Shown in pieces: positions 1 through 64,000 of a DNA stretch of 64,000 nt (its first letter is position 1; each line of letters begins with the position of its first letter). The DNA is from Glaciozyma antarctica PI12 (lineage: Eukaryota > Basidiomycota > Microbotryomycetes > Kriegeriales > Camptobasidiaceae). A model generated the notes under the pieces. That model searched no databases, had not been told where the DNA came from, and worked only from the letters and a program-made list of their open reading frames with translations. The DNA is taken from contig KZ627157.1 in NCBI GenBank assembly GCA_002917775.1, positions 678,079-742,078 on the forward strand. Reading direction: 5' to 3'. A program made the position numbers and the translations under genes.

Positions 1-319
1 TCTTGCTCGGAGTGTATGGGTGTGAGAGAGAGCGTTTCGGAGAGGAGAATGCCGAACCTCGGAGACGGGAGAAAGGAGGGGGCGGGGAAGGTTGTTTCGG
101 CTTCGCTCGACTTCCCTTGCGAGATTCGTTCGTACTTTGCTTTGCTCGTACTGAACGCGATGCTCTCCCAGCTCCCCACACTGTCAAGAGCGCCCTCTCA
201 CCGCGAAGCTACTAGCCAGGTAGGATTGGGTGGAAATTGGATATTCCCCGCCTTGAGGAGCTGGACTACAAAACGGGTTGGTTTCCTAATGCACACTTTG
301 AATTCAAACACTCGAAACA
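1..319. other. Left-edge non-coding stretch, MOT1 upstream region
   Basis: No open frame here resembles a known protein. It is the region upstream of the MOT1 start codon and probably holds its promoter and 5' leader. No convincing TATA box or other site can be assigned. Confidence 0.5.
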
Positions 320-3300
320 ATGTCGGGAGGAACTCGGTGAGCTTCAGGCTGGGCTGAGGGAAGAGGCTGCTGCTGACTGTTCGTACTCAGCTTGGACAGG
401 CTAATCGTCCTGCTCGATAATGGATCAACTCCTTCAGTTCGTCTCACAGCAGCGAGACAGCTGGGAGCAATCGCAGGAACTCGAGTCTCCCACCCTTCCA
501 CCAACACTCACGGCCGCGCCAGCGTATCAGAAGTAAAGCACGAAGAGCTTGTAGGACCGGCCGACACGATCTGGAGAGGCGTCGAGGGAGAATGGAGTGA
601 GGTCGTCGGTCTCGTCGCGAGGGTGAGCTCCGCCTTTCTCGCGGCCTGTATGCAGCAGGAGCTGACCTCTACACACGCGCCAGGTCCTCCCGCACCTCCG
701 TTCCCGCTCGTTCGAAACACGCCAAGCAGCAGCGGCCGCCCTCTCCCACATCTCACGCGCCGTAGGCGTCTGGGACCCTTCCTCCACCGCACCCTCCTCC
801 ACCGACGAAGCAGCGCCTCCACCCCCTTCCTCCGACTCTGCTTCGCTCGACCTCACCGCCTTCAACCTCCGCAAGATCCTCGACGAGGGCTCCCTCCTCC
901 TCAGCAGCTCCGGAACCGAGTACGCCAAATTATCGAACCTCTCCGCCGAGGAGCTCGCGCGCGCTCAGCAGGACGCACTGGGGAAGCTGGGGCTGGGATT
1001 AGGAGCCGTGGGAGGTGGGACGGAGGATGAGCTGGGACTCGATATGGGAGCTGAGCTCGCGGCCGGCGCGCAGCCTCTAGAGAGCGCGCCGCCGCTCGAG
1101 AGCAATCCGACTGGTCCTCTCGCACTCCCTCCGCCCAAGTTCAAGGTCGAGCCCGGCACCTCTCTTCGGCCGACCAAGGGACTCCCCGGCTCGACCTTCG
1201 TCGCTCCTCTACCCTCCCCACCAATTCCCAGCACTTCGACTCTCCCACCTCCTCCTCCCGTCGTTGAGGCCGAAGCTGAAGACCCCTACGCCGGGCTCTC
1301 AGCTCGGGAACGGAACAAGCTCAAGCGACAGCGGAAGAACGAGGTGAAAGGAAACACTCCATTCGCTCCTCCCGCCAAAGTTCGCGTCGTAGAAGCTGCG
1401 CCCGTCGTAGGACCCAGTGGGACGAGCCTCACGTCTGCAACGGCCGTTCCGGTGAAGGAGGAAGAAGGGGGGAGCGGGGTGAAGGGGGAGGTGGTCGTTA
1501 TTGATCCTGGGGCGAAGGCGAGGGAGGGTGGAGAGGTCAAGGTTGAGGAGGGGGAGACGAGGGAGAAGGCTGCGATGGAGGTTCTGGTTGGCGAGTGGCC
1601 TTGGAGGGGAACGGTGGAGCGATTGGCGGTGGGATTGCTGTCGTGAGTGGGGTCGCAGGCTCGTTTGATAGAGCCGCTGCTGATTGATGAGCTTCGCAGG
1701 GCAAACTGGGAGACTCGACATGGCGCTGCACTCGGACTCAAGGAGATTCTCAGGCTGCAAGGAGGTGGAGGAGGTCAACTCGGTGCGTGCTTGACGCGAC
1801 AGAAAGGAGCTCGCAGACTTCTGACCCACCTCGCTCGCTCGCAGTCGGTCTTTCGCATGAGGAGAACGCACGACGACACACGCAGTGGTGCGACGATCTC
1901 GCCACGAAGCTCCTCTGCGTCTTCGCTCTCGACCGATTTGGCGACTACGTCTCCGACCAGGTTCGTCCTTCATCCCTCGCTCCCAAATCCCTCCTAACGC
2001 GCCAAACTCTAGGTCGTCGCTCCAGTCCGAGAGACTGCCGCTCAAGCTCTCGCCACTCTCCTCCCCTACATGCCCACCTCCTCCGTCCTCTCCGTTCAAC
2101 GTATCCTCATCTCCATGGTCGAGCAAGACGGCGCTCCTCCTTCGCGCGGCTTGGACGTCAAGTACGAGCCGGCGGGATCGACGGAGAGCGAACGAGGGAA
2201 ATATGTTTGGCAGGTCAGGCATTCGGGGTTGCTAGGGTTGAAGTACCTGGTTGCGGTCAAGGGGGAGCTACTGAGAGAGGGAGGGAGGGCAAAGGAGGAG
2301 TACGGAGATGTTGTTATGCGGTTGAGTGTGAAGAAGGAGGAGGAGGATGTCGACATGGTGGAGACGACGGCCGTGGAGGGAGGCGTCAAGATGCTCAAAG
2401 GAGTGGTCGACGCAGCTCTTCTCGGGTACGTGCTTTCTTCGCTCAGCTGCGTTGGATTGATACTGATGCCGAACGGTGCAGCTTGCGAGATCGCGACGAC
2501 GACGTGCGCTCGGCGGCAGCAGCGACTCTCTCGCCCATCACCGATGCTCTCGTCGAACGCTTGCCCGTTGAGCTACAGCTCGTCGTCGGCGTTCTCTGGG
2601 ACTGTCTCGGCGACCTCAAGGACGACCTTTCGAGCTCAATTGGCGGGGTGATGGATCTCCTCGGTGCGGCGTATTCGTCTTCCTCTTTACGACCATCGCT
2701 GACCTTGCGAACTCGCTTCAGCCAAGCTACTCGCCTTCCCGGCTGTTCTCAACTTGATGCAGTCTTCCTCCATCGAGTTCGTCGTTCCTCTCGCGCAGCT
2801 CATAGGCCTCAAGCTGACACGCTCGCGCAGCCACTCACTCGCCGAGCTCATTCCTCGACTCTTCCCCTTCTTCCGCCACACCATCCCCACCGTCCGCCAC
2901 GCCGTCCTCAACACCGTCCTCGTCTTCCTCAGCCTCCCCTCCATCCGACCACAGCTGGGCCGACGACCGCGCTCCTCCGACCTCCTCTTCCAGAACCTCA
3001 TCGTCGAAGAGCGGCTCGAGATCCGGCAAGCGACTGCGAAGGCATGGACGGCGTACCTTGCGCTCGCTCGCGAGGACCCTCAACGATTGTACCGACACGC
3101 TCATTCGCACGTCGCGAACTGGCTCACGATCCTAACGACACCGATTAGATTCGCGATCGACGTTACCCTCTTCTGGTCCGCCAAAGTCAGCCTTAGCGGG
3201 CAGGGAGGGTTCGTGCATAACGTCGACAAGGCGATCCTAGCCCAGGACCTCTCGCTCGTTTCGCTGGAAGCGGTGATGCGGGGACGAGTTGCTGGAGCGG

Positions 3301-6300
3301 TGGCGATTGGGTCGTTGATTGCGGCGTGGCCGGTGGCGGTGAGTACCTGCGTACTGCCTTGGCTCGCGAGTGGTGCTGACTCTTGACCCTGCAGAATCAC
3401 GTGCCGACATTCGGCACGAAGCTGCTCGACGGGCTCTCGGCAGAGTCGGCGCTGAGAAGCTTCCTCTCTGCGACCGTCGTCGAGGAGATGGCGACGGCTT
3501 TGTACGCGACTTCCGCCCCTCAACAGCCTCTCGCCGAACGCTCTCCCCTCGTCCCCTTCCTCTCTCCGACCCTCTTCACCCTCCTCCAAGCCGATCCTCC
3601 CTCAACGTACGCCGAGATGGGCCTCATCCTCCAGCGGATCCAATCCGACTGCCAAGCTCTCTACGTCGCCTTCGCAAAGCAAGGCAAAGTCCCCGCCGAC
3701 AAGCTCCCCTCGCTCGGAGCCGTCTTCGGGATCCAGCAAGCGCATCAAGTCGCCAAGAGCTTCGACGCGCTCGTCCCGCACCTCGGTCGTGGAGCGAACA
3801 AGGCGGCTCTGCCGGCGCTCGAGGAACGACAGCGCAAGATCATTACCGCGATTGGCTACTACGAGGCGACCAAGTCGAAGCACGATCGACAGGTCTTTGC
3901 TGCACTCGGAGGAGCCGTGATCGCGCTGAGAGTGATTCCTGCGAAGCTCACTCCGGTCATTCGGAGCATCACCAACAGCATCAAGGTGAGCTGCTTCGAA
4001 CCACTTTTGCTTGAGCACATGCTGACTCCTGAGAAAGACGGAAGACGATGTCGACATCCAAGCCCGGTCAGCGAGATCCATCGCCGCCTTCATCGACATT
4101 TGCTCCTCGCCCGGTTCCACTGTTCGCTCCAACCCCTCCGACAAGCTCGTTAAGAACCTCTGCACCTTCCTCTGCCAAGACGTCTCGAGGACGCCCATCT
4201 TCGCCTCCAGCAAGTCGTCGCAGAAGGGCATCTTGACGCTCGAGCATAAGCCTGCCCGCGGTCTCGCCGTCAAAGAGTCCAAGGAGGCGGTCGTCGAGTC
4301 GGACGAACTTCTTACGGCGAGGCTCGTCTACCGAGGAGCTCAGCTTGCGCTTTCGGAACTCGCGGCGAGGTTCGATACGGAGTTGCTGGACCGAGTTCCG
4401 AAGCTTTGGAGCTGCATGTCGGACGCGCTGCTTACGATCTTCGCTTCGGGTCCGTCCTTTCGCTTCAACCTCGCGGGCTCAGGAAGTGCTGACTTGGTTA
4501 TCGCAGGCGACATCGCTCAGGCCGACGCGATTCTCGCCAGCGACGACGAACGAGGACAAGACCTTCTCGACTGCCTCACGGTCCTCCCGACGGGCGCTCA
4601 GAAGCTTGGAGAGAGCCTGCATGGTCGGCTCACGGCGCTGTTCCCTGCTCTGGCGCTCGCGACGCAGAGTCAGTTCGCCGTCGTCCGCTACGCCGTCGCC
4701 AAGTGCTTTGCGGCGCTCTGCAACATCGTCCCGACCGAGGGACTTCGCGCCGTCGTCGAGGGTGTCGTTCCGTTCATGAGCGACCCGCTTAACGTCAACA
4801 ACCGTCGTGGAGCCATCGAGCTCATCTCTCGTGCGTCGTCCGCCATCACCGAGAGCGCCATTTTTGCTGACTTGCTCTCTCTGCTAGATATCGTCGAGCT
4901 CCTGGACATCAAGATTCTTCCCTATGTCATCTTCCTCGTCGTTCCCGTCCTCGGCCGCATGAGCGATCCGGACGACGAAGTTCGACTGGTCGCGACCAAC
5001 ACCTTCGCCACGCTGATCAAGCTCGTCCCGCTCGAGGTTCGTTCTCACCCCCTCTGAGCTTTGACCAGTGGCTGACATGCCGCTTGCTCGCAGGCTGGCC
5101 TTCCCGATCCTCCAGGCTTCCCCGCCGACATGCTCGCCAAGCGTCAAGCCGAGCGAGAGTTCCTCACCCAGCTCCTCGACGGGAACAAGGTCGAGGAGTA
5201 CAAGATCCCGATTCCGATCACGATCGAGCTTCGCAAGTACCAGCGCGACGGCGTCAGCTGGCTCGCGTTCCTGGCCAAGTACCAGCTCCACGGCCTGCTT
5301 TGCGACGGTGAGAGTTCTCACAGCACGCTTTCTCTCCTCCGTTGCTGACTTGGTCTTCAAATTAGACATGGGCCTCGGAAAGACGATTCAGTCGATCTGC
5401 ATCCTCGCGAGCAAGCATTTCGAGCGTGCGGAGCGACACAAGGCGACTGGCTCCCTCGACACCGTCCACCTCCCCTCCCTCATCATCTGCCCACCGACTC
5501 TCACCGGCCACTGGCAGCAGGAGATCAAGACGTACGCCACCAACCTCCGACCTCTCATCTACACGGGAGCAAAAGCCGAGCGCGAACGCCTGCTCTCGTC
5601 GATCACCAAGTACGACGCGGTCATCATGTCCTACGAGATCGCTCGCAACGATATCGACGCGCTCAGCGAAATCGACTGGCACTACTGCATCCTCGACGAG
5701 GGTCACATCATCAAGAACGGCAAGACGAAGCTCACGAAGGCGATCAAGACTCTGCGGGCCGTCCACCGCCTCATCCTCTCCGGCACGCCCATCCAAAACA
5801 ACGTCCTTGAGCTCTGGAGTCTCTTCGACTTCCTCATGCCAGGCTTCCTCGGATCGGAGAAGGCGTTCAACGACCGGTTCGGCAAGCCCATCGCCGCCAG
5901 TCGAGACGCGAAGAGCTCGTCGAAGGAGCAGGAGGCGGGCGCGTTGGCACTCGAGGCGCTCCACAAGCAGGTCCTCCCTTTCCTCCTCCGTCGACTCAAG
6001 GAGGACGTACTAGACGACCTTCCGCCCAAGATCATCCAGGACTACTACTGCGAGCTCTCGCCGCTCCAGAAGCAGCTCTACGACGACTTTTCGACGTCGC
6101 AAGCGAAGCAGCTCGTCGCGGGCGAGGTCTCGTCGGGAGGATCGGCCAAGGGCAAGCCTCAACACGTCTTCCAGGCGCTCCAGTACCTTCGCAAGCTCGT
6201 CAACCACCCCGCCTTGGTCCTCAAGCCCGACATCCCGCACCACCAGGCGATCATGGCGAAGATGGAGCAGTCGGGCGGGAACTTGCGAGATATCGTCAAC

Positions 6301-7279
6301 GCGCCGAAGCTGGGAGCCCTTCGGTACGTCGAGCGTTCACTTCTCCCTCGCTGTCTTCTGACGCATCGTTCTCCCAGCCAAATCCTCCTCGATTGCGGCA
6401 TCGGAACGTCCCCAACAGCTGCCGAAGCCGAGTCGTCGCTCGGAGCCGTCTCGCAGCATCGCGTCCTCATCTTCTGCCAGCTCAAGCAGATGCTCGACAT
6501 CGTCGAGAATGACCTCTTCCGCACGCTCATGCCTACTGTGACCTACATGCGCATGGACGGCACGACGGACGTCTCGAAGCGCCATGCCGTCGTTCAGACC
6601 TTCAACGCCGACCCTTCTATCGACTGCCTCCTCCTCACGACGCACGTCGGCGGTCTCGGACTCAACCTCACGGGGTAAGTTCCCGTCCTCTCGCTCTCTC
6701 GACCGAGCTGACGATCGTCACGCAGAGCCGACACGGTCATCTTCATTGAACACGATTGGAACCCGATGAAGGACTTGCAGGCGATGGACCGCGCCCATCG
6801 ACTCGGGCAGAAGAAGGTCGTCAACGTCTACCGCCTCATCATGCGCGGCACGCTCGAAGAGAAGATCATGGGGTGCGGTTTTTCGTTCATTGCAAAAGAG
6901 CCACTGCTGATTGCGCGCAGGCTCCAACGCTTCAAGCTCAACATCGCTTCGTCGGTCGTCACGCAGCAGAATTCGGACCTTTCGTCGCTCGGAACGGATC
7001 AGATCCTTGAGTGAGTGTCTTCCTCCCATCGCAACGTTCGAACGAAGCTGACGACGTCCTGTAGCCTCTTCAACGTTTCGTCGGCCGACGCGCCTCCAGT
7101 CGCTGCGAAGGAACGGCCGACGGGCCAGAAAGCGATTCTCGAAGGACTTGGCGATCTACCAGACGAGGAAGAGTGTACGTTCTCTTCTCCCATGCCGAAC
7201 GAACAGCAGCTGACGGTCGCTCTCTCCTTCAGACCAAGACCTGGACTTCTCCTCGTTCACTGCGTCGCTCGCTTCGTGA
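320..7279 (+). CDS. MOT1: MOT1/BTAF1, Swi2/Snf2 ATPase that removes TBP from DNA
   Basis: Nuclear ATPase that strips TATA-binding protein from promoters. The start is the ATG at 320: a 17-nt first coding exon (320-336) splices to 391 to give [17 protein letters not shown], the conserved Mot1 N-terminus. About 1,200 residues of HEAT-like helical repeats follow, with signatures such as [14 protein letters not shown] and [16 protein letters not shown]. The C-terminal ATPase has DMGLGKT (Walker A, about 5,366), DEGH (5695-5706), SGTPIQNN (about 5,780) and [11 protein letters not shown] (about 6,780). The last exon ends [11 protein letters not shown] before TGA at 7277-7279. There are more than ten short introns, and the junction near 1,610-1,662 is the least certain. 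Total length is near 2,000 residues, as usual for the family. Convergent with mS38. Confidence 0.96.
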
Positions 7280-7415
7280 CCAGACCACCTCCCCATATAC
7301 CCAAGCTTGCGATACCCTCTCCTGTCAATACGAAACGTCTTTGTCGACAAAGCTGTTCAATCCAAAGCTAGCGAGAAACTCTCTAAAGTGTCGTCCAACA
7401 CCTTCTATTGCATCC

Positions 7416-8837
7416 CTACTTGCCGAGCCGCTGCCTCAAGGACTTCTGCGCCTTTCTGCTCGAGCATAACAACGTCAGCTTCACATTCCTTCAACACGAC
7501 AGGAGAAAGCGAGAACGTACCTCCTCTTCTTGTACTTGTGCTTCGTAATCTTCTTCTTCCTCTTCCTCTTCGTCGAATCCATCCTAATGCCCTCCAAGCT
7601 CGCCGCCAACTCGGCCTGCTCATCCTCCCAATCCAAGTCCACCATCTCAGCAGGCAAGAACGGGCTTCCTCCCACTCCCTCCTCGCTCTTCCTCAGATCG
7701 ATCGTCTCCCACCCTCCCTCCTCGCTCCACATGCGCACTTCGCCCCGCCTCCTCCGCTCATTGAACCCCCTACGACTACCCGGAATCCCAGCGTACGAAC
7801 GACGAGCGAGCTCGAGCGGCTCGCCTGCGTGAGTCGCGTACTGGACTTGAGCTTGCCAGGCGTGAGAGAGGGCGGCCGAGTTGAGGAACCGGTCTGCGAG
7901 GAGCTGCGCGTCCGAGGGGGAGAGGGGGGAGATGAACTGGGATGCGAAGTCGGTTTCGGGAGTGGTAGAGGTGGGCGGGAGGGCGGCTGAGAAGGGGCGG
8001 AGGAAGGAGAGGTCTGAGAGGGATTGGGGGCAGAGGTGGGAGGGGAGAGAGGAGATAGACCGACGCGACGAGGGAAGAGTGGGGAGAGGGGAAGGAGGGG
8101 AGGGAGGGCAGAAGGGAGGGTGAGAGGCGAGGTACCGCGATACGGCGGGCGCGAACGCCTGCAGCTCTGGCTCTCCGATCCTCCACGCCTCATACGGGTC
8201 CGGAAGCCCATCCTCGATATCCTGCAACGCCGCTTCCGTCGCCTCCGTCTCGAGATCCCTAAGCTCCACCTCCTCCTCGGCCGTCCTCAGTCCGTCGGCA
8301 GCTTCGGTCGCGGCGAGCGTGGTGATGTAGGAAGGGCCGAGGGGCGTGCCGTCCGGCGCGAGGTCGACGACTTCAACGAGCTCGTCTCCGGCCATCGCTT
8401 CATCGAGAGAGACGGTCGCCTCTTCCGAAGAAGCGACGAGTCGACTGATCGGGGACACGCTCTTGCGGGCGGAGAGGCGAAGGGGCAGTTCGAGGAGGGG
8501 GCGATGGAGGGCGAAGAAGGTGTCTAGACGTACGAGTCCGAAAGACGCATGGGGGAGGGCGGGGGGCGAGGGGAGTGGCGCTGACGGCCGAAGTCGGGGG
8601 CTTGGGCGACGAGGCAGAGGTCGTCGGCTTGGACTGTTGGGCGGGGCTGCTCTTGAGAGGTCCTCCTGAGCCTGCTCTACTGCTTGATCCTCCCGAGCTG
8701 AAGCTGATCCTTCGTTCGCGGGTGAAGGGGTTGGCTGAGAGTGCGAGTTGAGGTCTTGAGAGGGAGCGATAAGATGGGTTGAAGAAGGACGAGGAAGAGA
8801 GGTTGGGGAGAGGTGCAAGCCTCAAGCTCCTCTTCAT
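7416..8837 (-). CDS. Mitochondrial small-subunit ribosomal protein mS38 (Cox24/AURKAIP1 type)
   Basis: Component of the mitochondrial small ribosomal subunit. The diagnostic part is the very basic C-terminus, TKRKRKKKITKHKYKKRR, which splices across a 3' intron to KAQKSLRQRLGK and TAG (7416-7418), matching the mS38/COX24 C-terminal domain. The ATG at 8837 begins an Arg/Ser-rich, acid-poor leader (MKRSLRLAPLPNLSSSS) typical of mitochondrial import signals. The middle is long, acidic and proline/serine-rich, as in other fungal homologues. The leader frame and the main frame differ, so an intron must lie around 8,440-8,690. Several junctions are possible and I could not choose one. Confidence 0.85.
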
Positions 8838-9035
8838 CTTGAGCTGAGTGCTGAGTCGTTTCCCTCGAGAGAAGGCGCTGAACAGAACTTGGCTGAGGAG
8901 AAGCGAGGCGATTGCAGGCCCAGCGAGCAAAGGCCCAAGTCGGATGCTACTCGCTCCCGAGAATCTACTACAGTTCCTGCTCCCTTCTCTTCCCTTTTCT
9001 CTTCGAAAGGCTGAATTCCCCAAGCGAAAAACAAT

Positions 9036-12000
9036 CTACAAAAGCTGGTTCTCCAACCGGCGCTCGTTCTTGAGCGACAGCATCTTCTCCAACACCAAGT
9101 CGAGCTTGAGCAACTCGGCCTTGCCCTTCTGTCCAATGTCGTCGCGGTTCCGGACGTTGACCGACTGAGACTCGACCTCCTCACTTCCAACCACTGCATT
9201 CGCTCAAACCATCAGCCATTTCCCAATCTCGATCGAGGGGAACGAGAAACGCACCGAGGATAAAGTTGTACTGAGCAATCTCGCCGTTCCTAATCTTCTT
9301 CGGGAGCGTGTTGTCCGTCATGTCGGCATCGGCGTAGAATCCAGCGTCCCACAGGCGCTGCGCAACGAGCTGTGCGTACTCCTTGTGAGGGCCAGCGACG
9401 GGGATGACGATGACTTGACGAGGAGAGATCCAGAACGGCCTGCAAAGCTGCATCAGCTCTGGTCGTTCGCCAAAGGAAGGGAGAGGAAGGAAAAGTGACG
9501 CACCACTTGCCCGCAAAGTGCTCGGTGAGGATGGCGACGAAACGCTCTACACTGCCCAGGATGGCGCGGTGGATCATGACGGGACGAACGCGGTTATCCG
9601 AGTCGCCCGACGCACTCTCGGCGGAGCGGTAGTTGAGGTCGAACCGTTGAGGGAGCTGGAAGTCGAGCTGAATCGTCGCGCACTGGTGCTTGCGACGGAG
9701 AGCGTCCGAGATAGTAATGTCGATCTTGGGGCCGTAGAACGCTCCATCTCCGGGGTCAACAGTCCATTTGCCGGGAACGAACTTGTCGAGAGCGTCCGAA
9801 AGCATCTGCGGGAGGCGAGGAGGTCAGTGGGGTCGCTGGGTGGGAAGCAGGGAAGACGCACCTTCTCGGCCTTGTCCCAGGTCTCGATCTCTCCAAGGAA
9901 CTTGTCGGGACGAGTCGAGAGCTTGAGCGCAAAGTCGAATCCAAACATGCCGTACACCGACTCGAGGAAGTTGAAGCAAACACTCATCTCCTCCTCGATC
10001 TGCGACCCGACGAGCTGGTCAGCGGGCGTCCTACACGCGAGAAAGAGAAACCAAGACGCAACGCACCTGATCAGGCATGCAAAAGTGATGCGCGTCGTCC
10101 TGCTGGAATCGTCGCACCCTCGTCAAGCCCGTCAACGCTCCACTCGCCTCGTTACGATGAAGGACTCCAAAGTCGGCCATGCGAATCGGGAGCTCGCGGT
10201 AACTGCGATCGCGGGACGCGAAGATGAGGCAGTGACCGGGGCAGTTCATCGGCTTGAGCGCAAACTGCTCCTTCTCGACGTCGAGCTTGAACATGTCGTC
10301 CGAGTAGTTCTCCCAGTGGCCCGACGTCTGCCAGAGCTTCGAGTTGTACATGTTGGGCGAAATGACCTCCTGGTAGTTGCGTTTCCGGTACTCGGACTGG
10401 CAGAGAGTGTTGGTGAGTGCGTGCGAGGAAGCGGGAAGGAGGAGAACGCACCCGCATGAAGTCGACGAGGGTGTTGTAGATGCGGGTGCCGTGAGGAAGC
10501 CAGAAGGCACTTCCGGGACTGAGCTCGTGGAAGAAGAAGAGCTCTTGATCCTGTCGCATAAATGTCGTGAGCATCCTGACCGTCTCGCATGCAGGTTGCG
10601 AAGCGCACCTTTCCGATCCTCCTGTGGTCGCGCTTGGCCGCCTCCTCGAGGAACTTCTTGTACTCGGTCATCTGCTTCGTGTCGGGGAAGGAGATTCCGT
10701 AGACGCGCTGCAGGCTCTCGTTGGCAGAGTCTCCGAGGAAGTAGGATGCCGAGTTCTGTGAGCGAGTCGAATCAGCTTCTCTCCCTCGAGTCCTGCGAGC
10801 GCGGAACGTACCTTGAGCACGGCAATCGACTTGACTTTGCCAGTGTGGGGAATGTGAGGTCCCCTGCACAGGTCGACCATGGGTCCGCAGCGGTAGACGG
10901 TGGTGGAGGTTCCGTCGGGGATCTTGCTGTTGATGAGGTGGACCTTGAAGGGGTTGTACTGTCGAGAGGTGATCAACGTGTGCTCCGAAGCTCGTGTTCG
11001 GAATGATTCGTACGGCAAACATCTCGAGAAGCTGCTCCTTGGTGAGCTCCAGACGCTCGAACTTCTGCTTGTCCTTGACGACCGACTTGGCGATGGTCTC
11101 GAGTGCCGGGTAGTCGGCGGCTTGCACGACCCTGGAATCAGAAGCATTAGCTGTGTTCGTTCACAGATCTCCGAGGACGCACCTGTCGCCGTTCATGCCC
11201 ATCTCGTAGAAGAATCCCTCGTCGGTGGGAGGACCGATAGCGAGGTGAGCTCCGTAGTGGCGCTCGCAGCACTCTCCGAGAATGTGAGCGGAAGAGTGCC
11301 ACCAGACCTGCTTGCCTGGCGAGGTAGAAGCGGTCAGGAAAGCACGACACGAGAGGGAGGTGCGTGCGAACCTTCGGGGTGCTCAAAGTCGAGGAGCTCG
11401 AGAGTGCTGGACTTCTCAAAGGGACGCTCGAGATCCCAGAGCGCACCGTCGACCTGAATAACGGAGCGAGCTTAGCTGAGTCGCCCCAGGGACCGTCCAG
11501 AGGGTGTAACGCACCTTAGCAATGACAGTCTTCTCTGCGAGACTCTTGCTGATCCCGATAGCGACCTGCATCGGGCTCGTCTCCCAGCTCGTTCCCTCCT
11601 TGACCGACCCATCCTTGAGCGTGATCGTGATAGCTTCCCTCGGCATCGCTGCACAACACACCCACCCAAAAAAATGAGCTCGAGGCTCGAGGTTCCCAGC
11701 AGCAGCTCCGACTGACCAGCAATCCGCGCGTCCGACTCCTTCTTAAGGCGCTCAAACATCTCGATCCTGCTCGCGAGGTACTCGGGCTTGGGGTCGAGCT
11801 CGAGCTTGGACATGCCAGCGCTGAGCCCGCCGTCGCCGCCCTCCTTCTTAGGCTTCTTCTCCTTTTGCGGCTTCTTGGCCGCTGCGGGTGCGGGTCCAGG
11901 TGCAAGCTCGGCGGGAATGGCGTCGGCGGGGTGGGAGGGAACGGAGGTCGAGGAGACGGGGTGGAGTCCGGTGGTCATGGCGGCGGGTCGGTAGGAGGGG

Positions 12001-12101
12001 TCGAAGGAGAACGAGGCGTATCGAGGGAGTGGTTGCTGCTGGATTGGCTTGTAAAGTGTGCTGAGATGTGCTGGGATGAGCCTGAGTTGTCTCCTCAGCA
12101 T
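9036..12101 (-). CDS. THS1: Threonyl-tRNA synthetase, probably cytosolic and mitochondrial
   Basis: Charges tRNA-Thr. Domains in order: an N-terminal extension with a lysine-rich patch; a TGS domain ([19 protein letters not shown]); the editing/SAD domain with HSSAHILG and [12 protein letters not shown]; the class II catalytic core with motif 2 ([19 protein letters not shown]) and motif 3 ([16 protein letters not shown]); and an anticodon-binding domain. Stop TAG at 9036-9038. About ten short introns. The first ATG (12101) gives [20 protein letters not shown], a classic import presequence. A second in-frame ATG at 11978 ([10 protein letters not shown]) would give a cytosolic form. No second ThrRS gene is seen in the window. 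Divergent from the arrestin-fold gene, with about 136 bp between the starts. Confidence 0.96.
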
Positions 12102-12237
12102 AAAATAGAGGGGACAAAGAAGAGGAGAAGGAGAAAAAGCAGCCGGAGCCGCAACGACCTCCCTCTCCCCTCGACGACAGTCGACGACTCACTCCGAATA
12201 GCTTGAGTCTCTCTAGACGCCAGAGTTGACGTACACG

Positions 12238-13584
12238 ATGGTCCTATGGCCCAGCAGCAGCGGATCGGGCGCTCTCCAAGTGTCAAACTCGCGGATCTCG
12301 CTCGTCCTCACACCTCCGCCTCCGTCGACCTCCTTCCACCCTGGCGACGTTCTGCGGCCTATCGTCACGCTTCATGGAGATCCTAGCTACACTTCGCTCT
12401 CGCTACGGCTCGTAGGACAGACGCACGCCACCATCATGGGCAAAGATCGCTGGGTGAGGCTCACTCCCTCCTTGAACGAGATGTCGCCTCACCACCTCTT
12501 TCGCAGCAAGCGGGCCAGCTCTTGAACCTTTCGATGGGCTCTCCAGGCATGGTGATCACGTCGGTTGAGGTGCACACGTTCCTGGACGTGTCAATTCCGC
12601 TCGTTGGACCTGATGGCGCGCGCGAGAGGGCTGGCAAGGGGGACAAGAAGCGCGGATCGGACGACGCGGCTGCCGGTGGAGGGGTGTACGAGGTCCAGTT
12701 ACCGCTCATGGAGAACGGGGAGCTGCTTCCTACTTTTGTGAGGCGAATCGACGATTCTAGTGAGCTGGCGTCGTGCGTGCGAAGGGGCGGCGCTGATAAG
12801 GGACCGCAGCTGGTGCAGGCGTCAAGTACACGCTCGAGCTGCTGGGAAAGCGCAAAGGACTCTTCAAGCTCGGTGACAAGTGCGCCATTCATCTCGCTTA
12901 CCCTCCCATTCTCACTGACTCCCCCTCCTCAGACTCTCCCTCGAATTCCCCGTATCGATCCCCGTCTCGCCCCCCGTTCCCCTCTCCCTCCCTCCCACTC
13001 TCTGGCCTCAAACGACCGGCTCCAAGAACCTCAAATTCAAATCCGCAGACTCGGGCCCGCCCCTCGCTCTCTCCGCCTCGCTCTCCTACCACCCGCTCGC
13101 TCGCGCCTCCTCCACCCTCCTCTTCTCCATCCGCCTCGCCGCTCCTCCACACGCCCTCTCGCTTCTCTCAGGAGATTCTACACCAGTCGTCTCGTCCCCC
13201 CTCGCGAGAAGGGTCCGGACGACGCCAATCGACGATCCGTCGAAGGGGAAGGAGATGGATTGGGCTGGGCTAAGGATCGGACAGGGGAAGATGGTGCGGG
13301 GAGGAGAGTGGGAGTGGGAAGGAAGCATCAAAGTGCCTGATACGGCGAAGACGGTCGCGAGTACAGGACTGGCGGTTCAGGTACGTCCTTTTCTTTCGTG
13401 CGAGCCGAACTGACTGCCTTCTACGACGCAGTACTTTCTGGGATGCCACATCTCTTCGCCTGCTCTCGACGGTGCGCTTGTACTGCATGTCCCAGTCTTC
13501 TGCCCGTCGTCGCTGGATGTCGAGGAAGCGGGAGCGGAGGCACCAGGGGAGGAGGGAGGGGAGCTTCCGACGTACAGCGTGTGA
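12238..13584 (+). CDS. Arrestin-fold (alpha-arrestin-like) protein
   Basis: Beta-sandwich protein of the arrestin superfamily; fungal members usually link cargo receptors to ubiquitin ligases. The start at 12238 gives a beta-rich arrestin N-domain (SNSRISLVLTPP, FHPGDVLRPIVTLHG, SLSLRLVGQTHA). A second sandwich follows (GVKYTLELLGKRKGLFKLGD, LSLEFPVSIPVSPPVP). Four introns are placed at about 12,453, 12,768, 12,881 and 13,381. It ends GGELPTYSV. No PPxY ubiquitin-ligase motif is visible (the tail has LPTY), so the function cannot be narrowed beyond the fold. Confidence 0.75.
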
Positions 13585-14010
13585 CGGTATCGCGTCGCTG
13601 GGAGTGAAGTCGCTGGGAGGGAAGGCTTGATGTTGTTGTGGGTTTTATGCGTAAGTAATGGTGGGTCTGCGGAAGCGCGCGTTTCGCTCCGGGAAGCTGA
13701 AGGTACATCCTGCTTCGGCATCTGCTCTTTGTTCCCCTGGCTTTTTGCAAACGTCCGAAAGGAACGCTCTGCGCCGTCGGTGATTTGCTCCTGCTTCGCT
13801 CTTTGCCGCCACGTCGAAGACGCTGGGAACGATCATAGTCTCGCTGCGATAGTCTCCCTGCGTTTTCCGAACCAGCCTCCCATCCACCTCCCGCTCCGAC
13901 AGCACAATCGACAAACGTGATTCTTTTCCCATCAAAGCACATCAAACAACTACTGCAGCCCATCGACGACCCACCCAGAACCAATTCCAACCACCTCGCT
14001 CCCTCGCTCC
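13585..14010. other. Convergent intergenic region, arrestin / FTR1 3' ends
   Basis: About 425 bp between two 3' ends. Nothing coding or structured is recognised. Confidence 0.5.
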
Positions 14011-15812
14011 CTACTTCAGCAAAGTCGGCACCGTCGTCTCCCCACCCTTGATCTCCTCACTTCCACTCGCCGATCCCGAGCGGCCAAGACGAGCCTTCTC
14101 CTCCGAGCCTTCGTCCGACGAACGACGCTTCTTCTCGTCAAAGCTGGGCGTGCGCTCCGCCTTCGCAAGGGCGTTGGCGGCGCGACGCTTTCCTGCGGCC
14201 GACTGGTAGCCGAAGATGCTGACGCGACCTTCGGACCACTTCATGTAGACCAATGCTACCGCAACTGCGAGCCAGTAGAAGACGTAGGAGAGGATCGTTC
14301 CGTCTGGTGGGAGAGGTCAGCGAGGGGAGAGAGCGAGCGGCGAGAGAGTGACGTACAGGAAGCGTTGTTGCTCCAGCCGAGAATGGCGTTGAAGACGGTC
14401 CAGCCCTGTCCGTCGATGTTGTTCTCGGGGTTACCTGAAGGAAAGGAACCAAGTCAGCTGTGAGTTGCGAAGGGAAGATGGCATTTACGCACCGTAGGTC
14501 AAGTGCCAGACGTTGCCGTTGACATCGAACGATCCCGGTCCGTTTCCAAGCTCAGCAACATCGGCTCCGACACTGGCAAGGAGGCGTTAGTACGCAGAAA
14601 GTGTCAACGAGAGGAAGTTGGCGAACCCCTTGTTGAACTTGTAGCGCTCAAAGGCGCCGACGGACTTGCTGAAAAGTCCAGCGCCGAGAAGGAAGAGCAC
14701 ATTCGTCGAAATGACCAGGAAAATAGAAAGGTTGACGCGCGAACTCGAGGCGTAGATCAAGTCTGAGGAGCGAGCGAGGTTCGTCAATCGTTGTCGACGT
14801 AAAAAATCGAGAACAAGCTCACAGCCACAGGTAAGACCGCAGACGAGACCAACAATTGCGGCGAGAGGAATAGAAGTGCCAGGCTGTCCGAGCGAGACCT
14901 GCACGAAGGTAAATCAGCAAACCGTGCGAAGGAAGCAAAAAAGAGGCGACTCACTCCACCGACGAACACGACGGCCTCAAGTCCCTCACGAAGAACTGTG
15001 ATGAGGGGGAGGAGGAAAAGAGTCCACTTGCCACCCTTTCCCTCCTTGACTTCCTTCTCCGAAGCGCCGGTGAGAGGCTTCTTGTCAAAGGCGCTCTCGA
15101 GCTTGTGGCGCCAAACGACCTTGGATCGGTCAATACGAAGCATGGTGAGGCCCATAATAAAGATAATGATGCTGTCGTTGGCGCTGTTAGAACGAGGAGC
15201 GAGCGAGCGCAGAAACGGCCCACCAAGCGATGAGCGAAAACGACCCCACCCAAATCTCCTCAGACTTGGCCCAGATCTGCGCGACGACGACGTATCAGCT
15301 GAATTCGTCAAAGATGCGAGAGCGGACGTACGTCGGACAGTGTAGTGAAGAAGACAGCGATAAAGGCGGCCCCGATACAGAGTGCGATTAATAGCCCAAC
15401 TCCGGCGCCCGCCCAAATCTGCGATTCGACGTGAGCAGATTCCTCCTTTCCACGTCATCTCGCACACACCTGCAGCTTCATTCTCTTGACGAGACGCTTC
15501 TTCCGCTGAGCGCGAGTTTCGCCGTCCTCATCGCTGGAGGGAACGAGGGTGGACTCGCTCGATTCGTCTCCGCGGTCGACGAGGTTCTCGACGAGAGAAA
15601 GGAGAACGGAAACGATAATAGAGGCTTCGAGCGTCTCCCTGTACTGAAGAGGTTAGCTACGCCGTCGATACCGTCGCTTGCGAGGAATGGACTCGCCTGA
15701 ATGGCGACGGGAAAAGAGAGAGGGAAGGGGATCAGCTAGCGTTCTTCCCTACTCGATAACACCCTCACCTGAAGAGCACGAAGAACAGAGGAACGCTGAA
15801 GACCTTTGACAT
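14011..15812 (-). CDS. FTR1: High-affinity iron permease, Ftr1 family
   Basis: Plasma-membrane permease that takes up Fe(III) made by a partner multicopper ferroxidase. The ATG at 15812 starts MSKVFSVPLFFVLF; splicing then restores FRETLEASIIVSVLLSLVEN, the first REGLE-type iron-binding helix. The second, LREGLEAVVFVGGVSLGQ, is canonical REGLE. Other helices include IWAGAGVGLLIALCIGAAF, SIIIFIMGLTMLRIDRSKVV, FLVISTNVLFLLGAG and TILSYVFYWLAVAVALVY. The cytosolic tail is Ser/Lys/Glu-rich and ends TTVPTLLK, with TAG at 14011-14013. About seven introns. No ferroxidase gene lies beside it in this window, although the two are often neighbours in fungi. Confidence 0.93.
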
Positions 15813-16550
15813 CGTCTGCAAAGTCAAAAGGACGGAATTAGATCCCGTTTCCAACCGGAACGAAGAGGTCGAACAAAGTGGGATCGCTAGAGATCAAAGG
15901 TGGTAGGGTGGTGAGGACGAGGTGGTCGACTGCAGTGGTGCAAGACGGGTTAGCTGGTGCCTGTGGATGGACAGAGTGGGTCTGATCAGCTCCTGCAACG
16001 TCGAGGAGGTCCGGGAAGAACGCACGAGGAGATGAGGAGGGAGAGAGGGCTTTCGGTGGTGTGGGCGGGGGAGAGGGTCGAAGGGACGACTTTCCTGGTT
16101 GCCGGGAGCGAGGAGTTGGCCTGGAGGACGGCGATGGGCGATGGTAGAACGCAGAAACAGCGAGCGAAAGTGTCTCGAGATTGGGTATCTGATTCAAGAA
16201 GTAGCAGCCCCGAAGTAGCAGTTAGGAGCAGCCTGCGTTGATGGGAGGACGATGCAGAAGAAGAGGAAGCGGCGAAAGATCTCGAGGTGAGCAGAGAAGT
16301 CGAATCCATCGAGGCGAGGCGAGCGAGCGAGCTCAGCCGACGCACGCCACGCAGTTGGGCCTCCTGATGGTGCTTAAGAACAGCTGGCGTAGTGTCTGCG
16401 ACGTGAGGGAAGCAGCGGTGCCGATAGAAAGCGTTCGGAGGAGGCGAGAGCGCCTCTGGTGCGGCTGGCGAATTCCTGCGGCCGAGGGGCGAGCAGACGG
16501 CGCACCAGCTGACCCAGTTCACAAGCCGAGTGAGCGAAGGCCAGTCCAGT

Positions 16551-16582
<32 letters not shown>

Positions 16583-16831
16583 TCGAGTTGAACAGAGTAG
16601 AGCGAGCGAGCGAAAGATGCCAGCCGAAGTTGACTCCAGCGAACTGCGCCCAAACCTCCCTCCTTCTTCGCGCGCGAGCAGTGAACGAACCACGCCTCAT
16701 GAGAGTGATGATACATCGTAAGTCGTAGTTTTGATTGCGAAAACAAAGGGGGGGTAACCATCCAAAATCCTCGCGGCCTGACGACCCATATTCCCTTTCC
16801 CGGAACGAACAGAAGTTGGTGAGAAACGAGT
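15813..16831. other. Intergenic region: FTR1 upstream, ACO1 downstream
   Basis: About 1 kb with no convincing gene. It should hold the FTR1 promoter and the ACO1 3' end. It contains a CGA trinucleotide run (16551-16579). One sequence on the minus strand, ATCAGATAC at 16185-16193, differs by one base from the ATCWGATAA element used by fungal iron-responsive GATA repressors. A single near-match is weak evidence. Confidence 0.4.
16551..16579. repeat. CGA trinucleotide repeat
   Basis: Roughly nine to ten uninterrupted CGA units upstream of FTR1. Shorter runs of the same unit occur in ACO1 introns near 17,262 and 17,580. Confidence 0.9.
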
Positions 16832-19812
16832 TCAGTGACCGGCCTGCTTGGCCATGAGGTTGAGCGCGGATCCGGCACGGACTGTGGGAGAGGAGACGAG
16901 TCAGCGCAGGCCGAGGCGAGGAGAGAAAGCGAACGTACACCAGCCGAGCTGTCCCTCGTTGAAGGTGTGGGTAAGGGGGATGTCCTCGGAGGATCCACTG
17001 AGGAGAGACGAGTCAGTCGCTGCGCAGCGGTGAGAAGAGAAAAGGGACGAACTCCTTGTGGGTGAGCTTCATCGTGACCTCGGAGAAGGGAGCGAGGGTC
17101 TCGATGCCGACGAGGTCAACCTTGTCGGTGGGCTGGACGCGGTCGTAATCGGCGGGGTTCTTGAAGTTGAGGGGGAGCATGCCCTGCTTCTTGAGGTTGG
17201 TCTCGTGGATGCGAGCGAAGGAGCGGGTGATCTGGAGGGGAGGGAGTGAGCTTGAGCAGCGACGACGACGACGACGGCAAGGGACGTACGACGGCGGCAC
17301 CTCCGAGGAAACGGGGCTCGAGAGCAGCGTGCTCACGGGAAGATCCCTCTCCGTAGTTCTGAAAGAGGCGCGTAAGCTAGCGAAATGAGAGCTCGCTCGA
17401 AAAAAACGCACCTCGTCTCCGATAACGACCCAGGGGATACCGGCCTCGCGGTACTCAGCGGCCACCTTGGGAACTCCTCCCCACTCGCCAGTGATCTGGT
17501 TCTGAACAGTGTTGGGCTTGTCGTTGGCGGCGTTGATGGCACCTGAAGACGAAACGATCTCAGCGCCCGAATTTCGAAACGACGACGACGACGCGACTCA
17601 CCGATCAGGCAGTTCTGAGAGATGTTCTCGAGATGTCCGCGGTACTTGAGCCAAGGTCCACCAGCCGAGACTGCACGAAAGAACGAGGTCAGAAACGGAA
17701 AGCTCGCAAGTCGCAGGGAGAAAGAACGTACTGTGGTCGGTGGTGCACTTGCCCTTCGCCTTGATGAGGATGGGGAGGTCCTTGGGGTCCTTTCCGTCCC
17801 AAGCCTTGAAGGGCTGGAGGAGCTGGAGGCGGTCCGAGGTGGGGGAGACGATGACCTCGACCTTGGAGCGGTCGGCGGGAGGAGCCTGGTAGGTGTTCTC
17901 TCCAGCGTCGTATCCGGAGGGAGGGAGCTCCTTGCCGGAGGGGTCGGAGAACTTGAACTCCTTGCCGTCGGCGCCCTTGAGCGTGTCGGTGAGGGGGTTG
18001 AAGGTGAGGTCGCCGGCGAAGACCATGGCGGTGACGATATCGGGGGAGGCGACGAAGGCGTGGGTGTTGACGTTGGCATCGTTACGTCCGGTGAAGTTGC
18101 GGTTGTACGAGGTGATGATCGAGTTCTTCGCGTCCTTGGGGACGTCCGTGCGATCCCACTGACCGATGCAGGGTCCGCAGGCGTTGGCGAGGACGACACC
18201 TCCGGCCTTCTGAAGGACCTCCATCTGTCCGTCGCGGGCGATGGTCGCGCGAATCTGCTCGGATCCAGGGGTGATGGTGAAGCCAGCCTTGGCGACGAGA
18301 CCGTGGTCGGCAGCCTCCTGGGCGATCGAGGCGGAGCGCGACATGTCCTCGTAGGAGGAGTTGGTGCAAGATCCGATGAGTCCGACGCTGAGCTTGGCGG
18401 GCCAGTCGTTGGCCTTGACGGCGGCGGCGAACTTGGAGAGGGGAGTGGCGAGATCGGGAGTGTAGGGGCCGTTGATGTGGGGCTCGAGCTCGGAGAGGTT
18501 GATCTCGATGACCTGGTCGTACTCGGCTCCCTCGTCGGAGCGGAGGTTGTGCTGGAACGACTCGGCGTACTTGCGGATCTCGGGGCGGTTGGTCGCGTCG
18601 AGGTAGGCGCCCATGCGGTGGTTGTAGGGGAAGAGGGAGGTGGTGGCGCCAATCTCGGCTCCCATGTTGCAGATCGTGCCCATTCCGGTGCAGGAGAGGG
18701 ACTCGACTCCGGGACCGAAGTACTCGACGATGGCTCCGGTTCCTCCCTTGACGGTGAGGATTCCAGCGACCTTGAGGATGACATCTGCGGACGGAGCGGG
18801 CGAGAGTCAGTGCGCGTTCGCTGCAAGCGCCCAAAAGAAACGCGAAACGCACCCTTGGGAGTAGTCCATCCAGAGATCTTTCCGGTGAGCTTGACTCCGA
18901 TGACCTTAGGGCACTTGAGCTCCCAAGGAAGGTTGGCGATAACGTCGACGGCGTCGGCTCCTCCAACTCCAACAGCGATCATGCCGAGTCCTCCAGCGTT
19001 GGGCGTGTGCGAGTCGGTTCCGATCATGAGTCCTCCGGGGAAGGCGTAGTTCTCCATGATAATCTAACGAGCGCGCGCGCGTCAGCGAACGGTCCTGAGG
19101 CGGCAAGTCGCGAGAATGAAACGCACCTGGTGGATGATTCCACTTCCGGGCTTCCAGAATCCGATGCCGTACTTGGCGGTGCAGGTGGCGAGGAAGTCGT
19201 AGACCTCCTTGTTGATGTCGACGGCGCGCGCGAGATCCTTGACTCCGCCGGTCTGAGCCTCGATAAGATGGTCGCAGTGGACGGTGGTGGGGACGGCGAC
19301 GGTGGGGAGACCGGCAGACATGAACTGGAGGAGAGCCATCTGGGCGGTGGCGTCCTGGCAAGCGACTCGCTGCGCGGTTACAAGGCAGTCAGCTGCTGTT
19401 CCCTTCTCCCGCGTCCCTTCCGTCGAGAAAGAGGGAACTTACGTCAGGGCGAAGCTTGAGGTAGGAGTCTCCACGGCGGATGTCGGCATCGTGGGGGTTG
19501 TCGAGGTGACCGTAAAGGACCTTCTCGGAGAGGGTGAGAGGGCGGTTGAGGCTGCAGAGACGAGGTGCATCAGCAAAGTGTCCTGCCAGGTGAAAAAGAG
19601 CCGGCCCGAGTGGGGGGGAAGACGGAGGAGGCAACGTACCGCTCGCGGACGACGACCAGGTTGTCCTCAATGCGCTGGTAGTTGATGAACTTGTCCTGCT
19701 CGAAGACGGACATGGCGACCTTGGTGGCTCCAATAGCAGACGAGGGAGTTGCGAGCGACCGCGACAAGGCGGGGGACCGGAGAGAGGCGCGGAGGGAGGG
19801 AACGAAGACCAT
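16832..19812 (-). CDS. ACO1: Mitochondrial aconitate hydratase (aconitase)
   Basis: TCA-cycle enzyme that isomerises citrate to isocitrate on a [4Fe-4S] cluster. The ATG at 19812 starts an import leader ([20 protein letters not shown]). Signatures include [28 protein letters not shown], the cluster cysteines in [12 protein letters not shown] and [23 protein letters not shown], and the C-terminal swivel domain with [22 protein letters not shown]. It ends [10 protein letters not shown] with TGA at 16832-16834. About seven short introns, some carrying GAC repeats. Full length. Its upstream region is a long 1.3-kb gap. Confidence 0.97.
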
Positions 19813-21118
19813 GCTGGGCAGAGGAGATACCTAGTCTGCAAGAGGGAGGAGCAAGCGAGTCAGTTACGGTGCTCGTCGTCGACTCGGTCTGCGGTGTCGC
19901 CCTCCTCAAGCGGCGCCGCCAACAGCGCGCCAGCCAGCAAGTCGTTCCCTTGCACTCCGCGGCCTTGGTGGACGACTAGACTGAGCACACGAAGACTAAC
20001 CTTTCGACGTGTGGAGGAGTGGGGAGAAAGGGAGAAGTTCGAGCGGACTTGTGCAGATTCGAGTTCGGAAGAATCAGGCCCAATCACTGCAGAGGTATCG
20101 CTCTCTTCCGGTCGTTCTCTTCTCTTTTTCGCCTCTTTTCTTCGTTAGAATGACTTGTACAGCGTCCCTTAGGAGCACCAAAGAACCACCGCGACGCCGG
20201 AGGGTCAACATCTCACTCAATTTTTTGAGCTCCGGGCGTGAGCTCCGCCTGGGCTGTGGCCGAGTTCCCGACTCAACTTCTGCAATTCGTTCGTTCGGAC
20301 TGGATGAGCAGCTTTCTCAGTACCGTTTGCTCACTCCTTTGCTCTTACTTGCCCCTGGAAGACGTCCGTCTGCCTACCCTAGTCGAGCGGACGTCGGCGA
20401 AGCAGGCCGGACGCGAAGTTCAGCCCCACCGGCAGTGAGAACGCCTTCCTAGATATGCTCGCAAGGAGCAGCTGGTCCCTGGTGTGCTATCCCTGAGCAT
20501 TACAGCGTACACTAATTTGCCGCAGCCGCGTCGTCGTCGCCGTCGAGAGGCGTTTTCTTCCCCCAGTTCGCGGTTGCGCAGCTCCTCGTTCCCGAGTTTC
20601 CGTTCAGTCTGCCCTTCAAAAGTCGTAGATCGCTTCTTAATGGCAAGAGAAAGATTTCCTAGACGGGTCCGAGGTCGTTTTCCCAATTGGCAGAGCAGGA
20701 TACGGCTTGCGAAGCGTGCGGAGGGCTTTCTCGCTCCCCCTCCTACTGGCGGCATCGGTGGACCACCTCGCAAACAACTGGAGCGACTAGTGTTCAAGTA
20801 GGACGTAATCATCGAGACGCGCCGCTGCTGGGATACGGCCGCAGACGCGAGAAACCCGATCTCGCGAAAGAGCCTCGCTGGCCGACGTGCTTTTCTTCGC
20901 GAGGTCTCAGAGAATCCTTTCTCATGGCTCTCTTCGCCGTCGCTACGCGTGACTACGTTTGATAGCGTACGCAATGACTCCTCGTCGGCAACCTCAGGCA
21001 AGCCAGCCTCGACGGCCGAAGGCAAGCCGCGAAGGACTGCTTCATCTCTGCACCGCTCTCTCGCCAGTTATCATCCAAATACTTCTCACGAACACAAAAT
21101 GTCTACACAAACGTCTAA
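19813..21118. other. 1.3-kb intergenic region upstream of ACO1
   Basis: Lies between the ACO1 start and the end of the desaturase gene. Open frames of 100-200 codons occur on both strands, but none shows family similarity or plausible splicing. Probably the ACO1 promoter plus the OLE1 3' end. Confidence 0.5.
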
Positions 21119-23216
21119 TCAGCACCCAACCACCTTCGCAATCCTCAACGACCTCATCTTCTCCCTCGCCGACCACCCATGATCGTTCAAGCCCCCCTCA
21201 AACGCCTCCGTCGAATCCTTCACCTCCTTCCCCACTCCACCAACCCCCTTCAACAATGGTACGGCATACTCCCTCAGGTACGCCATTCCTCCCGGGTGTT
21301 CAATGGCATACGACGTCGCGTCCACTGCGTACCCCTCGAGAAGCAGGACCAAAGGCCTCCGCTTCGACTCTTTCCGCTCGTCCATGTCAGCCACGTTCCT
21401 AACGAGCTCCCACATCGTCCAAACCGGCAGCACCAACTTGCGCTTCCTCATTCCCGCCTTCGCTCCACCCCGTGACGGAGATTCCTCGAGGAGCGAATCG
21501 CACTCAGACGACGAACTTGATCCGTACCCGACCGTCGACGATCCCTCCCCTTCGTCCGAAGTAGCATTGGCGTACGAGCTCCAGCGGGCGAACGAGGTGT
21601 CGTCGTGCGGTTCTGAAGATTCGAGGGTTTCGGAACGGAGGGAGAGGACGTGGGAGCGCGCTTTGAGGATCTCGGATTCGGGGGTTTGGTGAATGCGGGG
21701 GACAAAAGGCGTGAAGTGGTGGAGGATGAAGATGGTCCATCTGCGGAGGGAGTGAGTGGGGGCTCGGAGTGACAGTTGCGGGCTGCGACGAACTTGGTGG
21801 GATCCCAATCGAGGTAGCGAGGCCCGTTGCGGTAGTCTCGAGGGAAGGCATGGTGGTAGTTGTGGTTTGCTGGGAAGAAGAGATCGTGAGAGCAGTTCAA
21901 AGCTTCGCAAGTGACAAAACGCACCTTCGCCGCCGGTGAACAAAGCCAGGAACTGCGAACAGCGAGAGGGTTAATGCGCGCGCTGAGCAGAAATCTCAAT
22001 AGAAGCGCGTACGAAGTTCCCTCGAGCTGTCACGTCCTCTGAATAAGACTGATCTCCGAGATAGTGAGCGAGCGAATTGATAAAGAACGTGCAGTGCCTG
22101 GCGAAGGGCTCGTTAGGGCTTGCGCGTTGGAACGAATGAAGGCGATCTCACCAGATGAGAACACGAGCGATGATCTGCAAGAACGGAGTCAGTGAAGCCT
22201 CACCTGGCGCGTTGCAGAAGGAACACTGACGCCTCCCCAAATAAATCCTCCCAGCGTGTCTCCGTAGCTCCATCCAACGAGAGTAGGCGCAACAAATCCC
22301 AGCCCAAGCGTCAAAGGTAGGTAGTGCTTGTGCTGGAATCGAACGACTGCGGTGGAGAGGTCAGGAGGAGAGCTCAATCTTCCGAAACTGAGTACGCACC
22401 TGGATCCGCGTTGAGATCCTTCCGGTCGATCAAAGCCATACGAGGGTAATCTGGCTTGCGGAAGATCCACCCCATGTGCGAATGGTACAATCCCAGCTTG
22501 GCGTCGTAGCTGCGAAGGCGAGCTCGGTATCAGAACGTGCGAGGAGATATCTCCGAATTTCGCAAACGGCCACTCACGGGTCCTGCAGAGCTCAAGGTCA
22601 GCTCATGTTCAACCGCAGCCCATATACGAGAACACACGTACGCTCTCCGTATCCGTGAAGCGATGGTGCAGGCGATGCCGTAGAACCCACCACCTGCGAG
22701 CGAGGCCAGGTCCATCAGCTCCGCCTTCCGCTCTCTCACCACCTCCGTACGCACTTGATAGATCCTTGAAAGCCCAAGCACCCCATCCCTGCCAGCACAA
22801 CGCGTAAAGGGAACGACGCTTGGAAGCTCCGATGGGACCATAGTCGGTGGTAGCCTATCGTGATCCTGCGTGCTCGCATCAGCTCCCTAGCTCTACCCCC
22901 ACTCTACCTGTACTCCTTGAACTCACCCGAAGGTTGCCAGCTGCCATGAAGTGAAGCAGAGCCTGGAGGAACAGCTCATCAGCTCCTCGATCCCCAACCC
23001 CTCGGCACCGCCAGCAGCTCACCACATCGTCCGCGTATCCATCTTCCACCAGGGCGAGAGGTAAAAGATCCCTGCGAGGGCTAGGAGGTGCATCGCTACG
23101 AAGAAGATGGCGTTGCTCCACCAGATCGGAGCGGGGTGGGGAGGATCGGAGGAGATGGCTGTTGCGCCGTTGGGCAGGGCTGCTGGAGGCTTTTGCAAGG
23201 TTGCTGGTGCTCCCAT
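21119..23216 (-). CDS. OLE1: Delta-9 fatty-acid desaturase with C-terminal cytochrome b5 (Ole1 type)
   Basis: ER membrane di-iron enzyme that puts the first double bond into stearoyl/palmitoyl-CoA. The ATG at 23216 gives MGAPATLQKPPAALPNG, followed by a hydrophobic segment (NAIFFVAMHLLALAGIFYL). The three histidine boxes are HRLWSH, RHRLHHRFTD and EGNHNYHHAFP; NSLAHYLGD also matches the family. The C-terminal cytochrome b5 domain has the haem HPGG motif (YAIEHPGGMAYL) and a second His (GGLNDHG). Between the domains is a serine/acidic segment of about 70 residues, and the b5 part has a short Gly/Lys insertion. At least nine introns. Stop codon at 21119-21121. Confidence 0.93.
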
Positions 23217-23559
23217 GGTGGGCGGACTTTGAGGGTTCGTCTAGTAGTTGGTGGGAAGCAGCGAGCGAGTCGATTGAACCTGCCAGCCCAAGTTGAGTGT
23301 CGGGGATCGCCCAGCGGCGCTCGGCCTTTCCTCTCTTTTTCCTCTTCTTTGAGGAGTTATCCTGCTCGTGCAGGCCTGTTTAAACACTTTCCTTACACGC
23401 GCAGCGAGCAGCACCACCTTGAGCGAGCTCGCCAGCCGCCAGCCGCCAGCCCTCCCACGCTGGTCGGCCGGCCCCCTGTCTTCCCTTCTCTCCCTCCTCA
23501 GCAAACAGCAAAGTCTCAGTCCCGCTCACAGCAACATCAACTGCACCTCCGCAACCCCT
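23217..23559. other. OLE1 upstream region
   Basis: About 340 bp between the OLE1 start and the end of the macrodomain-sirtuin gene, both on the minus strand. Pyrimidine/purine-biased, with no coding signal. Confidence 0.5.
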
Positions 23560-25763
23560 CTATTCCAACCCCAAAGTCTCAAAGAAATCCTTCGCCCCCA
23601 TCCTCACTCCCATCGCATTCTCCCCCAACCCAACAGGTACCTCCGGATGCCCCAGATTCACCCTCAACAGCTTCACCGTCCCCCCGTACTTCTCCACCAA
23701 CTGCTCCCCAGGCCACCTCACCACACTTGGGGTATTAAACCCCACCCCCATCTCGAGCAGCAGGACGAAAGACCCTTTCGCTCGGGCAGCGAGGACGGCT
23801 TGTTCGACTTGTTGCTCGTATCGTTCCCTCTGCCCTTGCTGAGGCGTCTCTAGGAAACCCCCGACGCGGAGGTTGAGGAAGACTTCGCCGCCGCATTGAG
23901 GGCAGGATGAGGATGAGGTCGAGTCGATCTTCGGGGATTCGCATGGCGTCGGGTTTGAGGAACGGTCTCGCGCGTTCGAGCGCTGGCATCGAGTCAAAGA
24001 ACGCCATCGGGTTGCACGGCGCAACGCACTGGAAGTACGAGTACGACCCCTGGGGCGTCCAGGTTTGGGCGCGAGAGAAGCCGGATTGGACGAAGACGTT
24101 GTCGGCGTTGGAAGTGAGGACGGTTTAGGAGGATTTGGAGAGGGCAAAAGAGAGGAGGCAGGTGTAGACGGGTGTGGGACCCCAGGTGGTGGCGGTATGG
24201 GCGTGGGCGAGGAGGAAGGCCCATCTGACGAGGGGCTGCGAAGGAGGTCAGCGAGGTTGCGAAGGTGCGAAGAGGAAACGCACGTCGTCGAATTCGTATC
24301 CAATGCTGTGGTAGAGAGTCTGCATGTCGGTGGACTTGAGTAAGTCGGGATAAAGCGTCTTGAAGAGCTCCTTGGAATTGTAATCGAGTCTCATCCCTAG
24401 ATCCTCGCGCACGGCATCGGCGCTCAATCCCGCACCAGCGTGAATAATGACTGCGTCGGATTCCTTCATCCATTCAAGAACTTTCGGCGAGAGAGCGACG
24501 TGTTGAGTGAGAGGGAGAGGCGTGGGGAGGTCGGAGAAAAGGCGGGAGGTGGCGGCGAGGTAGTTGTTCGGATCCGAGGCGGAGAAGAGGACGAAGATGG
24601 CGCGAATGGGAGAGCTGGGGTGGGAAGCGATCCAGTCGTTGACGGTGCGAAGAGCGATGATCGATGCTTCGCTTCCAGGGAAGGCGAAGAGTCCCGTGGA
24701 GATGCAAGGGAACGCCACCGCGTCGATTCCGCCGAGCTGAAAGGAGCGAGGGTCAGATTGCTGTCCTAGATTGGCGAACCGACGAGCTCACCTCCTCCGC
24801 AAGGTCCAAAGAGTTTTGATACGACGCAGCGAGCAGCTCCTCCTCCTCCTTCGTCGGCTTGGCTCCCCGTTCCAGCTTTGGTCCCGCGACGTGAAGGACG
24901 TATCCCGACGGCAGCGACCAAGCTTTCGTGATGATCGGTTCTCCCTCGTTTGCCTCTTGCTCGCCCATGATCGTCGCACAGTCGATTCGAAGTCGAGGAC
25001 CGGCGGCAGCGTGAATAACTGAGGAAAGGAAGTCAGTGCGAGGTTCATTCCGGCTGTGATTCACCGTTCAGGGGGCGGGACGACCCAACGGATACCTGGC
25101 ATCCGTTGGGTCGTCCCGTCGACACCTCTAACTGCGAAGGCGCGACGAACCGTTGTCGGCGCAGAGGTGCGACGGCTAAAAGCAGCCCAACATCGCCGTG
25201 TTCGCAGGGTTGACGATGGCGAGCGTCGGGGATGCGAGCCTCGTAATATCTCCTCGCCAAAAGAAGAGTCGGGAGAAGGTCGAAGGGAGGTCGTCGGAAG
25301 TGAGGGAGGGGAACAGCGCGGCGAGGGAGGGTACGTCGCTGATGGGGACGAGAGGGTCGGGAGATCTCGCCGAACGATGGATGAGGACGGTATCGACTGC
25401 TGAGAGGATGTTGGGAGGGAGGGAAGTCGGTGGGCGGATCGTGAGGAGGTCGCGAAGGAGCTGCTCTCGCCTCGTCGTAGGCAGCCGAGCGAGCTGTGCT
25501 GCCGTGACGAGGGACGACTGGTGCGCATGAGAGCTCCTCCGTTCGTACTCGGTGTAGAGGTGCGTCAAGGCGAGGAGTTGAGCTGGGAGGTAGTCGGATT
25601 CGGAAGGGAGAATGGGATCCGGCTGCGGTAGGCTGAGGTCGACCCTGTTGGCGTAACTGGCGAGTGAGGTGGCTGCTGTCGACGCTGTTGTCGACATTTT
25701 GGATAACGCAGAGGGCAGTTTAAATCCCAAGAGGAGAAGTTTCGCCGGGCGAAGAGGAACCAT
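23560..25763 (-). pseudogene. Zn-macrodomain fused to class-M sirtuin (SirTM), interrupted
   Basis: The ATG at 25763 starts a leader rich in Leu/Lys (MVPLRPAKLLLLGFKL), possibly mitochondrial. A Zn-dependent macrodomain follows: WRGDITRLAS, AIVNPANTAMLGCF, then PSHLCADN joined by a 3' splice to VIHAAAGPRLRIDC, and AVAFPCISTGLFAFP. The family's Cys-His-Cys zinc ligands are all present. The second half is a sirtuin: VIIHAGAGLSADA, TVLTSNADNVFVQSGF, PQGSYSYFQC (Gln where ordinary sirtuins have the catalytic His, as in SirTM), CPQCGGEVFLNLRVGGF and a C-terminus ending TLGLE. Two in-frame stops (TAG 25176-25178, TAA 24125-24127) and a reading-frame change near 23,895-23,940 break it. No GT-AG intron removes them. 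Either a recent pseudogene or sequence errors. Divergent from URM1. Confidence 0.8.
25076..25118. repeat. Perfect inverted repeat (hairpin) inside an intron
   Basis: Arms CGGGACGACCCAACGGAT (25076-25093) and its exact reverse complement (25101-25118) flank a 7-nt spacer, ACCTGGC. It lies inside the intron between the ADN and VIHAAAG parts of the macrodomain. Confidence 0.95.
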
Positions 25764-25961
25764 CAAAGAGACGGCGGTCGACCAAGTCGAACTGCGAAGC
25801 TTGACTCTTGAGTTCTCCCACGGTCTCCAGGGCAGCTCCAGCACGAAGAGCTCCTCGTTTTAACCCAACGACAACCCTGCCAGACTACGCGCCTCTTGCT
25901 ACGAAGCACCCCGAACGCACAAAGTCAACGCGCCTCGGCTGTGCAATCCGCGCGACTCGCC

Positions 25962-26460
25962 ATGGATCCTCCTTCTCCCTCAGGTCCCTCTCTCCAGCTC
26001 ACCGTCGAGTTTGGGTCCGTCCTCCACTCCTCCACACGCGCCATTAGAGCTAACTCTCTCCCTACAGCGGCGGCATGGAGCTCCTCTTCTCCTCTCTCCA
26101 CTCTCACTCCATCACAATCCCCCGCTTTTACTCTCCCTCAACCCTCTCCTCCCCCGCCCCTCCTTCCGCCCGTTCTCCCTCCTCCGGGAAGCCCACCGAT
26201 ATCCGGTTCCTCATCTGGTGGTTACGGGAGTACCTGCTCGCGGACAAGGAGCGGCCCGAGCTGTTTTCGCAGGGAGAGAACATGTTCGTCCCTGCGCTTT
26301 TGTGAGGTGTTTGAGGGAGCTGATGAGGTGACTGGGATGCAGAAGACCGGGGATTCTGATTCTGATTAATTCGACGGATTGGGAGCTGGAGGGAGAGCTG
26401 GAGTATGAGCTGGTGGAGGGGGATGAGGTCGTCTTCATTTCGACTCTTCATGGAGGATGA
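25962..26460 (+). CDS. URM1: Ubiquitin-related modifier Urm1
   Basis: Small beta-grasp sulfur carrier that is thiocarboxylated at its C-terminal glycine. It supplies sulfur for 2-thiouridine at the tRNA wobble base and can also be conjugated to proteins. The three-exon model gives [17 protein letters not shown] at the start, then [14 protein letters not shown], and [18 protein letters not shown] to the end [10 protein letters not shown] with TGA at 26458-26460. The terminal Gly-Gly is exactly at the stop, as the mechanism needs. Length is about 120 residues, slightly longer than usual because of a Ser/Pro loop. Convergent with the SDR gene. Confidence 0.95.
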
Positions 26461-26731
26461 TGGGGACGAGGGAGCTGTGTTGGAGCCGTGTAGACAGGTA
26501 TAAAGTATTGGACAGCAGAGGTGGAGAGTCTGGAGGAACTGCTCCAACCTTGCTCTCCTTCCCTGCAGCGCTGAGCGCGCATCTCCTCTCGTTCGTCGAC
26601 AAGGATCTTGCTCGGGGTGTACTCGCTACTCTCTGCACGCCCTGAACGGACGACTGGACGAAAGTAGTGATCTGAGCCGCTCCAATCAGCTAAATACACA
26701 TCCTCGATCCATTCGCGCTCCTATGTCCTCC

Positions 26732-28466
26732 CTACTTGCTCACCGGAAGCCCATGCTTCGCATCCAGCTCATCCACAAACGTATACACCTTCCTTTGCTG
26801 CGCATTCCCCTCGTCCGTAATTGTCTCATGCGTCTTGCCCACCTGCTCGCGCGCATCAGCTCCTTCCCTCCACCTCTTCAGATCGACTCACAGTGTTGAC
26901 AAACCACCTGAACCACTCTGGCATCGACCGAACGTTGGGAAGCATGAGCGCCGCGAACCCAGGAGCGATGAGGTGGTCCGAGAGACCGGACTCGATAATC
27001 TCGACCATCCGGCGAGCAAGCCAAGTGGGCGTGAGAGTGGGAGTCAAGCTGGCCAGAAGTGTCAGTTTCGAACGGTGCGAAGAGAGACCGGACGTACAAC
27101 TGGTTCTCCTGCTCTTTCATCGCGTTCCCCATTTGCGTCGCGACCTTTGTAGGGCAGATGACGGAGGTTCGCACGCGAGGAGCGTTGTAGCTGTGGCGAG
27201 ATCGTCAGCAGGTTCCTCCGAGAATGGGAGGGAGAACGTACCGGTGTACGAGCTCGCCAGTGAGGACTTCGTGGAGAGCTAGAGCGGCGGCTTTGCTGCA
27301 GGCGTATTCGCCTGCGAAGGTTCAGGCGTGAGCGAGGAATCTCGGTGCGGAGCGAGCAGGCTTACTGAGCTGGGGGATGGCCATGTACGATGCGGAGCTG
27401 GCAGTAGTCATGATGTGACCGTGGCTGTGAGAACTTAAGGTCAGGAGTGTCCGAAGAGAGACGCCATCAAACGCACTTGATGGAAATGACTGCAGCGAGG
27501 AGATCAGCATCGGTTCCGAGCGACGGAGACAGAAGGACGCACTGTGAGGGAGGAACTCGCGAAGAATGTTGTGGCAGCCCAGCACGTTGACCTTGTAGGT
27601 GAGAAGGAACTCCTCGGGCGTCGTGTCGAGGATCGTCTTTCCCCGTGCGATACCGGCGTTGTTGACCTGCGAGCAATCGTTAGCCTGAGATTCCAGCTTG
27701 GAGCTGAGAAGCGCCTACGATAATCGTAGGATGTCCAATCTGTATTCGCAGGAAGCGAGTTGATCTGAGATCTGCTTAGCGAGGAGGTGAGCACTCACAT
27801 CAGCGCGAATCTGCTTCGCCACTTCCGCAATCGCCTTGGGATCCGTAACATCAGCAGAATAGTAGCGAACGTTCTCTGCAAGCTTCGATCAGCTTCAAGC
27901 CTCGCTCGTTCGGCCTAAGAGACCACTCACTCGCCAAATAGGTGGGCTTCGCAAGATCAATCACCGCAATCTTGTCCGTCTTCCTCGCCAAAACCTCCAC
28001 CATCTCCTTCCCAATCCCCGCCGCCCCTCCCGTAATAACCACCACATCTCCCTGCCCCTTGACGCGACTCCACTTCGGGGGATCCGCCTTCCACCCATGG
28101 TTCCTCACCCAGCGCGTCAAGCTGCGATTGACAGTCTTGGCCGCGACGAAAGCGAGAAAGATGGCGAGCCATCGGTTCGCGCGGATGTAGTCGGCGAAGA
28201 GGAGGGTGGGGCCGGAGATGGTGCGGGCTTTGTAGAAGGAGTAGAGGGCGATGAGAGCGGCTCCTGGGAGGGAGAAGGGGACGCGGTCGAGCGCGTGGGC
28301 GACGCTGTTGCGTTCGGTGAGGTGGCGTGAGAGGTGCGGGAGGAGGAGGAAGACGGCGATGAAGACGGCAATGAAGACGCAAAGGCGGAACGAGGTTAGC
28401 GAGCTCGAGAGCGGGTTGCGAAGGGGACCCGGCTCACGTGTCGATGGAGAACTGTTCGCGAGGCAT
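26732..28466 (-). CDS. Membrane-anchored short-chain dehydrogenase/reductase
   Basis: NAD(P)-dependent oxidoreductase resembling the retinol/steroid-dehydrogenase type SDRs of lipid membranes. The ATG at 28466 gives MPREQFSIDT. The best next junction uses an acceptor just above 28304, giving VAHALDRVPFSLPGA and a hydrophobic anchor (ALIALYSFYK, WLAIFLAFVAAKTV). The Rossmann motif is VVVITGGAAGIGKEMVE. Further motifs are IIVNNAGIARGKTI, a catalytic Ser in IMTTASSASYM and the Tyr-Lys pair in EYACSKAA. The C-terminus ends DAKHGLPVSK (TAG 26732-26734). About eight introns. The substrate cannot be told from sequence. Divergent from FRA2. Confidence 0.88.
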
Positions 28467-28704
28467 GCTGGTGTGGAGGTGGTGAGTGGTAGGAAGCAGA
28501 CCAAGAACGGCTCAAAGGAGCAGCAGTACGTCCTGTCCCAAAAGCATCAAGGCGGGCAGCTTCGCCCTCGACCTCGCCGGGCCATAAAATACTCGAATAT
28601 TCAACCGCTAGCTACATAAACTGCGCAGCTGACCGCAATTAAATCGCCTCAGTCGTCGCTGCTGGGTCCTGTTCCGTCTCCTTCTCGCTGTCAAACGCCT
28701 TACG

Positions 28705-29240
28705 ATGACTCCCGACGACCTAGAGCAGAAGATCAGGAGTGCCTTCCCAGATCTATCCCACGTCGTGCGTCGTCCTTGCCTCCAATCCGCTCGCCAGCAG
28801 CTGACTCCCCTCTCCGCGAACAGCAAGTCTTCGATATCTCAGGTTCGTACAACGCAGAAGCCGAGGAGACCAAGTAGCTAACCAGCTGGAGCAGGTGGAT
28901 GTGGCGCCGTGCGTGTGGTCGGAGCTGGAGCTTGAGGAGGTGCTGACCCACAGCTCGCAGTCTTACGAGGTCGTGATCGTCTCCGAGTCGTTCACGGGTA
29001 AAAGCACGCTCAAGCGGCATCGTGAAGGTGAGCTCGTCTGCAGCAGAAGCGGTGACTGCAGCTGACTTGGAGGCGCAGTGAACGAGAAGTTGAAGGAAGA
29101 GATCGCGGCGCTGCACGCCTTCACTCAGGTTCGTTGGGCAAGCAGTTCAAGGGGACGGAGGAAGCTGATTCGTCTTGAATGCTTTGCAGAGGACGTACAC
29201 GCCCAAGCAGTTTGAAGGAATCACCATCGCTGCGGCATAG
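28705..29240 (+). CDS. FRA2: BolA-like protein 2 (Fra2/Bol2)
   Basis: Small cytosolic/nuclear partner of monothiol glutaredoxins that binds a shared [2Fe-2S] cluster and signals iron status to transcription factors. Spliced product: MTPDDLEQKIRSAFPDLSHV, then QVFDISGGCGA, SYEVVIVSESFTGKSTLKRH, REVNEKLKEEIAALHAFTQ and RTYTPKQFEGITIAAA (TAG 29238-29240). The GGCG motif and the conserved His of the LHAF segment, both expected in BolA2 cluster binding, are present. Five introns cut about 85 codons; two adjacent exons are only 19 nt (28824-28842) and 14 nt (28895-28908). Both are required for the conserved core. Confidence 0.94.
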
Positions 29241-29394
29241 CGACGATGAAGCAGCTTCAAGGTGAAGGAGGTGGAGCAGCGGAGGCCGAGGGAGAAGGAT
29301 GAGAGCATGTTGTACAGGCGACACGGGCTGGCAGTGTCAAGAATATGAATCGCGGTTGCAGGCTATTAAACAGGGCGGACGGAGAAAGGATCGA

Positions 29395-30577
29395 TCACCA
29401 GTGGAGCTGATGAGCTGCGAAGGGTGGATCAGCTTCGATGGCAGCGGAGCTACGGAGGGGCAGCTCACTAGGGCACTCGTATCCTCCAGGGTTCAAATCG
29501 AGGTCTAGAAAAGTCGCGTCAGTGATTGCCTGTTGAGACAAAGGAGTCGCGAGCGAACGTACACTTCTGGTGGTACGTCTCGGCGTCGAACCACTCTCCA
29601 GCGGGCTGGATCTGGATAAGGCTCTCTGTTAGCAACGTTCACATGAAACAGTAGCGGGAAAGAACGCACCACCGTCGCAATCTTGTCCTTGGGGAAATGA
29701 GCGGCCTGCACCTCGGCAGTCACCTTCTTCGCAACCTCCTCCTGCTCAGGCGAGTGGAAGAAAATGGCGGATCGGTACTCTGCAAAGGACGTCAGCTGCG
29801 TTCTTCAGGTGAAACCGACAAGGACGCACGAGTTCCGCGATCAGGTCCCTGGCGGTCGACCTGCGTGAACGAGTAGCGATCAGCTCTCCAGTCTCGGCCT
29901 CGTTCCAGCAGCACAAGGAGGGACGCACCTGCGTAGGGTCGTGCATGCGGTAGTGGAACTCGACCTGGAAAAGCACCGCATCAGCTCCACCGAAAGCTCG
30001 GGCACGAACAAGCAGCTCACCAGCTCTGCGTAGCTGATCTTGGAAGGATCAAAGACGAGCTTGACCGCCTCAGCATGGTTTGTAGTGCCAGAGCAGACCT
30101 CCCGGTAGCTAGGGTTCTGCGATCTCGGCGCCGTCAGCTCCCTCCTCCTTCGGCATCGCGCCACCAAACTCACGTCGGTCTTTCCTCCGATGTAGCCAAC
30201 CTTGGCGTCGATCAAGCCCTTGCCAATAAAGTGCTTCCTAAACATGTGCTCTGCGTCGAGCCGTCGTCAGCTGCCGCCCCTGTACGTCCCCCGTCGAAGC
30301 TGACCTGTGCCCCAGAAGCTGCTCTTGGAGATCGGTAAGCTCCCTCTCCCCAGCGTCCGAGAACAGGGTACGCACCAGCCATTGGCGAACGTTGCGATCT
30401 CAGTACCGCTCATCTGTCCGAGAGAGGCGTGAGCTGGGAGTGGGAGACGGATCGGCGGAAACTACGCACAGCGGCGAGGTGGGATTGGGCGTGGAGGGCG
30501 GTAGGGAGAGTGGGACCGGCGTAACGGTTGAAGGCAAGAGGAGCAGCGGCGAAGAAGAGGTTGCGGATGTGGTGCAT
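29395..30577 (-). CDS. MXR1: Peptide methionine-(S)-sulfoxide reductase MsrA
   Basis: Repairs oxidised methionine. The catalytic cysteine is in NGCFWGTEHMF, split across a 14-nt exon (30305-30318). Then come [56 protein letters not shown] and a last exon [15 protein letters not shown]. Stop TGA at 29395-29397. Two starts are possible. The ATG at 30577 adds [19 protein letters not shown], which could be a mitochondrial leader. The ATG at 30413, at the start of the next exon and in frame, gives a cytosolic form, MSGTEIATF. About seven introns. Convergent with FRA2, and about 255 bp downstream of the ISD11 stop. Confidence 0.94.
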
Positions 30578-30832
30578 GGGACGTCGTGGGAGGAGAGAGA
30601 GGAAGAAGGACGCGTGCTTTGACTTCGCCAGCAGGAGAGCGCTTTGGCACTGGAGCAGAAGCCACGAAGAACACGTTCAGTAGCTTTGGACAAGATATAG
30701 CGTTCCAGCCTGTCCCTACGGGACCCAACACGCCAGCAACTACGCCTCCTCCCCTCCTCCCCTCCTCCGTTCGCAGCACCTGCTCCCCCTCCCGCGATGC
30801 CACCTTCAAAAAATGATGCCGACCCGCACCGC

Positions 30833-31627
30833 TCAGTTCGCGGGGGTGGCAGGAATATCCGTCTGCCCGTTCGCAGGCTGTCCTCCACCGCCGTAGCTGT
30901 TGAAAGGGGTAAGTGTCAGCTTGCTTCGTGCCGAGAGAGCTGCGCTTCTCGAGATGGCCGATCTGGCACTGCACCGTCGCCCGACATGCTCTCCAGGCGT
31001 ACAGACAAGCTCATTCCATCCAAAGCATCCTCTGACCCACGCCAAGCTCTCCATCTCGCTCCCCAACGCCTGCTCGGGAAAAAGAGGAAGGGGGGACGCC
31101 ACTCACCTCGCCTCTGCTCCAGCTCCTCCACCGCCCGTCACCATGACCCTCCCCCTGCCCTCGATAACGAGCTTTGGCGCCTCGTACAACCGGTTCACAA
31201 CCGCCGCGCGAGCCATCACCGCCAGCTCAGCGAGCGTGTCTCCGTACCACTCCCGTAGCCGTGCCTCGGGGGTCGTCGCCGCCTCCGCTGCGGCTTCTAC
31301 TGCTCCTCCTGTTGGTGCGTAGATCGAATCTGACTCGGCCGATTCGACGGGAGCGGAGGGGGCGGAGGAGGAAGGGGAGGAAGCGGAGGCGATGGCGGCG
31401 GCGGGCGAGTAGGCCGAGTCCAGGAGGTGGGGGAGCTCGGTGCGGAACTTGTTGCGCGTACGGCGAATGAAGTACTCCTTGAAGTTGTAACTCGGGAACG
31501 AGTGGGCGACGCGGAGTTGCTCCTTGTACAGGGCGAGAAGGTGGGTTCGGGTGATGGGAGTTGCGGGAGAGATCCGTAGCGTCCTGGGCAGGAGTGCGAT
31601 GGCGTTTCGTGCTGCCTGAGAAGTCAT
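30833..31627 (-). CDS. ISD11: ISD11/LYRM4-like accessory protein of the Fe-S cysteine desulfurase
   Basis: Mitochondrial LYR-family subunit that stabilises Nfs1 for Fe-S cluster synthesis. The ATG at 31627 leads to LALYKEQLRVAHSFPSYNF and KEYFIRRTRNKFRTE, matching the ISD11 helix-turn pattern (FSSYNFREY, RRIRDAFR). The conserved end, RAAVVNRLYEAPKLVIEG, is also there. Oddities: the tripeptide is LYK instead of LYR, and an Ala/Ser/Pro-rich insertion of about 50 residues separates the helices. A strong donor at the TGA after GAGAEAR suggests a further intron to a short last exon ending DIPATPAN (TGA 30833-30835). If that intron is not used, the protein ends at 31103. Divergent from the TatD-type gene. 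Confidence 0.82.
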
Positions 31628-31793
31628 ATCGAGTCGCGGCGAAGGGAGGAAATTGAGAGGAGCAACCACCGAGATTCGATTCCGTCGGGCTGGCAGAGGC
31701 GTGAGAGAGCGAGGAGTCAGCAGCACGGCGCGCAAGCGCAGGTTGTCCTTCGCCACGTCCGTCCTGCTTGAACGATCCACTGCTTCCTAAGAA

Positions 31794-33105
31794 ATGTGCG
31801 GGGGGGCAGAGCAAGTCGTCTCCAGGACTCGAAGCCAGTCGAGCGAGCCCAACAACGCCATCCTCGCTCGGCTGGTCGACGCCCATTGCCACCCTACCGA
31901 CGCTCCCGCTTACGCTGGGCCTCCCACGACACTCGAGAATGTCCAGCTCAACAAGATTGTGCGTCTCCTCTGCGGCGCGGGGCTCCTTGGTTGACCTGAC
32001 TCGCCGTTTTCTGCAGCTCGCGATGAGCACAAGACTCGACGACCAGCGAGCGACGGTCGAGCTGCACGAAGCTTTCCCACACAAGGTGGTACCGTGCTTC
32101 GGTCAGTGTTTCCTGTGATAAACGCTCGGTCACTGAAATCTGCGCAGGCCTGCATCCCTGGTTCGTGCATGCACTTGCACTCGCTCCTCGCTCCTCCCTA
32201 CCCTCGAAGGAATCCCACTACGCCACGCTCTTCCCCGTCTCCCGCGAAAGACCGACCAAACCTCACCCGTCGCTCGCAGCTCTCGTCCCCTCCCTCCCAT
32301 CACCCGTCTCCCTCCACGACTTCCTAGATGAGCTGGAGCGACACCTCCTCGCCTACCCGTCCGCACTACTCGGAGAAGTCGGTATCGACCGCGCTTTCCG
32401 GCTTCCCAACTCTCCTGGCTCGCCCGAATTCGAACAACAAACACTTTCCTCTCTCGCAACGCCTCTCTCCCACCAACTCGCTGTCGCCGAGGCTCAAATC
32501 GACCTGGCGATTCGGCTGCGACGCAACATCTCTTTCCACTCTGTGCGCTCAACTCAGGAGACATTTACTCTCCTCGCTCGACTCAAGAATAAGGACGGCT
32601 TCGAACGGATCCACCTCTGCCTACACAGCTTTGGAGGGAAGCCCGAGTCGATTAACCAGATCCAAAAAGGTGCGAGTTCGTCGTCTTCCTCCTCATTCGC
32701 CTAACTGACCTTGATCTCGCAACAACCAGCTCATACAAACGTCTACTTCTCCTTCGCCACGCTCATCTCTGGCAGGAGTCCCAAATTTAACGACCTCCTG
32801 CGAGCAGTCAATCGCGACCGCCTTCTCCTCGAGTCCGACTACCACCGCCTCGACGGCCTCGATCAACAGGTCAGTCTCGTTGATTCCTCGATACACTAAG
32901 CAATACTGACTCGAAGCTCGTCGCCCAGGTCTGGGAAGCGTTCGAGGCCGTCTGCGAAGCTCGAGGATGGTCGCAGGAGGAGTGCGTCTCGATCCTCGAA
33001 ACGAATTGGACGCGCTTCGTCGAGCCAGAACCCGAGCGGGGGAGCAAGCCCAAGCGTTCGACAAAAGCCGAGAAGCGGGAAGAGCGTGCACAACGGGGGG
33101 GTTAA
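31794..33105 (+). CDS. TatD-related metal-dependent hydrolase (Scn1-like)
   Basis: Amidohydrolase-fold protein of the TatD DNase family; fungal homologues include the Cut9-interacting protein Scn1. Metal-site motifs are in order: LVDAHCHPTDAP, VPCFGLHPWF, ALLGEVGIDRAFRL, RIHLCLHSFGGKPES and RLLLESDYHRLDG. The end is VSILETNWTRFVEPEPERG, followed by a Lys/Arg-rich tail and TAA (33103-33105). Four introns, the first at about 31,960-32,018. The ATG at 31794 is the first in frame; the protein then reads MCGGAEQVVSRTRSQSSEP. Whether it acts on DNA or on another substrate cannot be decided. Its end is 59 bp from the convergent coiled-coil gene. Confidence 0.88.
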
Positions 33106-33164
33106 AATGACAAGGATGGTATCGACCGTAAGGGTATCTTCTCTTCGCGCCTTCCTCTCGTAAC

Positions 33165-34219
33165 TCACGCCTCGACGCAGCTCCTCACCATCTCCTCCAC
33201 CTCCACTGCTCGTTCCTCCGCCTTCCTCCCCTCCTCCCTCGCCCTCCTCTCCAGCACCTCCAGCTCTCCCTCCCTCGCGACAATCCTCCTTTCTACACTC
33301 CTCATCAGCGCCTGTACTGAATCTAAATGCGCCTTGAGCGCTGCTCGCGAGATGGCTTCTCTCGCGACGAGTGGCGAGGAGGAGGGTGAGGTGTCGATAT
33401 CGGATAGAGAGCTGTTGGAGCCTTTTTGGAGGTGGTTAAACGTCGTGGGAGTGCTGTTGCTGGTGCGGGAGAGGCGGTCTCGCAGAGCAGGGGAGCCATG
33501 AGGGTCGGGGAGGAAGGAGGTGGATTGGAGAGAGAGTTCGGATTCCCACGAGGGGCCATAGATCTTGGCGAGGTGGTCGGTGAGCTTTCGTTGTCTGCAA
33601 GCAGGGAGCGTTATTGTCAAGCTTTTGGAGAGAGGGAGAAGGAGAACGGAAGACGCACTTCGCTTTGAGACCCTCCATATCCTGATGAGACCTCTCCGCA
33701 TCCTTCTGATACCCCGCCAACAGCCTCTCCTGCGCCTCAAACGCCTTCTCCAATTCCTCCATCTACCCCAATCAGCTCCCCTCCCCACATGTTCGAAAGC
33801 AAGCTCACCTCCCTCGCCCCCAGTCCACCAGCAGGATTCACCCCCTTCTCCACTTTTCTGAGCTCCCCATTCTCCCGCTGTACCAAAAGGAGTTGCCTCC
33901 TCAGCGCCCCCACCTCAGCCTCTTTATCCCCCAACGCGACGCGCAACCTCACCACCTCCTCCTCCCTCCTCCCCACCTCCTCCTCCCTGCTCTCCATCCT
34001 CAGCGGCTTCGGAGTCGAATCAATACCGAGCGTCTCGCAGAGAGCAGCTGCATCGCGACGAGCGGCTTCGGCGCGTTCTTTAGAGAGGGAGGGTTGGTGC
34101 GCGTGCGAGGGTCGTGCGCCGCGAGGGTTGGAGGAGAGGGTGCGCTGGGGTTTCGTGAGGGTTTCTTGGAGGGTTAGAGGGATGAAAGAGCGGGCGGGGG
34201 AGTCGAAGGTGTCTGCCAT
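33165..34219 (-). CDS. Coiled-coil protein of unknown function
   Basis: I do not recognise this family. The ATG at 34219 gives MADTFDSPARSFIPLTLQET. A charged heptad-rich region follows (ESREEEVGRREEEVVRLRV, ALRRQLLLVQRENGELRKV). After an intron comes MEELEKAFEAQERLLAGYQK and DAERSHQDMEGLKAK. A third exon starts QRKLTDHLAKIYGPSWESEL. The C-terminal part is a Ser-rich linker and another coiled coil (VERRIVAREGELEVLERRA) ending VRSCVEA. Two introns. The layout (disordered N-terminus, parallel coiled coils) is like spindle-pole or cytoskeletal adaptors, but that is only a structural impression. Confidence 0.8.
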
Positions 34220-34587
34220 GGGTGGGAGGAGAGAGAGAGAGAGAGGGAGAACAACAACGCGCTTCGCGACGTCTTTCTCTCTCTCGTGCACGACGTTGGA
34301 AGCGAGCTACGGGATCTCAAAGGGTTATTCGAAGCATTTATCAAAAGGAGATGGCAGGAAACACGAAGAGGAACAGGGTGTCAAAAAGTTCGAAGGTGGG
34401 TCTGCAACAAGGTGAAGGGGGGTTAAGGTGGGAGGAAGGAGATCAACAGCCACGCGGGAGTAGGGAAAGTAAAGTGAGAACATCCACAGGGAGGAACAAA
34501 TCGCGGAGGGGGGTGTACACGGGGATAAACTAGCGAGAATCAACACCGCGCCCCTCCTTCGCCGTCGCCCGCCAACGACAAACGCAG
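34220..34587. other. Intergenic region between MAF1 and the coiled-coil gene
   Basis: About 370 bp, purine-rich on the plus strand. It holds the upstream region of the coiled-coil gene. No other feature seen. Confidence 0.5.
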
Positions 34588-35752
34588 CTACGCCTTCATC
34601 GACTTCTTCCCCTCGTGTCTCTGCGGCGCGAACGAGATGGACGAAGTAGACGCCTTTCTCTTCATCGACGACGAACCTCCTCCGCTCGATTCGACGACTC
34701 CACGACTTCCCGAGCCCCTCCTAGCCCAGATCGAGATGAAGAGGATGCGCTTCATCTTTTTGTTAAAGAGGAAGTAATTGCTCGACCAGAGCAAGCCGCC
34801 CGAGGAGGATTCGCGGAAGTAGTCCTCTGCGTCGTCGGTGGTTGAAGTGGGGGTACCGGGGGCGGGAGAGGGAGGGAAGAAGGACGAGAATGACTTCATC
34901 GGAGTGGTGGGGAAGTTGCGGGAGGAGGAGGAGGCGAGGTTCCGACGCGCCGAGGTCGAATGGTACGAATCGACCCCGTCCATCTCCCATGCCATCCCCC
35001 CGTCGTCGTCCTTCTCAAACGCGTCCGAATCCCCTCCTTCGTCCGATTCGTCGTCGCTTTCGGCTGCGTGAGGATCTGAATCCATATCCGGCGTGTAGGA
35101 GAAGACTTCGCATTCGGCGAGGTCGATGATGGGGTCGAGGACTTGGCGGAGGAAAGGGTTCGTCGGGATCGCGTCCGTCTCGAGGTGCGGGGTCGTAGGG
35201 GGAAGGGCCATCGCGTCGAAGGGGGACGAGGGGAAGGTGAAGGAGGTCGAAGGAGGGTACGAGGAGAAGGACCGTTGCGAGGCGGGGGAGCGCAGGTGGT
35301 CCAACGCCGCCGAGAGGGACGACAGGACGGCGCGAGCGCTTTCCTCGCGACTGAATTCCTCGGGGCGGACCTTGGAGAAGTCGTGGTCCGGGAACGCGAC
35401 GTTGAGAAGCCCGATGAGGAGCCAAAGCGTCTTCCTGCTCGCGCGCTTGTCGAGTGGCCCGAAAGCGCTGTCGAGGAGACCTTGGTGCTGCTCGGGAGGG
35501 GAGACGGAGGTCGAATGGGAGATGTCCTGAATGAGCTCCGACTCGAGGGCCTTGAAGAGGCGGCGCTCGCGACCGATCGCCTTGCACGAGTACGCTTCGA
35601 CCCGAGTTTGTACGCGGAGCGTTGGGGTCGAGAGGTTGAGAGCGCGGGACAGAACGTCGAGTTCGGGGAGTTCGAGGAACTGGGAGGAGGAGGAACGTGG
35701 GTTTCAGCGGGTGAGGTTGAGAACGGGGAACGTGGGGGATACGGACCTTCAT
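34588..35752 (-). CDS. MAF1: Maf1, repressor of RNA polymerase III
   Basis: Nuclear/cytoplasmic phosphoprotein that shuts off Pol III transcription under stress. The first coding exon holds only ATGAAG (35747-35752), spliced to FLELPELDVLSRALNL. Conserved boxes follow: A, RVEAYSCKAIGRERRLFKAL; B, LLIGLLNVAFPDHDFSKVR; C, VFSYTPDMDSDPH and LLWSSNYFLFNKKMKRILFI. Between the B and C parts, and inside box C, are long Ser/Asp-rich segments that make it longer than yeast Maf1. These would be the phosphorylation-regulated loops (inference). Stop TAG at 34588-34590. Only one intron. Confidence 0.95.
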
Positions 35753-36671
35753 CGTACTGCGGATAAAGGGGGAGGCTGGTTGTATGCGAGGAGAACGCCT
35801 GGAGAGGGGCGAACGAGTGGCTGTAGGGCTTGTGGGTTATTGGGATGAGAGCCTAGGTACTGGCATCGAGGGGGGAGGGTTAGCTTCGTCCCCACTGCAC
35901 GTTCGGCCTTCTGAGAGTGGGACTCACGCAAACAACAAAGGAGACTGTTAGGTGTAGTTGACGAGGGGTAGTGAGTTGATACGGGTGAGAGTGTCGATTG
36001 GGAGGGTGGTGAGAGTAGGCGAGGGTGTTGAGGAGGGGGATTAGAAGCTGCAGGTCCGGACGATGGACAGCGGCTTCGGGGGGGGGAAGGTGAGAGTTGG
36101 AGGGAGCGCTTGCGTACGATGCAAGGGCTCGGAGGGGGTTGTTGTGGGAGTGAGTGAGTGCTAACTGTCGAAGCGTCGACGGGATCAGTTGCGATGGAAG
36201 TGGTCGAAGGGAAAGGGAGGAGTAGTCGACCTGAGTGTAAGCGCAGGCGCGCAGCTTGGCTCTCGTTTCGTTTTTCTTCGTCTCTTCGCGTCTTTCCTGC
36301 TCGTCCTTTCCTCTTTAAAGTATGGAAACTACGAATTCGTGCTGTTCTCAGGGAAAAGAGGGAGAAATAGTGGCTGATCGTGTGAAATGTTTGTAAACAG
36401 TCTAATTTCACAGAGTGACGAGGTTGCTCTGGGCGAGTGAGGTTTAAGTTGCTCTTGCTCCTTACCCATAACTCCTTCTTAATCTAGCAGTGTAAGTACT
36501 CTCAAGCAGGACTCCTGCCCCTCCCTCAGCAGCTCCTACTCAGGAACAGAGCAAGTTGACAGAGCTGACGAGTTACTCTCCTCCTCCCCTCTTCTTCTCA
36601 ACTTGCCTCATCACTCCCTTCCTCTTACCACCACTCCATCCTCACCTTTCACCCTTATTTTATCCTACTCG
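35753..36671. other. Divergent intergenic region MAF1 / cyclophilin
   Basis: About 920 bp with no supported gene. It should carry both promoters. A small inverted repeat, TGTGAAAT (36381-36388) and ATTTCACA (36405-36412), encloses a palindromic GTTTGTAAAC (36389-36398). Its role is unknown. Confidence 0.5.
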
Positions 36672-37624
<953 letters not shown>

Positions 37625-37862
37625 ACGGTTCGCCCCCTACCGCCCCCATGTGTTTAAGATCTCGTCTGTGCCGTTGGATCGTAGCGTTGCGAACGAGCGG
37701 GGTTGTTAATCATGAAATCAGCCATTTGCTGTCTCCTGGCGAGAGAGATCCTTCAGCTCTGCACGCGCTCGAGTCGCGCTCCATCCGGCAAGAGAGGGAG
37801 GCGATTGTATGCATTGTCTGCATCACCGCGTGCTCCTTGCCCAAGCTCCATGTCGTCCCGCC

Positions 37863-39607
37863 ATGCCGTACCCACCCTACCAAGTCCTCCCGGAGAAGGC
37901 CTCTCCCACCCCCGCCCTCACTACCCCCCGACACAATCCCCTCAAGCTCATCGCCGCCGTCCTCCTCTCGCTCGCTCTCCTCTCCCACCTTCCCCTCCGT
38001 CCCTCCTCCTCCTCACCCTCTTTCTCCCACCTCTCCACCTCTCTCCAATGCCCCGATCTCCAGCCCCTCCCCATCACAGAATTCAGCTCTCGTCGAACGG
38101 CGCTCGCCGCCCTCCTCCGCGGTGCCGACAATGAAAGCTGGAACGCTTGGGTCTCTGAACCCGGGTGCGCTCCTCCCCCTCTTTGAGAGCTCGTAGCTGA
38201 CGATTCGCAGACCTAATACGCTCTACTACGCCAACCTGAGCCAGTCGCACTGGTCCCTCTCCGAACGTCCGTTCCTCCTCATTCAAACCCCCTCGACCCT
38301 CGGAATCCTCGTGCCGGCTTTCGAGCTCTCCCGCGCTCAATTACTTCCTTTGGCGCTCGAGGAGGGGGAGGAGGTGAATTGGGTGACGTGGGAGGAAGCG
38401 GAGAGTCCTTATGAGGTTCTTGGAGCGTATTTGGAGGAGTTGAGGGAGAAGTATGGAGGGGGGGAGGGGGGGGTGCATTTGGAGGAGAATGTTAGGACGT
38501 TCGTGGGGGAGGGGATAGCGGAGTCTTTGGGAGGAAAGGGGGGAGGTAGAGTGAGAATGGTAGGAGAGGAGGTGAGGGAGCAGAGGATGAGGAAGAGTGA
38601 GATGGAATTGACGGTGCTGAGATGTGTTGCGAAGGTGAGTGCATTTGCTGGAGGGGATAGGGAAGGGGACTGATAAGCGTAGGTGACGCTGGAGGCGTTG
38701 AGAGAGGTTAGGACGCATTTGAGGATTGGGATGACGGAGATGGAGGGGGAGAAGGTGCCTTGATTCCTCGCTGTGTGGTGTTCTGCTTGCTGAAGTACGG
38801 ACGCAGCTCATCGTCGACGCGTTGACGGCTGCTGGACTTGAGGAAATCAGCGCTATCGTCCTCTTCGGCGAGAACGCAGCTCTCCCTCACGCTTCAGCTT
38901 CCTCAACGAAACGAATCGGTCACGGCGAGTTCGCTCTCTTCGACGTGTGAGTCCCGTTCCTTGCCTGCTCGACCCGCCTGACGATTCGAACCTCGGCAGC
39001 GATGGCTCTCTCTACGGCTACATGTCCGACTTTACGCGCACGATGCTCCCCAACCTCGCTTCAGGCTGCGGGCGCATCTCCCACACCTGGCCCAATGCCC
39101 GCGCCAAGCAGATCTGGACAACAGTCCACAGAGCGCAAGAAGCCGGGTTGGCCTCGCTCGTCTCACACAATTCGTCGGGCGGGATTTGGGCGTCTGAGGT
39201 GGATAAGGCTGCGAGGGAGGTGATTGCTGCAGAGGGGTGGGGAGAGTTCTTCTCGCATCGATTGGGGCATGGTGCGTTCTCTTCGCTTTTTGATGGAGGA
39301 GAGCTGATGAGCGCGAGCAGGGATTGGGATTCAGGTGCATGAGCACCCCTACCTGCATTCGGGGAATCAGCAGCTGCTCAAGGAGGGAGAGACGTTCACC
39401 GTCGAGCCAGGCGTGTACATCGAGCAGGGCGTCGACAAGGAGGGAAGCGGGATTGGGATTCGGCTCGAGGATATGGTGCATCGCGTTTCGTTGTTTACGC
39501 GCGTTCTGGTCGCTGACTTGGTTGCGATGGCGTAGGTGCATAAGATGGCGGAAGGGTGGGAGCTGCTGAGTGGGGGGACGCTCGCTGTCAGTCCGTGGAA
39601 TCCGTAG
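37863..39607 (+). CDS. Membrane-anchored M24-family metallopeptidase (Xaa-Pro aminopeptidase-like)
   Basis: Pita-bread-fold peptidase. The ATG at 37863 gives MPYPPYQVLPEKASP, then an N-terminal signal anchor (LKLIAAVLLSLALLSHLPL). The N-domain contains NTLYYANLSQSHWSLSERP. All five metal-ligand segments of the catalytic domain are visible: DGSLYGYMSDFTRT (two Asp), SHRLGHGIGIQVHEHPYL (His), FTVEPGVYI (Glu) and GIGIRLEDMVHKM (Glu). Ends AVSPWNP, TAG 39605-39607. About six introns, one around 39,480-39,535 inside the last metal segment. The exact substrate is not predictable. Tandem between cyclophilin and the acyl-CoA dehydrogenase. Confidence 0.88.
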
Positions 39608-39867
39608 ATCGGAGTTCCGGGGAGAGGGTCGGGTCGCGCGCGCCCTTTGCTCGAATCGTGTCATTTATTCAAACTGTCTCTCTCTGTTTCGCTGCTGCTT
39701 TGTGAGAGCGGTTCCTCGTGCGCCTACCTTGCTCTGAGGAAGGAGGAGTAAAAAACAAGGTTGGGCGTGTAAACCGGCTCGGCTGCTTGTGACCGGCTCG
39801 ACGAGTTCGACCAAGGGGAAGAACGCTGTTTGGCTTTCCTCCAAACGACTCCCACCAAGGACTCAGC

Positions 39868-42672
39868 ATGTCGACCACTCAAACCAAGACTGTGTACCTC
39901 ACGGTACCTACAACGGCGACCAAGAAGGCAGGGGACCTCAAGACCTTCACCCGCGACGAGGTGGCCAAGGTACGCGCAGAGAGTCCGGGGAACGGGGAGG
40001 GATCAAGCAGAGCTGACTCCCAGGACTACAGCACTCGAGCGAGGGAGACCTCTGGATGGTCATCGACACGGCCGTCTACGTGAGGAACCCCTCGCGATTC
40101 AGCGCCTGGTCGCCGAGCTGACCGCGCCTCCCCTCTCAGGACCTCTCCAAGTTCGTCGACATGCATCCGGGAGGATCAAGCGTCCTCATCGATGTGGCTG
40201 GCAAGGATGCGACTGAGGGTGAGTGCGGCTGTGGGGGCGGAGAGGGACGCGAGCTGACGACCTGGGATCCGCTCAGCTTTCTTCGGAATGCACCGTTCGG
40301 ACGTCCTCAAGCGCTGTGAGTCGTCTTAGAAAAGTGGGCTTAGAAGGAGGTGCTGACGTTTTTGCGTGCACGCAGACGGTCGCTACATCATCGGCACGAT
40401 TGGAGGCGAGAAGCCCAAGATGATCCTCCCAACCCCTGGTGCTCTCTCTTCCGTTCCTTACGCCGAGCCTGGATGGTTGAGCGAGGGATTCAAGTCGCCC
40501 TACTACAACGATGGTCACCGTGCTCTCCAGAAGTTCATGAGGGAGTTCAACGATGCGTACGTGGCTCCGGAGGCTCAGGCCCACGAGAAGTCTGGAGAGA
40601 GGGTGGGTTTTTCGTGGCTTTATGAAGGGAAGAAGTTGTTGACTTGCCGTTTTGTAGCCCACTGTCGAGCTCATCCAGAAGATGGGAGCCGCCAACATCA
40701 ACGCCATGGTCCGTCGCAGCTCTTCTTCCTTTCCGCTCTCACAGTCGAGCTGATGTGCGTGGGGTTTGTAGCGCATGGGTCCTACCAAGCTCCTTCACGG
40801 TCTCACTCTTCCCGGCGGCGTCAAGGGCGAGGACTTTGACTACTTCCACGAGTGCGTTCCTGCGAAAGGCGCTCCCTTCGTTTTGCAACTAACCCAATTC
40901 TCCCTCGTCCAGGCTCATCGTTACCCAGGAGCTCGTTCGTGCCGGTGCTCGTGGATACGCCGATGGAATGCAGGGCGGAATGGTCATCGGTGTACGTCCT
41001 TTCGCCGTCTTGGCAGCTTTTTTCGCACTCAACTGACCCTCGCTCCCTGCAGCTCCCTCCCGTCATGAACTACGGCTCCGAGGCTCTCAAGCGCGAGGTC
41101 ATCCCCGAGGTTCTCGCCGGTCGCAAGTTTATCAGTCTCGCGATCTCTGAGGCGTTTGCTGGATCCGACGTTGCCGGACTCCGGTGCACGGCGAAGAAGA
41201 CGCCTGATGGCAAGCACTACATCGTCAACGGCACGAAGAAGTGGATTACGAACGGCACGCCTAGCGCTTTACCGTCGCTACCGCTCGCTTCCGCTGACAC
41301 GCCAGCACGTCCACAGGAACCTTCAGCGATTACTTCTCTACCGGAGTCAACACGGGCAACGGGCTCTCGATGCTCCTCATCCCTCGCGGCGAAGGAGTCG
41401 AGACCAAGCCTATCAAGACGTCCTACTCGGCTTCTGCTGGAACGGCGTACATCACGTTCGACAACGTCAAGGTTCCCGTCGAGAACCTCTTGGGCAAGGA
41501 GGGCAAGGGAATTTACGTTATCCTTTCCAACTTCAACCACGAGGTGCGCTCCTTTCGTTTCGTGTGCGTTGGGGACTTCAGCTGATTCGTGTTGCAGCGC
41601 TGGGTCATGTGCTGCGGTTCGACGATGGGCTCTCGCTTGTGAGTCCTCGTCTCGTTTGTTTGTGAGAACTCGTTCTGATAATTCGTATACGCCTACAGCA
41701 TTGTCGAGGAGTGCTTCAAGTGGGTGCGTACTTCAGTCCTCGTCGGACTTCGGGCGATCGCTGACGATTCTCACAGGCTCATCAACGCAAGGGTGCGTCT
41801 CAGCCGTCGCTACTCCTCCTCGACCTCGCTAATGTTGCTTCCACAGTCTTCGGCAAGGCTCTCATTGAGCAGCCTGTCATTCGCCAGAAGTTCGCTACGA
41901 GTGAGACCTTGATCGTCGTCCATTCTCGCTCGCTGTTCCTGAACCCCACTCTCTCGCAGTGTTTGCCAAGATCGAAGCGACTCAGGCGTTCCTCGAGCAT
42001 GTCACCTACCAGATGAACCACATGACTTGTACGTCGTTGTCGTCGTCGAAGTCTTTTACGTCGCCGACTAATTCGCCCGCAGACGCCGAGCAGGGAGACC
42101 TCCTCGCTGGACCCATCGGACTCCTCAAGGCTGTAAGTCGCTCGCAGGCAGCGAGGGAGCATTAAGGGCTTACTTAGTGACGCAGTACTGCACTCGCGTC
42201 GCTGGAGAGATTGCCGACGACGCCGTTCAGATCTTTGGAGGTCGCGGAATCACTCAGGTTCGTCGTTCTCTTCTCTCGACTCTCTCCTCAGCTGACGTTC
42301 GGTGTTCACAGGGAGGGTATGTAGCTGCTTGCTATCGACCGTGTCATCCCGCAAAGCTAACGCTTTCGTCTTAAGGATGGGAGGCTACATCGAGATGTTC
42401 CAGCGCACCCAGATGAGTCTTCTCCCACTCTTCGTACGTTCTCTAGCTGACAAGAACGTCTCGGAAATACAAGTTCGACGCGATAGAAAGTACCGTCACG
42501 CTCTCCATTGACCGCTGCTAACGTCTTGTCCATCCCACAGCTCGGTGGCGCGGAAGAAGTCCTCAACGATCTCGGAGTTCGCCAGGTCCGCCTCTCTCTC
42601 CCCATTCTCCCTCTCGTACTCACCAACCTGCTTATTAAGGCCTCGCGCAAGATGCCTCGCGCTGTCCTTTAG
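39868..42672 (+). CDS. Cytochrome b5-acyl-CoA dehydrogenase fusion
   Basis: FAD enzyme carrying its own b5 domain, a combination known in fungi. The b5 part is WMVIDTAVYDLSKFVDMHPG with GKDATEAFFGMHRSDV. The dehydrogenase part has ISLAISEAFAGSDVAGL, YIVNGTKKWITNG, GEGVETKPIKTSYSASAGTA, KVPVENLLGKEGKGI, QIFGGRGITQGGMGGY and LGGAEEVLNDLGVRQ. Stop TAG at 42670-42672. There are fifteen or more introns with very small exons: 16 nt (41777-41792), 5 nt (42312-42316) and 15 nt (42471-42485). The last is flanked by non-GT introns in the model that best fits the family. The ATG at 39868 opens MSTTQTKTVYLTVPTTATKK; no targeting signal is evident. Confidence 0.92.
42413..42470 (+). other. Candidate AT-AC intron in the acyl-CoA dehydrogenase gene
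   Basis: Starts ATGAGT directly after the CAG codon and ends GGAAATAC before AAG. It contains the usual GCTGAC branch motif. Splicing here gives RTQKFDAI, the length expected in the family. A canonical 40-nt GT-AG alternative inside it would insert MSLLPLF and drop the Lys. Confidence 0.5.
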
Positions 42673-44405
42673 GTCGTGGGGCAGGGTCGTCGTCCGTTGT
42701 TTTTTGCTTGCAATTTGGTCATTCCATCAGTTTTTGTTCGAGGTGGCGCTGTTGAGGTGCTCGAATCGCGAGATATGGGTTAGGATTGTCGTACGTGAGC
42801 GCGTGAGCTGCCAGCCGTGCGCGCGTCGCTTTTTGGGAGAGATCTCGCTATCGAGGTCAAGGGGAGAGACTTTGCGAGGAGCCCGATTTCGCCACCTGCT
42901 TCTCCGCAAGCTTCTTTGCTCCTGTAAGCCTGCGTCTCACAGTCGGTGGACGACTCCAGCAAAGCGAAAGGAGAGCAGCAAAGGTGGAACATCAAGCCTC
43001 GGAACACATTCTCGCTGTGTGGCGAAGAGTTCTCGCGGGAGGTGGTCGGGGATTCCTCGACGTGTGTTGGTAGTATCCCACGAAAGAGTCTTGTCCAGCA
43101 TGGTAAATTCCCGAGGCGGAGGAAGCAGAACGACAGCTGGAGCGCAAGATCAATTATTCGGGCCTATCTCGCTGCCTAGCGAAACGCGCGCGGGCTGGTA
43201 GATCTTGATGATGCTCGTCGTAGAAGCTGTTTGGGTGTCATAAAGACGTAGCCGCCGAAGAAGCGCAGCGAGGAGTTGGTGCAGCGGGAGAACTCTTCGC
43301 AGGCATCAGCCTCGCTGTTCTCGCGTCCTCGCTGTCGCTGTCTCGCTGTCGTCGGCGCTCAGCGTCTTCCTCGGCCTTGACGTCTCTGCGCAAACTTTTC
43401 GAGACCTCTCGCGCCAGGCTCCAACTAGGGGAAAACGAGGGGCCCCAGGAATCCATCGTCACCGTCGTCGTTTCTTTTTGGTTCGCCCATTCAAATGTTA
43501 TCGATCCGTTTAGTTTCCGCGCGGGGCGGGACACCGCTGCGGGAGGCTGGAGCCAAGTTTGTCTTGACTTGAAAAACATCGTGGACGACTGGCCGTGGGG
43601 GCTGTTTCGCTGTCGCAGCGAGATCCAGACCTGGTCGACGCCAGCGCGGCTCCTCCAAGGACCAGCCCAGGCACCTTACGGAGGAGTCGGTGAGCAAGCC
43701 TGAGGGATCTTTGCTGCCGTTGAACCGAGAGGCGGAGTTGTCGGCCGGAGCGCGCAAAGCGTGTCGCCCTTCGGCTTTTTGCGTCTCGACTCGATTCTAA
43801 AAAGAGAACTGGCCTCCCCTTCCGTTCGGATAGACGGCACGAAACGGCAGCACTCTGGCAAAGACCGAACCAAATTTTTCTCCCGTTGCGAAGGCGAAGG
43901 GAGAGGGACGACGAGGGGCAGGCGTTGCAGGTGTTGAATTCGGGCGCTTTAGGCCTTTCTAGGCAGGCAGCATTCCCTGTGGCGGCGAGGCCCCGGTCTG
44001 GACGGAGTAAAGGGACGCGCTTGTCGTGGGTCGACCGAGAAAGTAATCCATTTTCCGAGGTCAACACCGCGGCTCTTCTCCATCACTTGCTCTGGAGGAG
44101 GGCGTAGGAGGGCTCAGGAGTAGGCACGAACGTGCTAACCGTGGAACCAGGGACCGGAACCAGGAATGGAGCTGCCGAAAGACCGAGGGGATGAGTCGAT
44201 TTTTTTATTGAGAGAATCCAGCCACCTAGACCTTAGCTTCGTTGAGCAGAGAAGATCCCTTCCTCCTTTCCTTCGTCCGTTCCGCCTTCAAATCCTCAAG
44301 TCCTTTCTCGACCACAACCGCCACCGCCACCCCCTCCCCCCGGCACTCCCGTCAGTCTCCTCCCTCCCGCCACCCTCCTCCCTCGTCTAGGCGCCTTCAA
44401 ACAAC
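42673..44405. other. 1.7-kb region upstream of PMA1
   Basis: Longest intergenic stretch in the window. Open frames on both strands look like composition artefacts. It must hold the promoter of a very highly expressed gene. The 200 bp before the PMA1 start are pyrimidine-rich (CCTCC/CTTTCC tracts), as in strong fungal promoters and leaders. A 75-codon upstream frame (44166-44390) ends 15 nt before the PMA1 ATG, but whether it is transcribed is unknown. Confidence 0.5.
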
Positions 44406-47400
44406 ATGTCGGCCCCCACCGGAGCCCTCCCCACCGAGGACATCAACAACGTCGAGCAGGCTTCCGACGCCTCTGGCGAGAAGAAGACCACCGACAACAC
44501 CGCCATCCCCAACGAGAAGGCCGTCGTCGAGGAGAAGAAGCCTGGACGTTTCGACAAAACCTTCGAGGAGCACGAAGCGCCCAAGCACGCCCTCGTCGAC
44601 ATGTCGACGATCGAGCTCACCGCCGAGGACCTTTACGACAAGGACAAGGTCGACCTCGAGCAGGTCGAGCTCGACGACGTTTGGACTCTCCTCCAGTGCG
44701 TAGCCTTTTCCTTTGCCAGCCTCCTCTCCCGGCGCCTCCTTTTGCCCCTTTGGGACCGTTCACCTCGCTCTTTCGACGACGAGGGAGTACGGTGGGCATG
44801 TAAATTGGCCTGCAGGGAAGACGCGACTAACCTGGCCCTCGCTGGATCTGAACGGATCTTGTTGAGGACAGCTTATCGTTGGGGAAACGCTTTTGATTGG
44901 TCCATTCGCCACTTTGTCCCATCAGCCCTCCTCCTTCCAGCAGCCTTCTCCGTGCAGGATACAACGCTGACGAACTCCTCTACCCTCTCTCCCACTCCCT
45001 TCCCCTTTTCCTCGTCGTCGTCGCCCTCCTCCCGCCATGTCTCTCCCCCACCTTTTTTACCCCACTCTAGGTGCAAGGAGGAAGGACTCACCCTCGAGGA
45101 GACCCAGCGTCGTGTCGAGATCTTTGGACCCAACAAGCTCGAGAGCCACGAGTCGTCTGCGTTCCTCCAGTTCCTCTCGTGAGTCGCTCTTCCTCCTTCG
45201 CCGCAGTTGTTTGTTTTTCGAGTCGGAGGGATTTTAGCTGCGCGCAGTTGGCTAACCTCCCTCTCCCGCGCAGCTTCATGTGGAACCCCCTCTCGTGGGT
45301 TATGGAGGGAGCCGCCCTCGTCGCCATCGCCCTCTCGAACGGAGAAGGTCGCCCCCCGAACTGGCCTGATTTCACCGGAATCGTCCTCCTCCTCCTCATC
45401 AACTCCGCCATCGGTTTCTACGAGGAGCGCTCCGCTGGAAGCGCCGTCAAGGCCCTCATGGAGTCGCTCGCCCCCAAGGCCAAGTGCCGTCGCGACGGCA
45501 AGTGGGCTGAGATCGACTCGGCCGACCTCGTCCCCGGAGATGTTATCGCGTTCAAGATTGGAGACATCGTTCCCGCCGACTGCCGGCTCTTCGACGCCAT
45601 CAACGTCTCGATCGACCAGGCCGGTCTCACCGGAGAGTCGCTCCCCGTCGAGAAGGCCGTCGGACACCAGTGCTTCTCGTCGTCCATCTGCAAGCAGGGA
45701 GAAGCCGAGGGCGTCGTTATCGCCACCGGAGCCAACACCTTCTTCGGACGCGCCGCCACTCTCGTCGGAGCCGACGACGACTCGACCGGACATCTCCAGA
45801 AGATTCTCGCCCAGATTGGGCTCTTCTGCCTCGTCTCCATCGGTATCTTCATCGTCCTCGAAATCGTCATCCTCTACCCCGTCTACAAGTACACCTACCG
45901 CCGCGGACTGGACGCTCTCCTCGTCCTTTTGATCGGAGGAATCCCCATCGCCATGCCCACCGTCCTCTCCGTCACCCTCGCTGTCGGAGCTCAGCAGCTC
46001 GCCAAGTACCAGGCCATCGTCACCCGTATCACCGCCATCGAGGAGCTCGCTGGAGTTACCATTCTTTGCTCCGACAAGACTGGAACGGTTCGTCCTTTTC
46101 CTGGCACTCTCGAGCTCGCAAACTGATTCCGTCTCGCCTTCGCAGCTCACGACCAACAAGCTCACCATCGACCAGACGACCCTCAAGACCTACGGCGCCT
46201 TCGATGCCGCCACCGTCATGCTCTACGCCGCCTACGCTTGCCGTGTTGAGAACCAGGACGCCATCGACGCGTGCGTCTTCTCGTCGTTTTCCCTGCGAAG
46301 GACTACGACTAATTTTCTTCCTCTCCTCTCAGCTGCGTCGTCGGCGCTATCCCCGACCCTGCTGCCGCCCGCGCTGGCATCAAGGTCCTCGACTTCAAGC
46401 CTTTCAACCCCACCGACAAGCGTACCGAGATCACCTACACCGAGGACGCCTCGGGACTCATGAAGCGCGTTACCAAGGGCATGACCGGATCCATCATCGA
46501 GCTCTGCACCCGCAACAAGTCCGCCGAGGTCGAGGACCAGCTCGAGAAGGACGTCGAGGAGTTCGCCGCTCGCGGTCTTCGCGCTCTCGCCGTCGCTTTC
46601 GAGGACGTTCCTTCCGGCGACCTCACCGCTGAGGGCAACGGATTCGAGCTCATCGGACTTCTCGCCATCTACGACCCTCCTCGCGAGGACACCAAGCAGA
46701 CCATCGACGACGCTCAGGCGCTCGGAGTCAAGGTCAAGATGGTCACCGGAGATCAGCTCGCCATCGCCAAGGAGACTGGACGTCGTCTCGGTCTCGGAGA
46801 CCACATGTACCCCGCAAAGGTCCTCAAGGCTGGAGGCTTCCCCGAGGGCGGCAAGCACCTCACCCTCGACGAGATGATCATGGACGCCGACGGATTCGCT
46901 GGAGTCTTCCCCGAGCACAAGTACGAGATCGTCAAGCGTCTCCAGGACCTCGGTCACCTCGTCGCCATGACCGGAGACGGAGCCAACGACGCCCCCGCCC
47001 TTTCCCGCGCCAACGTCGGTATCGCCGTTGAGGGAGCCACCGACGCCGCTCGTTCCGCCGCCGATATCGTCCTCATCGAGCCCGGACTTTCGACTATCGT
47101 CCACGCCATCCGCCAGTCCCGTGTCATCTTCCAGAGGATGCGCAACTACTCGATCTACGCCTGCGCCGTCACCATTCGTATCGTCCTCGGATTCGCCATC
47201 ATGGCGTTCGCCTTCGAGTTTGACTTCCCTCCCTTCATGGTTCTTATCATCGCGCTCCTCAACGACGGAACGATCATGACCCTCTCTGTCGGTGCGTTCC
47301 TTTCTTCTCCCAGCCTTTCAGAATCCTTCGCTGACGATACGCCTCTGCAGACCGTGTCCTTCCCTCGAACACTCCCGACGCCTGGGACCTCGGAGAGATC

Positions 47401-48359
47401 TTCGCGTACGCCGTCGCCTACGGAATCTACCTCGCCATCGGAACCATCGTGCGTACTTTCCAGCTCCTCCTTTTCTGCACCCGCTGACCTACTCCCTTTG
47501 CAGGCGTTCTACCTTGCCATCGTCCAGACCACCTTCTTCTCCGACACTTTCGGCGTCGTCAACATCATCTCGGCCGACGACGACGGACTTCGCATGATCA
47601 TCTACCTCCAGGTCGCTCAGATCTCGCAGGCTCTCGTGAGTCGCCGTTCCTCGCTCGCCTTGTCGCTCTCCGCTCACGCGCTTTTCGCAGATCTTCATCA
47701 CCCGTGCCCACAGCTGGTTCTTCGTCGAGCGTCCTTCCGCGGCCCTCTTCATCGCGTTCCTCATTGCGCAGCTCATCTCGTCCATTATCGCTGCCTACGG
47801 AGACTGGGGCTTCACCGATGTCGCGGGTGTCTCCGGTGGTTACATCGGAATCACCTGGATCTGGTGCGTTGCGCCGTCCTCCGTCATTCGTCACTCGACT
47901 GACCCCGATGCCCTTAGGAACATCATCTGGTTCTTCCCCCTCGACCTCATCAAGTTCGGCATGCGCTGGCTCATCGCCAAGTACAACGCTCGCCGCGGTG
48001 CGCGCAGGGCCGATCCCATCAAGCAGATCGAGGGTGTCCCGCTTTCCCGCACTCAGTCCCGCGCTGCGTCGATCAACCAGTCGCTCTACTCGAACCGATT
48101 CTCCTTCATCAAGCGCGCCCAGCGCTCCGTTGGATTCGGTGGCAAGAAGTGCGTCCTCCTTTTCGTCCTGAACGACGTTCGTCCGACTAACCAACTTGCG
48201 TCTGCAGGGTCGTCATCTCCCCCGCCGAGCTCACGCGCTTCTCCTCGCGCCAGGCCGCCACCACCGGCACGCAGCTCGCGCGCTCCGCCTCCCGCCCCCA
48301 ATGTACGTCCTTTCCCAACTCTTTCGTCTTCCTCGACTGACATGTTTGCTCTCGCAGAA
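44406..48359 (+). CDS. PMA1: Plasma-membrane H+-ATPase (P3A-type)
   Basis: Pumps protons out of the cell and powers nutrient uptake. About 1,000 residues. The acidic N-terminus ([15 protein letters not shown]) is followed by the actuator motif [12 protein letters not shown], the phosphorylated Asp in [17 protein letters not shown], the nucleotide domain, [20 protein letters not shown], and the hinge [20 protein letters not shown]. Ten membrane helices are expected, for example [18 protein letters not shown] and [19 protein letters not shown]. The first intron (44696-45070, 375 nt) is far longer than the rest; it splits a Gln codon. The C-terminal regulatory tail ends SASRPQ. The stop codon is split: T at 48302, AA at 48358-48359, across a short intron. 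Confidence 0.97.
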
Positions 48360-49099
48360 TTGCTCCATAGACATCCTCTCCGCCTCCCCGTGCTCTCTCT
48401 ACCCCCCGCATATCCATCCCCCTTCGTTCCCCCCAAGCCTCCTCCGACGACCCCCCTCGCTACGAACTGTAATCTCAAGTCGTAGATCTCTCATGAACTC
48501 ACGTGCCGTCGCCAACCTTCTTTGAGAGCGAGAGAACAGAGAGCGAGACGAGCAGAATCGTGCTCGACGAGCGTGCGGTTGGGTCAAGCTAGGTCGCTCG
48601 AGCGTTTCGCACAAGGCTGCGGAGTGGAAGTGCAGGCAGTCTTTGGCAGTCTCTTCACGCGTCTTATGGGGGAAGGAGTGCGGGCGAAGCGCAGGGTGCG
48701 CGAGAGAGCTCGAGCAGGGACGAATGCGAAGACTTGAGCGGAGGGAGATGCGCGACGCGCCTTCTCAAACCCAAGCCAGGAGCAGCGTGCAGGGCAGAGA
48801 GCGAGCAAGGCTGGTGGTAGAGCAGGGATCTTGGGGAGAGGCGAACGCCAAATCGTGCGGCAGCGAAGGTGGAAGAGGCTCGATGAAGGGGGCGAGGTGC
48901 TGAGGTCTGCGGCAGATCTCTGGACGTGGGACGACGGCATGCCTTGCTGGGAGTGGCTAGAGCGAGGAGAAGTCAACGAGTGATCGAGTCAGCCAGCGAG
49001 GAGTCAATCTCAGAACTAAGGGTCGCAAGGACCGAAGCAGATCTGGCCAGAGCAAAGACAACACATCGCGTATTGCAGACCATCCAGCAGCCAGCTCCT
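48360..49099. other. Convergent intergenic region PMA1 / DIB1
   Basis: About 740 bp between two 3' ends. Purine-rich with no coding or structural signal recognised. It probably holds the long PMA1 3' UTR. Confidence 0.5.
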
Positions 49100-50462
49100 T
49101 TAGTACTTGTGCCTCGTCGAGTAGTCTGTGAAGGAAGGGAGTCAGCGCAATCCGAATCAGGAGCTCGCGAACGGCTGACCCTTGGGGGATACCACCAGTC
49201 CGCGACCTTTGGAGGCTCCTCGGTAGACGGTCTCGATGATATCGATGAGCTGGGAATGAGAGACGGTCAGTGAATGCCTACAGGAGTCAGGAACTGCGAA
49301 CGCACCTCCTGCTTGTCTTCGATAGCCCAGTTGATCTTGTTGTTGTTTCCCGTACCTGCGAGGAGAAGGAGAAAGAGAACAAGGGGAGAGACGGAGGGAG
49401 TAAGAGAGAAAAGTGAGAGGTGGGAGGTGAGAGGTCGGGGGAGGGGAGGGGATGCAGGAGAGCGGATTAGTGGTCCATTCTGCTACGAGGAACGCTGAAA
49501 GACCTGCCCAAGTCGCACATAATGTGCTGCCGCGCCCACATCGGTCGTAGGAAGGACGTAGGTAGGAGGAGGAGGGAGAGGAGAAGGAAGGGAGCGAGGG
49601 GGGGGAAAAGGGGCTCGTCAGCGATCAATTCGGCTTGGATGCGGGCTGGAACCTCCGTTTCGACGGAAGCAGTATCCCATCCGTCATACGGAAGGATGGG
49701 CGTGCCATGAGCAGCTCCAGGAGCGAGGGGAAGCACGCCAGGGGAGCGAGGGCCCCGAGGCGGCGTTCAGCCCTATTCCGGCTAAGCTTCCTCCCAACAC
49801 GTTACCCACGCTTCCAATCGATTCATTACCACTTAGCTTAGGTACTCACCTTGTTCCGGTAGAAGAACCTGCGAGAGACGGGAGTCAGCACGGGTCCGAG
49901 GGGCGATGGAGAAATGGCAGCGCACATGGTCGTGCAAGGATCGTAGAGCTCGTACATCTGAAGCGGCAGCAGACGTCAGCACCGTGTCCTCTCCACCTCC
50001 AACAGCTTCCACGACGTACCTTGGTGAAGTCGGGCACCTTGGTGATGTCGCAAGTGTCTGTCGCGGGCTTCTGTCAGCTCGCCTGCTCCTTCTCCAGGGC
50101 ATAGCTGACACTCACAGACGATGGCAAAGTTCTTGACCTTCTCAGACACCCCGAGCAAGGTCTCGTCGTGTTGCATGCAGGCGGAGTCCTGTGGGAGGAG
50201 AGCATGGTTAGCTCGTGAACCTCCTGCGACCGCACCCCTCCAAAGCCACGCCCTTCACGCCCTTCTTCGCTCCGCTGTAACATCTCCCACCTCCACCATC
50301 GCTTCCCCAGCGCAGCCTGTGCCCGCCAACTCGCTCGACCTCGAAAGCTCGGAGACTCACCCAGTCGTGCCCGAAGCGAATCACGACCACCCGGTTGTCC
50401 TCCGCCAAGATCGCCTGATCCACGTGCCATCCGGACTCGAGACGAGGAAGGAAGTAGGACAT
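49100..50462 (-). CDS. DIB1: U5 snRNP 15-kDa protein Dib1/Dim1
   Basis: Thioredoxin-fold spliceosome subunit. Spliced product: MSYFLPRLESGWHVDQAI, VVVIRFGHDW, DSACMQHDETLLGVSEKVKN, DITKVPDFTK, MYELYDPCTTM, FFYRNK, HIMCDLGTGNNNKINWAIED, VYRGASKGRGLVVSPK, DYSTRHKY (TAA 49100-49102). Nearly identical to the family at full length. The 18-nt exon FFYRNK (49850-49867) and a 19-nt exon (49508-49526) are separated by a 323-nt intron. The next intron (49356-49507) must begin with GC (GCAGGT) to keep DLGTGNNN in frame. A splicing protein with this many odd junctions is notable. Eight introns or more. Confidence 0.96.
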
Positions 50463-50773
50463 GGTGCGGTGCCCAGCTGTTGCGGTATCGTGCTGAGGAG
50501 GGTGACTCCGGCGGATGAGAGGCGCGCGCGGCGAGAGTTCGAGTTATGAGCTTGCTTGCGAGCAGCTAAGACGTTGCTTTCGGCGCGACTGCTGTAGCAG
50601 GCGGTGGTGCGGAGCGAGGTGAGGGAAGGAGGGAGAGAGGCGACGAGGTGTTGCTCTTCCTCCTCCCTTTCTCCGTCAAACACTCCTCGTTCTCAGCGAC
50701 CTTCCCTTGCTCGCAAGCGGTACTGCTCTTCCAGGCTTGACCCAGCCCACCGTTCTCTCTCCCTTCAGCTTCA

Positions 50774-52505
50774 ATGCAGAAGACGGCGGATACTTCCAAC
50801 CTCTTTCAGTCCGACGCAGACCACGCTCGGTTCGTAGAGAGCTCAGTCCACCGTTTACAGAGCGTTGCTGACCCTCGCACCCGCAGAGCTTCGTACCGCG
50901 CCGCCAAAGCTCTCCTCCATGCGGAATCAGGAGATCCGATCGTTCTTGGGAGCAAGCCGCTCAGGGTCGTCGTGAGGCAACGGCAGGGTCGGGAAGCAGA
51001 AGCTTGGTGTGCAGAGAGTGGGTTCCTGGTGCGGAGAGTGGGATTGGAGGTGAGTTGGTCGTCTGGAGCTCGGTGGACGCGAAGGGACATGTCGCACGGG
51101 TTGGGTTGCCTGCCTCGCGTTCTTGTCAGCGGCGCGAACGGGCAGAGCTAACTGATCTTCACCCCGCAGAGCGGCAAGACGAAGCAGACGTACCGAGGAC
51201 ACTTTGGACCCGTCACCTCGCTCGACTTTTACACGATCCCCTCCTCGCCTGCGACCCCCACTTCTCCCTTCAAGCCCGCTCGCGAGGTTATGATCAGTGG
51301 CTCATGGGACAAGAGCTTCCGTGTCTGGGATACCCAGGTTCGCTCATCTTCTGCAGCCTCCAACGAATCTCGCTGAACGCGCTCTCGCAGACGAAGACGC
51401 ATCTCTCGACGACCCTCGCACACATCGACTTTGTCAAGGCGCTCATCGTGATTCCCTCCCTCGAGCTACTCGTCACTGGCTCCTCCGATAAGGACCTTCG
51501 CATCTGGGATCTCACACCTCTCTCCGACCGCTCCTTCGACTCCCTCCTCGCCGCAAAGAAAAAGGAACCCGACGTCGAGCCGACCACTCTCCCCGAATCT
51601 TCCGCCCTCCCTCCTATCGTCGTCCCCACCGGTGCTGCTCCTCCCGCACCGAAACCGCTTCTCCCACTTCCCGTGCTCCTCTCCCTCAAAGCCCACACAA
51701 GGCCAATCGAGCGCCTGGCGTACTATCGAATCGCGACGGCCGACGGAGGAGACAGCGGACGAGTCGCATTGCTCTCGGCTGATTCGCTGGGAGCACTAAA
51801 GACGTGGGAGCTATGGAGAAATGCGGACGGGGGGGTGCATGGCGAGCTGCGCAGCGACATTCGGCCGCACGAGATTGGCATTTACGATCTCGTCGTCGGA
51901 GACGGAGAGATCTGGACTGGTGCGTCGGAACCCCCTCATTCCATCGTCGTGGAACTGACACTCGCGTCTCGTAGCCTCGGCCGACAACTCGGTCCTCCTC
52001 TCCACCTTCGACGCCTCCTCTTCCTCGACGCCTCCCCTCCCCACTCTCCGTATCCCCCACCCCTACTACGTCAAATCCGTCCTCCCTCTCTCCATCGCTC
52101 TCCCCTCGCTTAACTCCAACCACGTCCTCACCGGCTCCGCCGACGAGTCGATCCGGATCTTCGACCTCGCGCGCGTCGACGAGGAATCGGGCTCGTCGTC
52201 CAAAGCTCCTTGGGCGGGGATCGGGGTCGAAGGCCCGCTACCGGGGATGGTGAAAGAGGTTGAGGGGCATTCGCACGATGTCATTGAGCTGAGCGTGTTT
52301 ACGAAGGAGGTTTACGATTAAGAAGAAGACGTGGATTTTGAGCGCGAGTGTGGATGGGACGCTGCGGAGATGGAGGTGGCCTGATGTGCTCACTGCGCTG
52401 CCGGTGACGAAAGTGCTGATTCCGGTCGATGAGGAAGAGAGCGTCATGACGGCTGAGGAGGAGCGGGAGCTCGAGGAGATGCTCGAGGCGATGGATGACG
52501 ATTAA
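50774..52505 (+). CDS. WD40-repeat protein of unknown role
   Basis: Beta-propeller protein; I cannot assign a named family. The ATG at 50774 (MQKTADTSNLFQSDA) leads to repeats such as SGKTKQTYRGHFGPVTSLDF, MISGSWDKSFRVWDTQ, LLVTGSSDKDLRIWDL, DNSVLLST, VLTGSADESIRIFDLA, VEGHSHDVIELSVFTK and WILSASVDGTLRRWRW. The acidic C-terminal helix ends EEMLEAMDDD (TAA 52503-52505). Introns are at about 51,050-51,170, 51,337-51,390 and 51,920-51,974. The last repeat is reached only through a frame change near 52,300-52,322: a TAA at 52319-52321 follows EVYD in the upstream frame. See findings. Convergent with GUA1, 80 bp apart. Confidence 0.85.
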
Positions 52506-52585
52506 GAATACCGAATACCCTGTGATTCGCAATCTAGCCTTGATACAACTACAGTGAGGGGGCAGTATAATGCTGCTTGTGAACC

Positions 52586-54841
52586 TTAGAGCCACTCGAC
52601 CGTGCCCGGGGGCTTCGAGCTGATGTCCATCACGCAGCGGTTCTGTGAGAGGAGAGAGAGTGAGCGGAGTCTCCGAAGAACGGAGCGAGTACTCACGACA
52701 CCGTTGACCTCGTTCGTGATGCGCGACGAAACCTTGCGGAGAACGTCGTAAGGGAAGGGGAACCAATCGGCCGTCATAAAGTCCTCCGTCTCGACTGCTC
52801 GGAGCACGATGACCTGAGAGCGAGAGCGAAGCCGTCAGCTCAGCTCCTCGCACGCTGAGCAAAAGTACGCACCTGCTCGTAGGTCCTCCTGTCTCCCTGC
52901 ACTCCGACAGCCTTGACGGGCAAGAGCGCGGCGAACGCCTGACTGATCTTGTCGTAAAGACCAGCAGCGCGAATCTCCTCGATGAAGATCGAGTCGGCGT
53001 GCTGGCAGATCTTGACCTGAGCAGCGGTGACCTCTCCGAGGATGCGAATGGCGAGTCCGGGTCCGGGGAAGGGGTGGCGGCCGACGAGGTGAGCGGGGAT
53101 GTCGAGGAGGCGTCCGAGAGCGCGAACCTCGTCTGAGAGCGAAGAGTGTTAGTGACGCAAGAGAGGGAAGGAGGAGAGGAACACACCCTTGAAAAGCTCG
53201 CGAAGAGGCTCGATGAGCTTGAGCTTCATGTTGTCGAGGAGTCCTCCGACGTTGTGGTGCGTCTTGATGGTCGCACTGGGTCCCTTGAAGCTGATGCTCT
53301 CGATGACATCGGGGTAGAGCGTTCCCTGAAGGAGCCACTCGATCTCTCCTCCCTCTCCTCCAGCGTCCTTGACCTTCTTCTCCAACCGCGCAGCCTCCTC
53401 CTCGAAGACCTCGATGAAGGTGTTTCCGATGATCTTGCGCTTCTGCTCGGGGTCGAGGATACCCTTGAGCTTGCCGAGGAAGAGCTCAGACGAGTCGATC
53501 ACGGTGAGGTTGACGCCGAGATCCTCGCAGAGCATCTTGTGGACTTGGGCGGCCTCGTTCATGCGAAGAACACCGTTGTCGACCATGATGGCGTGGAAGC
53601 TGGCAGAGACGGCGTTTAGTTCTTCCAACTAGGAGGAGCAAGCTGAAGGGCTCACCGGTCACCGATAGCCTCATGCATAAGCTTCGCCGCGACGGACGAG
53701 TCGACTCCTCCACTGACGGCTCCAATGACCTGTCCAGTAGGGCCAACGAGCTCCCTGATCCTTTGAATCTCCTTGTCGATGAACGCGTCCTACGAAGCGT
53801 CCTCGTCAACTCCTGAATCCTTTCCTTGCCTTCGCAAGACTGAGAGGCGAACGCACCATGGTCCACTCGCGCTTGCATCCGCAGATGTTCACGACGAAGC
53901 GCTCCAAGACCTCCTTTCCGCGGGGGCTGTGGGTGACCTCGGGGTGGAACTGGATGCCGTAGATGGGTCGGGTGTTGTGGGCGAGGGCGGCGAAAGGAGC
54001 AGATTCGGTGGTAGCGATGATGGAGAAGTCCTTGGGGAGGGAGTGGAGGCGATCAGAGTGCGACATCCAGACCTGCACGTGGGAACTAGTTCAGTACGTT
54101 TTCAGCGGAGAGCAGTTGAGGAACGCACGGGGGTGTCTCCAACGATTCCCTCGAAGAGCTTGTCCATGTGAGGAGAGGAGCCCTCGGGCTGCTTGAGGAC
54201 CGTAATGATCGCCTCGCCGTACTCGCGGTGGTCGGAAGCCTGAACAGTCGCGCCAAAGGTCTGGCCAATCTCCTGTGCACGGGGGAAGAGCGTGAGTCAG
54301 GAAAGAGGCGGGAGGAGCTGAGGGACGCGAGCGCACCTGGAGACCGTAGCAGATGCCGAGGACGGGTACTCCGTAGGTGAATACGTCGGGATCAACATGG
54401 GGAGCGTCGCTGTCGTAGACAGAGTAGGGAGAACCGGAGAGGATGATTCCTGCGCGTCTCGAGTATCAGCTCCTCGTGCCAGGTAAAAAGTGCGAGGGCA
54501 CTGGTGGACGAACCCTTGGGCTTCCACTTGAGGTCCTTGATCTTCTGCGTGCAAGGGAGCATCTCGCAGTAGACGTTGAACTCGCGGCATCGGCGGGTGA
54601 TGAGGTGAGAGTATTGCGACCTGAGAGACGCGAAGGGGAAGATCAACTCACGCCCAGCTTCGAAAGGACACCCTCCAGCGCCACCGTAGCTCCCAAGCTC
54701 CTTCCTTCTTCCTGCGCGACCACCAAGAGCTGTGAAGACTCACCCAAAGTCGAGGATGAGGATGGAATCGAACGCCTCCGTGATGCTGTGCGAAAGAAGA
54801 GCGGGAGGGGTCTCGACTGAGCCGGGAGCGATGGCGGACAT
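52586..54841 (-). CDS. GUA1: GMP synthase (glutamine-hydrolysing)
   Basis: Last step of GMP synthesis: aminates XMP with glutamine-derived ammonia. The ATG at 54841 gives [19 protein letters not shown]. The glutamine amidotransferase domain has [15 protein letters not shown], the nucleophile Cys in [12 protein letters not shown], and [13 protein letters not shown]. The ATP-pyrophosphatase loop is [19 protein letters not shown]. The dimerisation domain includes [17 protein letters not shown] and ends [16 protein letters not shown] (TTA-side stop at 52586-52588). Full length with about nine introns. Divergent from the Zn2Cys6 gene, with about 170 bp between starts. Confidence 0.97.
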
Positions 54842-55011
54842 GATGGATATGCTGCTAAGGAGCGGTGGTGAGTTGGATCTGGAGGTGTTCGCCTCGTGCG
54901 TTGGTGAAGGGGAGCGGAAAGAGATGCAGCTGGGAGAAAATTGGCGTGAGAGGCTTCGACGGGCGGCTTGTTGACTCGCCAACTCTTCAGCGTTACACTC
55001 TCCGAACGAGT

Positions 55012-57751
55012 ATGAGCAACTACTCTCCGAGCGGTGCAGACGAGTCTGGTCCCAGCTCGCAGCGAGGGACGCCAACGGGATCAGGCCCCGCTCCAGGCAA
55101 GGCCGGGCGACTTGCTCGGAGTCGAGCAGCTTGGTGAGTGTACAGGGGACTACCAGACTGGAGGACAAGCCTGACACGTCCGGCTTCTTCAGCCTCGACT
55201 GTCACAAGGTCAAGCAACGCTGCACGCCCTCTACCGAAGGAACTGTCTGCCCCTGTCACCGCTGCGTAACGTGAGTGTTTGATTGCTTCCGGAACCCGCG
55301 CCTGAAGGACAAGTAGCTAAACCAGTCTGCAGGTGGGGTATCGAATGCGTCTTCCCATCCTCTGCCGGTCCCGCCGCTTCCCGCTCAACACTGGGGACGA
55401 GTCGCGCTTCGCCGGCTCCGGCTGGCGGCAAGGGGAAGGCTACAGCGAAGGCGGCTACGACGACGAACGGGCAGAACAACCAGGAACTGACAGAGCAGTG
55501 CGTAGGATTCCTATGCGCGTCGGGAGAGAGGGTGGAGCTAACCTGGCCCCGCAGACTCCGAATCATGACTGAACGGCTCGAGTCTATCGAATCAACCCTC
55601 GTCCGCGCTCAAATCACTTTCCCATCAGCCACCTCGCCGAATCATGCGTCCGAATCCGAAATTTCCACTCTCGTCCAGCACCCAAGCGCGAATGAGTCGA
55701 GGATAGGGAACGGGAACGCGGTCGAGACGGCGGGAGAGGCGATGGCGGTGGAAGGGCTAGTTGATCTGTCGGCTCCAAGAGGAATAGTAAAAGGAGAATA
55801 TGCGTGGGATTCGATGGCTAGGCCGGACGTGCTGGACCGCGGAGTCATGACGCTGGGAGAGTGCGAAGCTGAGTTCGACCTGTGAGTCCTCGCGCTTCGT
55901 TCTCGTCCTCCTCCATTCGAGACGAAGAGAGATGCTGACTTGGATAACCGCAGATACTTTCGCCATATTCACCCCTGGACTGCCTTCCTTTCGACCACCG
56001 CAGACCGGAATCCCCTCGTCGTTCGCCTTCGCTCCCCTCTCCTCTTCCACTCGATTCTCCTCCTCACGACCTACTATCGCAACCCCTTCAACACCATCCT
56101 GTATCGTGCCATATCCTCTATCCTCGACTCGATTCTCTGCCCGCAGATCCTCTGCCCTCAGCCAGATCAGGTTCGTTTTTCTCTTGACCACGGCGGCGAC
56201 GATTGCTGACCCACTTCGACCCACGTAGCTGACGCCGGACTTTGTTCGCGCGCTCCATCTCCTTCTCCTCTACAAGCCCGTCCAGTACGCTGCTCTCTCC
56301 GCCCGAGGCATCGGCGATCCGGCGTCGGTCGAGGCTGCGTCCAAGATTAACGTTCGCTCGAGTTGGATGCTGCGTGGCCTCATCAGTCGCGTCAGCGCCT
56401 TCAGCAACCTCCTCGCTGCGCCCGCCATCTTCGCGAAAGCCTTTGCGGACCAGCATATCGCGCCCATCCCGGAGGAGGTCATCAACAACCTCCGTCTTCT
56501 ATTCGGGTGCATCTTCCACGAGTCGCACGGCGCACTTCAGAGCGGCAAGCCCAGCAACTTCCCGAAGGAAGAAGCGCTTCGGACCACTCGCCTCTTCGCC
56601 AAGCTCCGACGACAGCCCTTCGACGTGCGACTGGCGGCGAGCGTCGAACTGGCAGCGACGGCGGCGACGATTCTCAACTCGCGCAAGGAGAACGACGCCG
56701 TCGAGCCTGAGCACTTGTGGCGCTTCGAGGAGGAGCTCGACGCGTGGCGCGAGTACTGGACGCCGATCCTTTTCGCGGAACGCGAAGACGAGCTGGCGAT
56801 CACGACGATGTACCCGTACGCGGCGTTTGTCGTCGTCGTCATTCGAGGCTTCGCGTTCACGAAGTGGAAGGAGGACAAGAAGGTCTTTGCGCAGGCGAAC
56901 CCTCTCGCGCCCGTTGCGCCGACCGTGCTCTCGCAGGCGGTGCGGGATTCGATCGCGTTGGCGGCAACGTCGGCGCAGCAGATTCTTTTGGCGGTTACGA
57001 TCGAGGGCAAGTCGGCGAGGGCGTACGGAGCTGGATGGGATATCGGATGGCCCGAGGACCGCGGAGGGATGCCCGTTTTGACGCTGGACCAGGCGGCGGT
57101 TCAGCGATTGCGCTGGGCTAGCGATAGTCTCACTTCGGTGGTACGTTCCTCGCTTCCTTGTCCGCGTTTCCGAGCTCACTCGTCGTCTTCTCGCAGGTCT
57201 ACTCGTACGCGATGATCTTCCTCGCCAAGCTCGCCAACGAAGGTCTCCTCCGCCCCGACCTCCGCCTCATCGCCCCCGGTTCCTCTCCCATCCCTCTCGC
57301 CCCTCTCGACCCGAACGACAAGCTCTCCCGCCTTCTCCAACTGAGCGCCGACCTCCTCCAAGCGATCGCTCCGAACCCACACCACCCCGCTATCAAGCAA
57401 GCCGCATACCTCCGCCGCATACGCGATGCAGGGATGAACGGTCGTCGAAGCGTCATCTCCGCACCAGGTTCTCCAGGCCCGCTCCCAACGCACGGAACAG
57501 GCATGTCGGCGCTCAGCAGCGGGGTCCCGAATCGGGATCCTCAGCTTCCGACGTACCACTTTGCGAACAGCTTTGAGCCGGCGATGGAGGTGCCGTTGTT
57601 GGAGGACCCGTTTGGGGTCTTGTTGAGTGGGGCGTCGCCGTCGTTGTTCGATGGGAGTCAGCCGCTGTTTAGCATGTTGGATGTGGGGACGCTGGGAGGT
57701 TTGGATTGGGAGGGGATGGAGAGGGAGATGAGGGGTCCGTACGAGTTTTGA
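55012..57751 (+). CDS. Zn2Cys6 transcription factor
   Basis: Fungal zinc-cluster regulator. The ATG at 55012 gives MSNYSPSGADESGPSSQ. Three exons assemble the cluster: ACLDCHKVKQRC, then CPCHRCVTWGIEC. The spacing is CX2CX6CX10CX2CX6C, with one extra Cys two residues before the fourth ligand. A short coiled dimerisation helix follows (RLRIMTERLESIESTLVRA). The middle-homology-like helical domain includes YFRHIHPWTAFLSTTADRNP, YYRNPFNTILYRAISSIL and SVELAATAATILNSRK. The acidic C-terminus ends GPYEF, with TGA at 57749-57751. Six introns. The target genes cannot be inferred; being head-to-head with GUA1 does not by itself imply control of it. Confidence 0.9.
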
Positions 57752-57929
57752 AAGAGTAACACGAGTGCTTGTTCTGCGATCGTTTTGGAAGGGAGGAGGA
57801 GCTTGTTCGGCCGGAGCTAGTCCGGAAGGAAGTCACCGCGGTCCAGAGCTGCAGGCTGCTCTTTCTCCCTCCTCCCTCACCGCTCACTCGCTCAGAACTC
57901 CTCCAGCAGCTCCACGCTCGAACAAAAGA

Positions 57930-58870
57930 ATGGCCACCAACCTCGTCACGGCTCAGGAAGGTGAGAGCGCTCACTCCAAGTCGTCCTGAAGCTCCCCGCG
58001 CTGACCTCCTTCTGGCGCGTTCCTCCCAGCCACTCGGATCTCCAGCCACATGAACGGAGAGCACGGCTCTTCTCTCGCTCACTACCTCGAGCGTGCGTGT
58101 CATTCCTGCGCCGTGGTGGAAGAAGGGAGAGCTGACGCCGACTCTACCGCCAGACTACGGACGGATCTCGCGTCCCGTCAACCCCAAGATCGTCAACTTC
58201 TCCACCCCTTCTATGACTATCGAGTACGGTCCGGCTGGCAAGCGCAAGTCGTATACGCACAAATTTGAGCCGCCCATGCTGGCTGGGGAGGCGCGCAGGA
58301 GGTTGGAGAGTATGCACTCTGAGGCGAGGGCTGGATTGGGACTGGTGCGTCTTCCCGTATCGTCCAGGAGCTCAACGGGAGCTGACCTACGTTCCGCTCT
58401 GCTAGTCGGAAGCTACCGTCGACCGCTTCTCCCTCGGATTCGGCGACAAGATCGCAGTGGCCGTCTCCTCCCTCATCTGGCTCACTCTCATCCTCTCCCC
58501 TCCTTCCCTCCTCCTCTCCTCCATCCCCTGGGCCGCCAACCACGTTCGCACTATCATCAGCTACCTCGGTATCGCCAGTTCGGAGGAAAGGATCGGGCAC
58601 GGGATCAAGCTCTTCTTCCTCGTGCCGTTGGCGCTCATTCATGTTGCCGAGGTGTTTGCGTGCTTGGTGCCGCTTATGTATAGGTACAACACGGTTAGCT
58701 CGGCCGTGCGAACGAATTACGTGAGTTCAGTTTCTCTGGCTTGCGACGTGCGGTTCGCTGATTCGAGAGTGCAGATTGCTGCGACGGTTGTGGGAGGGTT
58801 CCCCGTGTGGAAGAGGTTGCGCCACCTGGGCGAGCGGGAGGAGTTCAAGCTGAAGCAGAAGAGTCATTAG
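57930..58870 (+). CDS. DUF2470-domain membrane protein
   Basis: The ATG at 57930 gives MATNLVTAQE, spliced to ATRISSHMNGEHGSSLAHYL and HYGRISRPVNPKIVNF, the DUF2470 fold also found at the end of some haem-handling enzymes. A C-terminal membrane part follows: VAVSSLIWLTLILSPPSL, LFFLVPLALIHVAEVFACL and IAATVVGGFPVWKRLRHLGE. Ends KLKQKSH, TAG 58868-58870. Four introns. This two-part layout recurs in fungi, but I know of no assigned function. A haem or flavin link would be inference from the domain alone. Confidence 0.85.
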
Positions 58871-59137
58871 ACGGGCGTTGTTGAGGGGGAGTATAGGGGA
58901 TTGCAACTGGGACACCATTTTATTGGGGAGACGAGGTTCGCTAGCGAGTTTCTCTTCGAGTTCTGCACGGCGCCTCCCAAGAAGCTCGGCCTGCTACGCT
59001 CTCCCCGCGTTTACGACTTCGTACTCAACTTCCTCCGCAAGATCGCGTCTCTTGGGCCAAAGATCGCGTGGGAGAGTTGGCCGTGCTGAACTTCGACTTT
59101 TCCGCCGGCGAGTCTCTTCCTCCAAATCCTCTCCAAG

Positions 59138-60052
59138 ATGGCCCCGCAAGCAAACGCTGGAAAGCCCAAACGCAAGAGGGTCCGCAAGCGACGAGAAGTG
59201 TCCTCCGGCTCCTCCTCCTCCTCCTCCTCCGACTCCGAAGTCGAAGCTCCCGTCCTCCCTCCCAAGCTCCCCACTCCCTCAGCCTCCTCCTCCTCCTCCT
59301 CCGATTCGAGCTCTTCCGACGAAGAAAGTAGCGACGACGGACGAGGGCGACGACGCGGGAAGGGAAAGGCGGCGGCTTCGACGACGAACGCTGCTGCCGC
59401 AAACGCTTCAGCAGCAGCTTCAGCTCGGAGACCTTACCCCTCTCGTTCCCCCTCTCCAGCCACTTTCAACCCCGCCAACCTCCCCCTAGGGCAAACTCCC
59501 TTTCCCTTGCTCAAGGACCTGTCCGACGGACCGATTTTGGCGGGCTTCGTCCCTGGGGACGCTGGGTTTGCGGGAGTTGGTAGCGGGGAGGGACGGATGA
59601 GGTGAAGAGGTCAAGGTAGATGAGGAGAAGGTGAGGAAGGAGAAGTTTGGAGGATGGTGGCGCGCGAGGTTGGTTAGCGAGTTTGAGACTGAGTTGGGAG
59701 GATTGGCAGCTGTGCGTTCTCTCGCTCTGCACCTCGTTCGTTCGATGACTGACATCTTTGGGCACAGGAACCTGGCCTCACGGCACCCCGACTCGCACTC
59801 CTCCTCACCTCCCTAACGACCCTCTCAACCCTCCACACCACCTCCTCCTCCCTCGCTGCCTCAGCGAAATCGATCTGGCTCCACGACCCCGAGACGGCTA
59901 TCGACCCTCTCGCGAGTCTGGAAGTTGAAGAAGGGGCTGAGGAGTGGGGCAAGGCGACGGTGGGAGGGGAGGGGGATGTTGAGGTTGGGGAGGAGGGGGT
60001 GACGATGGATAAGGAGAAGGAGGTGGTGGGGATGGAGGTTGATGAGGAATGA
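59138..60052 (+). CDS. Ser/Lys-rich protein with possible Rsa3 ribosome-assembly domain
   Basis: The ATG at 59138 gives MAPQANAGKPKRKRVRKR (nuclear-localisation-like), then long serine/acidic tracts typical of nucleolar proteins. The C-terminal part reads DEEKVRKEKFGGWWRARLVS, EFETELGGLAAEPGLTAPRL, ALLLTSLTTLSTLH. This resembles the Rsa3-type pattern of an F-x-x-W/Y-helix, EF-x-x-DL, then a helix with LLI-x-SL. The match is by eye and moderate. The frame must change near 59,575-59,615, so an intron is needed; a 40-nt GTTGGT...CAAG intron or a nearby variant would do. Ends with an acidic tail (VVGMEVDEE), TGA 60050-60052. Confidence 0.6.
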
Positions 60053-60767
60053 GAGAGGCCGTTCTGTATTCGTTTTTCGCTGCTTCAGCGTTTTGGGGGC
60101 TTCAAGGAGGCGTGATCTATTTCTTGTCTCGTGTTGAGCAGGGTCACATCCGCGGACAAGTGGCCCTCTGCTGGTCTCAAGCTAAATCTCCGAGCTCGAT
60201 TCCTCGTTGTCCTGCTCCTCCTCATCTGCGCTGGTAGCGACTTCACAAGCAATGTGCGACTGGGAGATTGCGAAAGCGAAGGCCGCTGCAGGTAGCTCGG
60301 CTGCGTGTCGACTGTTTCTGCTCGAGGAGGAGGGGCACCCTGATGCAGCTGGTGCGGTGGATTTGAGTAGGGACGGTAGAGATACGAATGAGATGAAGAG
60401 CCGGGGGTATGGTACGGAGAGGAGGAAGCAGGTCGAGAGGGCGTTGGAGAAGGCGACGTTGACGGGGGTTGCGGGGAGGAGGGCGCGGGAGATGGAGCAG
60501 GTTTGTTGATGAGAGGGCTGGCAGAGTGTCGAGAAGGACGCTGGAGCGGAGATCAGAAGAGATCGTGGTGAATCAGCGGGCCGGAGAGGAGGAGCGAGAT
60601 AGGGAGAAGCGAGGTCCCAGCAGACCGTTCCCAGTAACCCAGCAGCTCCAAACCTCCCGAGCACGTCCAGCCACTACCTCCATAACAAAAACGCTCTTCG
60701 TCCAGTTGCTCAACAACGTCCGCACCGCACCCCCTCCACCCTCCAAAAAAGGACTCCACCGCGCGTC
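60053..60767. other. Convergent intergenic region before MPC2
   Basis: About 715 bp between two 3' ends. Open frames on both strands are unconvincing. No repeat or RNA gene recognised. Confidence 0.45.
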
Positions 60768-61603
60768 TCAAGCCGCCAGCAACTTGGCCGCCTTATCCTC
60801 GGCATCCTTGATCTCCCTCGCCGCCTTGATCTCCGCTTGCTGCACCGGTGTCTTCCTGTTCCAGCTACTCACGCGCATCAGCTTCCCACCCCAACCCCCA
60901 ATTCGCGAAAAGGAACTCACTCCCATGCGCGGTACAGACTCGCCATACCCGTAGCGCCAACAAAGAGGTTCACGCCCGCGAGGGAGTAGTTGATAGGCGT
61001 GATGACGAACGAGTAGCGCACCCAGATCAGTCCGGTCGCCGTGAGCGCTGCGAGGTCGGTGGGGTTTAGCTGGGTCGTACACGGGGCTGGGAGGGACGAA
61101 CCAAGGTTCTGGGGGACGGAGATCTTGTCGGCTGGTCGTCCGAGGTCTTTGACGCCTGCTGCGACGAGTCCCCTGCGGAATGGAGGAACGGCGGTTAGCT
61201 CTCTTCGTCTCTTTCTGGAGGACGGCGCGTTTGGGTAGGGGGAGGAGGACGCGCCACTTGAACATGGGAGCCCAGAAGAACACCGTCTTGGGACCTGTTG
61301 GAGTTGAGGAGCAGGCGGTGGGAGGAGGGATGGGGAGGGTGGGGAGGGAGGACGAGGACGCGATTAGCTCGTGCGTTTGAGAGTGGGCGTGTGGAGGGAG
61401 GTGACTTGCCAGCAGGGTGGTTGATGAAAGCTGTGAGCTTGCTCGCTGCTGGGGGTGCTGCTGCCGACACTGCAGGACGAAGGAGGAGAGGTCAGCGAGA
61501 GATCGTTTGGATGGATTGATTCGTCGAGTCGCCGAGTCCTGAGCTGGTTCCGAGTCGCGCAGAGCAGCTCAAGAGACCACAGCAGAATGGATCAGGACTC
61601 ACT
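60768..61603 (-). CDS. MPC2: Mitochondrial pyruvate carrier subunit (MPC2 type)
   Basis: Inner-membrane subunit that imports pyruvate as a heterodimer with Mpc1. Spliced product: MSAAAPPAASKLTAFINHPA, GPKTVFFWAPMFKWGLVAAG, VKDLGRPADKISVPQNLALT, ATGLIWVRYSFVITPINYSL, AGVNLFVGATGMASLYRAWD, WNRKTPVQQAEIKAAREIKD, then DAEDKAAKLLAA (TGA 60768-60770). This is the usual size. The start codon is split: A at 61603, TG at 61467-61468, around a 134-nt intron. Two other introns begin with GC (GCAAGT after HPAG; GCGCGT after KW). Both are needed to keep the conserved frame. Divergent from the right-edge gene, 180 bp apart. Confidence 0.93.
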
Positions 61604-61783
61604 TGTTGCGTAAGGAACTGGAGATGGACCAGGAGGTGGTTCGGGAGCGAGAAGCAGAGCGTCTATTTAATCGAATATTTACTTTATCCCGTAGCTAAGG
61701 TCTAAATTTAAGCTAACATATTGACGTCGTTGCGGCTCGACTGGGTTCCGCTGGGTTGGCCAACGACCCTCGCCTCAGCCAGG

Positions 61784-64000
61784 ATGGACTCTTCTCAGCA
61801 GGACTCTTCTCAGCAGACGACTCTGCTCGAGCCTTCCCCTGCGCCAACTCTCGCTACGCCGCACTTCCCAGGATACTTCCCATCAACTCCAGCCGCCGAC
61901 GCCTACACTCAGACGGAGGGGCCTCTCGAGCAAGCAGGCCGTGACCTCCCCAGCTCCTCCTCTCCTGGCTCAGTCATCCTCGGCGCAGCAGGAGGATTCC
62001 TTTTGGGAGGTCCCGTCGGCGCAGCGATGGGAGCTTCCCTCGCCGGCCTCCGTACCATCGAGGACGAGGCGCTGGCAGCGCGTCACCTCGGCGGCAAGTC
62101 GGTCGAACAAAAGGAGCCGATCGTCACGGCCCCAGCAGCAGCAGCAGCAGGAGTTGAGCGATACGCCGATTGGGAGGGAGGTGGGAGGAACGGTGCCGGT
62201 TGCGGTCCTTGCGGGCGCCACGGGAGCTGGAGTGTTGGAGTTCGAGGCGCCAAAGGTTAAGACGGAGGCCGAAGCGGTCGATGCAGCTGGTATTAAGGTC
62301 GAGGAGCCCTCTGGAGTAACTGTGAGTTCGGAGCGAGCGTGCGTTTGAGGATGCCCGAGCTAAACGCGGCCCTTTTGTTGTTTCGCAGACGCCTACCCAA
62401 GGTCGCACGCCCACGGAAGAGTTCAAGGAGAACGAAGCGCTCTTGAAGCAAGACAAGGTTATTCTCGTGGCAGCTGGAGCTGGAATCGCTGGAGGAGTTG
62501 GCGCGGCGGCGCTAGCGGGCGAGGCCGAGGTCAGTCCTTTTCGCCACAGTTGCGATCTTGATCCTGACGATAGCCCTCTTCTCGCGAACCAGAAAACTTC
62601 TGAGGATGTTGTGTCGGAGGTGAGGAGCATCGAGGACGCTTTTGCGAGTGCTCAAGGAGTCGAGGATCTCGATCGCGAAGCTCTTGTGAGTTTGGATGAT
62701 TCTCGAGTCCCTGGGCCACTTTGATGAACGACAACGCAGGCTTCCGACACTACGTCGACGAGCAAGTTCTCCGTCGAGACAACGCGCGGTAGCGGCAGCG
62801 AAATCGTGAGTCGGTTGCACTTCTCGCTTCGACCCAACTCACACTTGATCCCCTGCAGCCTCCCCAGGAGTCCTTTTTCCAAGAGGAATTCGCCCATCGT
62901 CCCAACCTGACTTCTCAGTTCTCTGACTCGACCATGGCCTCCTCGACTTTCGCTCCCGACGTCACCGATCCCTACGAGCAGGATCGCTACGAGCAACCAC
63001 CGCTCCTCACCACCGAGCCCCAAGGCGACGAGCCTCGCTACCCCAAGCTCAACGCAGCCACTCTCGCCGGTCCCGCTGTCGCCGCCATCGTCGTCGGTTT
63101 CGCGCTCGAAAGCGACACGACGGCGAAGCAGGACTTTGCGCACCTGTCGCAGGAGAACGCCCCGCCTCCGACGGCGCAGGCGATGAAGCCCGATTCTTCG
63201 TGGGGGAACGAGACGCTTGCTGCTCTTGGGACGGGCGCTGGAGTCGGAGCGGGCGTCGGAGCTGCTGCGGGCGTGGCGGAATCTCGCGGTCCTCCTCCTT
63301 CGCTCCCGCACAGCCCTGGACGACAGGACCTCGCGCATGCTGGGGAGACTCAGCAGTCCCTCCACGAGCGCGCTGGAACTACCGAGCATCGTCACCACCA
63401 CCAGCACGCGAGGGACGAATCTCCTTCGCGCTCCTACGTCTCCTCCGCTGCCGAAGGACTCCCCTCGAGGTCCTACACTCCCCAGCAGCAACCCTCGTCG
63501 CCCCAGTCGAACCCTGTCGAACACTCGCCGCACCTCAAGATCGCCACGCGCAGGGATTCGGTAGGCCATAAGCGCTTGCACAAGGATTCGCTCGGGAGGA
63601 GGAGGTCGGCGTCGATTGGGAATGAGAGTCCTAATGATAGGTCGCCGGTGGTGAATGGGAGGGAGCAGAGTCCGAGGGGGGAGGGTGAGGGGATTTGGGA
63701 CCATTCGGTCGCTCAGGTGAGTAGCTGTATGGCTTGAAAAAGGCGGGGTGCTGATGGGAATGTGCAGGTGGTGAATGACGAGACGGAGCAGAGGGGACAT
63801 CGTCCTGCGCTTGTTACTATCGATTCAGAGGACAGGAGGGACCACATCATGGATCGCATGGTCGGGATCCAAGGTTCGTCCCCACCTCCCTCCTCTCTCC
63901 CCTCCCTAACCCTCTCGCAGATCCCACGCACGCGCAGACCTACGCTCAACAATCCCGCTCTCCCCAGCCCTCCTCACACTCCCCCCAGTCCTCCCAGCAC
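61784..64000 (+). CDS. Glycine-rich, low-complexity protein (partial, runs off window)
   Basis: I do not recognise this protein. The ATG at 61784 gives MDSSQQDSSQQTTLLEPS. Several short hydrophobic Gly/Ala segments recur: VILGAAGGFLLGGPVGAAM, VPVAVLAGATGAGVLEF, VILVAAGAGIAGGVGAAALA and AGPAVAAIVVGFALES, with GTGAGVGAGVGAAAGVA later. Acidic, Ser/Pro/Gln-rich stretches separate them. The spacing and composition resemble glycine-zipper membrane segments. Intron positions are visible at about 62,322, 62,531, 62,686, 62,807 and 63,717. The junction near 62,100-62,140 runs through a CAG/AGC repeat and is unresolved. The frame continues past the right edge (SRSPQPSSHS). Confidence 0.7.
62128..62147. 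repeat. Short CAG/AGC repeat at a splice junction
   Basis: About six CAG units where the right-edge gene must change frame. Each CAG is a possible 3' splice acceptor, so slippage of acceptor choice is possible. Confidence 0.7.

Follow-up and report, generated by a model that had tools for sequence, protein, structure and literature searches.

The locus described here raises the question of whether Glaciozyma antarctica makes a protein in which a Zn-macrodomain is fused to a class-M sirtuin (SirTM). The sequence-only reading had claimed that the locus encodes such a fusion, and had regarded the product as a working writer and eraser of ADP-ribosylation. We analyzed the window, i.e. the whole stretch of 64,000 nucleotides, which lies on contig C12 of the genome (20 Mb, 18 contigs), together with searches of the rest of the genome, of sequence and structure databases and of the literature. 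The answer that we favour, with a probability of roughly 0.89, is that the locus is a recently inactivated single-copy (unitary) mfs1 pseudogene.

The features of the locus are collected in Table 1. The limits of the exons were placed by eye, using reading frame and homology, and a read-through protein of 656 residues was obtained by putting X at the lesions. The exons follow one another in the domain order of fungal Mfs1, and the motifs comprise a zinc loop (GCF-stop-PSHLCADN), the NAD motifs GAGLSAD and TSNAD, PQG, and the cysteine pairs CVAPC and CPQC. The inverted repeat of intron 1, whose 21-nt arms are 95% complementary and 1 nt apart, pairs best among the five inverted repeats listed for the window; the intron folds with a z of -5.3, and a search of the genome with it matched only itself and its own reverse complement. 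The next gene downstream (window 21119-23219, minus strand) is acyl-CoA desaturase-like, with a cytochrome b5 match of 22.8 bits against a cut-off of 23.7; its histidine motifs, recognised by eye, are presumably those of a desaturase.

Table 1. Features of the mfs1 locus, in positions of the window.
Feature	Position	Strand	Remarks
mfs1 locus, read-through span	25763-23560	minus	four exons, GT/AG introns
Exon 1	25151..25763	minus	N-terminal region and beginning of the Zn-macrodomain, with in-frame TAG
Intron 1	25019..25150	minus	132 nt; contains strong hairpin at 25076-25118
Exon 2	24792..25018	minus	macrodomain continued; PF01661 match
Intron 2	24737..24791	minus	55 nt
Exon 3	24284..24736	minus	macrodomain end, linker, SirTM start (GAGLSAD)
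Intron 3	24236..24283	minus	48 nt
Exon 4	23560..24235	minus	remaining SirTM (TSNAD, PQG, cysteine pairs, C-terminus), with stop and frameshift
Lesion 1	25176..25178	minus	in-frame TAG inside the Cx4HxC zinc loop
Lesion 2	24125..24127	minus	in-frame TAA, four codons before TSNAD
Lesion 3	23905..23911	minus	net one-base frameshift between ...RLDLI and CPQCGG
Point of one missing residue	23854..23859	minus	W (92) or Y (16) in most of the 120 listed relatives

Homology extends across both domains of Mfs1. Residues 90-633 of the read-through protein matched 8RSN, the crystal structure of the Fusarium oxysporum fusion Foc1Mfs1 (PMC11490716), with an E-value of 5e-95 (phmmer), and further matches were obtained with bacterial Zn-macrodomains and with the SirTM structure 5A3A. 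The best relative, P0001, is 56% identical to the read-through protein over 95% coverage (E 1.9e-218). Both matches are far stronger than chance would give and bear out the proposal that a Zn-macrodomain and a class-M sirtuin were fused in the ancestry of this basidiomycete locus. When the sirtuin part alone was compared with the PDB, 8RSN and 5A3A were the sole sirtuin chains found at E-values up to 10, and none of the deacetylase sirtuin chains matched within that limit. Pfam SIR2 likewise failed to match this part, as it failed to match three intact relatives searched alongside, and an NCBIfam deacylase family gave a weak match (E 2.7e-4; 20 bits, with the cut-off at 243), which is the one sign of general sirtuin kinship. 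The second domain was thus not placed among deacetylase sirtuins, an outcome that the sequence-only reading had named as refuting; what it has in common with ordinary deacetylase sirtuins is the superfamily.

Among the best 120 of 343 relatives, the motif pattern of the zinc loop was found in 116, that of QG in 113, and both in one protein in 110, so the other outcome named as refuting, two separate genes, did not come about either. At the locus the usual HG is replaced by QG (PQGSY), and Q occupies that column in 115 of the 120 listed relatives. The locus thus resembles the Mfs1 proteins of fungi (Foc1Mfs1, 8RSN; Candida albicans mfs1) in domain order, in the residues of the zinc loop, in QG for HG and in the SirTM cysteine pairs, and differs from them in two stops, a frameshift and one missing SirTM residue that is usually aromatic. 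Both domains are also homologous to those of the bacterial pair (Streptococcus pyogenes SirTM, 5A3A; SpyMacro, 8RSM). In bacteria, SirTM and the Zn-macrodomain are each encoded by a gene of their own, and in some cases the two share an operon with GcvH-L and LplA (PMC4518038), whereas here a single fused locus is found, with no neighbours of the GcvH-L or LplA type on its own contig. As had been noted from the sequence, lipoyl-carrier and ligase genes are absent from the neighbourhood: the matches to GCV_H, to LplA-type proteins and to biotin/lipoyl domains all lie on contigs other than C12.

Since the fungal fusion was described and named Mfs1 (macrodomain-fused SirTM 1) in 2015 (PMC4518038), the kind of protein is already known. 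A literature search for Mfs1 with macrodomain returned PMC4518038 and PMC11490716 only, and a search that combined sirtuin, macrodomain, pseudogene and fungi found nothing. On sequence grounds, the locus can be considered a member of Mfs1 by descent and a pseudogene as a gene.

The second part of this statement depends on the three lesions. Although the order of the two domains is right, the stops and the frameshift keep them from standing in a single polypeptide. The Cx4HxC motif of the Zn-macrodomains (PMC11490716) is represented by its C, H and C, with the TAG between the first C and the H; Q, R or K is found at the column of the TAG in 111 of 120 listed relatives, and the surrounding G, C, F, P, H and C are conserved in 117-119 of the 120. 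It may be added that, according to PMC11490716, the macrodomain zinc itself is absent from the 8RSN structure. The TSNAD beside the TAA is conserved in 112-116 of the 120 listed relatives, and homology past ...RIPEDRLDLI resumes only in a different frame, from 23904 (CPQCGG). In S. pyogenes SirTM, mutation of Asn118, Gln137 or Arg192 dramatically reduces activity (PMC4518038). These residues correspond to N474, Q493 and R555 of the read-through protein in the 5a3a alignment, in which the numbering of the PDB chain is offset by a constant 10. The TAA lies upstream of all three, and the frameshift lies between Q493 and R555, so that they do not share one open frame. Taken together, the TAG, the TAA and the frameshift leave neither domain translatable as a whole, from the first or from an internal start, and no internal start gives an intact sirtuin, given that the second stop and the frameshift would still interrupt it. 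The claim that the locus encodes the fusion, and with it that of a working writer and eraser, is consequently contradicted by the frame.

A second ATG in exon 1, at 25697, has A at -3 and, judging from the alignment, is the likelier ancestral start, being nearer than the first ATG to the starts of the relatives. Counted from the first ATG, the window copy reaches a conserved Y...[ILV]DL motif at residue 37; in 17 of 21 aligned relatives this motif is preceded by only 5-10 residues. The other four comprise two fragments (P0013 and P0018), a protein with a different start (P0020) and a Mycena protein with its own long extension (P0014), and give no equivalent leader. The mitochondrial leader of the sequence-only reading is thus left without support in the relatives, since the stretch concerned lies upstream of their starts and hinges on the first ATG.

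If the lesions were local errors of the assembled sequence, the mfs1 gene could still be a working one. The high conservation outside the lesions would fit such errors, and so would one of the lesions, a small indel within a short, repeat-like run of sequence. The other two, however, are stops that leave the frame unshifted, which is an unusual form for an assembly error, and the three fall within about 1.3 kb, yet three other gene stretches checked in the window are clean. The aconitase exon aligned over 354 residues to mitochondrial aconitase (1c96) in one frame. The MOT1-type helicase aligned over 437 residues in an open frame, with insertions of 18, 3 and 1 residues relative to the chain, the longest of which looks like a short intron. 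Maf1 has an open frame of 371 residues and a relative 96% identical to it; its nearest named relative, by list order among the best 120 of 271, is Leucosporidium creatinivorum (67%). General assembly noise is unlikely given these intact stretches, and we consider local errors at mfs1 an improbable explanation.

A far less probable explanation is that the gene works because the lesions are circumvented by unusual splicing, stop readthrough or frameshifting. Nothing positive speaks for it, although the pyrimidine-rich stretch before the TAG resembles a 3' splice site; three separate events would be needed, and any intron excising a stop would cut into the zinc loop or into the stretch ahead of TSNAD as well. 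Equally hard to credit is a truncated product with some function, e.g. the N-terminal region and the beginning of the macrodomain. Exon 1 does stay open between its first ATG and the TAG, but the product would break off in the zinc loop and lack the His and the second Cys ligand as well as most of the macrodomain, and its transcript would be expected to undergo nonsense-mediated decay.

Speaking against the reading as a pseudogene, the sequence outside the lesions has decayed only slightly. For the conservation of columns we used 110 of the 120 listed relatives, after ten had been dropped as lacking a motif, fragments or misannotated. Of 109 columns conserved at >=90%, 4 are changed in the window copy, and of 88 conserved at >=95%, 2 are changed, one of the latter being at the frameshift junction; of the four, residues 525 and 554 are common to the close relative P0241, and the difference at 186 also occurs in 11 of 120 listed relatives. 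Conserved residues are almost untouched apart from the lesions, and the loss therefore looks recent. At columns invariant in 13 relatives, the window copy showed 4 deviations in 124 and one gap, compared with 0-8 in the relatives themselves (leave-one-out); for this count 13 of 21 relatives were used, eight having been dropped by eye as truncated or misannotated. Relaxed constraint in this copy was accordingly set aside, as there was no excess of deviations over the 13 relatives. Third-codon-position GC is 0.73 in mfs1, below that of the stretches of Maf1, MOT1 and aconitase (0.80-0.87), and the lower value may reflect decay or low expression. Under random mutation, each nonsense change would be expected to come with about 23 missense changes, and two stops with so little missense change are somewhat surprising, in numbers too small to decide. 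Substitutions between the window copy and P0241 were somewhat more frequent at variable columns, not significantly so (P 0.065; 137 columns, 17 differences), and with misaligned columns still included P was 0.22 (146 columns, 22 differences). These data fit a young pseudogene and fall short of proving neutral decay.

P0241 is a fragment of 166 residues that is identical to the window copy at 132 of 154 aligned positions (86%). It is in frame across the site of the window copy's frameshift, which is absent there. The residue missing from the window copy 16 codons past the frameshift is also missing in P0241; its loss is thus probably older than the frameshift and is not by itself proof of loss of the gene. 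Moreover, where the 110 relatives used all have glycine (116 of 120 in the full listed alignment), P0241 carries R at one position. Judging from the missing residue and this replacement, the gene of P0241 may also be impaired or degrading. Its short start is uninformative about its upstream part, because exon 4 of the window locus likewise has no in-frame ATG, GTG or TTG before residue 508.

The rest of the genome was searched with an intact relative, the counts of such searches being lower bounds. No second copy of mfs1 was found, and the sole other match was a weak one to an ordinary macrodomain (31%, E 9.4e-4). Contig C3 carries two other macrodomain matches, separated by 13 kb, at 587570-587761 (L003) and 600640-600957 (L001); the first reads NAANRKLLGGGG and has none of the zinc-loop residues. 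Pfam SIR2 gave 13 matches at about seven places, all on contigs other than C12. Among eight other sirtuin loci scanned, the HG motif was found at five (L004, L005, L007, L008 and L009) and the QG motif at none.

Distribution in the Microbotryomycetes was assessed by comparing the lists of Mfs1 relatives (best 120 of 343) and Maf1 relatives (best 120 of 271). The best named Mfs1 matches are from Phenoliferia, Meredithblackwellia and Leucosporidium, and the best named Maf1 matches are from Microbotryomycetes too, so that the relatives of both genes assign the window to this class. The overlap was counted by hand: 30 NCBI-named Microbotryomycetes entries are in the Maf1 list, of which nine are also in the Mfs1 list, namely Leucosporidium creatinivorum, Sporobolomyces salmonicolor, Rhodosporidiobolus ruineniae, Rhodosporidiobolus poonsookiae, Rhodotorula paludigena, Rhodotorula kratochvilovae, Rhodotorula graminis, Meredithblackwellia eburnea and Phenoliferia sp. 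Uapishka_3. Sporobolomyces johnsonii and Rhodotorula glutinis are in the Mfs1 list only. Rhodotorula toruloides and several species of Sporobolomyces and Rhodosporidiobolus are among those without an entry in the Mfs1 list. The assignment to the class was checked for Pseudohyphozyma, Meredithblackwellia, Phenoliferia, the order Sporidiobolales, Leucosporidium creatinivorum and Microbotryum saponariae; Rhodotorula, Sporobolomyces and Rhodosporidiobolus belong to the Sporidiobolales. In the Mfs1 list, named Microbotryomycetes proteins score 483-745 bits and the last row 316 bits, so that a full-length copy of the usual kind should rank among the best 120 of 343. Absence from the list may also reflect a missing annotation, a cluster named for another species or a protein below the length limit of the search. 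The comparison is suggestive of, and does not demonstrate, a patchy presence of Mfs1 in the class.

As known for the family, the ancestral SirTM domain would have transferred ADP-ribose from NAD+ to a target, and the Zn-macrodomain would have removed it by hydrolysis. Present-day translation would stop inside the zinc loop of the macrodomain, and neither half of the fusion is probably made by G. antarctica, so that the writer and eraser activity of Mfs1 would be expected to be absent from this genome. We infer that the organism itself carries the lesions, that the gene was lost recently and that it was dispensable. Of the proposal that placed such a writer and eraser near lipoyl enzymes, the statement that fungal fusions are known stands; its lipoyl side fares less well, as macrodomains from Mfs1 fusions removed ADP-ribose from PARP1 E988Q and not from SpyGcvH-L in the assays described in PMC11490716. 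A lipoyl-carrier target is thus not established for fungi and the lipoyl link is doubtful for the fusions, whose physiological substrates are, according to that paper, still to be identified.

The picture of a working ADP-ribosylation writer and eraser in this yeast is thereby corrected, and the interest of the locus shifts to the patchy, perhaps repeated, loss of mfs1. Deletion of mfs1 in C. albicans improves growth in high hydrogen peroxide (PMC4518038), and patchy loss may for this reason be informative. We suggest, tentatively and as the less likely case, that Mfs1 has been lost repeatedly in the Microbotryomycetes, perhaps with benefit because it restrains growth under oxidative stress, this genome representing one recent loss. 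If the locus is indeed a pseudogene, G. antarctica would provide a natural mfs1-null lineage for comparison with relatives in which the gene is kept, which would be useful for asking what Mfs1 does.
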